64,000 nt of DNA from contig DATJTX010000025.1 in the NCBI GenBank assembly GCA_035502855.1, forward strand, positions 59,242-123,241. The letters run 5' to 3'. Below, in pieces: positions 1 to 64,000 of the stretch (positions within the stretch are counted from its first letter, which is position 1; every line of letters starts with the position of its first letter). Origin of the DNA: Candidatus Baltobacteraceae bacterium. Lineage in GTDB: Bacteria; Vulcanimicrobiota; Vulcanimicrobiia; Vulcanimicrobiales; Vulcanimicrobiaceae. Position numbers and translations under genes: made by a program. The notes under the pieces are model-generated. The model saw only the letters and a program-made list of their open reading frames with translations, had not been told where the DNA came from and ran no database searches.

Positions 1-2419
<2,419 letters not shown>

Positions 2420-2422
2420 AGG

Positions 2423-2448
2423 GAAGCCCGGCCGCCCGGCCGGGCTTC
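2423..2448 (+). terminator. Intrinsic terminator after rpoB
   Basis: A perfect 12-bp inverted repeat (GAAGCCCGGCCG, 2-nt loop, CGGCCGGGCTTC) begins 3 bases after the rpoB stop codon and is followed by TTCGCTTT. The stem is strong and the T-tract is imperfect. It would separate rpoB transcription from the downstream GGDEF/EAL gene and from rpoC. Confidence 0.8.
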
Positions 2449-2480
2449 TTCGCTTTCAACGGGAACCATAGGCCGAAAGG

Positions 2481-4643
2481 ATGAACTTCGAGTCCGTGCG
2501 CTCTTTCGCGCCGCGTCCGGATGGCTGGCACAGAACGGCGGTCTATATCGCCGGATTTTTGCTTGCGTGGCAGATTCTCGCGCCGCTGCCGGACGGCGCC
2601 GTCGTCGCGGCCGACGTTCTTCTGCTGCTTTACGCGGGCTGGCGTTGGTGGCCGCTGATTCCGCTCGGCGCCTTGGCCCGCTCCGCCGTCCTCGAACACA
2701 CGCTTCCCGCGCTTTTATCGACGCTCGTGGTGCAGCTCGTCATCGCCGCGGTGTTTGCGTATGCGGTTGCGTTCGTGCTGACTCGTTTGCGTGTCACGCT
2801 CCCGCTGCGCACGCTGCGCGACATCGCCGTCTTTGTCGGTATCATCGGTGTCGCGGCGCCGGTACTCGCCGGTTCTCTGGGCGTCACGCTGCTGGTCGCG
2901 ATTGGGCACATCGCAACGGACGACGTACCGCGAGCCTTGGCGCAATCGATTTTGGGCACGGTGACGTCGATCGTGGCATTGGTCCCGGCGGTCATCACGC
3001 TCGGCGGTTGGCGCGGGCTGAACCCGCCCGCCGAGCATCAGGAGCCGCGCGCGGTCGAAATCGCCGGCTTGGTCGCCGGCATTGCGATCCTGGTGTGTGC
3101 CGGTGTCTATCTCGAGTCGCTCACCCACGCGCCGATTCTCGAGGTGCCGGTCGTCGTGATGTGCTGGCTTGCGATCCGGTACGGCATTCGCGGCGCTGCA
3201 CTGGCCTCGCTCACGGCATGGGCCAGCGCGACCGCGATGCAGCTTCTGCAGGCGCACTCCCCGATGCCGGTTCAAAGCCAGGGATTTCTCTTCGCCTCTT
3301 CGCTCACGGCGCTCTTGTTGGGGGGGCTGAGCGAAGAACGGTGGGAATTGGTTGCGCGTCTTTCGCGTCGCGCTTTCGTCGATGAGCTGACGGGCCTGCC
3401 AAATCGTGAGCGGCTGGTCGAATGGATCACCCGGCATGCCGATTCCGCGATCGTGCTCGTGATCATGGACGTCGACGATATGCGTCTGCTCAACCAGGGC
3501 GTCGGCCGCGTCGCCGCCGATCACGTGCTTCAGCAGATGGCCATACGCATGCGCGGAACGTTTCCGCCCTCGCACATGATTGCGCGGGTCAGCGCCGATG
3601 AGTTCGCGGTGGCGGTAGTCGACGATCGCAGCCCGCACGCGATCATGGCGGAACTGCGCGCCTTTTTCGACGCGCCCTTCGAAGCCGACGGGTCACGCGT
3701 CTTCATTTCAGTTTCGATGGGCGCAGTGCGGATGATTCGTGCCGGGTCGGCGGACGAGATGCTGCGAAAGGCCGATATTGCGCTCGACCGCGCGAAGGAA
3801 TCGCCGACGCATGCAATGGTCTATTCACCCGAACTGCAGGTCGGTGAATCGCCGTCGCTCGTGGGCGAATTGCATCGCGCCGTGGAACGGCGAGAGCTCG
3901 TCCCGTTCTTCCAACCGATTTTTGCCTTCGACGAGACGACGCGCGACTGGCGTGTAGCGGGAGCCGAGGCTCTGCTGCGCTGGATCCACCCCGAGCGCGG
4001 AATCGTTACGCCCTCGAGCTTCATCGAACTGCTCGAACGCCTTTCGATCGGCGAGCACGTCGGCTGGAACGTGATGGAACAGAGTTTGCTGCAAGCCGGG
4101 GAATGGCGGCGCGACATTCCGGATTTTGCCGTGTGGGTCAATCTCTTCGCCCGGCAAGTGCTCCATCGGCATTGTCGCGATCGCATACGGGACCTGCTCG
4201 AGCGGACCGCGGTTCCGGCCAGCGCGCTGATCGTCGAGATAAACGAGAGCGTGGTTGCGAGTGACGAAGGCGACGTGGCCGCGCTCGTGAGTTCGCTGCG
4301 CGAAATCGGTGTACACTGCGCGATCGACGATTTCGGCACGGGCGGTTCTTCGCTCGGACGGGTGCGCGACGTTCCTGCGAGCGTACTCAAAATCGATCGT
4401 TCGTTCGTGACGAAGAGCGAAGTCGACAGTAAAGCGCGTGCGGTCGCCGTTACCGTGATGCGCCTGGCTTCGGAACTCGGCATGACGGTCGTCGCCGAAG
4501 GCGTCGAGAACACCATGCAGCTCGAAGTGATGCTCGAAACCGGCTGCCAATACGTGCAGGGCTACGCGCTCGGGCACCCGCTTCCGGCCGATCTGTTCGC
4601 GCGCACGTTCCTCACGGCCAGCCGCGCAACCTCATCGCACTAA
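2481..4643 (+). CDS. Membrane GGDEF-EAL protein, likely cyclic-di-GMP phosphodiesterase
   Basis: This 720-residue protein has an N-terminal hydrophobic MASE1-like sensor of about eight membrane segments (residues 20-285). A GGDEF domain follows (about 298-450), then an EAL domain (about 460-710). The GGDEF signature is degenerate: the active-site loop reads SADEF (371-375), so cyclase activity is unlikely, although GTP binding is possible. The EAL domain looks competent: EALLRW (496-501), NLFARQ, the acidic EINES, AIDDFGTGGSSL, LKIDRSF, AEGVEN and QGYALG are all present. It therefore probably degrades c-di-GMP in response to a membrane signal. An AAAGG ribosome site sits directly before the ATG. 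It converges on the lipoprotein gene with a 4-bp stop overlap. Confidence 0.9.
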   Translation: MNFESVRSFAPRPDGWHRTAVYIAGFLLAWQILAPLPDGAVVAADVLLLLYAGWRWWPLIPLGALARSAVLEHTLPALLSTLVVQLVIAAVFAYAVAFVLTRLRVTLPLRTLRDIAVFVGIIGVAAPVLAGSLGVTLLVAIGHIATDDVPRALAQSILGTVTSIVALVPAVITLGGWRGLNPPAEHQEPRAVEIAGLVAGIAILVCAGVYLESLTHAPILEVPVVVMCWLAIRYGIRGAALASLTAWASATAMQLLQAHSPMPVQSQGFLFASSLTALLLGGLSEERWELVARLSRRAFVDELTGLPNRERLVEWITRHADSAIVLVIMDVDDMRLLNQGVGRVAADHVLQQMAIRMRGTFPPSHMIARVSADEFAVAVVDDRSPHAIMAELRAFFDAPFEADGSRVFISVSMGAVRMIRAGSADEMLRKADIALDRAKESPTHAMVYSPELQVGESPSLVGELHRAVERRELVPFFQPIFAFDETTRDWRVAGAEALLRWIHPERGIVTPSSFIELLERLSIGEHVGWNVMEQSLLQAGEWRRDIPDFAVWVNLFARQVLHRHCRDRIRDLLERTAVPASALIVEINESVVASDEGDVAALVSSLREIGVHCAIDDFGTGGSSLGRVRDVPASVLKIDRSFVTKSEVDSKARAVAVTVMRLASELGMTVVAEGVENTMQLEVMLETGCQYVQGYALGHPLPADLFARTFLTASRATSSH

Positions 4644-4990
4644 CCCGGGGACGCGCGATACGCGGCGAGCCTGCCATTGGAATCGAGGCGCACGACGACG
4701 TCCATCGTGCCCTTCGAGAAGTTGGCGCGATACGTGTATTCGTGTTTGCCGGTATCCATACCGAGCAGGGTGAGCCCGGTGTAATTCCCAAGCGCGTGCA
4801 TCCGATCCGAAAGCACGCCGACGCTCGCACGCGAGACCTGCGCCTGCAACGCATCGTCGAAATAGGGCGCCACGGCGGCGGGGTCGTCTTGATAAACCGC
4901 ACGCGTCACCGCGCTCGCGGTCGATTGCGGATCGCTCGTCGAGCAGGCGGCAAGCGCCAGCGCAAACGCCAGCGCGAGGGTGCCTCTCAC
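4640..4990 (-). CDS. Small predicted lipoprotein, unknown function
   Basis: The predicted 116-residue protein starts with MRGTLALAFALALAACSTSD, a textbook lipoprotein signal with an LAAC lipobox, so it is probably lipidated and held at a membrane facing the periplasm. The rest is a small alpha+beta domain rich in charged residues that I cannot assign to a family; its size and layout recall DUF3887/DUF4019-like periplasmic domains. I chose the GTG at 4990 because it overlaps the stop of the upstream gene as GTGA, implying translational coupling; a GTG four codons upstream (5002) is possible. It is the last gene of a three-gene minus-strand operon with the coiled-coil protein and the TonB receptor. 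Confidence 0.75.
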   Translation of the reverse strand: MRGTLALAFALALAACSTSDPQSTASAVTRAVYQDDPAAVAPYFDDALQAQVSRASVGVLSDRMHALGNYTGLTLLGMDTGKHEYTYRANFSKGTMDVVVRLDSNGRLAAYRASPG

Positions 4991-5409
4991 GGCGTACCCC
5001 ACCCGTACGAGACGGTTGCGGCGCCGTTGCCCGCTTCGCTCGTACTCACGTCGAGCGCCGCAAGTTCCTTACGCTGCGCTTCGACGACACCGTGTTGGTA
5101 GGCGATCTCTCGCTCGAGTTCCGCGTTGGCTGCCGCCTCCTGGCGATAGGCGTCTTCGGCCTGATGATAGGCTGACCAGGCGTCATTGCTTTGCTCTTCC
5201 GCGGCGGCCTGGCGCTGCGCGTCTTCCGCTTCCTGTTGGTGAACCTTCCGGTTGTGCTCGACGATCAAATACGTCGCGGCCGCAGCGCCCCCGAGCAGAA
5301 GCAAGTTGCGCGTGCTTGCCGCACCGTCGGCGCAGACCGGCGTTGCCGGAAAACAAAATGCGAGCACGGCGCCGATGGCGACTCCCGCAATGATCGAGCG
5401 CATGTTCAT
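4987..5409 (-). CDS. Secreted or membrane-anchored coiled-coil protein
   Basis: The 140-residue product has a signal peptide (basic MNMRS start, hydrophobic core, cleavage near VCADGAAS). A second short hydrophobic stretch follows (LLLLGGAAAATYLIV, about 34-48), then about 60 residues of Gln/Glu/Ala-rich helix likely to be coiled coil, and a short Gly/Ser tail. No enzymatic motif is visible. The ATG at 5409 is chosen because GGAGGAG lies 7 bases upstream; an in-frame ATG farther upstream lies inside the receptor gene. The receptor stop is only 2 bases before this ATG, and this gene's stop overlaps the lipoprotein start, so the three are probably translated as a unit. Confidence 0.75.
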   Translation of the reverse strand: MNMRSIIAGVAIGAVLAFCFPATPVCADGAASTRNLLLLGGAAAATYLIVEHNRKVHQQEAEDAQRQAAAEEQSNDAWSAYHQAEDAYRQEAAANAELEREIAYQHGVVEAQRKELAALDVSTSEAGNGAATVSYGWGTP

Positions 5410-5411
5410 GG

Positions 5412-7448
5412 TTAGACTCCTCCGCTGTTCCTCGGCGGAGGTTCTTCCCGCGTGCCCGCGCAACCAAACGCTCGCGCGCCGCCCACCGGTGCGGAGAGCG
5501 CGAGCGAGATCACCTGCGGCGGACCGTACCGGTCGATGCTGGAGAGATAGTGCGCGTTGGTTACATTGTCGGCAGAAAGCGTCAAGCGAGCGCCCGCCTC
5601 GAGCGGAAAGACTGCATGCAATCCCGCCGTGACCGCAGTGCCGAGCGGTTCCTGGTTGAGATCGTCAGCCCACGTCATGCCGAGATAGTCGACGTCGACA
5701 CCGGTTTGTACCGCGCCGACCTGGGAGTCGAACGCGACGCTCGCCGAGCCCTTCGGCACATACGGCAGTTGCTTTCCAACTTCACCAGGCGTCCCGACGG
5801 TAATGCGGGCGTATTGCTGGTTTCCCGAAATCATCACCCGCGAACAGGCGCCGACCGCGCGAACGTACGCGAGTGTCGTGCCGTCCGTTCGGGTGTGAGA
5901 GAAATTGCAGCGCATCTGCACCGTGGCGCTGATCGTGCAGAAATCGATCGCGTCGTTCACGTAGGAGTGATTGAAATCGAGCGAGAGTTCGTTCGCGCCG
6001 GCGCTCCAATCGAATCCCGAGCTGAGCGACGAACTGCGCTCGGGGACCAGCGCCGAGTTTGGCAGGTACTGCACCGCGCCGATCTGGTAGCCGCGCACCA
6101 GCTCGTTCAGATACGGCGCGCGGTATCCGCCGCCGACCGAGGCACGAAAGGCGAGGCGCTTGGTCAGGTCGTAGCGCGCCGCCAAACGGGGAGAGAGCGC
6201 GCGATACACGCGCGGCACGATCGGCGTGACGACCGTTCCCTTCTGCGTCGAGGCGTTGAAAAGATCGATGGCGTCGCCGCGCAGACCGCCGATGATTTCG
6301 AAGCGTTTGCCGTGCAGAGTTTCCTGCAGAGCAAGCCCCTGCAGATCTTGCGTGCCGCTTCCGGCGACCGAGAAGATGCCGGCGCCGTTATACTGATTGC
6401 TCACGCCGCCGACGAACTTGGCATCGCTGTGGACCTCGAAGGTCGAACGGTCGCCCTCGACGATCCAGTCGGCCGAGATGCCGCTTTCGTGGGTAGGAAC
6501 GTATTGGGTGTAGAGCAGCGTCCCAGGTTTGCTCGGATATTCGTCGGCCTGATTGACGACGAACGCATTGCGCTCGTAATAACCGGCGGTCAGCGTGCCT
6601 TGCTTGGTGCTGTGCGCGATTCGAACGGCGTTCTGCACGAGATTTCGCCAGAAGTCGTAGTTGGAACGTCCTTCATATTGATAGTCCCACGCGCCGCGAT
6701 AGCCGTACTCGAGAATCGTTTGCGGATCGGCGGCGTAGCGCAGGCGAATCGACGCCATGTTTTCCTGCGTCTGTGCCTCGTTGTCGTGGGCGGTTTGATA
6801 GCCGGGCGCAAGATCGTCGTATTGGAGCCGCTGGCTGAAGGCTGCGACCGACGCGGAAAGCTTGCCGGAGAGGGGCGCCGTGGCTTGCGCATAGGTTTGA
6901 GCGAAGGCGTGCGTCCCGCCGCTGAACCTCAAATAGCCGGCGGCCGGACCGCTGGTTTGCGCCGTGGGAGCGAAGGTTTGCAGCGCGAGCACGCCGCCGA
7001 TGGCGCCGCCGCCGTAAAGCGCGGAGCCGACGCCGCGCAATAGCTCCGCACGAGTGATGTCGGGCGCCGGATACTCGGCCCAATCGATCTGACCGCCGAA
7101 ACCGTCTTGCGCCGGTACGCCGTCGGCCAAGACGAGACCACGATCGTTGCCCATCCCTGAGAACGAGACGCGCAATTGTCCGTAGTTGGTGAACATGCTG
7201 TTGCTGCGATCGCGATCGAATCCGGGCAACGCCCCCAAGAGTCCGTCGCTGGTCAGCGCGGGCGAGTTCGCGATCGCCTGTGTGTCGAGCAGCGACGCCG
7301 GCATCGGCAGCTTGTGCATTGCTTCGGGCGAACCGGTGACGACGCGCACCGTTCCGATCACCGGCAAGGCGCCCGGCGCCGGCGAAGGCGTGGGGCTCGC
7401 CGTAGCAACGGCAACGATTACAGCGAGCACGTACATGTTCGGGAGCAT
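5412..7448 (-). CDS. TonB-dependent outer-membrane receptor
   Basis: The predicted 678-residue protein has a short signal-like N-terminus (MLPNMYVLAVIVAVATAS) and a plug domain (residues about 35-150, with GLVLADGVPAQDGFGG and RAELLRGVGSALYGGGAIGGVL). The remainder is rich in alternating aromatic and polar segments typical of a 22-strand beta-barrel. The last barrel strands are followed by a short tail (GGARAFGCAGTREEPPPRNSGGV) instead of ending on a terminal aromatic. The family imports siderophores, cobalamin, metal chelates or sugars using TonB energy; the substrate cannot be read here. Start chosen at 7448 for the signal peptide; a longer frame to 7589 overlaps the divergent gene. First gene of a three-gene operon with a coiled-coil protein and a lipoprotein. 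Confidence 0.88.
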   Translation of the reverse strand: MLPNMYVLAVIVAVATASPTPSPAPGALPVIGTVRVVTGSPEAMHKLPMPASLLDTQAIANSPALTSDGLLGALPGFDRDRSNSMFTNYGQLRVSFSGMGNDRGLVLADGVPAQDGFGGQIDWAEYPAPDITRAELLRGVGSALYGGGAIGGVLALQTFAPTAQTSGPAAGYLRFSGGTHAFAQTYAQATAPLSGKLSASVAAFSQRLQYDDLAPGYQTAHDNEAQTQENMASIRLRYAADPQTILEYGYRGAWDYQYEGRSNYDFWRNLVQNAVRIAHSTKQGTLTAGYYERNAFVVNQADEYPSKPGTLLYTQYVPTHESGISADWIVEGDRSTFEVHSDAKFVGGVSNQYNGAGIFSVAGSGTQDLQGLALQETLHGKRFEIIGGLRGDAIDLFNASTQKGTVVTPIVPRVYRALSPRLAARYDLTKRLAFRASVGGGYRAPYLNELVRGYQIGAVQYLPNSALVPERSSSLSSGFDWSAGANELSLDFNHSYVNDAIDFCTISATVQMRCNFSHTRTDGTTLAYVRAVGACSRVMISGNQQYARITVGTPGEVGKQLPYVPKGSASVAFDSQVGAVQTGVDVDYLGMTWADDLNQEPLGTAVTAGLHAVFPLEAGARLTLSADNVTNAHYLSSIDRYGPPQVISLALSAPVGGARAFGCAGTREEPPPRNSGGV

Positions 7449-7497
7449 TATCAGCCCCGGTAGGTGGTCCCTGGCGTTCGGTGCCGAAGTCTCCCCG

Positions 7498-8148
7498 ATG
7501 CGTTGCGCGTCCCGCCTGCCGTTCTTGATCGCCGTTGCGCTCATTGGCGCCGCGGTCGGGGACCCGCTGGTCGAGACGATCGCGAACACCGGGATTCTTG
7601 GCCCCGGTTATGCCGACAACGTACATTCCAGCGTGGTGCCCACCTTGATCGCCGGGATCTCGCTCGCGCTGCTGTTATTGGGCTGGCAATGCCGGCGGCT
7701 GCTGAGCTGCCGCAGCCGCAGCCCCCAGCGGCCGGGCGACCTGGCCCGTCGCTTCCTCGCGCGCTCGCCGATACGAGACGTTCCCTACGTGGTGATATTG
7801 CAGCTTGCCGCGGTCTTCGTCATGGAGAGCTGCGAACAAGCCTTCTGCGAAGGGGGGCTCCTTGGCGGCACGGCTTGGCTCGGCGGCCCGGTACTATTCA
7901 GTCTCTTCGTGCACGCCTCGATCGCGACGCTCTTCACGATTCTGATCGCCCGTGCAATGCGCGCGATCGTTCGACGCTGCGCGGTGCTGGTCGAGATCGT
8001 TTTCGATCGTATTCTCGGTGCGTTCGGGCGCGAGAACACGACGATCTTCGCGCGGCGCGATGACGCATCGAGACGCTGCCGCACGCAAGTTTTGCACGTT
8101 CGTCAACTCGGTGAACGGGCACCACCGCTCCTCATACCCCTGACGTAG
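7498..8148 (+). CDS. Predicted integral membrane protein, unknown function
   Basis: The 216-residue protein (start ATG 7498) has about four hydrophobic helices: residues 6-22, 45-66, 100-118 and 130-158. A short Arg-rich loop separates helices 2 and 3 and a basic C-terminal tail follows. The third-helix region contains a conserved-looking MESCEQAFCEGG segment with two cysteines and acidic residues next to the membrane, a possible metal or redox site. No family is recognised. It is transcribed divergently from the TonB receptor with only 49 bp between starts, so the two probably share a control region and may act on the same substrate. A longer reading of this frame back to 7186 is antisense to the receptor and was not used. 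Confidence 0.6.
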   Translation: MRCASRLPFLIAVALIGAAVGDPLVETIANTGILGPGYADNVHSSVVPTLIAGISLALLLLGWQCRRLLSCRSRSPQRPGDLARRFLARSPIRDVPYVVILQLAAVFVMESCEQAFCEGGLLGGTAWLGGPVLFSLFVHASIATLFTILIARAMRAIVRRCAVLVEIVFDRILGAFGRENTTIFARRDDASRRCRTQVLHVRQLGERAPPLLIPLT

Positions 8149-8166
8149 ACCTACTTCGTCAATCGG

Positions 8167-8186
8167 CGGGGCGTACGCGCGCCCCG
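8167..8186 (+). other. Hairpin just upstream of TonB receptor start
   Basis: An inverted repeat CGGGGCG-(6 nt)-CGCCCCG lies between the membrane-protein stop and the receptor ribosome site (GAGGAG at about 8189). It lacks a T-tract, so it is not a convincing terminator. In the receptor mRNA it would sit just 5' of the ribosome site and could tune translation. Confidence 0.4.
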
Positions 8187-8198
8187 TAGAGGAGCATC

Positions 8199-10958
8199 AT
8201 GAGAGTTCCGATTACGGCACGAATGTTCTTCGTGCTCAGCATCATTTTCGCGAGCGAATTCGGACAGTCCGGTGCCGCTGAAGCGACCACCGGCACGGTT
8301 GTCGGCGTCGTGACCGCGAACGGTACACCCGTCGCGAACGCGAGATTGACGCTGGCCTCACCGTCCGGGATCTACAACGCGAGATCCGACGACCACGGCC
8401 GGTTTACCGCGCTCGGCGTCGCGCCCGACGTCTATTCCGTATCAGTTCAAGCGACCGGATATCGGTCTGCGAAGCAGAACGGCGTGATCGTTTTTCCGGG
8501 AGAAACGCAGTACGTCGCGTTCCGTTTGGTTTCCACGCTGCGGACGATCGCAAGCGTTCAATCGACCAGTCGCGCATTCGCCGCTGGGAGCACGAGCGAC
8601 TCCTTCACCGTAAGCGGGGCGCAAGCGCGCGCGCTTTCACCGCCGGTCTCGTCTTCGGGCCTTTCGACCTACGTCGGCGGCACCGTGCAAGGAGCGATCG
8701 CATCAGTGCCCGGCGTCGTCCTCGACCCCTTCGCCAACGCGATTCTACGCGGCGGTAAGGTCTCGGACGCGATCTTCGATTATGACTCAGTCCCTCTTCC
8801 ACAAGGCTTGATTGCGGAGCCGGGCGGCAACATCGTCGGGGCGCAGCTTCCGACGACTGGTGTTGCCTCGACGACGACGACACTCGCAGGGTACGCGACG
8901 CAGGGCGACAACTCGCTCGGCGGCGTCGTCGATGAGATCCCGGCGGTCGGCACCTACCCGGGAAGCGTCACCCTGGAGAGCGGCTTCGGCCTCGGCGCGC
9001 AGTTTCAGCAGAACTCATTGCAAGTGCTCGGCGCCACGCCGGATTTGAAGTGGCGTTACGCCTTCGCGACGATGACCGGCAGTCAGTATTTTCTCTACGG
9101 CAACGGTTCGTTCTATCCGGAGGAGGCGGCCACATACGGGCTCGCACTCCAAAATCGCGGTGAGTACTCGATGGAGTCGAACGTCCACTATCGGATCGAC
9201 TCCAACGATGACATCTCGATCTTGGGTCTGGTTGGTCAGGCGTCATACGATCAATACGGATCGCCGTATGCAGGCGAAACCGTCGGCGCCTTCGACGGTC
9301 AGACGGCTGCGGGAACGCCCGTGAGCTATCCGGGCGAAGTGAATCCGAACGCGGCCGTCGATTACGCTTCGGGCCTGCGCGGCTCGTACAGCATCCTCAA
9401 GGCGCAATGGCTTCATAACGGCGCGCACTCGCTCTCGCGCGCGCAGCTCTATCAAACGCAGTACGGCGCGGAGGCGGGCGGTCCGTTCTGGGACGAGAAC
9501 GGCTGGCCCGACGGTATCATCTCGCTCTCGCAGAGACAAGGAAGCCGAGAGACGGGCCTCGGCTACGACGGTGAAGATATCATCGGCGAGCATCACGACC
9601 TTCGATTCGGAGCCGAGTATCGCACCAATACGGCATCTCTCAATCAGGTCGTTCCGACGGCCGGGGAGTTCATCACTTCGAATCCGACGCTGATCTCGTA
9701 TCTCGCGTATTTCGGCGATACGTGGCACGTTACACCGCGCCTCGACTTCATGGCGAACGGGCGCTTCACCGACACGCATATCATTCCCAGCTCCGGGTCG
9801 ATCTACGACGACGGTGCGCTCGATCCGCACCTCTCCGCCTCCTACAATCTGACCGGCAACATCGCGGCGCGCATCACCTACGATCGTAATACGGTCGCAC
9901 CGCTGCCGCTCGAAACGGATCGTATCGATTCGACGAACGTGGATCCGGTAACAAATGCCCCCGCTCCGTTCGTGCAGCTCTCTCCGGAGATCGGAAACGA
10001 CCTCACCTATTCCCTCGAAGGGGGGACGCGCATGCAGTTTCGCGCGACCCTTTTCAACATCAACGAGCAGAATCTGATCGACGTCCTGCCGTACAATTTT
10101 CGCTCGGCGCTGCAATCGGGTCTCGTGCCAAACGGCGTCGGCGTCCCGACGAACGTCGGCGGCCTGCGCGCGCGCGGCGCGGAACTCTGGCTCAGCGCGG
10201 CTGGATTCACCCTCGATTCGAACTTCATCCGCGCCTATTCGTCGAGCGCCTCGCAGTTTGCGTTCAACGATCTCAACGCGCCGGCGGTCGCAGCCGGCGT
10301 GCTCTTCCCGGTCAGCTACCTGCCGAATTTCTCCGCCAGTCTTTCGTACGAATGGCACACGCGCGACCGGAAGCTGCGCGTCTCGCCGTCGCTCTCATAC
10401 GAGTCGGGCTACCCGTACGGCAACGGCAAGATGGTCTGGGTCTTCAATCCGGCGACCGGTAAGCCGGAAGAGGTTCCGAACGATAACTATTACGATCCCG
10501 GTTACAACTACTATTTCCTCGAAAACCCGGCCGAGCCGTACAACGCAACCAGCAATCCCTATATCGGATCGCTCGGCACCGCAGAAGCCGACTTCCCGAA
10601 TTCCCTGCACTCCCCGCCCGAGACGTTCGTCAACCTGCACCTCGAATACGATCTCACGCCGCGCTGGACGGCAGTCGTCGACGTCGTCAATCTGTTGAAT
10701 AACGACGCGCCGACGTCGTACCAGGGCAATCCCTATCTCATCGGGGCGCCGGGTTATGCCGGCGGGAATCCCTTATACGCGGCAGCGTACGAAGCAGCCG
10801 GCGGGTACTCGGTTCCGTATACGCTGGGCAACGGCGTGCCGACGAACGACGGCCAGACGCAAGCGGTGCCGTGGACGTACGGCCGGGCCGGCTACGTACC
10901 GCAGAATTGGCCGATGGGCCGTACGGTGCAATTCCGGCTGCGGTTGCGGCTACCGTGA
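8199..10958 (+). CDS. TonB-dependent receptor with carboxypeptidase-regulatory-like N-domain
   Basis: The 919-residue outer-membrane receptor has a signal peptide (residues 1-28) and then a carboxypeptidase regulatory-like beta-sandwich (about 32-115: GTVVGVVTANGTPVANARLTL and the usual GRFTALGVAPDVYSVSV). A plug-like region follows (about 120-240) and then a long barrel ending on GRTVQFRLRLRLP, a plausible terminal strand. The barrel contains many aromatic/Gly-rich loops, including a Tyr/Asn/Pro-rich stretch near residues 765-785. Such receptors import bulky nutrients such as oligosaccharides or metal chelates; I cannot name the ligand. GAGGAG lies 7 bases before the ATG. It converges on the F420-type oxidoreductase gene with a 9-bp overlap. 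Confidence 0.88.
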   Translation: MRVPITARMFFVLSIIFASEFGQSGAAEATTGTVVGVVTANGTPVANARLTLASPSGIYNARSDDHGRFTALGVAPDVYSVSVQATGYRSAKQNGVIVFPGETQYVAFRLVSTLRTIASVQSTSRAFAAGSTSDSFTVSGAQARALSPPVSSSGLSTYVGGTVQGAIASVPGVVLDPFANAILRGGKVSDAIFDYDSVPLPQGLIAEPGGNIVGAQLPTTGVASTTTTLAGYATQGDNSLGGVVDEIPAVGTYPGSVTLESGFGLGAQFQQNSLQVLGATPDLKWRYAFATMTGSQYFLYGNGSFYPEEAATYGLALQNRGEYSMESNVHYRIDSNDDISILGLVGQASYDQYGSPYAGETVGAFDGQTAAGTPVSYPGEVNPNAAVDYASGLRGSYSILKAQWLHNGAHSLSRAQLYQTQYGAEAGGPFWDENGWPDGIISLSQRQGSRETGLGYDGEDIIGEHHDLRFGAEYRTNTASLNQVVPTAGEFITSNPTLISYLAYFGDTWHVTPRLDFMANGRFTDTHIIPSSGSIYDDGALDPHLSASYNLTGNIAARITYDRNTVAPLPLETDRIDSTNVDPVTNAPAPFVQLSPEIGNDLTYSLEGGTRMQFRATLFNINEQNLIDVLPYNFRSALQSGLVPNGVGVPTNVGGLRARGAELWLSAAGFTLDSNFIRAYSSSASQFAFNDLNAPAVAAGVLFPVSYLPNFSASLSYEWHTRDRKLRVSPSLSYESGYPYGNGKMVWVFNPATGKPEEVPNDNYYDPGYNYYFLENPAEPYNATSNPYIGSLGTAEADFPNSLHSPPETFVNLHLEYDLTPRWTAVVDVVNLLNNDAPTSYQGNPYLIGAPGYAGGNPLYAAAYEAAGGYSVPYTLGNGVPTNDGQTQAVPWTYGRAGYVPQNWPMGRTVQFRLRLRLP

Positions 10959-11480
10959 GGTCGGACGGATCGCTTCGGCGTCGTGTTCCATCTCGCGCGC
11001 ATGGATGAGCGGGCCCGCGTCGATCGCGTGCCGTCCGCAGTTTTCGATGATTTCTTCGACCTTGGCGCGCGCTTCGGGGTCATCCGAGGCAACTTTGAAG
11101 TCGTTCGTCAACTCCGGCGGCTCGACGAAGGCCTTGACGACGTGCCGGTTGTCCAGTTTCTGCGCAAGCAGTTCCGCGCCGCTGCGATCGCCCATGTGCG
11201 GTGGCCGGGTCGCGTCGATCACGATGCCGTCTTTATAGCTTCCGAGCGCGGCGAGGGCCGGCTCGAGATCTTCCCAGTGAACGGTCAAGAGCAACGTTTC
11301 GCAATTCGCTGCTTGCTGGTACGGGGTCGTGGCAAAGGCCCCGTCGCCCAGCGCTTCGGCCGCGGATTGCGAGGTGCGGTCGTCGATCGGGTCGCTGAAA
11401 CACACGTTGTGTCCGCAGCGCCGCAACATTCTTCCCAAAGCAACCGCGCGATCGTCCGCGCCGATAATTCCGATAGTCAT
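10950..11480 (-). CDS. F420-type NADP-binding Rossmann protein
   Basis: The 176-residue protein resembles the N-terminal Rossmann domain of coenzyme-F420-dependent NADP reductases and related dehydrogenases. It has MTIGIIG, then beta-alpha-beta units, TLLLTVHWEDLEPAL, IVIDATRPP, and a KAFVEPPEL-like later segment. The nucleotide loop is unusual: the expected GxGxxG is replaced by GADDRAVALG, so cofactor binding may be altered. It lacks a separate substrate domain, so it is either a compact reductase or a non-catalytic binding protein. Its ATG overlaps the stop of the glycerate kinase gene as ATGA, strongly suggesting co-translation; a role in hydroxypyruvate or tartronate-semialdehyde metabolism is inferred from that partner only. 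Confidence 0.65.
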   Translation of the reverse strand: MTIGIIGADDRAVALGRMLRRCGHNVCFSDPIDDRTSQSAAEALGDGAFATTPYQQAANCETLLLTVHWEDLEPALAALGSYKDGIVIDATRPPHMGDRSGAELLAQKLDNRHVVKAFVEPPELTNDFKVASDDPEARAKVEEIIENCGRHAIDAGPLIHAREMEHDAEAIRPTSR

Positions 11481-12760
11481 GATGCCTTGGTCTTACCCGC
11501 GATCGCTACCGCCCGCAACGCGTTCACATTGGTGAGGGTTGGACCCGTAACAAGCAAGTCGCCGATCGCTTCGAAAAACGTGAAGCTGTCGTGGCAATCG
11601 AGGAGCCTGCTGGAATCGAGATGCGCATTGCGAGCGCGTTCGAGCGAATCGGGCGCGATGAACGCGCCGGCGGCATCCTCGGTCCCGTCGCGTCCATCGG
11701 TATCAGCGGCAATCGCCCAAACGCCGGGTGCGCCCTCGAGTGCGATCGCGAGAGCAAGCAGAAATTCCATGTTGCGCCCGCCGCGGCCGGCCTTGGCGGA
11801 CCCGATGGTGACGACGGTCTCGCCACCCGAAATCAGCATCGCCGGCACGGCGGCGGGCGCATCGTGCAGGCCGACGCTGCGCGCAATTCCCGCCATCACG
11901 ATCCCGAGATCGCGACTCTCGCCTTCGAGCTCGCCGAGAACGACCGGCGCAAATCCGAATTCCCGCGCGGCTGCGGCGGCGGCTTGTAGCGCCTGCGCGG
12001 GCGTGGCGATCAAGCGAAAGTCGACGGGAAAATCGCCGGGCTTCGGCGTTTCGCGAGCCGTTTCCAGAAATGTTGCCACGCGCCGCGGCAGCTCGATGGA
12101 ATAGCGCGCGACGATCGCGCGAACCTCGTTCAGCGTCGTTGGATCCGGTACGGTCGGGCCGCTCGCGATCGTTGCCGGGTCGTTGCCGGGAACGTCGCTG
12201 ATCGCCAGCGTGACAACCTTCGCCGGCTGGGCCGCGAGCGCGAGCCGTCCGCCTTTGACGGCCGAGAGGTGCTTGCGCACCGCGTTCATTTCGTGGATTG
12301 ACGCGCCCGATGCCAGTAGCTTTTCCGCTAGCGCTTGCTGGTCGGCAAGGGTTATGCCCTCGGCAGGCTTGGCGAGGAGCGACGAACCGCCGCCCGAGAT
12401 CAGCGCGATCACGAGGTCATCGGGGCCCAGAGCGCGCACGAGTTCGAGCATCCGCGTGGCGGCGCGCTCGCCGTTCTCGTCCGGTACCGGATGCGCCGCC
12501 TCGATCACCTCGATCCGCTGGGTGGGGACGCGATGGCCGTAGCGCGTGACCACGGCGCCTTCGAGCGGCACCTGCGGCCAGGCGTCCTCGAGCGCCGCGG
12601 CCATCAGCCCGGCCGATTTCCCGGCTCCGACCACGACCGTGCGTCCGGACGGCGGCGGCGGCAAATGGGCTGCGAGGACCCGGCGCGGATCGGCGCTGGC
12701 AACCGCGGCGTCGAAGACGGCGCGCAGCGCGGTTCGGATTTGGCCGTCGGAAGGGTGCAT
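11477..12760 (-). CDS. Glycerate 2-kinase, MOFRL family
   Basis: This 427-residue protein matches the GckA/TtuD family (DUF4147 plus C-terminal MOFRL domain), which phosphorylates D-glycerate to 2-phosphoglycerate and was long annotated as hydroxypyruvate reductase. Visible hallmarks are VVVGAGKSAGLMA, AAHPVPDENGERAA, ALISGGGSSLL, EMNAVRKHLSAVKGGRLA and SDVPGNDPATIASGPT. The MOFRL part has MLISGGETVVT, GRGGRNMEFLLALA and ADTDGRDGTEDAAGAF. I start it at ATG 12760; the frame is open back to 12943 but would then overlap the rpoC promoter. No strong ribosome site is visible. It is coupled (ATGA) to the downstream Rossmann gene and diverges from rpoC. Confidence 0.88.
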   Translation of the reverse strand: MHPSDGQIRTALRAVFDAAVASADPRRVLAAHLPPPPSGRTVVVGAGKSAGLMAAALEDAWPQVPLEGAVVTRYGHRVPTQRIEVIEAAHPVPDENGERAATRMLELVRALGPDDLVIALISGGGSSLLAKPAEGITLADQQALAEKLLASGASIHEMNAVRKHLSAVKGGRLALAAQPAKVVTLAISDVPGNDPATIASGPTVPDPTTLNEVRAIVARYSIELPRRVATFLETARETPKPGDFPVDFRLIATPAQALQAAAAAAREFGFAPVVLGELEGESRDLGIVMAGIARSVGLHDAPAAVPAMLISGGETVVTIGSAKAGRGGRNMEFLLALAIALEGAPGVWAIAADTDGRDGTEDAAGAFIAPDSLERARNAHLDSSRLLDCHDSFTFFEAIGDLLVTGPTLTNVNALRAVAIAGKTKAS

Positions 12761-12782
12761 GCGGAGCGCATCTACCCCGCCC

Positions 12783-12811
12783 TTGAGTGGGGTTCCTAGG
12801 GGTGATATACT
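12783..12811 (+). promoter_or_regulatory. Sigma70-type promoter for rpoC
   Basis: TTGAGT (12783-12788) is separated by exactly 17 bases from TATACT (12806-12811), preceded by an extended -10 TG (12803-12804). Transcription would start near 12818, giving an rpoC leader of about 140 nt. A nearly identical element precedes rpsL (59963-59991). It explains how rpoC is expressed once detached from rpoB. Confidence 0.75.
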
Positions 12812-12960
12812 ATCGGTCTGTGCCTGGACCGGACCCACTCTGACGAGGGTGGCGCTCGGTTCGTCCGGCGGAGCGACGGTGGGACCCCTTACGAGCCAAC
12901 GTGAGATGCGGTGCCCTGCGTAAGCGACCCCCCGGATGCACAAAGTACCAGGAGTTCTCC

Positions 12961-15900
12961 TTGAACCTCATCGACGTCAACAATTTCGATGCCATGCGCA
13001 TCGGCTTGGCCTCGCCCGAACAGATCCGCGCCTGGTCGTTCGGCGAAGTCAAGAAACCGGAGACGATCAACTACCGCACGCTCAAGCCCGAACGCGACGG
13101 GCTCTTCTGCGAAAAGATCTTCGGCCCGACCAAAGATTGGGAGTGTCATTGCGGTAAGTACAAACGCATTCGCTTCAAGGGCATGATCTGCGACCGCTGC
13201 GGCGTCGAGATCACGCGCGCAAAAGTGCGGCGCGAGCGGATGGGACACATCGAGCTTGCGACGCCGGTTTCGCACATTTGGTATCTCAAGGGCGTCCCCT
13301 CGCGCATCGGCATCCTTCTCGACATGTCCCCGCGGCAACTCGAGAAGGTGATCTATTTCGCGGCGTACGTCGTGATCGATCCGGGCGATACCAATCTTGC
13401 CAAGCGCGAAGTGCTCTCCGAGCAAAAGTATCGCGAAGCGCGCGAGAAGTACGGCAACCGGTTCAAAGCGGGAATGGGCGCGGAAGCGATCCGCGAGCTG
13501 CTGCGCGACATGAACCTCAAGAAGCTGCAAGAGGAACTGCGCAAAGAGTTCCGCGAGACCTCGGGTCAAAAGCGCCTGAAGGCGATCAAGCGGCTCGAGG
13601 TCGTCGAGGCCTTTATTTCGAGCGGCAACCGTCCTGAGTGGATGGTGCTCTCCGCCGTACCGGTGATCGCGCCCGAGTTGCGCCCGATGGTGCAGCTCGA
13701 CGGCGGACGTTTTGCCACCTCCGACTTGAACGATCTCTACCGCCGCGTGATCAATCGCAACAACCGTCTCAAGCGGCTGCTGGAGTTGAACGCACCCGAG
13801 ATCATCATCAAGAACGAGAAGCGCATGCTGCAGGAAGCGGTCGACGCGCTGATCGACAACGGCCGCCGCGGCCGCCCGGTCACCGGGCCGAATAATCGTC
13901 CGCTCAAGTCGCTCTCGGACATTCTCAAAGGTAAGCAGGGGCGCTTCCGTCAGAACCTGCTCGGCAAGCGCGTCGACTACTCGGGCCGTTCGGTCATCGT
14001 GGTCGGCCCGTCGCTCAAGCTGCATCAATGCGGTCTGCCCAAAGAGATGGCGCTCGAGCTTTTCAAGCCCTTCGTCATGAAGAAGCTGGTCGACCGCGGC
14101 CTCGCGCACAACATCAAGAGCGCGAAGCGGATGGTCGAGCGCGTGCGTCCCGAGGTTTGGGACGTGCTCGAAGAGGTGATCAAGGAGCATCCGGTGCTGC
14201 TCAACCGCGCACCCACGCTTCACCGCCTCGGCATTCAGGCCTTCGAGCCGGTGCTGGTCGAAGGCAAGGCGATCCATCTGCACCCGCTCGTCTGCACGCC
14301 GTACAACGCGGACTTCGACGGCGACCAGATGGCCGTGCATTTGCCACTCTCGGCCGGTGCGCAAGCCGAAGCGCGCATCCTGATGCTCTCTTCGAACAAC
14401 ATCTTGTTGCCGGCGTACGGCAATCCGGTCTCGATTCCGACGCAAGACATGGTCTTGGGTCTGTACTATCTCACGTTCCAGCGCGAGGAGTACGCGGGTC
14501 CGGCCAAGGCCGCGGTCACCGAAGAGTTCGACAACATTACGCGGGAGAAGAAGAAAAACGCTCCGGTTGCCGACGCGCCGGGCGCCGTTCCCACGTTCTA
14601 CGATCCCAAGGAAGCGGTCATGGCGTACGAAACGCACAATGCCGCGCTCCAGGAGTGGATCTACGTCCGTTGGCACGGTGAATTGATCAAGACGACGATC
14701 GGCCGCGTGATTTTCAACTCGGCGTTTCCGCAATCGTGGAACAAGGAGTTCGTCAACCGCATCATCGACAAGGGTTCGCTCAAGAAGCTCATCACCGAGT
14801 GTTATCGCAAGTACGGAAATGCCGAAACGGCGCGCTTCCTCGATGCGATCAAGGAGCTGGGCTTCCACTACGCGACCCTCTCGGGAACGACCGTCTCGAT
14901 CAACGATATCGTGGTGCCGCAGAGCAAACACGACATCCTCGATCAGGCGCAGGGCGAGGTCGACGAACTGCACCGTCTCTTCGATCAGGGCTTCATCTCC
15001 GACGACGAACGGTACAACAAGACGATCGAGATCTGGTCGAAAGCCGGTGACGCCGTCACCAGCGCGATGCAGGCCGCGCAAAACCCGCTCAACCCGGTCT
15101 TCATGATGGCGACCTCGGGCGCGCGCGGTTCGATCGCGCAGGTCAAGCAGCTCGGCGGTATGCGCGGGCTGATGTCCGATCCGTCGGGCCGAATTCTCGA
15201 GATTCCGGTCAAGGCTTCGCTCAAAGAGGGCTTGACGGTGCTCGAGTACTTCATCTCCACGCACGGCGCGCGTAAGGGTCTTGCCGACACCGCGCTGCGT
15301 ACGGCCGACTCGGGCTATCTCACACGGCGTCTGGTCGACGTGGCGCAAGACGTGATCATCCGTGAGGACGATTGCGCGAGCCCGAACGGCATTACGGTCA
15401 GCGACATTCGTGCCGGCAAAGAGATCATCGAGCCGTTGATCGATCGCATCATCGGCCGCCGCGCCGCTGAGGATATCAAAGATGCCTCCGGCTCGGGACG
15501 GGCGCACGTCGTCGTCAAACGCGACGACGAGATCGACGAAGAGAAGGCCAAAGCGATCGTCGATGCAGGTATCCAGACGGTGAAGATCCGTTCGGTGCTT
15601 GCGTGTCAATCGAAGTACGGCGTCTGTTCGATGTGCTACGGCCGCGACCTCGCAACCGGAAACCGAGCCGATATCGGCACCGCGGTCGGCATCATCGCCG
15701 CCCAGTCGATCGGTGAGCCGGGTACGCAGCTCACGCTACGCACCTTCCACACCGGCGGTGTCGCGACCGAAGACATCATCACCGGTCTTCCGCGCGTGGA
15801 GGAAATCTTCGAAGCGCGTAAGCCCAAAGGTCAAGCGACGATTACGGAAGTTGCCGGTACGATCAAGTTCGGCGACGACAAGAACAAGCGCGTGATCTTC

Positions 15901-16758
15901 GTGGTCGATCCGACGGGGGAAGAGCACGAATACGACATTCCGCACGGTACGCATCTTGCGGTCCAGGAAGGTCAGACGGTCAACGCGGGCGACCAGCTCA
16001 ACGAGGGCTCGCTCAATCCGCACGACATCCTGCGCATCAAGGGCGAGACGGCACTCCAGAACTACATGGTCCAGGAAGTGCAGAAAGTCTATCGTTCGCA
16101 AGGCGTCGACATCAACGACAAGCACGTCGAGGTGATCGTTCGCTCGATGATGCGCAAGGTCAAGATCGTCGAGGGCGGCGACACGCTGATGCTGCCCGGC
16201 CAAGTGGTCGAGGCCTCGGCGTTCCTCGAAGCCAACGAGCGCGCCAAGACCGAAGGACTCGAGCCCGCGACCGCAACTCCCGTTCTGCTCGGCGTTACCA
16301 AAGCATCGCTGGCGACGGAGTCGTTCCTCTCGGCGGCGAGCTTCCAGGAGACCACCCGCGTTCTCACCGACGCGGCGATCAAGGGCAAGTACGATCCGCT
16401 CTTGGGTCTGAAGGAGAACGTCATCATCGGCAAGCTGATCCCGGCCGGTACCGGTATGTCGCGTTATCGCAATATCGATATCGAACCCGAAGGTCAAGAC
16501 GTCGACGAAGACGGACGTCCGCGTACGCAGTTCGAGATGAACGGGTACTCGATGACGGCCGATGACGCGGCGCTGGCCGAGGTCATGGGCGGCGGCAACG
16601 GTGACGGCATGAGCCGGTTGATGAGTGCGTACGAGCGTAATCGCGAACCGCTCACGGTTCAATACGAAGGCGAGTACGACGATCACGTCGCCGTGCACGC
16701 GGCACCGAAGAAGACGCAGTATGACCGCCTCAAAGGCATCAACCCCGAGGATCTCTAG
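12961..16758 (+). CDS. rpoC: RNA polymerase beta' subunit
   Basis: This is the complete 1265-residue beta' subunit. The N-terminal zinc ribbon has cysteines at 62, 64, 77 and 80 (CHC...CDRC). The catalytic NADFDGDQ that binds Mg2+ is at 449-456, the bridge-helix/trigger-loop region is [19 protein letters not shown], and the second zinc site is [16 protein letters not shown]. The C-terminal [35 protein letters not shown] and [16 protein letters not shown] are also present. The start is TTG 12961, placed by CAGGAG six bases upstream and by the family's usual beginning ([20 protein letters not shown]); the frame is open to GTG 12901 but those residues are not beta'-like. It has its own promoter and terminator and is not next to rpoB. 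Confidence 0.99.
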
Positions 16759-16782
16759 TCTTTTCGTCCGCAGTGTCGTTGC

Positions 16783-16876
16783 GGGGCGGCTCGATAACGT
16801 TCGAGGTTAACTTCGCCGCCCCGCGCCTAACTGCGAACGAAAATCCTTACAAGTCCATATGAGGGGCGGCTCGATA
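16783..16876 (+). repeat. 14-bp direct repeat after rpoC
   Basis: GGGGCGGCTCGATA occurs at 16783-16796 and again at 16863-16876, 80 bp apart, in the rpoC 3' region. The first copy also forms the left arm of a 10-bp inverted repeat (16781-16790 with 16815-16824, 24-nt loop). A remnant of a local duplication, or paired processing/termination sites, are both possible. Confidence 0.6.
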
Positions 16877-16880
16877 TGAG

Positions 16881-16904
16881 GGCCCGGCGAGGTTTCGCCG
16901 GGCC
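16881..16904 (+). terminator. Intrinsic terminator after rpoC
   Basis: A perfect 10-bp stem (GGCCCGGCGA / TCGCCGGGCC) with a GGTT loop is followed by TTCGTGTT. It lies about 120 bases after the rpoC stop and 20 bases before the next ATG, so rpoC is probably transcribed alone. Confidence 0.75.
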
Positions 16905-16924
16905 TTCGTGTTGAAGGTGCGAGC

Positions 16925-18394
16925 ATGACCTGGACGGCGCGGATACCGATCGCCTTGATCTTGTTGTGTGCTTGCGTGCTCCCTGCGCATGCGGACACGA
17001 CGACGTTCGGGTTGACGTTGAATGGGACGAGCGGTGCCCACATCGAGCCGGATCAAACGCAAACGATCCCGTTCTTGCCGCTGCCGATGTTCGAATTCGA
17101 CCACGTGCACAAGAACCTGCGCTTGCATCTCGAAGCGATGCCGCCGATCGGCCCCGTGCCGCTCGCCCAGACGAACGCGTTCCTGGATAACGCCGACCCG
17201 CGCGTCAGTTATTTCGAAGGCGAACTTCTCTATCAGTTTGCGGATCGACGCTACGCCTTCGGTTTGGGCGAAACGATCATCAATCAGCGCACGCTCTATC
17301 CGCCGAGTGCGATTTCGCAGGCGTCGCGGGTCGTCGGCCTTCGGCTCATCGCGCGCTCGACGCTGTTCGAGAGCGGCGCAACGCGCCTGGAGGCGAGTCT
17401 CGCCGTCAATCCCGCGCTACAAGGTTTGCAGACGACGACTGGCTACCCGTTGCTCCCGCTCGCAGAGTACGGATCGCTGGTCGACTCGGCGCTGCGCTGG
17501 AGCGTTGCGGAGCGGCGGTTCGTCGTGGTCTACGGCGTGCGGTACATCAACTACACCGCCGCCTATCGCGTCGACGACAGCCTTGCCGACCGCAATCACC
17601 TCTTCATGCCGTTCGTCGGAGTCGACTGGCCGCTGCATCGAACAGCCGCGGCCGCAAACCGCGCGCCAGCAGTCGTATCCGATCCGGCGAGGGCTCCCGC
17701 GCTATCGCCGCCGGCGCGCGAAAGCTCGGCGTTCGGCGTGACGCTGCTGGGTACGAACGGATCGCGCTCGTCTACCGATGCGTACTCCGCCACGGCGCTG
17801 CAGTTTGCGGCGCTGCCGCTCTTCTCGTTCGCGCAGACGTTCGAGCGATACGAACTCGCCGCCGAGGTGATTTTGCCCAACGAGAACTCCAATCCGTACG
17901 CCGCGCCGGAGCAGCAGTGGAGCTACGTCAACGTCGACGGACTCGTCCACGTGCGCAATGCGCGGTACGCGCTCGGATTGGGCGACACGATCATCAATCT
18001 CGAGCCGGCGCAGCTGAACAGCTTCGTTTCCGAACATACGCGATCGGAGGGGCTGCACCTGACGATGCGCTCGGTGCTGTTCGCGAATCTGCACGGGCAG
18101 CTGATCGCCGAGATCCGTTTGACGCCCTACGCGCACGTCTTCAACCAGGAGATATTCCACGACGAGCCGACCCGCTTCCCCAACGTTTTTACTTCGATCG
18201 ACCACGGCGCACGGATCGAGGTGCTCATCCACCATCTTTCGAGCGCGCGGCCGTTCGGTTTCGATTACGGCATCCGGTACGTCAACCAAACGACCGACTA
18301 CGGCCCGCTCGAGCTAGGGAATCCGCAAAGCGGCCTCTACCTCACGCGCAGCAGTTCGCTGATGCCGTTCGTTTCGCTCAAAGTCGCGATCTGA
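16925..18394 (+). CDS. Secreted protein made of two tandem homologous domains
   Basis: The 489-residue protein has a signal peptide ending AHA (about residue 23) and two related domains of about 210-225 residues. Matching landmarks recur at an offset of 238 residues: FGLTLNGT / FGVTLLGT at the start, RYAFGLGETIIN (109) / RYALGLGDTIIN (347) in the middle, YGVRYINYT / YGIRYVNQT, and LFMPFVGVDW / SLMPFVSLKV at the end. A Pro/Ala-rich linker (about 240-265) joins them. The alternation of aromatic and polar residues suggests a beta-rich, perhaps outer-membrane-barrel or periplasmic fold. I do not recognise the family and find no catalytic motif. It follows the rpoC terminator, so it must have its own promoter, and it converges on the desaturase gene 4 bp away. 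Confidence 0.75.
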   Translation: MTWTARIPIALILLCACVLPAHADTTTFGLTLNGTSGAHIEPDQTQTIPFLPLPMFEFDHVHKNLRLHLEAMPPIGPVPLAQTNAFLDNADPRVSYFEGELLYQFADRRYAFGLGETIINQRTLYPPSAISQASRVVGLRLIARSTLFESGATRLEASLAVNPALQGLQTTTGYPLLPLAEYGSLVDSALRWSVAERRFVVVYGVRYINYTAAYRVDDSLADRNHLFMPFVGVDWPLHRTAAAANRAPAVVSDPARAPALSPPARESSAFGVTLLGTNGSRSSTDAYSATALQFAALPLFSFAQTFERYELAAEVILPNENSNPYAAPEQQWSYVNVDGLVHVRNARYALGLGDTIINLEPAQLNSFVSEHTRSEGLHLTMRSVLFANLHGQLIAEIRLTPYAHVFNQEIFHDEPTRFPNVFTSIDHGARIEVLIHHLSSARPFGFDYGIRYVNQTTDYGPLELGNPQSGLYLTRSSSLMPFVSLKVAI

Positions 18395-18398
18395 CGCG

Positions 18399-19274
18399 TC
18401 AGGTGCGCATCATGCGGCGGAAGTATCGCCGCTGAATTTCTTCCTGCGCCGCGGCCAGCCGCTCGCGCATCTCTCGCGTCGGCACGCGTACTTTGTCGAC
18501 GAGGCGCATCGCCGCCATGACCTTGATCATCCACCAGGTACAGTCGAGCTCGAACCACTTTAGGCCGTGACGCGCCGAAAACGGAAACGCATGGTGATTA
18601 TTGTGCCAGCCTTCGCCCCATGAGATCAGCGCGACCCACCACGAGTTGACCGAACGATCCATCGTGCGATAGGTGCGGTAGCCGGTGAAGTGGGCGGCGC
18701 TGTTTACGAGCCAGGTCGCGTGGTACGTGAAGACCAGGCGCACGAAAATCGCCCAGATCACCCACGACCAGCCGCCCAGAAGAAGGAGCAGTCCGGCAAG
18801 CGCGATCTGGAGAGGTATGTGCAGATACCGCAGCGCTCGATAGAACGGGTCACCCCACAGGTCCGGCGTGACGCGCTTTTGCTGGGCTCCGGTCGGAATG
18901 TTTTCGTTGGTGCGAAATAGCCACGTCAGGTGGGCCCAGCTCAAGCCGCGGCGAATGCTGTGCGGATCTCCCGCCCGGTCCGAATGCGCGTGGTGAATGC
19001 GATGGGTTGCGACCCAGTCGATCGGGCTTCCCTGAAACGCGAGCGTTCCCAGGATCGCCGTCGCATACTCGAGCGGCTTGACCATGCGCAGCGCCCGGTG
19101 CGTGAGCGCACGATGGAAGCAGAGCGTAATGCCGATGCCGCCGGTCGCGTAGGCGACCACGCCGGCCGCGAGCAACGCCCACCACGAAAAAAAGGCTGGT
19201 ACGAACGCGAGAAGAGCACCGACATGTATCGCGAGGAGCGCGATGCCGGTAACCCAGTTGGGCCGGTGATGCAT
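18399..19274 (-). CDS. Fatty acid (acyl-CoA type) desaturase
   Basis: The 291-residue membrane enzyme belongs to the stearoyl-CoA desaturase-like di-iron family that puts a cis double bond, usually delta-9, into acyl chains. All three histidine boxes are present: HRALTH, HRIHHAHSD and EGWHNNHHAF. There are about four membrane helices and a basic C-terminal tail. Start chosen at ATG 19274 (MHHRPNWV), which begins just before the first membrane helix; an upstream ATG in the same frame (19370) would overlap the helicase gene. In the mRNA an inverted repeat (about 19275-19294, GGGGCG.../...CGCCCC) lies directly before the start codon and could limit translation. The helicase gene on the same strand ends 52 bases upstream. 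Confidence 0.88.
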   Translation of the reverse strand: MHHRPNWVTGIALLAIHVGALLAFVPAFFSWWALLAAGVVAYATGGIGITLCFHRALTHRALRMVKPLEYATAILGTLAFQGSPIDWVATHRIHHAHSDRAGDPHSIRRGLSWAHLTWLFRTNENIPTGAQQKRVTPDLWGDPFYRALRYLHIPLQIALAGLLLLLGGWSWVIWAIFVRLVFTYHATWLVNSAAHFTGYRTYRTMDRSVNSWWVALISWGEGWHNNHHAFPFSARHGLKWFELDCTWWMIKVMAAMRLVDKVRVPTREMRERLAAAQEEIQRRYFRRMMRT

Positions 19275-19326
19275 GGGGGCGTGCTTCGCGCCCCGGCGGG
19301 GGGAACCCCCGTTCGGGCAGAGGAGA

Positions 19327-22300
19327 TTAGACGGGATTGCAAGCAAGCTGACCGCTCGCCGGGGCGGCACGCTCGACGAAGGCGCAGAGCAGGTTTACCA
19401 GCTCCATCTGCTCGGGCGTCGAGCACCGTACGCTGAGCAGGGCGGGTGAACAGACCAATATGCTCAAGCACTGTGCGCGCGAGATGGCTACGTTGAGGCG
19501 ATTGCGCTCGAAGAGAAACTCCAGGTCGCGCGGGAGCGTCGCCTCGTTGGAGGTTGCCATCGAATACAGCACGACCGCCGCCTCTTGACCCTGGAACTTA
19601 TCGACCGTGCCGACACGGATCTCGCCTAGCCCCGCCTCCTCCAGGCGGTGGCGAATTCGCTTGCGCTGCGCGTTGTAGGGCGAGACGATGATGAGGTCGG
19701 CGCTGCAGACCGGCCGCGGCGCCTTCTCACCGATCGTCACGACGCCGCGCAAAAGCGCAAGTGCCGTGTCGGTGACGACGCGCGCTTCTTCCTCGGAGAC
19801 GCGCGTGTTGCCGTCGTGCTCGACCGGTATGTATCGCAATCCGCTCCCGCGCCAGAGCGGTGCGTCGATCGCGTTGCGTGCGCAAACGGGAGCTGCGTGG
19901 AGGCGGTCTTCGTAGACGGCGTGCGAGATGAACGAGCAAATCTCCGGCGCCATCCGATAGGAACGATCGAGAAAAATTCCCTCGCGCGGATCGATCGTTT
20001 CATGCGGCCCGAGCAGGTGCGCAAGGATCGAGAGGTCGGTTCCGGGCGGATGCGAGCCCTGCGAGACCGCCGCAAGCTGCAGCGGATCTCCCAGAAGGAC
20101 GACATTGCGCGCGGCGGCCGAACAGGCGAGCGCGTCGCCCAAGCTCATCTGCCCGGCCTCGTCGATGAAGAGATAATCGTAGCGCGCGGCCATCTCGGGC
20201 CGGGTGAAGAGCCAGGCGGTACCGGCTGCCAAATCGTGGTCCGCGGCAAAGGATTCGTTCGACGTCGTCGTCGCTATCCAACTCGCTCCATCGCTCGAGC
20301 GGTACTCTGAGCCCTCGGTGGTGGTGGAGTACTTTTGTATGCCGCGGAACCGCAGCCCGAGCTTGGCGGTGTGCGATTCGATTTTCTCCAGCACGTTGTG
20401 AATCGCTTTGTGGCCGCCGGCGACGATGCCGATCCGTTTTCCGGCAGCAAGAAGATCGGCGATCACCGCGGCCGCGAGCGTACTCTTGCCGCTGCCCGGA
20501 GGGCCTTGAATCGCCACGTGGCTGCCGTCGAGATCGGCGATCAGCGCGCCGACGCTACGTACATCGATTTCGTCGGGCTGGATCGTTGCGCGCGGCGTGC
20601 GCAAGCGCGGCGCGCGCGCGAGCAGCAGCGAGAGCGTCGCAGGGTGGCTCTGCGTCAGCGAACCGTCGAGGTAGGCCTGCGCAATCCGGGCCAGCGCCTT
20701 GCGTTGCTCGTTGGTTTGCACGGGCATTCCCGGAATCAGCGCGCGCAGCTCCTGCGGGCAAATCGAGCTGCTGAGTTTGATCCGCAATTCGTTGCGATCG
20801 TCGTCGAGCGAAACGATCGTTCCGGCTCCGGCACGCGCGTGCGGGCAGTAGGGCTTGTCGGTGCCGAGATTGTGCAGCTGATCGGGAAACGTGTAGGTGT
20901 AGACGTAGCTGCGCTTTTCTTTGTAGGGCGGTACGTCGGCGCGCAATTTCAGCCCGCCGAGCGCTTCGTGATCGAACTCGACCAAACGATCGGCGTTCTC
21001 GATCCGGTCGTAGTATTTCCAGTACGCCGGTTTGGCCTCGCGCGCGTGGTATTCGAGCAGGTGGCCGAGCAGCCAACGCGCCCGCGTGCGCTCGTCGCGC
21101 GCGCGTAAATCGGTCAGGGAGGATGGAGCCTCGAGGCCATCGAGCAGCTGCGCAGCCAACTCGCTCCGCCCGTCGTCCTCGGGCGCTTGTGAAGGTTCGA
21201 CCTCGCGCCAAGCCAGTGCGCGGCCGCGCTCGGTTTGATATTGCGCCCGCAGCCGGAGCAGCCAATCGCGTAAGAGCAGCGTCGATCGGCAGTCGTCGGC
21301 ATTATAGCGTTCGATGTCGTCCAGGATCGCGTTATCGCCGCCGGCGAGCCACGTCTCGAACATCACGATCGAATCGTCGCCGCGCTGGACGCCGGTGGTG
21401 CGCCGCATTCCGTAAAACGGTTCGAGTTTCTTGATCGAGTAGCTCGGCTGCGAGATGCGCAGCGTCTGACGCACGACGGTGAAGAGATCGACGAAGGTTT
21501 GCCCGCGCAAGAGATCGTCGAGTTCCCGCTCGCGCGTTCCGTAAAAACCCATCAGCCGGCGCAGCGCAGTGGTTTCGTAGGGCGCGTAATGATACACGTG
21601 CATGCCGGGGTGGCGTGCGCGCCGCTCGCGGATGAAATCGATCGCCGCCTCGAACGCGGAGCGCTCCTGCGCTTGCGTACGCGCCCAGAAGGAAACGTAG
21701 CGCTGCTCGTCCGCGCAGTGAAATCCGAAGAGATATTCGAGCCCGCGCTCCAGCGCATAGAGCGGATCACCCTCCATGTCGAAAAAGAGATCGCCGTCGT
21801 CCGGCCGCGGAAGCAACTCGAAGCCCGCGCCCTCAGGCGCATCGAGCAATTCGTAGACGTAGCTCCCGTCGCGCCGGCCGGCGACTTGTAATGCGGCTTG
21901 TGAATGGAGCGTGGCAAAAGTTCCTTCGTCCATCCCGAACGGCCGGCGCGCCGACGGGCCGGCGAGCGCGCTCATCGTCGCGATGCCGTTCTCCTCGAGC
22001 CGCGCTATTTGATCGTGGCGAATGCGAGCGACCAGACTCAAATGATCGTCGTGCTGTCGTTGTGCCGCGCAGCGGTCGTACCAACGGCAAATTTCGCAGT
22101 GGCCGACCTCGAGCGGATAGGCCGGCGGCACGCCTTGCGCCATACGCGCCACGAACCGCGTCCGCAAATGCCGCTCGTACGCGGCGAAATCCTCGACCCG
22201 AAACGGCCGCTCGACGCCGCTGCCGAGAACGACGTGCATCTGCTGCGGGCTCGTACCTTGGACGCGCGCCAGATGCGCGCTGTAGTGGGCGAGCTGAACC

Positions 22301-22749
22301 AGATAGTAGGGCCGAGGAACGAGCGCAAGTTTTGCGTCGATGACTTCATAGCTCCACGGCCAGCGCACGCACGCGCGTTCGACGCGGCGCAGAAAGTCGG
22401 TGCGTCCGAGAAACTCGCCGTCGAAGAAGGTCGCTTGATAGATGAAGGGCGCTCCGAGCTCCATCGCCGCCAGCGTCCGCTGCTCCGCCGCCGCGAACGA
22501 TGCGAGTGTCCGCCCGTTCTCGGGCGTAAAGCCGACGATGCCTTCGCCATAGCGTTCGCGGTAGCGCGCGAGCTGGCGCCGTTCGTGCTCGTCGCCTTTG
22601 CGCGCCAGCAGGGCGGCGGTCTGACCGGGCTGCGGACGCTGCAGCTCGCCGCGTGCCGCCAAAGCCTCGAGTTCGATGAGATGATCGCACTCGAGCGCGT
22701 TGTTCAGGTCGCTGGCAGAGAAGACGAAGCGTCCGTCGATGCGCTGCAT
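19327..22749 (-). CDS. RecB-like nuclease / DEDD exonuclease / SF1 helicase fusion (TM0106 type)
   Basis: This roughly 1140-residue protein combines three activities. The N-terminal 270 residues resemble the TM0106 RecB/Cas4-like nuclease, with a VIDAKLAL active-site strand and cysteines in LECDHL and CEICRWYDRC that could bind a 4Fe-4S cluster. An RNase H-like (DEDD) exonuclease follows, with FFDMEGDPL and a late YNADDC. The C-terminal half is an SF1B helicase of the Dna2/Upf1 type: Walker A GPPGSGKST (about residue 750), Walker B FIDEAGQMS, LLGDPLQL, TVDKFQGQE and RNRLNVAISRAQ. It probably acts in DNA repair or in restricting foreign DNA. Start is ATG 22749, with GGAAG 8 bases upstream; ATG 22767 is an alternative. 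Confidence 0.85.
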   Translation of the reverse strand: MQRIDGRFVFSASDLNNALECDHLIELEALAARGELQRPQPGQTAALLARKGDEHERRQLARYRERYGEGIVGFTPENGRTLASFAAAEQRTLAAMELGAPFIYQATFFDGEFLGRTDFLRRVERACVRWPWSYEVIDAKLALVPRPYYLVQLAHYSAHLARVQGTSPQQMHVVLGSGVERPFRVEDFAAYERHLRTRFVARMAQGVPPAYPLEVGHCEICRWYDRCAAQRQHDDHLSLVARIRHDQIARLEENGIATMSALAGPSARRPFGMDEGTFATLHSQAALQVAGRRDGSYVYELLDAPEGAGFELLPRPDDGDLFFDMEGDPLYALERGLEYLFGFHCADEQRYVSFWARTQAQERSAFEAAIDFIRERRARHPGMHVYHYAPYETTALRRLMGFYGTRERELDDLLRGQTFVDLFTVVRQTLRISQPSYSIKKLEPFYGMRRTTGVQRGDDSIVMFETWLAGGDNAILDDIERYNADDCRSTLLLRDWLLRLRAQYQTERGRALAWREVEPSQAPEDDGRSELAAQLLDGLEAPSSLTDLRARDERTRARWLLGHLLEYHAREAKPAYWKYYDRIENADRLVEFDHEALGGLKLRADVPPYKEKRSYVYTYTFPDQLHNLGTDKPYCPHARAGAGTIVSLDDDRNELRIKLSSSICPQELRALIPGMPVQTNEQRKALARIAQAYLDGSLTQSHPATLSLLLARAPRLRTPRATIQPDEIDVRSVGALIADLDGSHVAIQGPPGSGKSTLAAAVIADLLAAGKRIGIVAGGHKAIHNVLEKIESHTAKLGLRFRGIQKYSTTTEGSEYRSSDGASWIATTTSNESFAADHDLAAGTAWLFTRPEMAARYDYLFIDEAGQMSLGDALACSAAARNVVLLGDPLQLAAVSQGSHPPGTDLSILAHLLGPHETIDPREGIFLDRSYRMAPEICSFISHAVYEDRLHAAPVCARNAIDAPLWRGSGLRYIPVEHDGNTRVSEEEARVVTDTALALLRGVVTIGEKAPRPVCSADLIIVSPYNAQRKRIRHRLEEAGLGEIRVGTVDKFQGQEAAVVLYSMATSNEATLPRDLEFLFERNRLNVAISRAQCLSILVCSPALLSVRCSTPEQMELVNLLCAFVERAAPASGQLACNPV

Positions 22750-22770
22750 GCGGTCATCTTCCGACATGGT

Positions 22771-22790
22771 CGTGCCAAGCGCCTGGCACG
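22771..22790. promoter_or_regulatory. Palindrome between divergent helicase and hypothetical gene
   Basis: CGTGCCA-AGCGCC-TGGCACG is a 20-bp perfect dyad with 7-bp arms in the 65-bp space between the helicase start (22749, minus strand) and the next start (22815, plus strand). It looks like an operator for a dimeric repressor able to control both genes. A role as an mRNA hairpin cannot be excluded. Confidence 0.5.
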
Positions 22791-22814
22791 ATCGTGCGCG
22801 AGAATCCAAGCATC

Positions 22815-23348
22815 ATGGATCCAATCCTCGCCGCTCGCCGTCTTCCCCGTCTTGCCGAGCGCGCCATGCGTCAGGCAATCGTCCGCGGGCTGTACGGCGC
22901 GCGCACGACGCCGCGCGCGTTGATCGACGACGCCTTGCTCGCGTTCGAGCGCGCGGTAGCGCAACGGCTCGGTGAGGGCGTGCGTCCGGCGCTGCTGTTC
23001 GGCGAGCGCGACCGGATTCTGCGCGAGTTGCGCGCGTTCATCGAGAGTCCGCTCGCCGCGCGCTTACGTGCGCTCCCGCGCGCGCGCATCGCCGCCGCCG
23101 GTCCTGCCGCGGCGCCGTTCGACGCGATCGTCCGCAACGCTCGCGGCGTATCGTACGCGATCGTCTTGCGGCGAATGCCGCGTGACGGGCTCCGGCTCGA
23201 CCTGCTGCAACGGATCGTCGCTGCCAAAACGACGACGAGGATGCCGGTCGACGGCATCCTCGTCTACGATTTCTCGCGTGCCGCGGTGCGGCTGCTTTCA
23301 GGCCAGGCCGGTGCGCAGCGCGTGCACTGCGACCTGCGTGCGAGCTGA
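22815..23348 (+). CDS. Hypothetical protein divergent from helicase
   Basis: The 177-residue protein begins MDPILAARRL. It is Arg/Ala-rich: a helical N-terminal half, then a segment with FDAIVRNARGVSYAIVLRR followed by GILVYDFSRAAVRLL. The latter pattern (Asp, then hydrophobic strand ending in a basic residue) loosely recalls a PD-(D/E)XK nuclease core, but the expected acidic residue is missing, so this is only a resemblance. It sits head-to-head with the nuclease-helicase gene across a shared palindrome, suggesting co-regulation. Its last 51 bases overlap the convergent LuxR-type gene, so the true end of one of the two might differ. Confidence 0.55.
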   Translation: MDPILAARRLPRLAERAMRQAIVRGLYGARTTPRALIDDALLAFERAVAQRLGEGVRPALLFGERDRILRELRAFIESPLAARLRALPRARIAAAGPAAAPFDAIVRNARGVSYAIVLRRMPRDGLRLDLLQRIVAAKTTTRMPVDGILVYDFSRAAVRLLSGQAGAQRVHCDLRAS

Positions 23349-23795
23349 AAGGTTCATCTTGGCCAGGATGTGCGAGAGGTGATTCTTCACGGTTTTATCC
23401 GAAAGCCGCAACCGAAGGCTGATCTGTTTGTTGGACAGGCCTTCGGCTACCAGCCGGACGACCTGGAGCTCCCGGTCGGATAACACCTCGCGGATGTCGC
23501 GGCCGCCGCAGACCGGGCGTAGGTGGCGTCTCCGCGCCCGCTCCGGCACCGCCGGCGGCAGGCTCTTCACCATAGCGATGAAATCGGCGATCGAGAGGTC
23601 TTTCAGGTCGTGCAGCAGCGCTTCGTCGATGATGACGCCGGCGTTGGTACGGGCGCGTTCAATCGAGGAGGCGGTCGCGGCCGCGTCGATGCCGCTCTCG
23701 AGTGAGAGCAGGCGTGTGATCGCGGTTCGGACCCGCGTGTCGGAGCCGACCACGAGTACGCGCGTGGTGGGCGCCGGATTGGTGACGACGGTCAT
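23298..23795 (-). CDS. LuxR/NarL-type regulator with degenerate receiver
   Basis: The 165-residue protein ends in a clear LuxR helix-turn-helix (LSDRELQVVRLVAEGLSNKQI, then DKTVKNHLSHILAKMNL). The N-terminal part looks like a shortened receiver: RVLVVGSDTRVRTAIT in place of the usual Asp-Asp start, and no convincing phospho-acceptor strand or LTA/K motif. It probably acts without phosphorylation or through protein contact. GGAAGG lies 8 bases upstream of ATG 23795. It is divergent from the large SARP/MalT-like regulator, with 104 bp between starts holding ATTACA repeats and a short GCGCCC/GGGCGC dyad, so the pair may regulate one another. Confidence 0.8.
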   Translation of the reverse strand: MTVVTNPAPTTRVLVVGSDTRVRTAITRLLSLESGIDAAATASSIERARTNAGVIIDEALLHDLKDLSIADFIAMVKSLPPAVPERARRRHLRPVCGGRDIREVLSDRELQVVRLVAEGLSNKQISLRLRLSDKTVKNHLSHILAKMNLSARTQVAVHALRTGLA

Positions 23796-23866
23796 GAGTG
23801 CCCTTCCGTTGGCTCGGCTGGCGCCCTCAGAATACGAGCGGGCGCTTTCCTGGGACTTACGGCCTA

Positions 23867-23899
23867 ATTACAGGTCGATTACAAACCGATTACAAGTTC
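23867..23899. promoter_or_regulatory. Three ATTACA repeats with 11-nt period
   Basis: ATTACA starts at 23867, 23878 and 23889, exactly 11 bases apart, so all copies face the same side of the DNA helix. The array ends one base before ATG 23900 of the large regulator and lies in the spacer it shares with the divergent LuxR gene. SARP/BTAD-type activators often bind phased direct repeats of 11 bp, so this is a good candidate binding site. Confidence 0.55.
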
Positions 23900-26737
23900 A
23901 TGGTGGGTGAGGCGGTCCGGCGTGAGGCGCTTCTCGAACGGCTGGCGCGGGTGGATCCCCGGGTCGTGGCGATCATCGCGCCGGCAGGCTTCGGGAAGAC
24001 CAGCCTGATCCGCCAATATCTGGCCGAGCGCGGCGGCGGCGTGGTCTGCGATTGCGGGCGCGTTCGCGACGACCTCGATTTGGCGCGGCGCCTGATGCCG
24101 GCGCTGGCGGCGGCCGACCCGGCTCGAGCGGGCGATCTCACCCGGCGCGAGCTGCTGCTCGGAGACGGCGGCACGAGCATCGCCGACCGGGTCGCGCTCG
24201 CACTCGAGGCCTGGCGCGAGCCCTCGCAGGATTGCATCGTGTTCGAGAGCGCCGAGGATCTGCTCGCCGCGCCGTCCGCGCGCGACCTCTTGGCACGCAT
24301 GCTGGAAGTACGCCCGCCTGGCCGCACGGTCGTGATTTGCTCGCGCGAGCCGCTGCGCATTCATGTCGCCCGCTATGCCGTGCCGCACGAGATATTTTCG
24401 CTGCGCGCGCCCGATCTCGCGTTCGACGCGAACGATATCCGCAACATCTTCGCGCCCTATGACGTCGACGAGCGGGGGCTGGAGCGGATCGTCCACGTTT
24501 CCCGCGGCTGGCCGATTGCAGTGTTTCTGCTCCGGCGATTTGCGGGTGAGGGACGAATCGGGACGCTGCTCGAGCGGCTCGACGACGTCGCGTTCGACGA
24601 ACTGCACGACTATCTGGCAGACGAGGTGCTTGCCGGTCTGCCGGCGCCGATGCTCCGTGCGCTCTTCGCGTGCGCCGCGATTCCGCAGGCAAACGCCGAG
24701 GATCTGCGCGCCGCCCTCGACGATCCGGCGATCGTCGACGAACTCGCCGAACTGGCCAAGGAGACGGCATTCGTCGAGCGGAGCGACGCCGGCGTCTTCA
24801 GCCTGCATCCATTGCTCGCGGCGCTGTTGCTGGAGCGCGGCGACGAACGCCGGCATGCACTGCTTCGAACGCTCGCCGGCGAGTACGAACGCCGGGGCGA
24901 TCATCAACGCGCGGCCGAATTGCATTTGGCGCGCGGCGACCAGCAAGCGGCCGCGCACGCGCTGGCGGCCTACGAGGTCGCGCGCGATCCCGCCCCGTCG
25001 ATGCGCTATGCGCGCGTACTCTCGGGGTTGGATCGGAACTTGGTGGCGCGCTATCCGCGATTGTGGGGCGTTACCGCGCTGATGCGCATGTTTTGCGTCG
25101 ATAGTTCGGCGCTGCTCGACGAAGCCGAGACCGTCTGGCGAACGCTCTCGCCCGACACCTCCGCGATGGAACGCTATTATGTCTTCGCTTTCCGAATTGT
25201 GTTGATGAGTTATATCGGCAGGATCGACGAAGCGCTCCTTGCCATCGACGAATTCGGCGTGCATACCGGGTTTACGGATCCCCCGAAAAGCACGCTCGAC
25301 GCGCAAGTTCTGTACTTGCGCGGGCTGCTGCGAGCGCGGCGCGGAAATTTCGATTTGGCCGAACGCGATCTCAACGCGGCGCTGCCGCTCGTGGACGTGA
25401 TGGACGTGACCGCTTCCGGCACGTATCTAGCGCTCGGAGCCGATATCGCGCGCGTGCGCGGCGAATGGTCGCTCGAACGTCAATTCCTGGCACGCGCGCA
25501 CGATCGCGCCGTCTCTTCGGGTCTTGCGAATTTCATCGCTTTTGACACCGCCGAATCACTGATTGCCGCGTGGTTCTCCGGCGACCGCGCCGCCTTCAAT
25601 GCGATCGCCTCCGAGCTGGAGAGCACGGTTGCGCACAACGGCATCGCCGGTTTTGCGTATCTCGCCGGCGTCGCGCGCGGTCGTCACGTCGCCCCGACGG
25701 CAGTGGATCTTCCGAAGTTCGTCGTTTTCGGCCATTTGATCGCGCTCTCGCGCTCGCGCGACGAGTCGGAACGGGCAGCGCTGGCGCGTGCAGCGCTCGA
25801 GCTGGCCACGCGCATTCGCGTGCCCTTCGTCGAAGCGCTGGCGGCGATCGCCCTGGCGCTGAGCGATTCGGCGTCGTTCGATGCGGCGGCCGAATCGGCC
25901 CTTGCGTCCGCGGCGCGCTGCGACGCGCCGGCATTCATCCACGCCGTTGATGCATTCCGAAATCAACACGAGAACGTTGGCATGCTCTCGAGTTTCATCG
26001 AGCAGATCACGCGCGATCGCAGCGAAGCGGCACCGCTTGCAATCGAAGTGCTGGCCGGGCGGGTTCGCGTCGAGGGCCGCTCGGTTCATTTGCCGGGCCG
26101 TGAATCGGAATTGCTGGCCGCGTTGGCGCAGCGGCGCGATCCAACCCCGCGCACGCGGCTTGCCGCGATGCTTTGGCCCGATCTCGACGAGTTCGCGTCA
26201 CGCAACGCGCTCAGCGTTTGCCTTCACCGCCTGCGTTCGCATTTGGGCCGCGACGATCTCGTCGAACGCGACGGTGACGGTTATCGGCTGCATGCGGGCG
26301 CATTCGTCGACCTCTGGGAAATCGACCGTGCGGTGATGGCGATGCGCGCCCGCGACCGTCTGCGCGAAACCGACCGCGCGGCGCTCCTGCGGGCGTGGGT
26401 GCGGCTGTGCGAAGAGCGGGCCGGTTCGCTCGAGCGCTGGGAATGGTTCGAACCGGTTGCGCGCCGATTCGACGACCTGCGGACGGCGCTGGCGCACCGG
26501 CTGGCCAACGACGCGCTCGACCGCGGCGATCCCGATGCAGCCCTCGAGTTCGCGTCGAAGGTCATCGGCGATGATCCTTGCGACGAAACGGCGCGCGAGA
26601 TCGCGATTCGCGCCCACCTGGCTGCGGGCGATCGGGCCGCGGCATTGCGGAACTACCGTCAATACCGGGACATCCTGCGCACCGAGCTGCAGGTCGAGCC
26701 GTCCGCCGCGCTGGCGGCGCTCGTGGCGGGAGGATAG
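23900..26737 (+). CDS. STAND ATPase regulator with C-terminal SARP/BTAD-like module
   Basis: This 945-residue regulator starts with a MalT-like NTPase: Walker A APAGFGKTS at about residue 28, and a winged-helix segment with SRGWPIAVFLLRRFAG typical of the family. A long stretch of helical repeats (about 330-740) follows, likely a ligand- or partner-sensing TPR array. The C-terminal 220 residues look like the OmpR-like DNA-binding fold plus bacterial transcriptional activation domain of SARP regulators (RTRLAAMLWPDLDEFASRNALSVCLHRLR, then CDETAREIAIRAHLAAGDRAAALRNYRQYRDIL). There is no LuxR helix-turn-helix. Start ATG 23900 is taken because residues upstream are not family-like, and the ATTACA repeats end just before it. 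The ABM protein gene follows after 6 bases. Confidence 0.82.
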   Translation: MVGEAVRREALLERLARVDPRVVAIIAPAGFGKTSLIRQYLAERGGGVVCDCGRVRDDLDLARRLMPALAAADPARAGDLTRRELLLGDGGTSIADRVALALEAWREPSQDCIVFESAEDLLAAPSARDLLARMLEVRPPGRTVVICSREPLRIHVARYAVPHEIFSLRAPDLAFDANDIRNIFAPYDVDERGLERIVHVSRGWPIAVFLLRRFAGEGRIGTLLERLDDVAFDELHDYLADEVLAGLPAPMLRALFACAAIPQANAEDLRAALDDPAIVDELAELAKETAFVERSDAGVFSLHPLLAALLLERGDERRHALLRTLAGEYERRGDHQRAAELHLARGDQQAAAHALAAYEVARDPAPSMRYARVLSGLDRNLVARYPRLWGVTALMRMFCVDSSALLDEAETVWRTLSPDTSAMERYYVFAFRIVLMSYIGRIDEALLAIDEFGVHTGFTDPPKSTLDAQVLYLRGLLRARRGNFDLAERDLNAALPLVDVMDVTASGTYLALGADIARVRGEWSLERQFLARAHDRAVSSGLANFIAFDTAESLIAAWFSGDRAAFNAIASELESTVAHNGIAGFAYLAGVARGRHVAPTAVDLPKFVVFGHLIALSRSRDESERAALARAALELATRIRVPFVEALAAIALALSDSASFDAAAESALASAARCDAPAFIHAVDAFRNQHENVGMLSSFIEQITRDRSEAAPLAIEVLAGRVRVEGRSVHLPGRESELLAALAQRRDPTPRTRLAAMLWPDLDEFASRNALSVCLHRLRSHLGRDDLVERDGDGYRLHAGAFVDLWEIDRAVMAMRARDRLRETDRAALLRAWVRLCEERAGSLERWEWFEPVARRFDDLRTALAHRLANDALDRGDPDAALEFASKVIGDDPCDETAREIAIRAHLAAGDRAAALRNYRQYRDILRTELQVEPSAALAALVAGG

Positions 26738-26743
26738 CCGGCG

Positions 26744-27076
26744 ATGATCGAGGTGCTCTACCGGTATCGCGTCCATCCTGCGCAGGCGCGCGCCTTCGAG
26801 CATGCGTACGGATCGACCGGTCCATGGGCGATGCTCTTCCGCGGCAAGCCCGGATTCCGGCGGACACGGCTCTTCCGGCACAAAACCGAGCCGGGCGTCT
26901 ATATCTGCATCGATGCGTGGGACAGCAAAGCCGATTACGATGCCTTCCGGGTTGCGCACGCGCATGCGTACGGCCAGCTCGACCGCGATCTGCATCTGCT
27001 CTATCTGGAGGAGTTACTGCTGGGGTATTATGAGGGAGAGGAAGAGTATCGGGCCGCGCTCGATGCCTCGTCCTAG
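26744..27076 (+). CDS. ABM-like dimeric alpha/beta-barrel protein
   Basis: The 110-residue protein reads as an antibiotic-biosynthesis-monooxygenase (ABM) ferredoxin-like fold: MIEVLYRYRVHPAQARAFEHAY, then GKPGFRRTRLFRHKTEPGVYICIDAWDSKADYDAF. These proteins are small homodimers, some of them cofactor-free oxygenases, haem-degrading enzymes or signal-molecule-modifying enzymes; the catalytic residues cannot be named from this sequence. It lies between two large MalT-like regulators, 6 bases after one and 6 bases before the next, and is almost surely co-transcribed with them. It may produce or remove the small molecule that one of them senses, but this rests on context alone. Confidence 0.7.
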   Translation: MIEVLYRYRVHPAQARAFEHAYGSTGPWAMLFRGKPGFRRTRLFRHKTEPGVYICIDAWDSKADYDAFRVAHAHAYGQLDRDLHLLYLEELLLGYYEGEEEYRAALDASS

Positions 27077-27082
27077 GAGCAC

Positions 27083-29728
27083 ATGATCCGACCTGTTCGC
27101 CCTGACGGTAAGATTGAGACCGGCGGGGTTTTTGTTCCGATCGTCCGGCGGCGCGTCATCGACCGAATCGCGTCCGCTGCGATGCAGCGCGTCGTCTTGA
27201 TCGTCGCTCCCGCCGGCTACGGAAAATCCGTTGCGCTGCGCCAGTATCTCGGCGGTTTGACCGATCCCCACGTCTGCTACGACGTGCTTCCCGACAACGC
27301 CGGTCTGCTCGGATTTTTGCGCGGTTTCGCCGATGCGATAGCCGAGATTGCTCCCGATGCCCGCAGCACCCTTGCCGGTGCATATGAATCGAACGCGAGC
27401 GCGCAATCACCCGGGGTCGACCTCGCGCTTTGGATGCACTCGCACCTGCGCGCGTTTCGGGGCGTGATCGCGATCGACGATCTCCACGTCGCGCAAGGCG
27501 ATCGTGAGGTGGCGCGATTCATCACCTCGCTGATCGAACGCACCAAAAGCCGCGTGCAGTGGATCATCGCGTCGCGCGCGACGACGGGATTACCGATCGG
27601 AACGTGGCTAGCCTACGGCGAGAGCGACCTGGCGATCGACGAACACGACCTCAAGTTCTCCGTCGAAGAGGCCAAGGAAGCCGCGCGAACGTTCAAGCTC
27701 GCGGTGCGGGACGAGGAGATCTTCGAACTGCTCCATCTCACCGACGGCTGGGCGACGGCGTTGACGTTCGCGCTTCGCTCGACGACCCGCTCGGTCGATT
27801 TGCGCAACATCTCGTCGATGACGCGCGAGATGATCTACCGGTATCTGGCCGAGCAGGTTTATCAAACGCTCAGCGACGAGGAGCAGCGCTTCGTCGAGAC
27901 GGCCGCACTCTTGCCCGAATTCGATATCGCCGTCATGGTGGCGGCGGGTTTCGATCGCACGCTGGCGTTGATCGAGGATTTGCGCGCCCGCGTCGCATTC
28001 GTTCACGAGTACGAACCGGGACGCTATCGGCTGCACGATCTCTTCCGCGATTTCGCGCGTCGCGAATTCGAGCGGCGCGGCAACGAGGCGCAGCGCCAAA
28101 CGCTCGCGCGGCTTGGCGGAATCCTCGAACAGATGGGACGGCTTCCGGAAGCGCTGCGTCTGTACGTCGAGTGCGGCTCGGCGCAGGATTCGCTGCGCTT
28201 GTTGGCCGAGCACGGCATTCAACTGCTCGACACGGGGTTTGCCGACGAAGTGGACTTCGCGACCAGCGCGTCGCCGAATCTCCAGTATGCGGCCGATCCG
28301 GCGATCGTGGGGCTGCGGGGGCTGCTCGACCTAGCCGGCGACCGGCTCGGCGATGCCGAGCGCAAGATCATGCGGGCGCTGCGTTCGCTCGATCACGGCG
28401 CGTTGTGCGCGGAACTGAGGCTGCGTCTGGCGACCGATCAGTGTAACCGCGGACAAAATGTCACCGAACTGCTCAGTCCGGTTCTTTCCGAAGAGACGCT
28501 GCCTGCAGCAATGCGGGCCTACGGCCAGGCGCTGATCGCGCGCTGCTTCGCGCGCACGAACGATTCGCGCAGAGCGCTCGCGTTGGTCGCGGACGTCGAG
28601 AGGGTGATCGACTCGCTCGATGACGACCAATGGCGATCGCGCCTCTTGCTGCAGCTCTCGATGGTGTATGAAACCATGCACGAGATGGAGGTCGCACGGC
28701 TGATGAACGTCCGGGCGGCCGAACTGAGCTCGCGCATCGCGCTGTGGAGCGTCGCGTCGCGCTCCAACCGGAACCTGTCGCTGATTGCGCTGATGCATGA
28801 TAACGACTCGGCTTCGAGCCTGTGGTTCGCGCAGCAAGCGGCGGCGGCGGCGACCCGGGCCGGCAACTATGCCGATCTGCAATATGCGCTCGTGATGATC
28901 TTGAGCCTCGAAACACGCCGCGGAAACGCCGACCGCACCGCGCAAATCGAGAAACAGCTGGCCGAGTTCAACGGCGGCGAAGGCATCAAACGAGCCGACT
29001 ACATCGCCTCCAGCCAGGCGCACCGGCACGCCTGGGTGGGACGCTATGCCGACGCGCACCGGCTCTTCGGAAGCGTGCTCGACCGGCAGTTTCACGCGCC
29101 CGACCGCGCGCTGGTCCGCGCCTGCTACGCGCTCTGTCTTGCACTCGACGGCCAGACCAAAGAAAGCGGGGCCGCCGTCGGCAAGGCGCTGGCGATCATC
29201 GACGAACAAGCCGGAGCGCCGGGTGCCTACGGCGCGATGTTTTTCGACTTTGCGCTGCTCTTGCTCGTCCTCGCCGAGGTCTTGGCGGGGCGCCACACCT
29301 ACGCGCAGCGCTTACTCAAGCACGACCGGCAAAGTTCGCATGAAGCGGTGAGCTGCATGCTGCGCGCGGTGGAAGAGATCGCCCGCGCCGCAAGGACGCC
29401 TTCCTACGCCCTCGACGACCTCGAGCCGTCGCTCGAAGCGCTGCGCGAGTTCGGATTTGCCGGCTACGGCCACTATCTGCGCAACGTCGCCGACCAGCTC
29501 GAGCGACACCACGAGCCGGAGACGAGCATCGCGCTGACCCCGTCGGAGCTGCGCGTCGTTCGCGATCTCGCGGCGGGATTGACGCCCAAACAGATTGCGG
29601 CCGAAATGGGACGCTCGGTCTATACCGTCCAGACCCACATCCAGAACCTGATCGAGAAGTTCGGGTGCCACGGAAGGGCCGAGGCGATCGCCGCCGCCCG
29701 GCGCAGTGGGCTCCTCGATGAGATCTGA
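27083..29728 (+). CDS. MalT-like LuxR-family STAND regulator
   Basis: The 881-residue protein has the LAL (large ATP-binding LuxR) layout. An NTPase domain carries Walker A APAGYGKS (about residue 42) and Walker B VIAIDDLH (about 130), with a SRATTGLPIG sensor-like segment. The winged helix includes LTDGWATALTFALRS, a long helical-repeat sensor spans about 340-800, and a C-terminal LuxR helix-turn-helix reads LTPSELRVVRDLAAGLTPKQI...VYTVQTHIQNLIEK. Such proteins oligomerise with ATP and an inducer to activate transcription. AGGAG lies 4 bases before the ATG, and the stop of the ABM gene is 6 bases upstream. It shares its NTPase layout with the preceding SARP-type regulator but has a different DNA-binding end, so the two look like diverged relatives. 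Confidence 0.88.
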   Translation: MIRPVRPDGKIETGGVFVPIVRRRVIDRIASAAMQRVVLIVAPAGYGKSVALRQYLGGLTDPHVCYDVLPDNAGLLGFLRGFADAIAEIAPDARSTLAGAYESNASAQSPGVDLALWMHSHLRAFRGVIAIDDLHVAQGDREVARFITSLIERTKSRVQWIIASRATTGLPIGTWLAYGESDLAIDEHDLKFSVEEAKEAARTFKLAVRDEEIFELLHLTDGWATALTFALRSTTRSVDLRNISSMTREMIYRYLAEQVYQTLSDEEQRFVETAALLPEFDIAVMVAAGFDRTLALIEDLRARVAFVHEYEPGRYRLHDLFRDFARREFERRGNEAQRQTLARLGGILEQMGRLPEALRLYVECGSAQDSLRLLAEHGIQLLDTGFADEVDFATSASPNLQYAADPAIVGLRGLLDLAGDRLGDAERKIMRALRSLDHGALCAELRLRLATDQCNRGQNVTELLSPVLSEETLPAAMRAYGQALIARCFARTNDSRRALALVADVERVIDSLDDDQWRSRLLLQLSMVYETMHEMEVARLMNVRAAELSSRIALWSVASRSNRNLSLIALMHDNDSASSLWFAQQAAAAATRAGNYADLQYALVMILSLETRRGNADRTAQIEKQLAEFNGGEGIKRADYIASSQAHRHAWVGRYADAHRLFGSVLDRQFHAPDRALVRACYALCLALDGQTKESGAAVGKALAIIDEQAGAPGAYGAMFFDFALLLLVLAEVLAGRHTYAQRLLKHDRQSSHEAVSCMLRAVEEIARAARTPSYALDDLEPSLEALREFGFAGYGHYLRNVADQLERHHEPETSIALTPSELRVVRDLAAGLTPKQIAAEMGRSVYTVQTHIQNLIEKFGCHGRAEAIAAARRSGLLDEI

Positions 29729-29737
29729 TGAACGGCC

Positions 29738-29782
29738 CTACTTAAAATTCAGTAGTGCCTAGGTCCTAGGGAAAGTCTACTG
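29738..29782 (+). promoter_or_regulatory. Mutually exclusive hairpin arms upstream of peptide ORF
   Basis: CTACT (29738-29742), AGTAG (29751-29755) and CTACT (29777-29781) can pair in two exclusive ways, with the palindrome CCTAGG between the second and third arms. The region follows the MalT-like gene and precedes a small ORF. It could be a conformational switch or operator; no U-tract is present, so termination is not supported. Confidence 0.3.
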
Positions 29783-29819
29783 TGAGAACAGATAGCTCTC
29801 GCTGGAGGCCTGCTCCTAC

Positions 29820-29888
29820 ATGCTGACCGCCGTTCTCGTCGTTGCTCTCGTCCTCGTCGCGGCCGATGCACCCCCCGGCGGCGGTTAG
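29820..29888 (+). CDS. 22-residue hydrophobic peptide, possible signal or membrane peptide
   Basis: A short ORF encodes MLTAVLVVALVLVAAD followed by a Pro/Gly tail (APPGGG). GGAGG lies 11 bases upstream of the ATG. It is almost wholly hydrophobic for 15 residues, like a bare signal sequence or a minimal membrane peptide. It lies between a MalT/LuxR-type regulator and the HD-GYP gene. Possible roles are a peptide signal, a leader for the HD-GYP gene 30 bases downstream, or a chance ORF. I rate it as unproven. Confidence 0.3.
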   Translation: MLTAVLVVALVLVAADAPPGGG

Positions 29889-29918
29889 GCGCATCGCGAG
29901 ATCTATCCGGCGATTTTC

Positions 29919-30905
29919 ATGGCTTCTGCCCGCACCCTCACTGCTTTAGGCGCCGCCCTCGGGGAACGAATTCCCGAGTTGGCGCGATGCGCCGTCGGAT
30001 ACGTTACGATCCCGTCGCTGACGGGGGACAGCGCGGTCGAAGCGACGCTCGGCGTCTTGCTGGACCGCCTGTGCCTCTCGCTGACGCTGGCGAAGCCGGT
30101 GGGCTTGACGACCTGGGCCGAGCGCGAGTCGCCCAGGATCGGCCGGGCAGCGATCGTCGATGTTGCAAGCGCGGCTACGCATACGATTGCGGTGGCCGCT
30201 ACCGCGTACGATGCCGATCAGCGCCGCCTTCTGGCTTTTCTCGACGTGCTGGCGGGCGAGATCGAGCGGGCCGCGCTCGGCGGCGACGGTGAGGAGCTGC
30301 TGGATCGGCCCGGAGCCGAAGCGACGGTCGCGCTCCTCTCGATGCTCGCCGAGCGAGACTACGGAACGTGCTGCCACTCCAAGGCAACGGCGGAATGGGC
30401 GCGGCGGCTCGCACGGGCGATGGACTGCGATGAACCGGCAACGGAGTTCATCGCGATCTGCGGACTGCTCCACGACATCGGCAAAATCTCGACTCCCGAT
30501 CATGTGCTGCTCAAACCTTCGCCCCTCTCGCTCGAGGAGTGGGAGGTCATGCGCGATCACGCCGCGTCGGGCTCACGAATTCTCAGCCAGATTCCGGCGC
30601 TGGCGAGCTGTGCGGTCGTCGTCCGGGCCCATCACGAACGCTTCGACGGTACCGGATATCCGGACGGACTCTACGGGACGGGCATCCCGTTCGAGGCGCG
30701 TCTGGTCGCCGTGGCGGATGCGTTTCACGCGATGATCAGCGAGCGGCCTTATCGCGAGCCCGTCGCTCCGCGTCATGCGCTGCAGATTCTGCAAGATGGC
30801 CGCGCGTCGCAGTGGGATCCCGACGTCGTCGACGCGATGGTCGGGATGTTCTCGCGCCGCACGACGATCGTCTCGCACGCGCATACCAACGTTTCCTCTG
30901 CGTAG
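29919..30905 (+). CDS. HD-GYP cyclic-di-GMP phosphodiesterase
   Basis: The 328-residue protein has an HD-GYP domain in its C-terminal 190 residues: the metal-binding HDIGK, DHAASGSRIL, and the diagnostic HHERFDGTGYPDGLYG, followed by ARLVAVADAFHAMIS. The catalytic HD pair and the GYP motif are all intact, so hydrolysis of c-di-GMP to pGpG/GMP is expected. The N-terminal 130 residues have no clear family; they may form a small GAF-like sensor. There is no membrane segment, so it is cytosolic. A strong terminator follows, marking the end of the regulatory operon. Together with the EAL protein at 2481, it suggests c-di-GMP is actively broken down in this organism. Confidence 0.88.
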   Translation: MASARTLTALGAALGERIPELARCAVGYVTIPSLTGDSAVEATLGVLLDRLCLSLTLAKPVGLTTWAERESPRIGRAAIVDVASAATHTIAVAATAYDADQRRLLAFLDVLAGEIERAALGGDGEELLDRPGAEATVALLSMLAERDYGTCCHSKATAEWARRLARAMDCDEPATEFIAICGLLHDIGKISTPDHVLLKPSPLSLEEWEVMRDHAASGSRILSQIPALASCAVVVRAHHERFDGTGYPDGLYGTGIPFEARLVAVADAFHAMISERPYREPVAPRHALQILQDGRASQWDPDVVDAMVGMFSRRTTIVSHAHTNVSSA

Positions 30906-30947
30906 TGTCCCGCGGAGGGAAATTGTGCTTACCGGGTGGTGGGCGGG

Positions 30948-30976
30948 GGCGCCGCGAAAGCGGCGCCTCTTTATTT
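30948..30976 (+). terminator. Intrinsic terminator after HD-GYP gene
   Basis: GGCGCCGC-GAAA-GCGGCGCC forms an 8-bp perfect stem with a GNRA tetraloop and is followed by TCTTTATTTT. This is the most canonical terminator in the window and closes the regulator/HD-GYP transcription unit. Confidence 0.9.
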
Positions 30977-31024
30977 TGCGCGAAGCGCCACACTGGTGGC
31001 ACTCGCGGGTGCGATCCTGAGCGC

Positions 31025-31480
31025 ATGAACGAGTATCTCATCGGTGCGGGCGCGATCTTGACCGCCGGCCCCCAGGCGAGCATCGCGGGCGCCACCCTCC
31101 ATGCTCAGACGGACGCCGCGCTTGCTCCGACCGTGCGAGCCGCGCTCTTCGATTTCGAATCGCCCGGTATGCTCGAACTGACCAAAGTCGTCCTGGTGGC
31201 CGCCGGCTGGAACGCCGCCCGTGTGCGGGCCGAGCTGGTTGCTCCGCTGCTGGCGCGCCGCGAGTGTACGCTGGCCGACGTCATCGCTGCGCTTGCGCAG
31301 GCCGCTCGTACCGGCGAAGTCCACGTGTTTGCACGCTGGCTGCCCGATGAGGCGCTCGTGAGGGCCCTTCGCCCAGCCGGCGTGAAGCTCGTTTCCCATC
31401 CGCTCGAAAGCATCCGGCAAGCCGCGCTGATCAGCGGCCAAAGTTACGCGCGTTGGCCCTCGCCCCTACGCGCCGCATAG
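31025..31480 (+). CDS. Hypothetical protein upstream of two-component system
   Basis: The 151-residue protein starts MNEYLIGAGAIL. A helical middle (about 45-100, including LELTKVVLVAAGWNAARVRAEL) and a later FARWLPDEALVRALRPAGV segment suggest a compact alpha/beta fold. No family or catalytic motif is recognised, and no signal peptide or membrane helix is evident. The frame is open far upstream (30539), but that part is antisense-like shadow over the HD-GYP gene. It begins 50 bases after the terminator and ends 50 bases before the response regulator, so it could be the first gene of that unit. Confidence 0.55.
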   Translation: MNEYLIGAGAILTAGPQASIAGATLHAQTDAALAPTVRAALFDFESPGMLELTKVVLVAAGWNAARVRAELVAPLLARRECTLADVIAALAQAARTGEVHVFARWLPDEALVRALRPAGVKLVSHPLESIRQAALISGQSYARWPSPLRAA

Positions 31481-31529
31481 CCCTACCTCAGTGCCCTCTC
31501 AGGGCTGGACCGCAGGATGTCCCCTAGAA

Positions 31530-32222
31530 ATGATCAGCGTGACAACTGCCCGGGTGGCCGTCATCGACGACGACCGCATGGTCCGAGAAATGCTCGAGCT
31601 GGGACTTTCCCGCGAGGGCTACGAGGTTCAAAGCGCTGCCGACGGGGTGGCCGCGCTCGACTTGGTGCGGCGCTTCGATCCTGAAGTGATCGTGCTGGAT
31701 ATCATGATGCCGAAGATCGATGGAATCGCACTGCTCCCGAAGCTGCGAGAGATTACGCACGCCCCGATCCTCATGCTCACCGCCAAGGGCGGCACCGAAG
31801 ACAAGGTCCAGAGCTTGACCGCCGGCGCCGACGATTATCTGGTCAAGCCTTTCGTTTTCGAAGAACTCATCGCGCGTCTGCAAGCCAAGCTTCGCCGGCC
31901 GCAGCTCATCGAAGAGAACGTCCTGCGCTGGCGCGATCTCGCGCTGAATCCGCAGACCCGTGAGCTGTGGCGCGGGCGGGAGAGCATCGATCTGACGCAG
32001 CGTGAATTCGATCTGCTCTCGGTGTTCATGCGCGAACCGCGGCGCGTTTTCAGCAAGGATCATCTGCTGGAGATCGTCTGGGGTCACGATTTCGAGGGCG
32101 GCCCGAATATCGTCGAGACCTACATCTCGTATCTGCGCGCAAAAATCGACCGACCCGGTGAGCGCGGCTCGTTCATCCGAACCGTGCGTGGGGTAGGGTA
32201 CGGGCTCTCCCAGCAAAATTAA
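31530..32222 (+). CDS. OmpR-family response regulator
   Basis: The 230-residue protein has an N-terminal receiver (acidic pocket VAVIDDD, phospho-acceptor Asp in IVLDIMMP, LTAKGG, and LVKPF lysine) and a C-terminal winged helix of the OmpR/PhoB type (DLTQREFDLLSVFMREPRRVFSK... and RTVRGVGYGL). All catalytic receiver residues are present, so normal phosphorylation by the kinase 9 bases downstream is expected. ATG 31530 (MISVTTARVAVID) is used as the start; an in-frame ATG at 31491 would add 13 residues that do not match the family. The stimulus and targets are unknown. Confidence 0.93.
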   Translation: MISVTTARVAVIDDDRMVREMLELGLSREGYEVQSAADGVAALDLVRRFDPEVIVLDIMMPKIDGIALLPKLREITHAPILMLTAKGGTEDKVQSLTAGADDYLVKPFVFEELIARLQAKLRRPQLIEENVLRWRDLALNPQTRELWRGRESIDLTQREFDLLSVFMREPRRVFSKDHLLEIVWGHDFEGGPNIVETYISYLRAKIDRPGERGSFIRTVRGVGYGLSQQN

Positions 32223-32231
32223 TAGAAGCAC

Positions 32232-33671
32232 ATGAAGCTTTCGATCGCGTCGCGCCTCTCGTTGATGTACGCGGTTCTGCTGGGTATTACCGTGGCGGTC
32301 GTGATCATCGCCTCGAGCATCGCGCTGGTCCTCGAGCTCGACAGCTTCAGTCACAACATCGTCTTGGCCAAGCACGAAGAGGCGCGCGTGCTGGTCGACC
32401 AATATCAGGCCGACGGCGTTCCGCTTGCAAAGGCCGCGCCGCAGGTCGCGAACGCGCTCAGCGGTATGGGGCTGAGCGTCGCGGTCTTCGACGCGCGCGG
32501 CAAGTTCCTCGGCGGCGATAAGAACGTCCATCCGCGCGTGCTGGGCCGCTTGATCACGGCGCGCATTCATGGCGGCGCTTTTTTGTTCGGAAGGGGCCCC
32601 GGATCCTCGCCGCCGCCGCGGCAGCCGCGCGGTACGTTCTACATTCGCACCGGCGGGCCGGGGCCGAGCGCTTTGCCGCCGCCGATGCCGTTCAACGTCG
32701 CCTTCGTCGACGGCGGTTTCGTAGCGTTCGAGGCGTCGCTGCCGCTGCTGCTCGTCTCACTGATTCCGTATTGGCGGGTGGTCGTCATTGTCGCGATCGT
32801 CGCGATGGTTCTCTCGTGGCTGATCGGCCGCGTGTTCGCGAATCAGGCATTGCGGCCGATCAACGATCTGACCGCATCGCTCAACGCGCTCGCCGGCGGC
32901 GATTTCACGCAGCGGCGCTTCGTTGCGCCCGGCGGCGACGAGATCGGCACCCTGACGCAGGCCTACAACGACGCGGCGGCGAGCGTCGCAAGCGCGATGA
33001 ACGAGCGCCGCGAAACCGAGGAGCGCATGCGGCAGTTTGTGGCCGACGCGGGTCACGAGCTGCGCACGCCGCTCACGGTGATCGGCGGGTACATCGACGT
33101 GCTGCGGCGCGGTGCGCTTGCGGAACCGACGATCGCCCGGCAGATTCTGGGAACGATGTCGCTCGAGAAAGAGCACATGCGCAGCTTGATCGATCGGCTG
33201 ATGCGGCTGGCCCGCCTCGACGCCGAAACGCCGCCCCGCGCGGAGCCGATCGATCTTGCAGAACTGCTGCGCAATCAATGTGACGCGGCACGGCGGCTGG
33301 ATGAGACGCGGGAGATCGACTACAGCGTGGACGGCGCCGAGACGGTGGTCGGCGATCGCACCGAGCTCGGCGAAGCGCTTTGGAACGTGGTCGAGAACGC
33401 GCTCAAGTACGCGCCGGACGCGCCGATCCATTTGCGCGCGGTCAAGGTGAACGGGAACACGACGATCACGGTGCGCGACGAAGGGCCGGGCATGACCGAA
33501 TCCGAGCGGCTCCATGCATTCGAGCGATTTTATCGCGGCGACCAGCGGGGAGAGATTGCCGGGAGTGGATTGGGCCTGGCGATTGCCAAGCGCGCGGTCG
33601 AACGTGCCGGCGGCTCGATCGATATCGAGAGCGCGCCCGCGCGGGGTACGACCGTGAAGATTACCTTATAG
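32232..33671 (+). CDS. Sensor histidine kinase
   Basis: The 479-residue kinase has a first membrane helix (about 10-35), a periplasmic sensor of about 135 residues, a second helix (about 172-200), HAMP (about 200-255), HisKA with DAGHELRTPLTVI, and HATPase with NVVENALKYAPD, DEGPGMTESE and GSGLGLAIAKR. All phosphotransfer and ATP motifs are intact. The sensor ends in an unusual Pro/Gly-rich stretch (about residues 120-155, with PPPRQPRG and LPPPMPF) that may be a flexible or partner-binding linker. It is cognate to the response regulator immediately upstream, with the small gap between stop and ATG typical of an operon. The next gene, a giant TonB receptor, starts 49 bases later and could be a target. 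Confidence 0.93.
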   Translation: MKLSIASRLSLMYAVLLGITVAVVIIASSIALVLELDSFSHNIVLAKHEEARVLVDQYQADGVPLAKAAPQVANALSGMGLSVAVFDARGKFLGGDKNVHPRVLGRLITARIHGGAFLFGRGPGSSPPPRQPRGTFYIRTGGPGPSALPPPMPFNVAFVDGGFVAFEASLPLLLVSLIPYWRVVVIVAIVAMVLSWLIGRVFANQALRPINDLTASLNALAGGDFTQRRFVAPGGDEIGTLTQAYNDAAASVASAMNERRETEERMRQFVADAGHELRTPLTVIGGYIDVLRRGALAEPTIARQILGTMSLEKEHMRSLIDRLMRLARLDAETPPRAEPIDLAELLRNQCDAARRLDETREIDYSVDGAETVVGDRTELGEALWNVVENALKYAPDAPIHLRAVKVNGNTTITVRDEGPGMTESERLHAFERFYRGDQRGEIAGSGLGLAIAKRAVERAGGSIDIESAPARGTTVKITL

Positions 33672-33720
33672 TCCCTCAGGCTATCTCAAGCAAGCACCAA
33701 TTAGAATCATCTCCGACCTT

Positions 33721-36700
33721 ATGAAGCGCTTTCTCGCGGCCATCCTTGCCGCTGCACTCGCCCTTTTCGCCGCGCCGGCGAACGTGCAGGCCCAGCAGGA
33801 GGATACCGGCACGATTCGCATCGTCGTGCAGGACCAGGCTTCGAAGAGCGCGCTCGAGTCGGCCCGTGTCGTGCTCGACGGCCCGGTGGTGACCAGCGCG
33901 TTCACCGACAAGAGGGGCGAGGTGCTCTTCACCGAGGTTCCCGACGGCATCTATCGCGCGCGTGTTCTGCGCCGCGATTACCAAGCGATCACCTCGAAGC
34001 CTTTTGAGATCATCAACGGCAATAACGTGACGGTCAGCGTGACGATGGCGCTCTCGACACAGCTCAAAGTCATCGGGACCGTGGTCGCGACGTCGACGGC
34101 GACCGTTTCCAGCTCGTCGATCGGCCCGGACTCGGCGGTTCGGCGGCTCTCCTCGGATCTCGCCGACGCGATGGGCAAGCTTTCCGGCGTCACCATCCAG
34201 ACGAGCAGCGACGACTCCGATGCCGAGCAGACGATTTCGCTGGAAGGGCACGACGCGACGCAGACGCAGCTCACGCTCGACGGCATTCCGCTCAATGCGC
34301 CGGGTACGGCAGGCAACATGGGCATGTTTGCGAGCGACCTCTTCATGGGCGCGAGCGTACGAATGGGTCCCCAGATCGGCGGACTCGGCGGCGGCGTCAA
34401 CTTCTCGACGCTCGAGCCGACGTTGAGCTGGGAATCCTACTACTCGATGGCGACGGGGACGCTCGGACGCCATAACGAGAGCTTCGCCGAAACGGGAACC
34501 GACGGCAAGCTCGGCATCGCCGTGATGGGTGTCAACCGGCTCTATCCGAGCTGGCTCGACGGCATGCTCTACACCGACGCGAGCGGTCTGGACTACGTCC
34601 ACAACGGCGACCGGAATATCAACGGCGAGTTCGTCAAGTTGCGCTACGATCTGAGTGATTCGCAGACGCTCAGCGCGATGTTCCTCGGATCGGTCAGTAA
34701 CGCCAATGTCGTCTGCGCGCGCATTCAGTACGACGGTACCCCTTGCGGCTATGGCCCGAACAATTACTCGGCGAACAGCGTCGGCCTCTCGTCGATAACC
34801 GACGATCTGCTGCTGGGCGGCACGTCGATCCAGGCCTCGCTCTACTCGATCGGTTCTACCTCGCTCAGCAACGAACTCAACCGCTACGTGAACGGCGTGC
34901 CCGCGCCGATCGGTTCGTCGGGACTGAATTCGACGCACGGCTTTACGCTGAGCGCGCTGCTGCCGGCAGCGCAGCGCCACACCCTCTCCGTCACCGCTTA
35001 CGGCAGCTGGAGTTCACAACGAGAGTTTCCGCTCAATAACGTCGCAATACCGTACTACACCAACAACCAGCATAACCAGTACATGGCCGCGCAGCTCAGC
35101 GACTCGATACATTCGAACTCGCACCTGACGCTCAACGAATCGATCGGGGTCAGCTCGTCGACGGGTGGTTATGCCGGCACGCTGGCGAGCCTCGGCGTGA
35201 GCTGGCATCCCGATCGTCTCGACACGTATCAGGCAACCTACGCGATCAGCGGTTCGGCGGCCGCACCTTCGCGTTCGACGGTTCTCACCGATCCCGATGC
35301 CTTGCGCTTCACCTGCGACGGCGATGACAGTTTCGCATACGGCAGCGCGCCCGGCGCCGGGCCCGAGCCGAGTTCGTCGACGTCGGCGCGCATCTCGTGG
35401 CTGCACCAGTTCACCGGCGGCTCCGCGATCGTGCAGCTCTACCGTCAGGTGCAGAACGACGTCCTGCTCGGAACGCCCGTCAACGGGTCGGTGCTCCTTG
35501 CGAACGGCACGCTGACGCCGTCGTATATCGCGGCCGTGCAATCGGTCTTCCAGAGCAACGCCGGCTGCGGCGCCGCCACGCCGTTCTCGCCGGCCAATCT
35601 CTATTTCAATACGCCGATCGCCGGTACCGAAGGCCTGTATCAGGGCGGTTCGATCACCGGATTTGCAACGATCGGGAATCTCGTCGTGGAGCCTTTTTGG
35701 GACACGACGGTACGGCAGGTGATCTCGAGCTCGCCGCTGATCGTCAACCCGTACTCGTACATCGTTTCAGGGCAGCAATATCCGAACACACCGCTGCAGC
35801 GCGCGGGCCTCATTTTCGACTACAAGGCGAAGCGCTCTGCCCTCGAGTGGTATGCCGACGCCGAGTACACCGGCCGCAATAACGGGAACAACCTGCCGGC
35901 GTACATCCAGTTCGACGGCGCGGTGAACGTGCTTTTTGCCAAGGGCTCGCTCACTGCCGCGGTCTCGAACATCTTCAACACGGATGCCGGCATCTTCTCG
36001 AGCATCCAAAACATGGTTCCGTATTCCACGCAAAACGGCTTGATCGTTCCGACGATCGCGCGCCCGCTCACGCCGCGCAGCTATTCCGTGACGTATTCGC
36101 TCAAGTTCGGACCGGGTGCGCTGGGCAATACCCACATCGCGCAGATGATCCCGCAACCGCGCGGAGGCGGCCGCTATGGCGGCGGCGGTTTCCGCGGCGC
36201 GGCGCCGTTGCCCAGCACCGCACCCGCCGATCCGCTGGCCGTTTCCGACAACGGTGAACGGTGTCCGGCCGATGCGCACGCGATCGCGTTGACGATCTCG
36301 GCCGGGTTGAAAGCCTACATCGCGCAGATAGAAGCGGCGAAGACCTCCGCCGGCTATCCGGCGACGATGCCGGCGCCGCAGATACCCGACGTGACCGTTA
36401 CCTATCACGGTCTTGGCGCGGCCTATGCACTTACGATCGTGCCGCATTTCGAGAACCAGAACGGCGCCGCCGTCGAGCTCGCGTCGGCCGAACTGCAGAA
36501 CGCGAATGCGCGGGCGGCAGCCCAGACAACGACGCGCGGGCCGCGCGGCGGCGGCATGTTCCGCGTGTTCTTTGGGTGCATCACGCTGCACATCGCGCAG
36601 CCCGACGAGGTGACGGCGCGTCACCTCTACGCCCCGAGTCACGGCATCTTCGGTGCTCCGGAGATCACGTACATGCCTGCCGTCGGGCTCTACATCGTGG

Positions 36701-37131
36701 GTCGCGCGCAGCAAGCGGGTCAGGAGAGCTTCCGCGTCTACCAACTGCCCACCACGCCGCCGAAGAACCCGTGGGAGATTCGCACCGCGCCTGAGTGCAC
36801 GGCCGATCTGAAGAATACGGCAACCGAAGCCGTGGGCGAGCTGCGCGCGTACTTCACGAACGGGACCAAGCCGTCGCTCTGGACGATCACGCCGCACACC
36901 GCCAAGAACGGCACCTGGTACGCGCTCGATCCCGGCGATCCGGCGATCATTGCCTCGCTGCTCTTCTGCGGGCGAGTCGCGGCGGCAACGCCGGAACAGA
37001 TCGTTCCTAAAGGTTGGGACGGCGTGATGGCGCCGCAATTGAATTACAACGCGGCCTACGGACTCTACCTCGTGCGTCCGCAGCCGCGGCAGCCGAATCC
37101 GGGCGAGAGCCCGCGGCCGGGGCCGCCCTAG
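33721..37131 (+). CDS. Giant TonB-dependent receptor with C-terminal extension
   Basis: The 1136-residue protein has a signal peptide ending VQAQQ, then a carboxypeptidase-regulatory-like domain (about 28-115, TIRIVVQDQASKSALESARVVLDG). A plug follows (about 125-240, with LEGHDATQTQLTLDGIPLN), then a barrel reaching SYSVTYSLKFG at about residue 797. The usual receptor ends there. This one continues for about 335 residues through a Gly/Arg-rich linker (RGGGRYGGGGFRG) into two segments with paired cysteines that read as extra globular domains, then a Pro-rich tail (PRQPNPGESPRPGPP). The extension would lie outside the normal barrel. The ligand is unknown. It follows the histidine kinase by 49 bases and converges on the Tag-like gene with a 4-bp overlap. 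Confidence 0.85.
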   Translation: MKRFLAAILAAALALFAAPANVQAQQEDTGTIRIVVQDQASKSALESARVVLDGPVVTSAFTDKRGEVLFTEVPDGIYRARVLRRDYQAITSKPFEIINGNNVTVSVTMALSTQLKVIGTVVATSTATVSSSSIGPDSAVRRLSSDLADAMGKLSGVTIQTSSDDSDAEQTISLEGHDATQTQLTLDGIPLNAPGTAGNMGMFASDLFMGASVRMGPQIGGLGGGVNFSTLEPTLSWESYYSMATGTLGRHNESFAETGTDGKLGIAVMGVNRLYPSWLDGMLYTDASGLDYVHNGDRNINGEFVKLRYDLSDSQTLSAMFLGSVSNANVVCARIQYDGTPCGYGPNNYSANSVGLSSITDDLLLGGTSIQASLYSIGSTSLSNELNRYVNGVPAPIGSSGLNSTHGFTLSALLPAAQRHTLSVTAYGSWSSQREFPLNNVAIPYYTNNQHNQYMAAQLSDSIHSNSHLTLNESIGVSSSTGGYAGTLASLGVSWHPDRLDTYQATYAISGSAAAPSRSTVLTDPDALRFTCDGDDSFAYGSAPGAGPEPSSSTSARISWLHQFTGGSAIVQLYRQVQNDVLLGTPVNGSVLLANGTLTPSYIAAVQSVFQSNAGCGAATPFSPANLYFNTPIAGTEGLYQGGSITGFATIGNLVVEPFWDTTVRQVISSSPLIVNPYSYIVSGQQYPNTPLQRAGLIFDYKAKRSALEWYADAEYTGRNNGNNLPAYIQFDGAVNVLFAKGSLTAAVSNIFNTDAGIFSSIQNMVPYSTQNGLIVPTIARPLTPRSYSVTYSLKFGPGALGNTHIAQMIPQPRGGGRYGGGGFRGAAPLPSTAPADPLAVSDNGERCPADAHAIALTISAGLKAYIAQIEAAKTSAGYPATMPAPQIPDVTVTYHGLGAAYALTIVPHFENQNGAAVELASAELQNANARAAAQTTTRGPRGGGMFRVFFGCITLHIAQPDEVTARHLYAPSHGIFGAPEITYMPAVGLYIVGRAQQAGQESFRVYQLPTTPPKNPWEIRTAPECTADLKNTATEAVGELRAYFTNGTKPSLWTITPHTAKNGTWYALDPGDPAIIASLLFCGRVAAATPEQIVPKGWDGVMAPQLNYNAAYGLYLVRPQPRQPNPGESPRPGPP

Positions 37132-37643
37132 CGCTCGCGCGCTGTACCGTCTTTGCGCGCGCGTGCGACCATTTCGCGCATGCGCGGATGCTCGCCCGGA
37201 ATCGTTTTCACCCAGGTCTCGAAACGCGGCACGGGCTCGCCGCAGCGAAAGAGCACGTACCATACGTTCATGTCGCCCAGGAACGCGAAACGGCGCTTCA
37301 TGTCTCGAGCGAGCGCCGGATAGGACGAAAACGAAGCGACGTACGCGTGAAAGCTTCCGAACTCGCGTTCGATCGCGATCAACGCTTGCGCGTTGGCGAT
37401 CGTGGCGGCGACCTTACGCGGCACGCGGAGAATACCGGGATACGCCAAGACGCGCTCGACATCGAGTGCGTCGAACGCGGCGACGCGCTGCAAATCGAAC
37501 TGCGCGAATGCTGCGCGGTACGCATCCCATGCTTTCGCGATCTGTGCCCAACTCACGCCCGCCTGAAAGACCGCGCGCGTGATGATCTCCAGTACTTGGT
37601 CGGGCGAGGGATGCTCGAGGACCTCCGGAATGACCGCGCTCAC
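37128..37643 (-). CDS. 3-methyladenine-DNA-glycosylase-I-like (Tag family) protein
   Basis: The 171-residue protein matches the Tag helix-hairpin-helix family: QVLEIITRAVFQAGVSWAQI, KAWDAYRAAFAQFDLQRVA, DVERVLAYPGILRVPRKVAA and EFGSFHAYVASF. Tag removes 3-methyladenine from alkylated DNA. The zinc-snap Cys/His pairs at the ends of E. coli Tag are not obvious here and the protein is shorter, so this may be a divergent member with other substrates. Start is GTG 37643, five bases after the amidohydrolase stop; the frame is open far upstream but that stretch is Arg-rich shadow. Co-transcribed with the M20 amidohydrolase. Confidence 0.72.
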   Translation of the reverse strand: MSAVIPEVLEHPSPDQVLEIITRAVFQAGVSWAQIAKAWDAYRAAFAQFDLQRVAAFDALDVERVLAYPGILRVPRKVAATIANAQALIAIEREFGSFHAYVASFSSYPALARDMKRRFAFLGDMNVWYVLFRCGEPVPRFETWVKTIPGEHPRMREMVARARKDGTARER

Positions 37644-37648
37644 GCAGC

Positions 37649-38827
37649 TTACGGCGCGTTGCGCGGCGCGTCCAGGGCGAGCGCGGTCATCATCGCAACG
37701 CCGTTCGGCAACGCGCCCTCGTCGATGTCGAAGAGGCTGGAGTGATGCGGATGGCTGGTCTCGACGCCGCCGCTGCAGCCGAGCGTGTAAAAACACGCCG
37801 GCACGCGCTGGGCGAAAAACGAAAAATCCTCCGCGCCCATCAAAGCCGTCGCATCGACTACCGACCGCTCGCCGAGCGTGCTTACCGCCAGTGCACGGGC
37901 GTACTGAGTCTGCGTGGGATCGTTTGCCGTAACCGGATAACGCCAGATGTAGTCGTACGAATAGTTTGCGCGGGATGCATCGCAGCAAGCGCGTAAGACG
38001 CGTTCGATGCGTTCGGGCATGGCCGCTCGCACTTCGTCGGAGAACGCGCGAACCGTTCCGAGCATGGTGCACGTGCGCGGAATGACGTTGTGCGTGGTTC
38101 CGGCGTGGATCGCGCCGATCGTGACGACCGCGGGCTCGAGCGGGTCGATCTGCCGAGACACGACCTGCTGGACACTGGTCACAAAGCTTGCCGCCGTAAA
38201 GATCGGATCGACCGTATCCTGTGGTGCCGATCCGTGTCCGCCGACTCCAAGCACCTCGATCTCGATCGAGTCGCTCGATGCATACATCGGACCCTCGCGA
38301 AAGCCGAGTACGCCGCTCGAATACTTGCTCGAGAGATGGAGTCCGTACGCTCGCTCGATTCCAAAGCGCTCGATCAGTCCGTCGTCGAGCATTTTTTTGG
38401 CTCCGCCGAGGCCCTCTTCGGCCGGCTGAAAGACGAGCGCAATCGTGCCGGCGATTTCGTCGCGCCGGTCGGCGAGCAGCGCCGCGGCGCCAAGCAGAAT
38501 CGCGACGTGTCCGTCATGACCGCACGCGTGCATCGTGCCGTCGGCCTGCGAACGATACGCGTGCCCGCGCTCCTCGAGAATGGGGAGCGCGTCCATATCG
38601 GCGCGCAGCATGATCGTGCGTCCCGCTCGCGTGCCTTTGAGCACGCCAACGACACCGGTGACGCCGATCCCTTCGTGCACTTCGTACCCGAATGCGCGCA
38701 ATCGGTCGGCAATGATGCCGGCGGTGCGGTGCTCGTGAAAGCCCAGTTCCGGATGCATGTGCAGATCGCGCCGGATCAAGACGACGTCGTCGGCGAGGCG
38801 TTCGGGTACGGTAATCGTCGCTGGCAT
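37649..38827 (-). CDS. M20-family amidohydrolase (N-acyl-amino-acid / hippurate hydrolase type)
   Basis: The 392-residue metallohydrolase shows the M20D hallmarks: RRDLHMHPELGFHEHRTA, the metal site MHACGHDGHVA, the catalytic PAEEGLGGA, the dimerisation-domain GGHGSAPQDTVDP, NVIPRTCTMLGTVR, and the late MGAEDFSFFAQRVP. The family cleaves N-acyl groups from amino acids or hippurate-like amides, or amino-acid conjugates of auxin-type aromatics. The exact substrate is not readable, though the nearby 2-aminobenzoyl-CoA cluster makes an aromatic amide conceivable. Start ATG 38827 precedes a family-like N-terminus; an upstream in-frame start at 38935 lies over the divergent Mpo1-like gene. Confidence 0.88.
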   Translation of the reverse strand: MPATITVPERLADDVVLIRRDLHMHPELGFHEHRTAGIIADRLRAFGYEVHEGIGVTGVVGVLKGTRAGRTIMLRADMDALPILEERGHAYRSQADGTMHACGHDGHVAILLGAAALLADRRDEIAGTIALVFQPAEEGLGGAKKMLDDGLIERFGIERAYGLHLSSKYSSGVLGFREGPMYASSDSIEIEVLGVGGHGSAPQDTVDPIFTAASFVTSVQQVVSRQIDPLEPAVVTIGAIHAGTTHNVIPRTCTMLGTVRAFSDEVRAAMPERIERVLRACCDASRANYSYDYIWRYPVTANDPTQTQYARALAVSTLGERSVVDATALMGAEDFSFFAQRVPACFYTLGCSGGVETSHPHHSSLFDIDEGALPNGVAMMTALALDAPRNAP

Positions 38828-38927
38828 GCCGCACGCTTCTGCGGTCGTCTCGCGGAGCCCCGTTCGGCAGGGACTTCGGTTGCAGGGGTCGGAGAACCCG
38901 GCACGCGCCAATGGGGAATCTACGTCA

Positions 38928-39347
38928 ATGACCAAGGCGGAACTCTTTAGCGAGTATGCCTCGTATCACACGGATCGCCGGAACCGCGCTTGCCACGCGG
39001 TCGGCATTCCGTTGATCTTGCTCGGTACGATGGGCGTTCTACATCTGGTCGCTCTCGGGCCGATCGATCTCGCGATTCTGGCCGGCGTGGCGACTCTCGT
39101 GTACTACGCTTCAATCGATCCTCGGGGTGCGCTGATCTCCACGGTGCTCTTCGCGATCTTGTACTTGATCGCGGTCCGGTTGCCGTGGCAGGTTGACGTC
39201 GCAGCGCTCGTTCTCGGCTGGATTCTCCAGCTCGTCGGCCACCGGTTTGAGGGAACCAAGCCGAAGTTCTTGGAGAATTTGGTCTACCTGTTGATCGGGC
39301 CGCTGTACTTTTTCGAAGAGATCTTCGATTCCGTTCTCGGAACATGA
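38928..39347 (+). CDS. Mpo1/DUF962-like membrane protein
   Basis: The 139-residue protein begins MTKAELFSEYASYHTDRRNRACH, then HAVGIPLILLG, and ends LENLVYLLIGPLYFFEEI. This matches DUF962, whose yeast member Mpo1 is an Fe(II) dioxygenase that alpha-oxidises 2-hydroxy fatty acids. The conserved histidines (YHTDRRNRACHAVGIP and LVGHRFEG) are present, and four membrane helices fit the family. Start ATG 38928 gives the canonical length. It diverges from the amidohydrolase gene with 100 bp between starts and is followed by the zinc-ribbon gene 22 bases later. Confidence 0.8.
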   Translation: MTKAELFSEYASYHTDRRNRACHAVGIPLILLGTMGVLHLVALGPIDLAILAGVATLVYYASIDPRGALISTVLFAILYLIAVRLPWQVDVAALVLGWILQLVGHRFEGTKPKFLENLVYLLIGPLYFFEEIFDSVLGT

Positions 39348-39369
39348 GGCTTCAAGGAGTTACTCGTTC

Positions 39370-39693
39370 GTGTACGTCGATGAAATGTTGAATTGCGTGG
39401 ATTGCGGTGGCCAGTTCGTCTTCAGCGCCGGGGAGCAGCGCTTTTACGAGCAGAAGGGCTTTCAGAACAAGCCGAACCGGTGTCCCGACTGCCGGTCGGC
39501 GCGCAAGGCGATGCGCTCGCAAAATGCGGGCGGAGGAGGGGGAGCCGATCGCGCGCCGCGGCCGCGCGAGATGTTCCAAGCCACCTGCAGCAACTGCGGC
39601 GGTGTGGCCGAGGTGCCCTTCAATCCGCGCGGAGACAAGCCCGTCTATTGCCGCGACTGCTTTCAATCGCGCCCGTCCGCGCAGCGCTACTGA
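39370..39693 (+). CDS. Zinc-ribbon protein with two CxxC pairs
   Basis: The 107-residue protein contains two zinc-ribbon-like knuckle sets: CVDCGG...CPDC (about residues 9-42) and CSNCGG...CRDC (about 73-98), joined by a Gly/Arg/Pro linker. The N-terminal part (YVDEMLNCVDCGGQFVFSAGEQRFYEQKGF) matches a widely distributed small zinc-binding family often annotated only as zinc-ribbon domain protein. It may be a nucleic-acid-binding or translation-associated factor. Start is GTG 39370, preceded by AAGGAG 9 bases upstream. It follows the Mpo1-like gene closely but a functional link is not evident. Confidence 0.8.
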   Translation: MYVDEMLNCVDCGGQFVFSAGEQRFYEQKGFQNKPNRCPDCRSARKAMRSQNAGGGGGADRAPRPREMFQATCSNCGGVAEVPFNPRGDKPVYCRDCFQSRPSAQRY

Positions 39694-39697
39694 GCGC

Positions 39698-39719
39698 GGC
39701 GTTTCCTTGGCGTTTCCTT
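39698..39719 (+). repeat. 11-bp tandem repeat
   Basis: GGCGTTTCCTT occurs twice in direct tandem (39698-39708 and 39709-39719) in the 74-bp space between the convergent zinc-ribbon and symporter genes. No hairpin accompanies it; it looks like local slippage. Confidence 0.6.
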
Positions 39720-39767
39720 AGGGGAGGGACTGCTTGCCGGTGGACTCCCGGTCGACCGGTCGCTGTG

Positions 39768-41216
39768 CTAGAGCGGCGCCGGTTCGGGCGCCGGCGTCCG
39801 AGCGGGTAGCAACAGCGAGACGCCGACCAGCACGATCACGTTGGCGACGAGGCCGACGAAGCCGGCGTTGATCCCGAACGGCGCGATGCCCTGGGCCGCG
39901 AGCGTGCAGGCGAGGACGATTCCCACGACGATCCCGGCGGTAACGCCGGCGGTCGTCGTCCGTTTCCAGTAACACCCGAACGCGTAAGCCGGCATGAACT
40001 GCGAGATGCCGTTGTAGGTGAGCAGCAGCAGATCGACCAGCGTCGTGCGGTAGGCGAGCCACAGGCCGAGCGCGAGAAGTCCCATCACCACCACCATCAG
40101 GCGCGTGAGGCGCAGGCGTCCCTCGTCCTCGCGACCGATGCCGAAGAGATCGCTGCCGATGTTTTTCGACACGACGCTCGCGGTGCTGAGCAGCAGCGCG
40201 GTCGAGGGCACGAGCGCGCACAGCGCTCCGGCGCCTGCAACGAAGCCGAGCACCCACGGCGGGTAGTAGCGCGTGATGACCGCGAGGAACGACTGATCGG
40301 CGGCCGGTCCTTTCAGACCCGGCACGATCAGCAGCGCCGAGAATCCGGCGAAGAAGATCAACAGCATCACCAGCTGATAGATCGGCAAGAACATCGCGTT
40401 GCGGCGCAGCACGTTTTCGTCCTTGGCGGAGAAAATGGCAGCGATCGATTGCGGCCCGGAAAAGAATCCGAGCCCAGTCAACAGCACGGTCGAGACGTAC
40501 CAAAGCGAACCCTTCGGTGCGCTCAGAGCGCCGAGGACCAGGCGTTCCGGATGCGCGCGCAGGACCTGATCGAACAATGCCGCGGGCGATCCGAAAAACT
40601 GGAGCGGAATCGCGATGCCGACGAAGATCAACGCGCCGATGACCAACGTGTCCTTGAGAATGCTGGCCCAGGCCGTGCCGCGCAAGCCGGTGACGAAGAC
40701 GAAGGCGATGATGAGCACGAAGGCGGCGACGGCGCCCACGACCGGGTCGATCGCGCCGTGGCCGGCGACGGTCAAAAAGATCTGCAGTGCGGAGAGCTGG
40801 AGGGTCACGTACGGGATCAGCGCGACGACCGCGATGATCGAAACCAGCGTCGTGAGCAAGCGGCTGTTGTAGCGCGTCTGGATCAAGTCGGGAAGGGTCA
40901 GGAGATTGTGTTCCTTTCCCAGGCGCCAGATCCACGGGAAGAGGAAATAATAGAAGATGTAGCCGCACGTGCCGTACGCCATGATGTAAAACGCGGGCGC
41001 ACCGAACGTGTACGTCCAACCTGCGGCGCCCAGGAAGGTGAAGCTGGTGTAGATCTCTCCGGCCAGCAAGACCCACAGAAAAACCGTTCCGAAGCCGCGC
41101 CCGCCGACGATATAATCTTGCGGCGACATCGAGATCCAACGCACGCTCACCAGCGCAAAGATGACCGTGCCGATGACGATGACGGCGATGATGCCGAGCG
41201 CGATCGTTGCGTTCAC
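39768..41216 (-). CDS. Sodium:solute symporter (SSS family)
   Basis: The 482-residue transporter has about 13 hydrophobic helices and family landmarks: SPQDYIVGGRGFG at the first loop, LLTLPDLIQTRYNSRLL, LPYVTLQL-like core helices (ALIPYVTLQLSALQ), GLGFFSGPQSIAA, and CALVPSTALLLSTASVVSKNI. SSS members import sugars, amino acids, carboxylates, urea or vitamins with Na+; the substrate is not evident. Start is GTG 41216, which overlaps the stop of the DUF3311 gene as GTGA, so the two are translationally coupled, a pairing known for this SSS branch. A longer frame to 41408 is shadow over DUF3311. Confidence 0.88.
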   Translation of the reverse strand: MNATIALGIIAVIVIGTVIFALVSVRWISMSPQDYIVGGRGFGTVFLWVLLAGEIYTSFTFLGAAGWTYTFGAPAFYIMAYGTCGYIFYYFLFPWIWRLGKEHNLLTLPDLIQTRYNSRLLTTLVSIIAVVALIPYVTLQLSALQIFLTVAGHGAIDPVVGAVAAFVLIIAFVFVTGLRGTAWASILKDTLVIGALIFVGIAIPLQFFGSPAALFDQVLRAHPERLVLGALSAPKGSLWYVSTVLLTGLGFFSGPQSIAAIFSAKDENVLRRNAMFLPIYQLVMLLIFFAGFSALLIVPGLKGPAADQSFLAVITRYYPPWVLGFVAGAGALCALVPSTALLLSTASVVSKNIGSDLFGIGREDEGRLRLTRLMVVVMGLLALGLWLAYRTTLVDLLLLTYNGISQFMPAYAFGCYWKRTTTAGVTAGIVVGIVLACTLAAQGIAPFGINAGFVGLVANVIVLVGVSLLLPARTPAPEPAPL

Positions 41217-41401
41217 CAGTGACCCTCGATGCGTCCGACCCACCACATGAAGATCGGAGTCACGATCACCCAGAACGCGATCCAGGCGAGGAGAAACGGC
41301 AAGCCGAGGATCCGCGGCTCGACGCGATTGACGAACGGCACCGCGACGGAAAGCGCGCCGAAGGGAATGGCCGCAAGCAGGAAGCGAAACCGTCGCTGCA
41401 T
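41213..41401 (-). CDS. DUF3311 small membrane protein, SSS partner
   Basis: The 62-residue protein has two membrane helices ([19 protein letters not shown] and [20 protein letters not shown]) around an EPRILGLP turn and ends VGRIEGHW. This is the DUF3311 layout: small proteins usually encoded directly before a sodium:solute symporter gene and thought to be an accessory subunit. Its stop overlaps the symporter GTG (GTGA). It is 50 bases from the divergent 2-aminobenzoyl-CoA monooxygenase start, so the two units may share regulation. Confidence 0.85.
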
Positions 41402-41451
41402 CTATCACACAGCTTTATGACGGCCGCGAGTGCATTCCTGGAATCCGTACG

Positions 41452-43719
41452 ATGAGAATCGTCTTCGTCGGGGGCGGCCCAGCCGGTTTGTACGCGGCGA
41501 TCCTCGCAAAGCAGCGATTCCCCGACTGGCCGTTGACCGTACTCGAGCGTAACGCGCGCAATGACACCTTCGGATGGGGTGTCGTGTTTTCGGACGCGAC
41601 GCTGGAGAATTTGCAGGCCGCCGACGCGTCGACCTACGCGTCGATCACGCAGGCATTCTATCATTGGGACGATATCGAGATCCATCGCGAGGGTGAAGCC
41701 GTCACCTCGGGCGGACACGGGTTTTCGGGCATCGCGCGCAAGCGGCTGCTGCAAATCCTGGCCGATCGCGCCGTCGAATTGGGCGTGGACGTGCGATTTC
41801 GAACCGACGTCGACGACGTCGCGGCGCTGCGTGCGTCGTACGATCTCGTCGTGGGGAGCGATGGCGTCAATAGCCGCGTTCGAGCGGCATTTTCGGAGGC
41901 GTTCGAGCCCGATCTCGATCGCCGCCGCTGCCGCTACGTGTGGTTGGGGACGACGCTCCCGCTCGATGCGTTCACGTTTCTCTTCGAGCGCACGCAGCAC
42001 GGCTGGTTTACCGTCCATGCCTATCGCTTTGACGAGCGAACCAGCACGTTTATCGTCGAAACCCGTGAAGAGACGTGGCTCGCGCACGAACTCGATCGCG
42101 CCGACACGGCGCAAACGCTTGCATTCTGCGAGCAGCTCTTCGCCAAATACTTGCGCGGCCATCGGCTGATGGCGAACAGCGCGCACCTGCGGGGACGCGA
42201 TTGGATCAATTTCGTGCGGGTCAGCAACCGCCGTTGGGTGCACGAAAACGTGGTGCTGCTCGGTGACGCCGCGCATACGGCGCATTTCTCGGTCGGTTCG
42301 GGAACCAAGCTTGCGCTTGAGGACGCCATCGGATGGGCCGACGCGCTGGCCTCGCCGCTCGGACTGGGCGCGGCGCTCGAGCGCTACGAAGCGGAGCGGA
42401 AGATCGAGGTCCTCAAGCTGCAGAACGCGGCACGAAACTCGACCGAATGGTTCGAGAACGTCGCGCGTTACGCGTCGTTGCCGGTGCCGCAATTCGCTTA
42501 CAGCTTGCTTACGCGCAGTCAGCGGATCGGTCACGAAAACCTCCGGCTGCGCGATACAGGGTATGTCGAGCGGATCGAGTCTTGGCTCGGAGCGGGGACT
42601 CCGGCCCCGCCGATGTTCAATCCGTTCCGTTTGCGCGAAATGACGTTGCGCAACCGCGTTGTCGTATCGCCCATGGATATGTACAGCGCGGTCGACGGTC
42701 TTCCCAACGACTTTCACCTCGTGCATCTCGGTGCGCGCGCGCTGGGCGGCGCCGGTTTGGTGTTCACCGAGATGGCCTGCGTCTCGCGCGAGGGCCGCAT
42801 CTCGCCCGGCTGCTGCGGGATGTACCTGCCGGAACACCTCGCAGCGTGGCGGCGGATCGTCGGCTTCGTGCACGAGTTCAGCGGCGCCAAGATCGCGCTG
42901 CAGCTCGGGCACAGCGGGCCGAAGGGCTCGACCAAACTGATGTGGGAAGGCATGGACGAGCCGCTCGAGGCGGAGAACTGGGCGGTGGTCGGCCCTTCCG
43001 CGCTGCCCTATTCGTCACGTCATCAGACGCCCGCCGAGCTCGATCGCGCGCAGATGGATACGATCCGGCGTCAATTCGAGGCCGCGACACGAATGGGAAT
43101 CGAAGCCGGCTTCGATTTGCTCGAACTGCACTGCGCGCATGGCTATCTGCTCTCGAGTTTCATCACGCCGCTGCGCAACCGCCGGAGCGACGAATACGGC
43201 GGTTCGCTCCCGAACCGGCTGCGCTATCCGCTCGAGGTCTTTGCAGCGATGCGTGCGATCTGGCCGGCGCAGCGCCCGATGTCGGTGCGCATTTCCGCGA
43301 CCGACTGGATGGATGGCGGGATCACCGGCGACGACGCGGTCCAGATCGCGCGCGCCTTTGCCGCGGCCGGTGCGGATCTGATCGACGTGTCGACCGGGCA
43401 GACCGACCCGCGCGCAGCTCCGGTCTACGGCCGGCTCTTCCAGACCCCCTACGCCGATCGCATTCGCAATGAAGCCGGCATCGCGACCATGGCGGTCGGC
43501 AACGTGACCGACGCGGATCAGGTCAACGCGATCGTGGCCGCCGGCCGTGCCGATCTGGTTGCGCTCGGACGGCCGCACCTCGCCGATCCGGCCTGGACCC
43601 TGCACGCCGCGGCGCAACTCGGTTACGAAGGCGATCTTTGGCCGGTCCAATATCTCCCGGGGAAAGCCCAGCTCGAACGCCTGCTCGCGCGCCAGCAAGG
43701 AGCCACGCATGTCGTCTGA
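41452..43719 (+). CDS. Fused FAD monooxygenase / old-yellow-enzyme reductase (2-aminobenzoyl-CoA or salicylyl-CoA type)
   Basis: The 755-residue protein joins two flavoenzymes. Residues 1-385 are a class A FAD hydroxylase: [16 protein letters not shown] at the N-terminus, [13 protein letters not shown], and [27 protein letters not shown]. Residues about 395-740 are an old-yellow-enzyme (FMN) reductase: [61 protein letters not shown], and [13 protein letters not shown]. This exact fusion is known in 2-aminobenzoyl-CoA monooxygenase/reductase, which hydroxylates and reduces the aromatic ring of anthraniloyl-CoA, and in salicylyl-CoA 5-hydroxylase. The surrounding CoA ligase, hydratase, dehydrogenase and RidA genes favour the anthranilate route. 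An SDR gene overlaps its end by 11 bp. Confidence 0.85.
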
Positions 43720-44461
43720 TTACACAGCCATTCTCACCGGCAAACACGCGCTGGTGACCGGCGGTGCGCGCGGAATCGGCGAGGGCATCGCGCGCGCGCT
43801 GGCGCGCCACGGCGCGCGGGTGAGCGTGGTGAGCCGTCAGCCCGCGGCGGTCGATGCCGATTTTACGACGGCGCAAGCCGACGTTCGCGATGAAGAGCAG
43901 GTACGGCGTGCGTTCGCGATCTGCCGCAAGGCTAACGGGCCGGTCGAGATTCTGGTCAACAACTCCGGCATCGCCGACTCCGCGCCGCTGATTCGTACGT
44001 CGCTTGCACTTTTCGAGCGCGTCGTGGGAACCAACCTCACCGGCACCTTCCTGTGCAGTCGCGAAGCTTCCCAGGATATGCTGATCGCGAAGTGGGGCCG
44101 CATTCTCAACATCGCAAGCATCGCCGGTTTGCACGGCGCGCCCTATATTTCCGCGTACTGCGCCAGCAAACACGGCGTGGTCGGTTTCACGCGCGCGATC
44201 GCGGCCGAATTCGGCGGTACGGGCGTCACGGCTAACGCGATCTGCCCCGGGTACACCGAAACCGATATGATGCGGTTGGCGATCGAAAAGATCGTCACGC
44301 ACACCGGCGCCAGCGAGGATTCGGCGCGCTCCACGCTTGCTCAGATGAATCCCGAGGGCCGCATCGCGACCGTCGGCGATGTTGCGCAAGCGGCGCTCGA
44401 GCTGATCTGCGGTGAAAAGAACGGCGTCTCGCTGATCGTTCCCGGAGGGGAAGAGGCGTAA
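43709..44461 (+). CDS. Short-chain dehydrogenase/reductase (SDR)
   Basis: The 250-residue enzyme is a classical SDR: the nucleotide motif [14 protein letters not shown] in [12 protein letters not shown], catalytic Ser in NIASIAG, and Tyr/Lys in [11 protein letters not shown], with PGYTETDM after it. It would reduce or oxidise a hydroxyl/keto group using NAD(P)H. The ATG at 43709 is preceded by AAGGAG and overlaps the monooxygenase stop region by 11 bp, so translation is likely coupled. A 3-hydroxyacyl-CoA or cyclohexane-ol oxidation step in the aromatic-CoA pathway is the natural role. The long upstream frame to 43547 is shadow. Confidence 0.88.
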
Positions 44462-44484
44462 CACGCTCATGGTGAGCGCGTTCG

Positions 44485-46005
44485 TCATGCGCCGTACCAG
44501 CGCAGGTGCGGCCAGATTCGGTCGAGCAGCATCGTCGGTCCGGTGCAGAGATAGATCGGCGAGGGTCCCTCAACCACCCACTTGAGCGGTTCGTTCGAGG
44601 TGCGGACGAGCCGGCACGATGTGTAGAACTGCTTCAACAGTTCGAACCGGGTGGCGCCGATCGCGATCATCGGGTTGCCGCTGTACCCGTGTGTGCCCCA
44701 GAGCCAGTAGGTGTTCTGGCTGCCGATGACGGGTGGCAATCCGTATGCCGGGCCGAAGAGATCGATCGCGCCGGCGTCCGCGTAGGTGTCGGCGTAAATC
44801 GCGGTTGCGGCGCGCGTTGCCGGCGGAAGCGCGTCGTACACCGACGCGACGTCGCGCGCAAGACGATCCCAACCGAACTCTTCGGCGTAGACCGGTTGGA
44901 TGAGCCGCGGCGGTGTTCCGGTGAGCCCGAGCGCATGCGAATACGCGATGAATCCGTCGACCGGCAATACGGGAATCGAGAGCGGCATCGTCGCAATGCC
45001 CGTTGCCGCGAGCGCGGCGAGCAATGCGATCCGCAGCCATGCGGCGGCGCGTTCCACCACCACCGCGCCGGTCGCGAGCAGCGCGCCGTAGATCCCGATG
45101 ACGTAGTAACCCTTGGCTTCCAGCAGCACGGCCGCGATGAACAGCGCGACGTATGCCACCGGCAGGAAGCGTAGCGCCCGCAGGCGCGGCCAGACGAACG
45201 GCGCGATCAAGCCGCACAGCCAAACCGGCGCGGCCAGTGGATTGGTATAGACGAGTTGTTCGGTCGCGAAGCTGAGCGCATTTGCGGCGATGTTCTGCGA
45301 TTCCAAGAGCCAGCCGTTGTTGAAAGCGTGCCGATGCGCAGCATCGCCTTGCAGCACGGCGAGGAACGGCCAGCCGTGCGCCGCTTGCCACCAGAGATTC
45401 GGCAGCATCAACGCGACGATGATCGCCGCACAGATCGCAAACCAGGCTGTCGCGAGCGCCCGCCGCTCACGCGTCGCGAGCAAACCGATCAGCAACGCCG
45501 CGAGCAGCAGCGCCATCGAGTACTTGCCGTAGAGTCCGAAGGTCGCCGCGCCTGCGAGCGCGAGCCACGTCTTCGGAGCGGTCCCTCGACTGCGCGGGAT
45601 GACAAGCGCGATGCAGCACCAAATGACGAGCGTCCACGAGAGCGGCTCGAACGAAGTCGTCGTCAGAACGTTGCCGAGCAGCAGATACGCCGGCGTGAGT
45701 GCGAGAGCAATGCCCGCGAGCCACTGCGCGAAGCGGCCGCCGCCGAGCTCGCGCGTGATGTGCACTCCAACGTAGACCGTGAGCGCCGCGGCAACGCACG
45801 GCAAAACGCGCAACGCGAGCAGGTTATCGTGGAACGGCTGCGCGAGCCATGCAACCACCGCGACGAGCGGCGGTTGATCGACGTAGCCCCACGCGAGATG
45901 ACGACCGCACGCGATGAAATAGAGTTCGTCGCGAAAATAGCCGTAGCGCCATGCCGTGCCGAGATGCAGCGCGGCGGCGGCGAGCGCGATTGCAATGCCG
46001 ATCAC
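44485..46005 (-). CDS. GT39/ArnT-like membrane glycosyltransferase
   Basis: The 506-residue integral membrane protein has about 10-12 helices in its first 350 residues and a C-terminal soluble part. The extracytoplasmic loop after helix 1 reads [14 protein letters not shown], then GYVDQPPL, the acidic-aromatic pattern used by the PMT/ArnT (GT-C) family, whose enzymes transfer sugars from polyprenyl-phosphate donors. The predicted acceptor is unknown. It lies on the minus strand in the middle of the aromatic-CoA catabolic cluster, between the SDR and the enoyl-CoA hydratase, 23 and 58 bases from them. It therefore looks like an insertion into an older plus-strand operon. Confidence 0.8.
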
Positions 46006-46063
46006 TCGCTTCCAACCGCCATACGGCAGGAATTATGCGCTCGGTGGGCCGACCCTTGCGGCG

Positions 46064-46852
46064 ATGACCAAGGCTCGCTTCGCCATTGCCGATCGTGTTG
46101 CCGTCGTTACGCTCGACCGTCCCGAGCGCAAGAACCCACTTACCTTCGAACTCTACGCGCAATTGCGCGACTGGTTTCGAGCGCTCCCGGACGAACCGTC
46201 GATCAAAGCCGTGGTCGTGACCGGAGCGGGCGAGAACTTCTGCTCGGGAGGCGATGTTCACGAGATCATCGGACCGCTCACCGCGCGCCCGCTCGCCGAA
46301 TTGCTGGAGTTCACGCAAATGACCGGCGATCTGGTCAAAGCGATGCGCGCGGCTCCGCAGCCGATCGTCGCGGCGATCGACGGCGTCTGCGCCGGGGCCG
46401 GGGCGGCGCTCGCGATGGCCAGCGACTTACGATACGGCACCGCACGCTCGCAGGTGGCATTTCTCTTCGTCCGTGTGGGACTCGCCGGATGCGACATGGG
46501 CGCCTGCGCGATGCTGCCGCGTATCGTCGGCCTCGGTCGCGCGACCGAGCTGCTCTACTCCGGACGCGCGCTCGACGGCGAGGAAGCGCGCGCGTGGGGA
46601 TTCTACAACGAGCTGGTCTCGCCGGAGGATCTGCTCGCGCGGGCAACGCAGACGGCGCGAGAGCTCGCGCACGGACCAACGCTGGCGCATGCGATGACGA
46701 AGCGCATGCTGCGCGACGAGTGGGAAATGCCGCTCGATGCGGCAATCGATGCGGAAGCACGGGCTCAGGCCGCCTTGATGCAATCCGAAGATTTTCGGCG
46801 CGCCTATGAAGCGTTCACGCAACGGCGCACGCCGGTCTTCGAAGGAAACTAA
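46064..46852 (+). CDS. Enoyl-CoA hydratase/isomerase family protein
   Basis: The 262-residue crotonase-fold enzyme shows the family core: [23 protein letters not shown], the oxyanion segment [13 protein letters not shown], and [22 protein letters not shown], followed by [22 protein letters not shown]. The usual catalytic Glu positions are not both evident (GLAGCDMG where many hydratases have PELG), so it may act on a ring enoyl-CoA or as an isomerase or ring-cleaving hydrolase. Start ATG 46064 begins family-like sequence; the frame is open to 45956 over the divergent glycosyltransferase. The acyl-CoA dehydrogenase starts 2 bases after its stop. Confidence 0.86.
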
Positions 46853-46853
46853 G

Positions 46854-47990
46854 ATGCCGATGAACGGGCGTGCGCTAGAATGGCCCTTCTTCGACGACGA
46901 GCATCGCGCGTTCGCGGATGCGATCGAAAGCTGGCTCGAGGAGAATCCGGTCTTCGAAGACGAAGCGGCGCCCGATTCGAGCGTGCGCACGTGGGTGCGC
47001 GCGCTGGGCGACGCCGGCTGGTTGCGCGCCTGCATCGACCTGGACGTACGGGCGCTTTGCCTGGCGCGTGAACGCCTCGCGTACCGTTCCGCACTCGCCG
47101 ACTTCGCGTTCGCGATGCAAGGGCTCGGCAGCGGGGCGATTTCGTTGTTCGGCTCGCCGGCGATGCGTTCGCGGTACCTCGACGCCGTCGCCGCCGGGAA
47201 ATCCATCGCTGCCTTCGCGCTCTCCGAACGCGAGGCAGGCTCGGACGTCGCGGCGATGACCACGCACGCGCGCCGCGACGGCGATCGTTACATCATCAGC
47301 GGCGAGAAGACGTGGATATCCAATGCAACGATCGCCGATTTCTTCGTCGTCTTCGCGCGAACGGGCATGGCGGAGAGCGGCGCCAAGGGGATCTCGGCCT
47401 TCATCCTCGATGCAGGCATTCCGGGATTCGAGGTGCGCGAACGGATCGAAACGATCTCGCCGCATCCGCTCGGCGTGCTCGCGTTCAACGAGTGCGCGAT
47501 ACCCGTCAATCATCGCCTCGGAGAAGAGGGCGAGGGCTTCGCGATCGCAATGGCGACCCTTGACGTTTTTCGCACGACGGTCGGTGCGGCGGCGCTAGGG
47601 TTCGCGCGGCGCGCCTACGACGAGACGCGCGCGCACGCCAAGTCGCGCCAACTCTTCGGTGCGCCGCTGGCCGCGCTTCAACTGACGCAGGCGGCGATCG
47701 CCGATATGGCGGTCGACATCGACGCGTCGGCGCTGCTCGTTTACCGTGCGGCGTGGACCAAGGATTGCGGCGCGGAGCGGGTGACGCGGGAGGCCGCAAT
47801 GGCCAAACTCTATGCCACCGAAGCGGCGGGGCGTATCTGCGATCGCGCCGTGCAGCTGTTCGGCGGGCGCGGCGTCACGCACGGTGAGATCGTCGAACGG
47901 CTCTACCGCGACGTGCGAGCGCTGCGCATCTACGAGGGCGCGAGCGAGGTCCAAAAACTCGTCATCGCACGCGCGAGCTTCGAGGGTTAA
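46854..47990 (+). CDS. Acyl-CoA dehydrogenase
   Basis: The 378-residue flavoprotein has an N-terminal helical domain, [27 protein letters not shown] and [19 protein letters not shown] of the beta domain, and the C-terminal helical part with [28 protein letters not shown] and [10 protein letters not shown], whose Glu is the probable catalytic base. It introduces an alpha-beta double bond into an acyl-CoA, passing electrons to ETF. Here the natural substrate would be a cyclic or ring-opened CoA ester from the aminobenzoyl-CoA pathway. Start ATG 46854 follows GAAGGA and lies 2 bases after the hydratase gene; the ligase GTG is 2 bases past its stop. Confidence 0.9.
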
Positions 47991-47991
47991 C

Positions 47992-49614
47992 GTGGAAGGT
48001 GCTCACGTCGACCGCTTTGCGGAAGATCATCTGCCCCCACCCGACGCGATGCCGGATCTGCGCTTCGATCTGGCCGGACTACACTATCCGCAGCGCATGA
48101 ACGCCGTAAGCTATCTTCTCGATCGGCATATCGAGGACGGCCGCGGAGAGCGGCGCTGCATCGTCGCGCCCGGCGCGATCGATTGGTCGTACGGCGACCT
48201 CCACCGTGCGGTCAACAAGATCGCAAATGTCCTGGTCCGCGATCTCGGTGTCGTGCCGGGGGCGCGGGTGTTGCTGCGCGCACCGAACTCGCCGATGCTC
48301 GCGGCCTGCTGGCTCGCCGTGCTCAAGGCGGGAGCGATCGCGGTCGCGACCATGCCGCTCTATCGGTCGAGCGAGCTGCGGTACATCATCGAGAAAGCGC
48401 GCATCGGGCTCGCGCTGTGCGATGCACGCCTCGGCGAAGAATTGAAGAGCGCCTGCGAGCGCAACCCGAGCATCCGTCTGATCTGGTTCAACAGCGACGC
48501 GCCCGATGCGGTTGAGGCGTTGATGGACGGCGCGCACGAGGATTTCGAAACCGTGCCGACCGCAGCCGATGAGACCGCGCTGATCGCGTTCACCTCGGGC
48601 ACGACCGGCGTGCCGAAGGCGGCGATGCACTTTCATCGCGATCTGATCGCGACCTGCGATACGTACGGCAAACACGTGCTGCGGGCACGTCCCGACGACC
48701 TCTTCACCGGCAGCCCGCCGCTCGCGTTTACGTATGGACTCGGCGGCCTGCTGCTCTTTCCGCTTTATGCCGGGGCGGCGACGCTGCTGCTCGAGCAGGC
48801 CAATCCGGAGCAGCTGCTGCACGCGGTCGGTGAATTCGGCGTAACGACGGTCTTCACCGCGCCGATCGCGTATCGCACGATGTGCCCGATGCTCGAGCGC
48901 TTCGACGTCTCCAGCTTGCATACGTGCGTCTCCGCCGGAGAGACGCTGCCGAAGATCGTCTTCGACGAGTGGCTCGAACGCACGAAGGTGCCCATCCTCG
49001 ACGGAATCGGCAGCACCGAAATGCTGCACATCTTCATCGGGAGCCCGCGCGAGAAGGTGCGTTCGGGTTCGACCGGCCGCGTGGTCGCCGGCTACCTCGC
49101 GCAGATTCACGACGACGAGGGCCATCCGTTGCCGATCGGCGAGGTCGGCCGCCTGGCGGTGAAAGGCCCGACCGGCTGCAAGTATCTCGACGACGAGCGT
49201 CAGCGCGCGTACGTTCAGAACGGTTGGAATTATCCGGGCGATGCCTACCGCATCGACGAAGACGGATATTTCTACTACGTCGCCCGTACCGACGACATGA
49301 TCGTTTCGGCCGGATATAACATATCGGGGCCGGAGGTCGAACAGGCCTTACTCGCGCATGCGCACGTGCGCGAGGCGGCGGTGGTGTCCAAGCCCGATCC
49401 GGTTCACGGCACGAACATCGTCAAGGCCTACGTCGTCGTCGTGGCTGCCGAGCATCGCCACGCACGTAAGGCGGATGAGTTACGCGAGCACGTCAAAGCC
49501 CTGATCGCCCCGTTCAAAGCGCCGCGTGAGATCGAATTCGTCGACGAGTTGCCGCGAACGCACACCGGGAAGGTGCAGCGCTATAAATTGAGGGAACGTG
49601 CGTCTTCCGAATAG
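47992..49614 (+). CDS. Benzoate/2-aminobenzoate-CoA ligase-like enzyme
   Basis: The 540-residue adenylate-forming enzyme has the AMP-binding P-loop FTSGTTGVPKA, the GIGSTEMLHIFIG segment, and the A8/A10 motifs AGYNISGPEVEQALL and RTHTGKVQRYKL, which holds the catalytic lysine. Its N-terminus (AEDHLPPPDAMPDL, NAVSYLLDRHI) and overall layout match the benzoate-CoA and 2-aminobenzoate-CoA ligases. It would activate anthranilate or a related aromatic acid to its CoA thioester, the entry step of the neighbouring pathway. Start is GTG 47992, two bases after the dehydrogenase stop, with GAGGG just upstream. It overlaps the M23 peptidase gene by 17 bp. Confidence 0.85.
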   Translation: MEGAHVDRFAEDHLPPPDAMPDLRFDLAGLHYPQRMNAVSYLLDRHIEDGRGERRCIVAPGAIDWSYGDLHRAVNKIANVLVRDLGVVPGARVLLRAPNSPMLAACWLAVLKAGAIAVATMPLYRSSELRYIIEKARIGLALCDARLGEELKSACERNPSIRLIWFNSDAPDAVEALMDGAHEDFETVPTAADETALIAFTSGTTGVPKAAMHFHRDLIATCDTYGKHVLRARPDDLFTGSPPLAFTYGLGGLLLFPLYAGAATLLLEQANPEQLLHAVGEFGVTTVFTAPIAYRTMCPMLERFDVSSLHTCVSAGETLPKIVFDEWLERTKVPILDGIGSTEMLHIFIGSPREKVRSGSTGRVVAGYLAQIHDDEGHPLPIGEVGRLAVKGPTGCKYLDDERQRAYVQNGWNYPGDAYRIDEDGYFYYVARTDDMIVSAGYNISGPEVEQALLAHAHVREAAVVSKPDPVHGTNIVKAYVVVVAAEHRHARKADELREHVKALIAPFKAPREIEFVDELPRTHTGKVQRYKLRERASSE

Positions 49615-50308
49615 CCTGACGATCTTGGTGCTGGTTGCGGCGGCGTTTGGTTTTGCCGCGCTCTGGGACCGGACGATCGGCCTGCCGGGATTTTGGATCG
49701 CGCTGGCTGCGATCGTCGCGCTGCTGCTTTGGCGAGGTTTCAACGCACAAAGCGCTTCGCAACGCTGGTTGGTGCGGGCCGCCGATCGTCCGGTCGTCTT
49801 GCAGCCGCCGTTCCGCGACCGCTGGTGGGTCGCGGCCGGTGGGCCGGATCCGCGTCACAATCATCACCAGTCGGTGAGCGATCAGTACTTTGCTTACGAC
49901 TTTCTACGCGAGAGCGGTGATTCGTGGGATCAACCGATTCTCGCACCTTGCGACGGCATGGTCGCGCACGTCGAGAACCGTCAGGACGATGCGCCGCCGG
50001 CCCAGCGCCGCCGCAACCGCGCGCGTCCGTTTGGGAACTACGTCTCGATCGAAACGCCGCGCGGCTATGTACTCCTCGCGCACTTGCGCAAAGGCTCGAT
50101 CGGGGTGCGGGTCGGCGAGACCGTTCGCGCGGGCGATGAGATCGGCCGGTGCGGAAATTCAGGCGATACGCGCGGCGCGCACCTGCACGTTCACGCACAA
50201 AATCAGCCGAGTCAAGGGATCGATTCCGCGCAAGGCGTGCCGATCGCGTTTCTCGACCGTGGCGCTACCGAACCGATGCTGCTCGAATACCGCGATCGCT
50301 TAGGGTAG
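49598..50308 (+). CDS. M23 (LytM-like) peptidase, membrane-anchored
   Basis: The 236-residue protein has two N-terminal hydrophobic segments (about 8-24 and 30-47) and then an M23 metallopeptidase domain. The first metal site is in RHNHHQSVSDQYFAYDF (His and Asp), a YVLLAHL segment follows, and the closing HLHVH supplies the last ligand. All expected metal ligands are visible, so endopeptidase activity on cell-wall peptides or another Gly-rich substrate is possible. Start is GTG 49598, inside the ligase gene with a 17-bp overlap. Its place in a catabolic operon is unexpected and may be simple read-through packing. Confidence 0.8.
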   Translation: MRLPNSLTILVLVAAAFGFAALWDRTIGLPGFWIALAAIVALLLWRGFNAQSASQRWLVRAADRPVVLQPPFRDRWWVAAGGPDPRHNHHQSVSDQYFAYDFLRESGDSWDQPILAPCDGMVAHVENRQDDAPPAQRRRNRARPFGNYVSIETPRGYVLLAHLRKGSIGVRVGETVRAGDEIGRCGNSGDTRGAHLHVHAQNQPSQGIDSAQGVPIAFLDRGATEPMLLEYRDRLG

Positions 50309-50698
50309 GTCTTGCAAAACGGCGGTCGCCTCGATTTCCACCTTCGCGCGATCCTCGAGCAGCGTGGCGACCTGGACGAGCGTCATCGCCGGGTAATGCC
50401 GGTCGAACAGCTCGCGATAGACCTTGCCAAGCTCGGATGCTGCGGCGAGGTATTCGGTTTTGTCGGTGACGTACCAGGTCAGACGTATGACGTTGCTCGC
50501 ATCGCCGCCGGCGGCGCGCACGACCGCCAGGACGTTGCGCAGCGCCTGCGCTGCCTGCTCGACGAAGTCATCGGAGGCGAATTCACCGCGCGCAGTCCAG
50601 CCGATCTGCCCCGCGATGGCGAGCACGCGGCCCGCTCCAATCATGCCGTTGCTATATCCTCGCGGTGCCGGCCACCCGTCAGGCTGTATTGAGCTCAT
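50300..50698 (-). CDS. RidA/YjgF-family enamine deaminase
   Basis: The 132-residue protein is a RidA trimer-forming fold: GYSNGMIGAGRVLAIAGQIGW, a central FVEQAAQALRNVLAVVRAAGGDASNVIRLTWYV, and the late PAMTLVQVATLLEDRAKVEIEATAV. The typical Arg that binds the carboxylate is replaced at its usual place (the VQVATLLEDRAKVEIEA segment), so the substrate could differ. RidA proteins hydrolyse enamine/imine intermediates. In this cluster the amino group of 2-aminobenzoyl-CoA becomes an enamine after ring reduction, so a deaminating step is a good guess. It overlaps the EamA gene by 20 bp on the same strand and converges on the M23 peptidase with a 9-bp overlap. Confidence 0.82.
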   Translation of the reverse strand: MSSIQPDGWPAPRGYSNGMIGAGRVLAIAGQIGWTARGEFASDDFVEQAAQALRNVLAVVRAAGGDASNVIRLTWYVTDKTEYLAAASELGKVYRELFDRHYPAMTLVQVATLLEDRAKVEIEATAVLQDLP

Positions 50699-51629
50699 GC
50701 GAGTCCCCTTTTGGTGAAGTACGGCCGATCGTGAGGGCGAAAAACATTCCGCTCAGACAGACGAGCGCGCCGATCACTTCGTACGACGGAAACGAGGCGT
50801 GCAGGATCGGAACGCTCAGGATGCCGGTGAGCACCGGCGAGAAAAAGAGCATGATGGACCCCTTCCCGGCGCCTAACTTGTTGATGCCCCAGATCCAAAC
50901 CGGATAGGTGAGCAGAATTGGGACGAGCGTGGCGTAGAGGATACGCCACCATACGTCCCAGCCGAGCGCGTGCAGGTCGGTATGCACCAGCGCGGGCAGT
51001 CCCGCCGGTAGAATGATGAGCATACCGACGAAGATCGTGATCGCCAGCAGTTCGAGCGGCGCATAGCGTGTCATGAGCCGCGAGCCGAGCACGTTGTATC
51101 CGGCAAAGACGGCCGCGGAGGCAAGGACCAAACCGTCGCCCACGCGTGCTGCTGCAACCCCTGAAAAGGCGCCCTCGAAGATCGCGACGCCGAGAAGCGC
51201 GATGACCGAGCCGATCCAGCGGCCGGGGCGGACGTGTTCGTGGCGCGCCATGGCGACGATCGCCAGCGTGAAGATGGGCGAGGTCGCGCCGAGCAGCGCG
51301 GTTGCGAACGGCGTCGTGTTCGCGAGGCCAAAGACCCAGAGGTATTGATAGATGCCGAAGCCGCACGCGCTGCAGAGCAACAGCGTGGGAATATCGCGCC
51401 GCCGGATATGGATCCGCCCGCCGCTCACCCACATCAGGACGAACGCGAGCGGCGTCATTGCGAGGAAGCGCAAGAAGGCAAAGGCGAGCGGGTTCATCTG
51501 CTCGAGGATCTGTTTGGCGACGATCATGTTGATCGCCCAGGCGAGGACCACGTAGAGCAAAGCACCGTAGATAGGCAGGCGGCGCGACACGATTGGGCGC
51601 AAGCTTCGAGCGTCGATGAGCGACTCCAT
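50679..51629 (-). CDS. EamA-family (DMT) transporter
   Basis: The 316-residue membrane protein has about ten helices arranged as two EamA repeats. The first has YVVLAWAINMIVAKQILEQMNPLAFAFLRF, the second begins around GDGLVLASAAVFAGYNVLGSRL. DMT transporters export or import small metabolites such as amino acids or their derivatives. The start is uncertain: ATG 51629 gives MESLIDARSL but overlaps the divergent hydrolase start, while a GTG at 51590 would remove that overlap. It overlaps the RidA gene by 20 bp, suggesting a two-gene operon that handles a reactive amino-acid or enamine metabolite. Confidence 0.82.
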   Translation of the reverse strand: MESLIDARSLRPIVSRRLPIYGALLYVVLAWAINMIVAKQILEQMNPLAFAFLRFLAMTPLAFVLMWVSGGRIHIRRRDIPTLLLCSACGFGIYQYLWVFGLANTTPFATALLGATSPIFTLAIVAMARHEHVRPGRWIGSVIALLGVAIFEGAFSGVAAARVGDGLVLASAAVFAGYNVLGSRLMTRYAPLELLAITIFVGMLIILPAGLPALVHTDLHALGWDVWWRILYATLVPILLTYPVWIWGINKLGAGKGSIMLFFSPVLTGILSVPILHASFPSYEVIGALVCLSGMFFALTIGRTSPKGDSHELNTA

Positions 51630-52398
51630 GCTCTTTCTCGAAAACGAATCGGTGCGGCTGTGTTGCGAGCGCCGCGGCAGCGGAGCGCGCCGCGTGCTCT
51701 TCGCGCACGGTTGGATCTCCTCGCGGCGCATGTGGTACGAGGTCGTCGACCGGCTCGATCCGGCGCTCTTCACCGTCGATCTCCTCGACTTTCGGGGCTG
51801 CGGACGATCCGATCGCCCGCGTGCGCACAACGAGATCGAGAATTACGCGAGCGACCTGCGCACGGCGCTCGCATCGATCGACGCGCCGGTGACACTGGTC
51901 GGGCACTCGATGGGCGGACGACTGGCACAGTATCTCGCCGCTGAGCGCCCAGCGAACCTCGAGCGGCTGATCCTGGTGGCGCCCGGCACGGCGAACGGGA
52001 CCCCTCCGTCGGCGCGTCACCGTGCGCTCACGCTCGAAACGTACGGCTCGCGGCAGCGGATCGAGCGTTTCCAGCGGGCCGCGATGCACCGCGAAGTCGC
52101 GAATACGATGATGGAACGAATCGTCGACGACGCGCTCATGGCCTCGTACGATCATTGGATGGGGTGGTACGACCACGGACGAGCGGTCGACTTCAGCGAT
52201 CGTTTATCCGCGATCACGGTGCCGACTCTGGCGATTGGCGGCACCAACGATCCGCTCGTACCGCCCTCGCGCGTAAAACGCGATGTCGCGGACGCGATCG
52301 ATGGCGCGCTCTTCGCGTTACTGCACGCAGCCGGGCACAATCTACCGATCGAAGCTCCCGACGATATCGCGCAGGCCGTACGCCGTTTCGGTCAGTGA
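51616..52398 (+). CDS. Alpha/beta hydrolase
   Basis: The 260-residue enzyme has the alpha/beta-hydrolase core: oxyanion segment LFAHGWISSRRMW, nucleophile Ser in VGHSMGGRLAQYLA, acid residue in GGTNDPLVPP, and the catalytic His in HAAGHNLPIEAPDDIAQAV. Thus the Ser-Asp-His triad is intact. Esterase, lactonase or C-C bond hydrolase activity is possible; in an aromatic degradation cluster a ring-cleavage hydrolase is plausible. Start could be ATG 51616 or 51628; no ribosome site is visible at either. It is divergent from the EamA transporter and converges on a pseudopilin gene with a 7-bp overlap. Confidence 0.85.
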   Translation: MSDSMLFLENESVRLCCERRGSGARRVLFAHGWISSRRMWYEVVDRLDPALFTVDLLDFRGCGRSDRPRAHNEIENYASDLRTALASIDAPVTLVGHSMGGRLAQYLAAERPANLERLILVAPGTANGTPPSARHRALTLETYGSRQRIERFQRAAMHREVANTMMERIVDDALMASYDHWMGWYDHGRAVDFSDRLSAITVPTLAIGGTNDPLVPPSRVKRDVADAIDGALFALLHAAGHNLPIEAPDDIAQAVRRFGQ

Positions 52399-53024
52399 TC
52401 CCACCCGGGTACTGCGGATGGCGGACTCTCGACGAGCGGCTGCCAGACGTTTCCCGCCGTTGTCGATCCGCTGTTCGTCGTATATTGAACGGTGATCAGC
52501 GTATTCGGCGCGCCCGCGTCGTCGCCGGGACCGCCATCGATCAACGCATCGAAGGAGCCGTCCGCGCCGCCGACGATCGACGCGTATGGCGGCGTGGCAA
52601 ACGTTCGAAACGCGACCAAACCGGAGCGCGCGGCGAGTTGTGCCCCAGAGGCGGCGCTCACCACACTCGAGATCAGCACGACGGCGCGACCCTCGCTGAC
52701 CGCGCTATTGTTTTGTAACACGACGGTGCACGCGGTGCCGGGGCACGCACTGGGTGACGGAGCCGCGGCCGGCGTCGCGAAGGTCGTCTGCACGTTGATT
52801 TCGCAACCGTTCGCGCCCGCGTAGGCACAGGTTGCGATCGGCGCAGGCGTGACGCCCTGCGCGATTGCGGCTTGCGCCGCATGCTCGGCGGTGACGAAAG
52901 CGAGCCGCGATGCATCGAGGGCGCGTTGTCGCAGCGCCGCCTGCGCGAGTGCTGACGCGCCTTGTACGATCGTTTCGCTCAGCACCGCGAGGAACGCGAG
53001 CAAGAAGATCGTCCGCAGCAGCAT
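52392..53024 (-). CDS. Pseudopilin-like secreted protein
   Basis: The 210-residue protein begins MLLRTIFLLAFLAVLSETIVQ, a hydrophobic N-terminal helix without a clear signal-cleavage site, then Ala-rich helix and a large Ala/Gly/Thr/Ser-rich domain with paired cysteines (ATCAYAGANGCEIN and ACPGTACTVV) that may form disulfides. It resembles minor pseudopilins or PilX-like proteins, though the prepilin cleavage motif is absent. Its ATG overlaps the stop of the upstream prepilin as TAATG, so they are translated together. A type IV pilus/type II secretion-like complex is implied, but no assembly ATPase or secretin is in the window. Confidence 0.6.
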   Translation of the reverse strand: MLLRTIFLLAFLAVLSETIVQGASALAQAALRQRALDASRLAFVTAEHAAQAAIAQGVTPAPIATCAYAGANGCEINVQTTFATPAAAPSPSACPGTACTVVLQNNSAVSEGRAVVLISSVVSAASGAQLAARSGLVAFRTFATPPYASIVGGADGSFDALIDGGPGDDAGAPNTLITVQYTTNSGSTTAGNVWQPLVESPPSAVPGWDH

Positions 53025-53464
53025 TATTGCGGCGCCGCCCCGTTGTGGGCCGACGGCAACAGCGAACCGGGGAGCGGCGCCGGCGCCGGAATCGTCTGAC
53101 TAAGCGTTGCCGTCTTTGTGCTGTCGTTTTGACTGCTCGCCGTCAACACGATCGTCACGGAACCGTCGGCCGCTCTCGCGCTGGAAACCGAAAGTTGGGC
53201 GGTGAGCGGCGAGCCGCTGGGCATTGGGATGGTGGTTGCAATCGTCGTGCCGGGTACGCTCGCGCCCTGATACTTCATCACGTCGACCGCGATGCGCATC
53301 TCGCGGATGACGGTTGCTTCGAGCGCGCTCTGAATCGGATCGGGTCCGAAGCGGTGGCCGACCGCAATCAGTACAGCACCGAGCGCGCCGGCTGCGAGGG
53401 CGACGATCGCAACCGCCACGACCACTTCGAGGAGGCTATCACCGCGTTGCCCGGATTGCTCCAC
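53024..53464 (-). CDS. Prepilin-like protein with N-methylation motif
   Basis: The 146-residue protein starts MEQSGQRGDSLLEVVVAVAIVAL, a type IV prepilin/pseudopilin leader: a short polar region, Gly cleavage site, and Glu at +5 followed by a hydrophobic helix. The C-terminal part is a Thr/Ser-rich beta domain ending SLLPSAHNGAAPQ. It would be processed by a PilD-type peptidase and joins a pseudopilus or pilus. Start is GTG 53464, one base after the acyltransferase stop. The next gene starts in its stop codon, so this is a three-gene cluster of acyltransferase and two pilin-like proteins. Confidence 0.7.
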   Translation of the reverse strand: MEQSGQRGDSLLEVVVAVAIVALAAGALGAVLIAVGHRFGPDPIQSALEATVIREMRIAVDVMKYQGASVPGTTIATTIPMPSGSPLTAQLSVSSARAADGSVTIVLTASSQNDSTKTATLSQTIPAPAPLPGSLLPSAHNGAAPQ

Positions 53465-53465
53465 G

Positions 53466-54605
53466 TCACGGTGAGTGCCCGCCGGCAGCCGGGACGAGAC
53501 GCGGCTGCGGCAAGCGCAAGAGGGGCCGTTCGACCAGATAGGTCACGAGCGCTGCTTCCGCGATCGTGACGATGAAGGCCAGGATCGTGTAATGCACCTG
53601 CCAGGAAAGGCTGGCGTGCGGATCACCCGAGTAGGGCGGTATGTGGTGGATGACGAGCTCGCGTGCGAGCATCTGGTGATAGAGATAGAGATTATACGAG
53701 ATGATGGCGAGAAAGCGCAGCGGCGGGTTGGCGAGCGGCAGCTGCCAAAATTTCGGCGCGCACAGCGAACCGACTGCCACCGCCGCAAAGGCCAGCCCGT
53801 AGAGCGGGCGCGTATAGATCTGGAGCGCGACCTCCCATTGCGGCGCATTCCGATGATCGTACATATTGATGAGCAGCGCGCAGAACAACCAGGCGCCGGC
53901 GACCGCAAGAAGGAGCATGGCGAGCGAGAGCCGAGATTGGCGCCAGCGATGACCGTAACGCGCGAAGATCCACGCCGAGAGCATGCCGCACGCGAAGATG
54001 TCGAGGTATCCGGGCAGATTTTCGATCAGGAGCGGCATTTGGTTGTTGAAGCAGCAGTGCGCCGCATGCACGCGCCAGAGTTCAGCGAGCGCGATCATCG
54101 CGATTGCGGTCACAAAAGGAAGTCGCGAAAAGCAGAACCAGATCAACGGAAAGATGAGATAGAACTCGACCTCGACGGCGAGCGTCCAGAGCACGCCGTT
54201 GATCGATCCGTAGGTCGACTGCCACCAGGTGTGGATGAAGAGCAAGTGGGTCAGGATCTCTTGCCACGGCGCGGCGCCGAAGCGCGAGAGCGCGGCATAA
54301 CCGATTGCGTAAGCGATCGCGATCGAGAGCACGTATGAGGGGACGATCTTGATGAAGCGGCGCCAGGCGAAATGCCCCCACGTCGGCGCGCGTTCGCCGG
54401 CGAATTGCGCGCGCACGAACGGATACGTGATGACGAATCCGCTCAAATAGAAGAAGAGATGCACGCCGATGAAGCCGGTTTCGGGGATCCACTGCAGCCA
54501 GCGCGCCGGCGCGGGCAGCCACGAGAGCTCCCAAATGTGGTACCACAGCACCAGCAGCACGGCGATGCCGCGCATCCCGTCAAGGACGCCAAGCCGATCC
54601 TTCAC
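53466..54605 (-). CDS. Acyltransferase 3 family membrane protein
   Basis: The 379-residue protein has about ten membrane helices and family features: LDGMRGIAVLLVLWYH with the catalytic His-like residue at the end of helix 1, FIGVHLFFYLSGFVITYPF, and a RRFIKIVPSY segment. Acyltransferase-3 proteins transfer acetyl or other acyl groups from the cytosol to sugars or cell-envelope polymers. The acceptor here is unknown; the following pilin genes make glycan or pilin modification conceivable. It starts at ATG 54605 and is the first of three tightly packed minus-strand genes. Confidence 0.88.
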   Translation of the reverse strand: MKDRLGVLDGMRGIAVLLVLWYHIWELSWLPAPARWLQWIPETGFIGVHLFFYLSGFVITYPFVRAQFAGERAPTWGHFAWRRFIKIVPSYVLSIAIAYAIGYAALSRFGAAPWQEILTHLLFIHTWWQSTYGSINGVLWTLAVEVEFYLIFPLIWFCFSRLPFVTAIAMIALAELWRVHAAHCCFNNQMPLLIENLPGYLDIFACGMLSAWIFARYGHRWRQSRLSLAMLLLAVAGAWLFCALLINMYDHRNAPQWEVALQIYTRPLYGLAFAAVAVGSLCAPKFWQLPLANPPLRFLAIISYNLYLYHQMLARELVIHHIPPYSGDPHASLSWQVHYTILAFIVTIAEAALVTYLVERPLLRLPQPRLVPAAGGHSP

Positions 54606-54727
54606 GCGGCCTTCTTGAGCGCACCGACCACGTTGTCATCCCGAGCTCCTCGACTCGCCGCGCCCGTTCAAGACGGGGTCCGTGAAGCGTCTTCGACGGA
54701 TCGCGCCGGTAGGTTTGTTCTATGGGG

Positions 54728-54767
54728 TTGACACAAAGTTGGGGTTTGTATTAGCGTGTAGATACAA
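54728..54767 (+). promoter_or_regulatory. Promoter plus dyad operator of GntR/YtrA unit
   Basis: A perfect TTGACA (54728-54733) precedes an inverted repeat TTGTAT-(10 nt)-ATACAA (54746-54751 and 54762-54767) whose right arm ends at the start codon. The -10 element probably lies within this dyad (TATTAG-like, 54749; spacing uncertain). The half-sites fit a GntR-family operator, and a GntR-type gene is the second gene of this unit, so autorepression is likely. Confidence 0.55.
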
Positions 54768-55576
54768 TGCACGATGCGGTGGTTTTGGGGGCATCCTACG
54801 AACGACCATTTGCGGTCATCGTTGCCCTGTTGTCTTGTGCCTTCGCATGTGCTCGGCCGTCACTGTTCGGAAACGAGAAAGTCTGGCTGGACGCGGCCGT
54901 GACCCGCGCGCCGGCTGACGTGCGGATACGGCTCGACGCGGCCATTCGGCGGCGGCAGCAGCAAGAGCGCTTCGACCGGCAGGCCGGCTATGCCGTTTCC
55001 TTGATCGGGCTCGTCGTCGCGGCTTGCGGATTCTTCGTCTTGATCTCGTTGCCTGTGCTCGGCGCGTTGTTTTCGGCGCTGCTCTCCGGTGGGCTAGCCT
55101 ATCAACTGCTGCGCGTCGAACGCGTGCGCCCGGGAGCGCGCATCGCAAATCTACGGCGCCGCGACATCCGGCGGATCATCCCGTTGTGGTATCTGAGCCT
55201 TCCGGTCATTGGGTGGTGCTGCAGCGCCTATTTCGCCTGGGCGTCGGGCGAGTGGATCGCGATGGCGATTTCTCTCGGTGCAAGCGCGCTTGCGATCGCA
55301 TTGTGCTTTGTTGCAGCCTCGGCACCTGCGTTGCTCGGCAGCGACGATCCGTCGGCAGACGAAGCCGTCGACGCTGCGCTGCGGACGTTGCGCGTAGGCT
55401 CGCTGCTGTTCATCGCGGCGACCGGAACCTTCATCCTCGCCTCACTGATCTTTATGCCGGATTACGTCGCGACCGCTGTGCGACTGGTATGTGCCGGTTC
55501 CTACTTCGCTATGGCGCTGGGTATGCAGCGACTGAAGAAGAGCATCCCGGCGAGCATTGCCGCAATGATGGCGTAA
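54767..55576 (+). CDS. Multi-pass membrane protein, GntR-associated
   Basis: The up to 269-residue protein has about six or seven hydrophobic helices, grouped around residues 70-115, 137-185 and 200-262, with an Arg/Gln-rich cytosolic stretch (about 50-66). No transporter family is recognised. The start is uncertain: ATG 54767 sits on the operator dyad, so the transcript could be nearly leaderless, and a GTG at about 54898 is an alternative. The GntR/YtrA regulator gene starts 27 bases downstream. In YtrA-type systems the partner is often an ABC or membrane export system, so an envelope-stress role is possible, but only context supports this. Confidence 0.6.
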   Translation: MHDAVVLGASYERPFAVIVALLSCAFACARPSLFGNEKVWLDAAVTRAPADVRIRLDAAIRRRQQQERFDRQAGYAVSLIGLVVAACGFFVLISLPVLGALFSALLSGGLAYQLLRVERVRPGARIANLRRRDIRRIIPLWYLSLPVIGWCCSAYFAWASGEWIAMAISLGASALAIALCFVAASAPALLGSDDPSADEAVDAALRTLRVGSLLFIAATGTFILASLIFMPDYVATAVRLVCAGSYFAMALGMQRLKKSIPASIAAMMA

Positions 55577-55602
55577 GAGAGAATGGAAGCGGATGATTCC
55601 TC

Positions 55603-55992
55603 GTGCTTGAGAACGAGCCGCTGATCGCGGTCGATCCGCAGATCGAGACGCCGCCGTATCAACAGATCTTCGAGCAAATTCGGGCGGCAATCGAACGCGG
55701 CGCGCTCGTACCCGATGCGCCGCTTCCGACGGTGCGGCAACTCGCCGGCGACCTCGGTGTGGCTCCCAATACCGTTGCGCGCGCGTATGGCGATCTCGCA
55801 AATGCGGGATGGCTCGTCAGCGAAGGCCGCCGCGGTACGCGCGTCGCGAGCAAGACGCCGGCGGCGGATCGCCGCGCGCGCTCGAATGCGCTGGCGCAGG
55901 CGACGTCGCGGTTCGTGGATTCACTGCGCCATCGCGGCTACAGCCCGACGGAGATCGCCGCCGAGCTGCGCAAAGTCCTCGAACGGGGTTGA
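55603..55992 (+). CDS. GntR-family (YtrA subfamily) transcription regulator
   Basis: The 129-residue regulator has an N-terminal winged helix: PPYQQIFEQIRAAIERGALVPDAPLPTVRQLAGDLGVAPNTVARAYGDLANAGWLVSEGRRGTRV, a standard GntR layout. The short C-terminal helical part (about 50 residues, with FVDSLRHRGYSPTEIAAELRKVL) is typical of YtrA-like members rather than of the large effector-binding GntR groups. Start is GTG 55603. Its likely operator is the TTGTAT/ATACAA dyad at 54746-54767. A perfect TTGACA overlaps its stop codon (55989-55994) and may serve the attenuator downstream. Confidence 0.88.
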   Translation: MLENEPLIAVDPQIETPPYQQIFEQIRAAIERGALVPDAPLPTVRQLAGDLGVAPNTVARAYGDLANAGWLVSEGRRGTRVASKTPAADRRARSNALAQATSRFVDSLRHRGYSPTEIAAELRKVLERG

Positions 55993-56021
55993 CAGCCCCC
56001 GCCGGGATGTGATTGCATAGC
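55989..56021 (+). promoter_or_regulatory. Candidate promoter of the aromatic operon
   Basis: TTGACA at 55989-55994 overlaps the GntR stop codon and is a perfect -35. A -10 lies somewhere in 56011-56020 (TGCATA, 56014-56019, spacing 19, is the best but weak). Transcription would begin just before the leader ORF at 56028, which could be translated with little or no 5' untranslated region. The -10 assignment is uncertain. Confidence 0.4.
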
Positions 56022-56027
56022 CGCAAC

Positions 56028-56108
56028 GTGACTCGGAACGGTTTTAGCTTTGCGTACTGGTATTACTACTTCGGCCTGACCGGTCGAAGGGGATTCGCGC
56101 ACGCATAA
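56028..56108 (+). CDS. Aromatic-amino-acid leader peptide (26 residues) of attenuator
   Basis: A GTG-started ORF of 26 codons whose core reads FSFAYWYYYF (residues 6-15), with another Phe at residue 23, so nine of 26 codons are Phe (4), Tyr (4) or Trp (1). The run of critical codons, 10-15, spans 56055-56072. It lies directly before a PDT-DAHP synthase operon. When charged aromatic tRNAs are scarce the ribosome should stall here; when plentiful it reaches the TAA at 56106-56108. No Shine-Dalgarno is obvious, so initiation may be weak or leaderless. Reading all three aromatic amino acids in one leader is unusual: known leaders typically sense one. Confidence 0.85.
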   Translation: MTRNGFSFAYWYYYFGLTGRRGFAHA

Positions 56109-56161
56109 AACCAGCCGGCTCGTCGCCGGAGAACACACGTAAGATGCATGAACGAGTCCCC
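56089..56161 (+). promoter_or_regulatory. Candidate antiterminator of attenuator
   Basis: GGGGATTCG (56089-56097, inside leader codons 21-24) can pair over nine positions, one a G-U, with CGAGTCCCC (56153-56161), the left arm of the terminator stem. This would exclude the terminator. A ribosome stalled at codons 10-15 leaves the region free; one at the stop codon covers it. A 5-bp hairpin (56115-56119 with 56125-56129) fits in the intervening loop. Confidence 0.65.
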
Positions 56162-56187
56162 GCCGAAGTGGGGACTCGTTCCTTTTA
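56150..56187 (+). terminator. Attenuator terminator upstream of pheA-aroF fusion
   Basis: A perfect 12-bp stem GAACGAGTCCCC / GGGGACTCGTTC with an 8-nt loop (56162-56169) is followed by CTTTTAT. It ends 22 bases before the start of the fusion gene, so it must be bypassed for expression. Its left arm is the target of the antiterminator. Confidence 0.88.
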
Positions 56188-56208
56188 TGAACCAGGGGTA
56201 ACCAGGCA

Positions 56209-58011
56209 ATGACAGCGGTCTATCAGGGCGTCGACGGAGCCTACTCGCAGCTCGTACTCGGGCACTTTTTGCGCGAGCACGGCATCGAGATGCCGACGGC
56301 CGGACTTCCGACTTTTCGCGAGATGGCAACGGCAGTCGCCGGCGCGCGGGCCGAGGTCGGCGTCATGCCGATCGAAAACGCGATCGTCGGGACGGTACGC
56401 GAGGGCTACGATTTGCTGGCCGAGTTCGATCTCGCGCCGGTCGCCGAGATCCAGTGGCGCACCGATCACCGGTTGCTCGGTGTGCGCGGCGCGCAGCTGC
56501 GCGACGTCCGTGAAGTGCTCGCGCATCCGCTCGTGCTCGCCGAGTGCGGCGCGTTCTTGGCCGGGCTCGATCACGCGCGCGCGATCCCGTGTGAAGATAC
56601 CGGAGTCGCGGCGCGCGAAGTCGCGCGCGGCGGCAACCCTGCGATCGCCGCGCTCGCCTCTCCCGCCGCGGCGTCGATCTACGATTTGGTCGAGCTGGCG
56701 ACTCACTGCAGCGACGATCCGCGCACGTATTCACGCTTTTTGATCGTACGCCCACGCCACGCCGCAGCGTCGAATCCGGTGGTCGGACTCGGCAAGAGTT
56801 CGCGGCGCAAGACCTCGCTGATCTTTTCGGTGGAAGAGCGAACCGGCTCGCTGGCCGGTGCGCTCGCGATTCTCGCCGAGCGGAACATCAACGGCGATAA
56901 GCTTGAGTCGAAGCCGTACCTCGGTCACGGCACCGAGCGCGTGTTCTACGTCGATTTCGACGGCGATCTCGATGACACCAACGTCGCCGACGCGCTGGCT
57001 GCGTTGAAGAAAGCGACCCACACGCTGACGGTCATCGGTAGTTACGATGCGCACGTGGGCGAGCCGATCGGACGCAACGACGATCCGCCCAAAGCGCTGG
57101 TCGAACTCGTGCGCGAGATCGCGCCGCAACCGGCGCCGATCGGTGACTCGCCGACGCCGCGCGCGTCGCGCGCCGCCAATCCGCCGGGTACGATGCTGCA
57201 GATCGGCGGCGTGCGCGTCGGCGACGGCGAGTTCACCATCGTGGCCGGTCCGTGTTCGGTCGAGTCGCGCGAGCAGATTCTCTCGACCGCGCATGCGGTG
57301 AGCGCGCGCGGTGCGGTGATGTTGCGCGGGGGCGCGTTCAAACCGCGCACGAGCCCGTACGCGTTTCAGGGCCTGGGTTGGGAAGGCGTTTCGCTCTTGG
57401 CCGAGGCTGGACGCGCAACCGCGTTACCGACGGTGAGCGAGGTGATGACGATCGATCAGGTCGATCGCATGGCAGCGCAGATCGACGTCCTGCAAATCGG
57501 CGCGCGCAACATGCAGAATTTCGACTTGCTCAAGGCGGTCGGACGATGCGGTCGCCCGGTGTTGCTCAAGCGCGGACTCGCGGCCACCGTCGACGAACTG
57601 CTGGCCGCCGCCGAGTACATTCTTTCCGAAGGCAATCCCAACGTGATCCTGTGCGAGCGCGGCATTCGAACCTACGAACAGGCAACGCGCAACACGCTCG
57701 ACCTCTCCGCCGTGCCGGTGCTGCGCGAGCGCTCGCATTTGCCGGTCTTCGTCGATCCCAGTCACGGTGTCGGTGTGCGCCGCTGGGTGCGCCCGCTCTG
57801 CCGTGCGGCCAAGGCCGTCGGCGCGCATGGGTTGCTGATCGAAGTCCATCCGAATCCGCCCGAAGCCAAGAGCGATAAGGACCAGGCGCTCACGTTCGAC
57901 GATTTTGGCACGATCATGCACGATCTCGCCGGGATCGGTATCTGGTCGGGAGCCCCGGCATCGCTGGGGGGCGCGCAGGCGGAAGCCGGAGCGCCTACAA
58001 GGCCTCGATGA
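56209..58011 (+). CDS. Prephenate dehydratase-ACT / DAHP synthase fusion
   Basis: The 600-residue protein has a prephenate-dehydratase-like domain (1-180), an ACT domain (about 200-270) and a KDO8P/type I-beta DAHP synthase (about 325-590). The synthase is intact: VAGPCSVESREQ, GGAFKPRTSPYAFQG, LLKRG, CERGIRTYE, VDPSHGVG, IEVHPNPPEAKSDKDQA. In the dehydratase, the TRF active-site motif reads SRF (Ser175). The ACT keeps the Phe-binding patterns GSLAGAL and LESKP. A separate, TRF-bearing dehydratase lies in the same operon. I infer that the fused half may act chiefly as a Phe/prephenate sensor for DAHP synthase, controlling entry into the shikimate pathway, though some activity remains possible. 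aroH starts at its stop (ATGA). Confidence 0.9.
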   Translation: MTAVYQGVDGAYSQLVLGHFLREHGIEMPTAGLPTFREMATAVAGARAEVGVMPIENAIVGTVREGYDLLAEFDLAPVAEIQWRTDHRLLGVRGAQLRDVREVLAHPLVLAECGAFLAGLDHARAIPCEDTGVAAREVARGGNPAIAALASPAAASIYDLVELATHCSDDPRTYSRFLIVRPRHAAASNPVVGLGKSSRRKTSLIFSVEERTGSLAGALAILAERNINGDKLESKPYLGHGTERVFYVDFDGDLDDTNVADALAALKKATHTLTVIGSYDAHVGEPIGRNDDPPKALVELVREIAPQPAPIGDSPTPRASRAANPPGTMLQIGGVRVGDGEFTIVAGPCSVESREQILSTAHAVSARGAVMLRGGAFKPRTSPYAFQGLGWEGVSLLAEAGRATALPTVSEVMTIDQVDRMAAQIDVLQIGARNMQNFDLLKAVGRCGRPVLLKRGLAATVDELLAAAEYILSEGNPNVILCERGIRTYEQATRNTLDLSAVPVLRERSHLPVFVDPSHGVGVRRWVRPLCRAAKAVGAHGLLIEVHPNPPEAKSDKDQALTFDDFGTIMHDLAGIGIWSGAPASLGGAQAEAGAPTRPR

Positions 58012-58406
58012 GCGAAGCTCATTCGGGCGGCCTGCGGGTGCGCGGGATTCGCGGCGCGATCACGGTCGAGCGTGACGACGCCGACGCGATCGTCGCGGCC
58101 ACCAAACGCTTGTTGACCGAAATGATCGAGCGCAACGCGGTGACGCTCGACGACATCGCGTCGGTCCTCTTCAGTTTGACTCCGGACCTTCACGCGGTCT
58201 TTCCGGCGCTGGGCGCGCGCGAAATGGGCTGGGTGCACGTGCCGATGCTGCACTTCACCGAGATCGCCGTACCCGGTTCGCTCGACCGCTGCATCCGCGT
58301 GCTGATGCACGTCAACACGTCGCGCTCGCTCGAGGCCATGGAACACGTGTATCTCGACGGTGCGGCGGTGCTGCGTCCGGATCTCGCTCGCACGAGTACG
58401 CCGTAG
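58008..58406 (+). CDS. aroH: Chorismate mutase, AroH class
   Basis: The 132-residue protein matches the trimeric AroH family rather than the helical AroQ class. It has VRGIRGAITVERDDADAI with the first active-site Arg, and MERNAVTLDDIASVLFS-like helix (MIERNAVTLDDIASVLF). Then come MGWVHVPMLHFTEIAVPGSLDRCIRVLMHVNT, containing the second Arg, and EHVYLDGAAVLRPDL with the Tyr. It converts chorismate to prephenate in the cytosol, feeding the two prephenate enzymes encoded beside it. Its ATG overlaps the stop of the fusion gene as ATGA, and tyrA begins 4 bases after its stop. Confidence 0.94.
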   Translation: MSEAHSGGLRVRGIRGAITVERDDADAIVAATKRLLTEMIERNAVTLDDIASVLFSLTPDLHAVFPALGAREMGWVHVPMLHFTEIAVPGSLDRCIRVLMHVNTSRSLEAMEHVYLDGAAVLRPDLARTSTP

Positions 58407-58410
58407 CCGT

Positions 58411-59175
58411 ATGTCCCGCTTGGGCATCATCGGAACCGGATTGATCGGCGCGTCGGTCGGCCTCGCGGCGCGTTCGCGCGAATGGGAAGTGTTCGGGTAC
58501 GATTCGACCGCCGAAGGCCTGCGCGGAGCGCTCGGTTGCGGCGCGATCGACTCCGCCGTCGAGCAGCCCTCCGCGATCTACGCGACGTGCGACGTCATCG
58601 TGATCGCTGCGCACCTCAACGCGACGCTCGCCGAAGTTGCGGCGCTGCGCTCGCGGCCGCTGCGCGACGATCAGCTCGTCATCGACGTTGCCTCCGTCAA
58701 GGAACCGGTTGCGCGCGCGGGCGCCGGCGTCGGTGCCTTCGTACCGACGCATCCCATGGCAGGCGGCGAACAACGCGGTCCGGCCGCTGCGCGCAGCGAT
58801 TTGTTTCGCGGCCGAACTTGGTGCTACGTGCCGACCGCTGACGAACGGCGCACCGCTGCGGCGCGTGTCTTCGTCGCGAAGCTTGGGGCGGAGCCGGTCG
58901 CCGTCGATGCCGCGCAGCACGACCGGATCGTCGCGCTGACCTCGCACGTCCCGCAACTGGTCGCGTTCGCGTTCGCGCAGTGCGTCAACGAGCGAGCCGT
59001 GCAGGCTCCCGAACTCGTCGAGGCGCTCTGCGGCCCGGTCGCGCGGGAGCTTCTTCGCTTGGGACGTTCCTCGCAGCCGATGTGGGATGAAATCTTCGCC
59101 GCCAACGCCGGTGCCGTGCGCGCCGAGCTGGCGCATCTCGAAGAGGTGATCGATGATCGTCGGATACCAGGGTGA
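58411..59175 (+). CDS. tyrA: Prephenate/arogenate dehydrogenase
   Basis: The 254-residue enzyme has an N-terminal Rossmann motif GIIGTGLIGASVGLAARSR, an adjoining DVASVKEPVARA segment, the TyrA signature THPMAGGEQRGP, and the helical-domain LTSHVPQLVAFAFAQ. It oxidatively decarboxylates prephenate (or arogenate) towards tyrosine using NAD(P)+. It is short, lacking an ACT or other C-terminal regulatory domain, so Tyr feedback is probably exerted elsewhere, perhaps through the attenuator. Start ATG 58411 begins directly with the Rossmann strand. It overlaps the next gene by 23 bp. Confidence 0.93.
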   Translation: MSRLGIIGTGLIGASVGLAARSREWEVFGYDSTAEGLRGALGCGAIDSAVEQPSAIYATCDVIVIAAHLNATLAEVAALRSRPLRDDQLVIDVASVKEPVARAGAGVGAFVPTHPMAGGEQRGPAAARSDLFRGRTWCYVPTADERRTAAARVFVAKLGAEPVAVDAAQHDRIVALTSHVPQLVAFAFAQCVNERAVQAPELVEALCGPVARELLRLGRSSQPMWDEIFAANAGAVRAELAHLEEVIDDRRIPG

Positions 59176-59944
59176 GTCCGGCGCCTTCAGCGAGGAGGCG
59201 ATCCCGGAACTCTTCGGTGCGGTCGACACGCGCGGATACCCCACCTTCGATGCCCTCATCGAGGCGGTTGACGGCGGCGAGATTCCATACGGGCTGTTGC
59301 CGTGCGAGAACAGCATCCACGGCCCGATCGCGCGCGCCTACGATCTGCTCGATGCCTACCCTGCGGTGAACGTGGTGGATGAAACCGTTCACCGCGTCGT
59401 ACAGGCGCTGATCGGGACCGCACAGGCTCGGGTCGAGCAGATCCGGCGGGTCGAGTCGCATCCGGTCGCGCTCGAACAATGCCGGCGCTTTCTTGCCTCG
59501 CTCCGCGACGTCGAGGTCGCGCCGGTCGCGGACACCGCAGGCGCGGTTCGCGACGTCGTGCGCGCCGGCGATCCCGCCCGGGCGGCGATCGGGCCGGCGG
59601 CCAGCGCCGCACGCTACGGCGGGCAGATTCTGGCCCACGCGATCCAGGACGAAGTCGAGAATTACACCCGGTTCTTCGTGGTGGCGCGAGGCGGCGAGCC
59701 GCGGCGGCGTCTTGGGCGAGCGGTCCTCGGGTTTCGGCTCGCGCATCGGCCCGGCAGCCTGCATGCGGCGCTCGGGATCTTCGCCGAACGCGAACTGAAT
59801 CTGCGAGCACTGGTGGCGCGGCCGTTTCCGGGCCGGCCGTTCGAGTACGTTTTCTATGCGGAACTCGACTGCCCCGAGCCGGCGCTGGCCCAAGCGATTT
59901 TGACGGAAATCGGCGGCCGAACCCGCCTGCTCGGGTGGTATTAG
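59153..59944 (+). CDS. pheA: Prephenate dehydratase with ACT domain
   Basis: The 263-residue protein is a complete bacterial prephenate dehydratase: VGYQGESGAFSEEA, LLPCENSIHGPIARAYDLL, the catalytic TRF in ENYTRFFVVA (Thr172), and a C-terminal ACT domain. It makes phenylpyruvate, the precursor of phenylalanine. The ACT domain lacks the usual ESRP-type Phe-binding motif: where the fused enzyme has LESKP this one reads LVARP, so it may be poorly feedback-sensitive. This is the mirror image of the fused copy upstream, which keeps the ACT motif but alters TRF. It is the last gene of the aromatic operon, overlapping tyrA by 23 bp and followed by the rpsL promoter. Confidence 0.93.
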   Translation: MIVGYQGESGAFSEEAIPELFGAVDTRGYPTFDALIEAVDGGEIPYGLLPCENSIHGPIARAYDLLDAYPAVNVVDETVHRVVQALIGTAQARVEQIRRVESHPVALEQCRRFLASLRDVEVAPVADTAGAVRDVVRAGDPARAAIGPAASAARYGGQILAHAIQDEVENYTRFFVVARGGEPRRRLGRAVLGFRLAHRPGSLHAALGIFAERELNLRALVARPFPGRPFEYVFYAELDCPEPALAQAILTEIGGRTRLLGWY

Positions 59945-59962
59945 CGAGTCGTTACCGATCAT

Positions 59963-59991
59963 TTGACGGGTCCCATCCTCCCTGCTATACT
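59963..59991 (+). promoter_or_regulatory. Sigma70-type promoter for the rpsL operon
   Basis: TTGACG (59963-59968), 17 bases, then TATACT (59986-59991) with an extended -10 TG (59983-59984). It is the same design as the rpoC promoter at 12783. Transcription would start near 59998, leaving a leader of about 55 nt to rpsL. Confidence 0.82.
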
Positions 59992-60052
59992 GCCGTAGTT
60001 CAGGCCCACCGGGAGGTGCGGCCCACTTTGTGTGTGTTGCTAGGAGACGTTG

Positions 60053-60493
60053 TTGCCTACCATAAACCAGCTGGTCCGCACGGGCCGGGCGAAGACGGAA
60101 AAGAAGGTGAAGACCCGCGCGTTCCGCGTCATTCTGACCGGACCCAAGCCGGGCCATCCCGATCTGCCCACCCGCCAGTTCGAGGTCAAGGGCAATCCGC
60201 AGCGTCGCGGGGTGTGCACCCAAGTCAAGACCGTGACCCCCAAGAAGCCGAACTCCGCGCTGCGTAAGGTAGCGCGCGTGCGCCTGACCAACGGTGAAGA
60301 GGTTACCGCGTACATTCCGGGCATCGGCCACAACCTCCAGGAACACTCGGTCGTGCTGGTGCGCGGCGGCCGTGTCAAGGATTTGCCGGGCGTGCGCTAC
60401 CACATCATTCGGGGTACGCTCGATACGGCAGGTACGGCCAACCGTAAGCAAGGCCGCTCCAAATACGGCGCCAAGCGCGAGAAGAAGAAGTAA
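60053..60493 (+). CDS. rpsL: 30S ribosomal protein S12
   Basis: The 146-residue S12 has the conserved start [60 protein letters not shown] and a basic C-terminus. Lysine is kept at the streptomycin-linked [10 protein letters not shown] site. It is about 22 residues longer than E. coli S12 because of an insertion of about 21 residues (about 25-45, [17 protein letters not shown]) between the N-terminal tail and NPQRRGVC; the region contacts the decoding centre side of the 30S subunit. The start is TTG 60053 with AGGAG 6 bases upstream; the adjacent TTG 60050 is too close to it. Confidence 0.97.
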
Positions 60494-60496
60494 CAA

Positions 60497-60967
60497 ATGC
60501 CACGTAAAGGACCCGCACCCAAGCGGCAGATTCTGCCCGATCCGCGATTCAACTCGAAGATTCTCGCGCGCTTCATCAATAAGGTGATGCTCAGCGGGAA
60601 GAAGTCGACGGCCGAGCAGGTGACCTACGGTGCGCTCGATCTCATCGCCGAGCGGACCGGTCGCGACCCGTACGAGATCTTCCAGCAGGCGCTCTCGAAC
60701 GCGATGCCGCTTGTCGAGGTGCGCCCTCGCCGCGTCGGCGGCGCAACCTACCAGGTGCCGATGGAAGTCCGTCCGGATCGCCGCCAGGCGATGGCCATGC
60801 GTTGGCTGATCGGCTTTGCGCGCGCGCGCGGGGGCCGTTCGTTCGAGGAGAAGCTGGCGGGCGAACTGCTCGACGCCTCCAACAACACCGGCGCAACCAT
60901 CAAGAAGCGCGAAGACACTCACAAGATGGCCGAGGCCAACAAAGCCTTCGCCCACTACCGTTGGTAA
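60497..60967 (+). CDS. rpsG: 30S ribosomal protein S7
   Basis: The 156-residue S7 is of standard length and motif order: [82 protein letters not shown] and [15 protein letters not shown]. It nucleates folding of the 16S rRNA 3' domain. It begins 3 bases after rpsL and precedes fusA, as in the ancestral str operon. No insertion or odd feature is visible. Confidence 0.98.
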
Positions 60968-60988
60968 CTTTTCAGATCATTTAAGACA

Positions 60989-63118
60989 GTGGCAACCAAA
61001 GAATCCCCGCTCAAAGAAGCGGCAACCAGAGAGTATCAGCTCGAGCGGACTCGCAACATCGGGATCGCGGCGCACATCGACGCCGGCAAGACGACCTGCA
61101 CCGAGCGCATCCTGTTCTATACCGGGCGGGTGCACAAGATCGGCGAGGTGCACGACGGCGCAGCGACGATGGACTGGATGGTCCAGGAGCAAGAGCGCGG
61201 CATCACGATCACCTCGGCCGCGACCGCCTGCACCTGGCGCGAGAACCGTATCAACATCATTGATACGCCTGGGCACGTGGACTTCACGGTCGAGGTCGAG
61301 CGCTCGCTGCGCGTCCTCGACGGCTTGGTCGCGCTCTTCGACTCGGTGGCGGCGGTTCAGCCGCAGTCCGAGACCGTCTGGCGCCAGGCGAACAAGTACA
61401 AAGTGCCGCGGATCATCTTCGTCAACAAGATGGATCGGATGGGCGCCGACTTCTTCAACGTGGTCGCGAAGATTCGCGAACGGTTGGGTGCGCGCGCTGT
61501 CCCGATCCAAGTGCCGATCGGGGCGGAAGATCAGTTCCTGGGCATCGTCGATCTTTTCACGATGCACAAGGTCGTCTACACCGACGACCTCGGCTCGACG
61601 ATGGCCGACCAGCCGCTGACCGATGCCGATGGTGAGTTGAAGGCGACCGCGCAGAAGTGGCGTCAAGAGCTCGTCGAAGCGATCGCCGAGCAAGACGACG
61701 AGCTGCTCGCGATGTTCTTCGAGGGCAAAGAGCTGCCCGTGGATCGGATGAAGAGCGCGCTGCGCAAGGCGACGATCGTGGGTTCGGTGCTGCCGATGCT
61801 CTGCGGCTCGGCGTTCAAGAACAAGGGTGTCCAGCCACTGCTCGACGCCGTGGTCGATTATTTGCCTTCGCCGCTCGACGCGAAGCCGATCGTCGGCGTT
61901 GATCCGAAGAGCGGGAACGATGTGACGCGCAAGCCGGACGACAACGAGCCGTTCGCGGCGCTCGCGTTCAAGATCGCGACCGATCCGTACGGCAACCTGA
62001 CGTATTTCCGCGTCTATTCGGGCACGCTCGAAAAAGGCTCCTACGTCTATAATTCGCGTTCGGGCAAGAAGGAACGCATCGGCCGCATTTTGCGGATGCA
62101 TGCGAATCATCGCGAGGACATCGACGCGATCGGCGCGGGCGACATCGCGGCCGCGGTCGGCCTTTCCGACACGCGCACCGGCGATACGCTCTGTGACGAA
62201 AAGCACCCGATCATCCTCGAATCGATCACCTTCCCGGAACCGGTGATCTTCCAGGCGATCGAGCCGAAGTCGAAAGCCGATCAGGATCAGCTCGGCAAGG
62301 GTCTGGCGCGCCTCGCGCAAGAGGATCCGACGTTCCGCATGCGCACCGACGAAGAGACGCAGCAGACGATCATCGGCGGGATGGGCGAACTCCATCTCGA
62401 GATCATCGTCGATCGTCTGCGCCGCGAGTTCAAAGTGGAAGCAAACGTCGGTAAGCCGCAGGTCGCCTACAAAGAAGCCATCACCAAGACGGTTGAGAAG
62501 GAAGGCAAATTCGTCCGGCAGTCGGGTGGCAAGGGTCAGTACGGCGACGTGTGGCTGCGCGTCGAGCCGCTCGAACCCGGATCGGGCTTCCAATTCGAGT
62601 GGAAGATCGTGGGCGGCGCGGTTCCGAAAGAATACTCGAAGGCCGTGCAGCAGGGCATCCAGGAGGCTTCGCAGAGCGGTGTGCTCGCCGGCTTCCCGGT
62701 GCTCGACTTCAAGGCAACGGCGTTCGACGGTTCGTACCACGACGTGGACTCGTCGGAGATGGCTTTCAAGATCGCAGCTTCGATGGGCTTCAAGGAAGCC
62801 AATCGCGCGGCCGGCCCGATTTTGCTCGAGCCGATCATGAAAGTCGAAGTCACCACACCCAAGGACTACTTGGGCGCGATCAACGGCGACCTCAACCGCC
62901 GCCGCGGCATGATCCAGGCGACGGAAGAAGCTCCGGGCGGTGCGCAGATCATTACCGCGCACGTTCCGCTCTCGGAAATGTTCGGGTACGCGACCGACAT
63001 GCGTTCAATGACGCAAGGCCGGGCGACGTACACGATGGAGTTCTCTCATTACGAGAAGGCTCCGAAGTCGGTCGAAGAGGAAATCATTGCCAAATCCGGC
63101 CGGAAGAAAGACCAATAA
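60989..63118 (+). CDS. fusA: Elongation factor G
   Basis: The 709-residue GTPase has G1 AHIDAGKTT, the switch region with GITITSA, G3 DTPGHVDF, G4 NKMDRMGAD, and the later domain motifs [17 protein letters not shown] and [10 protein letters not shown]. It catalyses ribosomal translocation. Start is GTG 60989, 21 bases after rpsG, with no strong Shine-Dalgarno nearby. Length and domain order are canonical. It precedes tuf by 46 bases without an intervening terminator. Confidence 0.98.
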
Positions 63119-63164
63119 AAACAACTCATCGACGGAATAGAGAACGAGGAAAGACGAAATAATT

Positions 63165-64000
63165 ATGGCTAAGGCGAAATTTGAGCGCAACAAGCCGCAC
63201 GTGAACATCGGTACCACCGGTCACGTCGACCACGGTAAGACCACGTTGACGGCGGCAATCACGCATTGCCTCGCGACCGAGGGTCTTGCGGCCGCGCGTA
63301 ACGTCGATGAGATCGATAACGCGCCTGAAGAAAAAGAACGCGGCATTACGATTGCGATCTCGCACCAAGAGTACGAGACCAAGAAGCGTCACTACGCGCA
63401 CGTCGACTGCCCCGGACACGCCGACTACATCAAGAATATGATCACCGGCGCGGCGCAGATGGACGGCGCGATCCTCGTCGTCGCCGCGACCGACGGCCCG
63501 ATGCCGCAAACGCGCGAGCACATTCTGCTCATGCGCCAAGTCGGCGTGCCGAAGATCGTGGTCTTCTTGAACAAGGTCGACTTGGTGGACGACGAAGAGC
63601 TGCTCGAGCTAGTCGAGATGGAAATTCGCGAGCTGCTCACGCAGTACGAGTTCCCGGGCGACGAGACCCCGATTATCCGCGGCTCGGCGCTCAAGGCGCT
63701 CAACTCGAGCGGTAAGAAGGGCGATCCGGATGCGGATCCGATCTTCAAGCTGATGGATACGGTAGATGAATACATCCCCGATCCGGTGCGCGAAGTCGAC
63801 AAGCCGTTCTTGATGCCGATCGAAGACGTGTTCACGATCACCGGGCGCGGCACGGTCGGCACGGGACGCGTCGAGCGCGGCCAGGTCAAAGTCGGTGAGG
63901 AAATCGAGATCGTCGGCCTGCAGGAAGAGACGCGCAAGTCGGTCGTGACCGGCATCGAAATGTTCCGCAAACTGCTCGACGTGGGCATCGCCGGCGACAA
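63165..64000 (+). CDS. tuf: Elongation factor Tu, 3'-truncated by window edge
   Basis: The first 278 residues of EF-Tu run to the window edge. Visible motifs are G1 GHVDHGKTT, effector region KERGITI, G3 [40 protein letters not shown]4 NKVD, and domain 2 [13 protein letters not shown]. It delivers aminoacyl-tRNA to the ribosome. Start ATG 63165 follows an AGGAAAG-type site. It is the last visible gene of the str unit; the C-terminal third is outside the window. Confidence 0.98.

Follow-up and report, generated by a model that had tools for sequence, protein, structure and literature searches.

The analysed window is a 64-kb stretch of DNA from a Candidatus Baltobacteraceae bacterium, and all features described for it here lie on the forward (+) strand. 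Its operon for aromatic amino acid synthesis opens with a gene for a prephenate dehydratase-ACT-DAHP synthase (PDT-ACT-DAHPS) fusion (56209-58011; Pfam, NCBIfam). This gene is followed by those for an AroH-type chorismate mutase (58008-58406; Pfam CM_1), the prephenate dehydrogenase TyrA (58360-59175 for the ORF as listed, the real start probably being further in; Pfam) and a second prephenate dehydratase, PheA (59153-59944; Pfam), which shares the operon with the PDT-containing fusion. An earlier, sequence-only reading of this DNA had described an operon that begins with a DAHP synthase fusion and also serves the Tyr and Phe branches, and the Pfam assignments bear out the order of its genes. 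Candidatus Eremiobacterota MAGs account for the named relative with the most similar fusion protein (89% identity) and for most of those that follow it. Distant homologues of the fusion, with 40-49% identity over most of its length, occur in records labelled Myxococcota, Chloroflexi, Actinomycetota and Krumholzibacteria.

Upstream of the operon lies a GntR-type gene (55603-55992), whose stop codon is overlapped by a predicted -35 box, TTGACA (55989-55994). A predicted extended -10 box, TGATTGCAT (56010-56018), ends 9 nt before the start codon of a leader peptide ORF of 26 codons, which can be read directly from GTG at 56028 to TAA at 56106-56108 and encodes MTRNGFSFAYWYYYFGLTGRRGFAHA. Nine of its codons are aromatic (F4 Y4 W1), as previously counted, and eight of these fall within codons 6-15 (56043-56072), the sensor codons, with the core FSFAYWYYYF. 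Beyond the ORF, direct reading and folding both give an intrinsic terminator hairpin (56150-56181) with a 12-bp stem (56150-56161/56170-56181) and an 8-nt loop, ending in an interrupted T-tract, TTCCTTTT (56179-56186). The segment GGGGATTCG (56089-56097) pairs with CGAGTCCCC (56153-56161) at nine positions, one of them G.U; the sequence-only reading had identified these pairs as the antiterminator. In duplex calculations they form the core of a longer structure, in which a 5' arm at 56067-56106 pairs with 56145-56169, a partner made up of the pre-terminator, the terminator 5' arm and the loop. The minimum-energy fold of the leader also contains a protector hairpin (1:2) at 56040-56112, spanning both the sensor codons and the stop codon; as long as it is not opened by a ribosome, it would keep the antiterminator arm sequestered.

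When all six frames of the window were read, a single stretch with at least eight aromatic residues in ten codons was found, and this stretch is the leader. None occurred in 30 shuffled windows, so the aromatic cluster is more than chance would give.

The distribution of the leader was assessed in a family search of 99 genomes, 40 of which carry a fusion or DAHPS gene at E<=1e-90. Three of these 40 are unreadable upstream of the gene (G003, where the contig begins at the terminator; G093, masked; G115, contig end). An aromatic leader lies directly upstream in 30 of the 37 readable genomes, twice before an unfused DAHPS gene; a weak member of this group is the leader of G030 (FPDFSF). The other seven readable genomes show no leader at this position, and all seven belong to one genus, g19 (L004, L111-L115, L128). 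A g19 genome, G104, has a TTGACA about 90 nt before the protein match. Beyond the family, the leader also precedes unfused DAHPS genes in four genomes of the same order and in one of the same class. The leader ORF and its stems are kept in relatives, a comparison that the earlier reading had proposed.

A model built from 18 leaders (R1) recovers the other 19 of the 37 DAHPS-type leader loci with E values from 3e-20 to 1e-5, the best of them (L118, 3e-20) being a near-duplicate of a training leader. In the window R1 matches 56028-56185 at E 1e-20, this leader being part of the training set. Across the phylum, 58 of 149 genomes have some R1 match at E<=0.01, a count that includes other operons and bare terminators. 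The 30 family leaders upstream of fusion or DAHPS genes and 38 further R1 matches, which are part of all those obtained in the family and phylum searches, make up a set of 68 leaders; it does not include the leaders of hom and thrC, the loci of G003, G093 and G115 (truncated or masked) or L159-L164. Two further R1 matches in the window (4158-4294 and 19117-19225) fall within coding sequence, and both were discarded as chance. Of the six matches in the window's own genome with E>0.1, five were assigned: three are no leaders, one is the window's own terminator on the opposite strand, and one is the hom leader (E 0.16).

Codon usage was compared in 42 aromatic leaders, 28 of them before the fusion, nine before DAHPS and five before aroA. 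Within codons 5-14, aromatic residues make up a fraction of 0.52 in the frame of the ORF, of 0.05 and 0.10 in the other two sense frames, and of 0.00, 0.00 and 0.14 in the antisense frames. Both synonymous codons are in use for Tyr and for Phe (TAC 73, TAT 56, TTT 54, TTC 22), and codon differences between close leader pairs are too few for a test of synonymous bias. Each leader holds 4-10 aromatic residues, and the peptides otherwise differ widely (for example MLNVCAYAYWHGW, MLTDRSLAFAYYYYF, MTVAGWSYRYFYA and MHFAPSYYAYYSVW). Tyr occurs in 41 of the 42 leaders, Phe in 36 and Trp in 32, the sets being F+Y+W in 26, F+Y in nine, Y+W in five, F+W in one and Y only in one.

These figures bear on the possibility that the hairpin is an ordinary terminator, or an element under ligand or T-box control, next to an incidental ORF. 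Terminators with similar stems do recur, and 8 of 45 R1 matches proved to be merely the terminator palindrome on the opposite strand, matches that were rejected as leaders. Against such an explanation stand the concentration of aromatic codons in one frame only, the near-universal Tyr, the near-constant distance of the aromatic codons from both promoter and antiterminator arm, and an Rfam search of the window in which no family, amino-acid leader families and T-box included, reached its gathering score. An incidental ORF therefore seems extremely improbable.

The 163-nt leader (56028-56190) folds at -65.7 kcal/mol, better than each of 200 shuffles (z -4.2), and the long antiterminator duplex reaches -32.8 kcal/mol, a strength attained by none of 200 shuffled arms. 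Covariation was analysed in an alignment (A4) of 32 of the 37 DAHPS-type leaders, which left out the near-duplicates L118 and L198 and the divergent L201, L182 and L015. Two-sided changes were found in 8 of 14 terminator pairs, a number reached in 6 of 500 shuffles, and the covariation score was equalled in none of 500; 86% of the alignment cells are paired, as opposed to 50-62% when the structure is slid. Covariation of the terminator stem, for which the earlier reading had proposed a test, was accordingly recovered. For the antiterminator it is seen in part: 68.8% of the cells are paired (38-48% when slid) and the covariation score was reached in 0 of 500 shuffles, but significance was lacking for two of the five measures (57/500 and 256/500). 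The antiterminator structure counted was voted from the same sequences, and this alignment is ill-suited to an arm of varying length.

Stronger support for the antiterminator came from arm swaps. Throughout the first set of leaders, the stretch that follows the sensor codons pairs with the pre-terminator, the terminator 5' arm and the loop; compared with 200 shuffled arms, this pairing is second to none in some species and ordinary in others, such as L003, L127 and L006. When arms were swapped among 16 leaders, native pairs averaged -27.4 and swapped pairs -23.3 kcal/mol (z -4.8, 0 of 20000 permutations, uncorrected for relatedness); the early 18-leader sets left out L015, and 16 of the 18 entered this test. 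A swap among 63 leaders from all classes, chosen from the 68 so that each codon 5-14 core was represented once, gave z -13.0 (0 of 20000, likewise uncorrected for relatedness). The swap was not significant when restricted to the small aroA group or the small Cys group. No covariation is claimed for the protector hairpins, since their pairing register differs between clades, and on the same ground a common descent of all of them was rejected as a claim.

Some leader peptides act on translation, and the leader could in principle control translation of the first gene rather than transcription. However, a strong hairpin follows the ORF in 68 of 68 leaders, with at least five T in 11 nt at its end in 60 (fewer in the other eight), and in the window the hairpin ends 27 nt before the start of the fusion gene, a distance that fits termination. 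Translational control is accordingly rated as quite improbable.

To model the effect of ribosome position, everything from the 5' end up to 13 nt beyond the first base of the codon in the A site was masked, and pairing was computed for the stage at which the terminator 3' arm is still missing. Averaged over the 68 leaders, a ribosome placed at codons 8, 11 and 13 lets the antiterminator form at 0.82, and one placed at the stop codon at 0.10. The shuffled-arm control gives 0.43, and the native value lies above its control in 68 of 68 leaders. Cognate codons give more release of the antiterminator than the other codons do in 17 of the 18 leaders of the first set and in 65 of the full 68, and all of codons 6-14 fall within the modelled release zone; the drop after codon 16 is partly trivial, because the masking removes the arm itself. 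In the window's own leader, the antiterminator forms at 0.70 with the ribosome stalled (0.41 with shuffled arms) and at 0.53 with the ribosome at the stop codon. The earlier statement that a stalled ribosome frees the arm and one at the stop codon covers it therefore describes the mean of the set well, while in this leader considerable pairing persists at the stop. In the pre-terminator model with no ribosome, the protector is not the preferred structure (antiterminator 0.76).

At full equilibrium the terminator prevails. Its probability in the window's leader is 0.97 in the stalled state and 1.00 at the stop, so equilibrium folding as proof of a switch is unsupported for this leader; the means of the 68 leaders are 0.77 and 0.97, and the difference between the two states exceeds 0.3 in 19 of them. 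The two exclusive structures that had been expected of a fold calculation exist insofar as the antiterminator uses the terminator 5' arm, but equilibrium favours the terminator in both ribosome states. Since the terminator wins at equilibrium even when the ribosome is stalled, the switch of most leaders would have to be kinetic, depending on the order of folding. Switching of attenuators is usually assumed to depend on that order.

The promoter is placed very regularly. In 66 of 68 leaders the best -35 match lies 36-42 nt before the leader start; the hexamer begins with TTGAC in 62, and the promoter score exceeds the 99th percentile of shuffles in 61. The start codon follows the best -10 match by 7-12 nt in 66 of 68 leaders, as compared with a fraction of 0.177 in shuffled upstream sequence, and a Shine-Dalgarno-like motif is present within 18 nt upstream in 5 of 68. 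A transcript usually begins some 7 nt beyond the -10 box, and this spacing accordingly predicts a leaderless mRNA, probably with a 5' UTR of about 0-5 nt at most. For the window's leader, transcription is predicted to start at about 56025-56028, 0-3 nt from the GTG. The conserved promoter thus predicts a start upstream of the antiterminator arm, in agreement with the sequence-only reading.

All 38 further R1 matches that were read are leader-like, mostly before other operons, and carry cognate codons at codons 6-14. R1, having been trained on aromatic leaders, favours a like length and terminator, but agreement between codons and gene is not something that it can select. In the window's own genome, MLVTSLLLLALALVG precedes leuA, MLLTALLIVVLVLIS precedes ilvB and MSNLHVMCHMC precedes an SsuA-family gene. 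A Met-rich leader, MFQTSMMTCSMCIM, lies before homoserine dehydrogenase (L190, G000:C37 30894-31022, minus strand), with a sulfhydrylase-like gene, so named by eye, also behind it. Threonine synthase is preceded by MISMFVSTTTTTTTTTTVV (L222, G000:C37 about 33291, minus strand), a leader that contains a run of ten Thr codons (MISMFVSTTTTTTTTTTVVRCRVDVG); a terminator-like hairpin lies between it and the gene. A promoter-plus-ATG pattern matched the own genome three times and a reversed control once; two of the three matches are the hom and thrC leaders, and the third looks by eye like a MarR-type gene. The relatives carry F/W/Y leaders before aroA, Trp leaders before trpD, L/I/V leaders before ilvB and ilvC, Cys runs before sulfur genes and a Thr-containing leader (TLATIT) before an aspartokinase-like gene. 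Names based on NCBIfam are those of leuA, ilvB (2 of 9), SsuA, aroA (1 of 5), trpD (1 of 2), aspartokinase, homoserine dehydrogenase and threonine synthase; the rest of the R1 leader loci, including ilvC and other sulfur genes, were named by eye. The design does not precede every pathway, since the 450 nt upstream of the own trpE contain no Trp-containing short ORF. The aspartokinase-like protein at L176 (G021:C11), which lies behind a Thr-containing leader, has ACT domains and a C-terminal winged-helix DNA-binding domain (Trans_reg_C), and is possibly an enzyme-regulator fusion.

The variety of leaders also bears on how a ribosome would be made to stall. Free Trp stalls ribosomes on the TnaC leader peptide, according to the portion of a published account that was available (PMC8429421), and arrest by the nascent peptide in response to a free aromatic amino acid, instead of codon starvation, could be imagined here as well. 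The peptides, however, share no conserved sequence beyond their aromatic density, the same architecture occurs with Leu, Cys, Thr or Met codons before matching pathways, and arrest by the end product would presumably have the wrong sign for a biosynthetic operon. An arrest of the TnaC kind is therefore very hard to credit.

Taken as a whole, the region places a small ORF, with its many Phe, Tyr and Trp codons, after a predicted promoter and ahead of a predicted terminator, and it is likely to be a transcription attenuator that responds to aromatic amino acids by way of the ribosome. The ribosome would enter at the 5' terminus of the transcript, which is predicted to be leaderless. With enough charged tRNA, the model has it reach the stop codon and cover the antiterminator arm, upon which the terminator would form. 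If Phe-, Tyr- or Trp-tRNA were short, it would stall within codons 6-15, at a position taken from the model, open the protector hairpin and leave the antiterminator arm free. The free arm could then pair with the terminator 5' arm and loop while the 3' arm is still to be transcribed, and the operon would be expressed. The mixture of Phe, Tyr and Trp fits the gene that follows, because the leaders of trunk genes (DAHPS, aroA) are mostly mixed F/Y/W, a trpD leader has Trp and those of ilvB and ilvC mix Leu, Ile and Val. The earlier proposal of a leader sensing Phe, Tyr and Trp holds in terms of codons, all three being present in the 26 leaders noted above; that all three amino acids act as signals we infer from this composition.

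The AroR-aroF attenuator of C. glutamicum was reportedly described by Neshat et al. in 2014. In the sections available of the papers concerned, aroF of this organism has a leader with Phe-Tyr-Phe (PMC4046766), and AroR is described as giving control by phenylalanine and tyrosine (PMC7356990). As far as these excerpts go, AroR resembles the window's leader in being a mixed aromatic leader before a DAHP synthase gene that works by ribosome-mediated attenuation, and the earlier remark that known leaders mostly sense one amino acid omitted it. AroR differs in having three adjacent aromatic residues, without Trp, and in belonging to Actinobacteria, whereas the leaders described here have the higher aromatic counts given above, often with Trp. 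They precede a PDT-DAHPS fusion, DAHPS or aroA in another phylum, and are compared with AroR by composition.

AroR also lends some weight to an attenuator in which only one or two aromatic amino acids, such as Tyr or Phe, are signals and the other aromatic codons are passed without effect. Despite its Phe-Tyr-Phe, the AroR operon is stated in the accessible part of a review to respond to Phe limitation, with no effect of Tyr availability (PMC11802643), and the unequal occurrence of Tyr, Phe and Trp among the 42 leaders points the same way. On the other hand, composition tracks the products of the operons (F/Y/W for trunk genes, W for trpD, Y for an HO-like gene, L/I/V for ilvB), and a stall at any of codons 6-14 falls within the modelled release zone. 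Signalling by one or two amino acids thus appears possible, although it is the less expected outcome.

The pheL-pheA and trpL-trpEDCBA systems of E. coli follow the same protector/antiterminator/terminator logic, and the leaders of E. coli have a Shine-Dalgarno site. Both systems also share with the window's leader a leader ORF and control by charged tRNA, as outlined in the available text of the same review (PMC11802643), but pheL and trpL respond to one amino acid each and serve branch-specific operons, and the window's leader matches no Rfam family. One leader for several end products of a shared pathway is found in IlvL of ilvBHC of S. lividans (Val, Ile, Leu), according to the accessible part of that study (PMC8079986), the trunk there being branched-chain and here aromatic. 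Leaderless leader peptides are likewise mentioned in the portions available for LeuL, TrpL, IlvL, ThrL and MetL of S. lividans and for the ilvB leader of C. diphtheriae (PMC8079986, PMC5784534); those starts were called from RNA-seq, whereas the starts given here are predicted from promoter spacing. The excerpts on S. lividans list eight leaders, several of them leaderless, and include Trp leaders but none for Phe, Tyr or mixed aromatic residues (PMC8079986). The consulted part of another study reports that Phe and Tyr operons of Actinobacteria lack conserved structures upstream (PMC1262725). A 2010 survey, in its available sections, regards leader-peptide systems as not shown outside Proteobacteria and Actinobacteria, and itself adds Firmicutes (PMC2965389). 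In the open-access PMC literature, subscription journals being outside this scope, no paper was found that joins Eremiobacterota and leader peptides, and among the matches listed there is neither an attenuator in Eremiobacterota nor a title on an F/Y/W leader.

The mechanism is of a known kind; novelty lies in the leader with F, Y and W together, in its leaderless design and in the presence of a multi-operon set in Eremiobacterota. We lean towards a broader reading, in which an Eremiobacterota clade runs amino-acid synthesis by leaderless attenuators of one design, codons 6-14 name the products, the copy in the window acts as a pan-aromatic F/Y/W sensor governing the shikimate trunk, and functions of unknown genes can be predicted from the code. 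A whole set of attenuators in a mostly uncultivated phylum, leaderless and matched to trunk or branch, would extend the classic mechanism, and the leader codons would provide a readable label for gene function, for instance where a Tyr-rich leader marks an uncharacterised protein of the CADD fold.

Tyr-rich leaders of this last type (for example MLVRTYAYGYYYYGYS and MFVLHSDAYYYYYYGYF) stand before the same uncharacterised gene in 10 of 10 loci read (L179, L224-L233; L179 is G012:C12 180577-181338, minus strand), and the gene occurs in 22 of the 99 family genomes. Its product has no match in the PDB by sequence; the predicted fold (mean pLDDT 82, from a 9-sequence alignment) is closest to CtCADD. 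CADD makes p-aminobenzoate from its own tyrosine, and the protein behind the Tyr-rich leaders may supply or use tyrosine.
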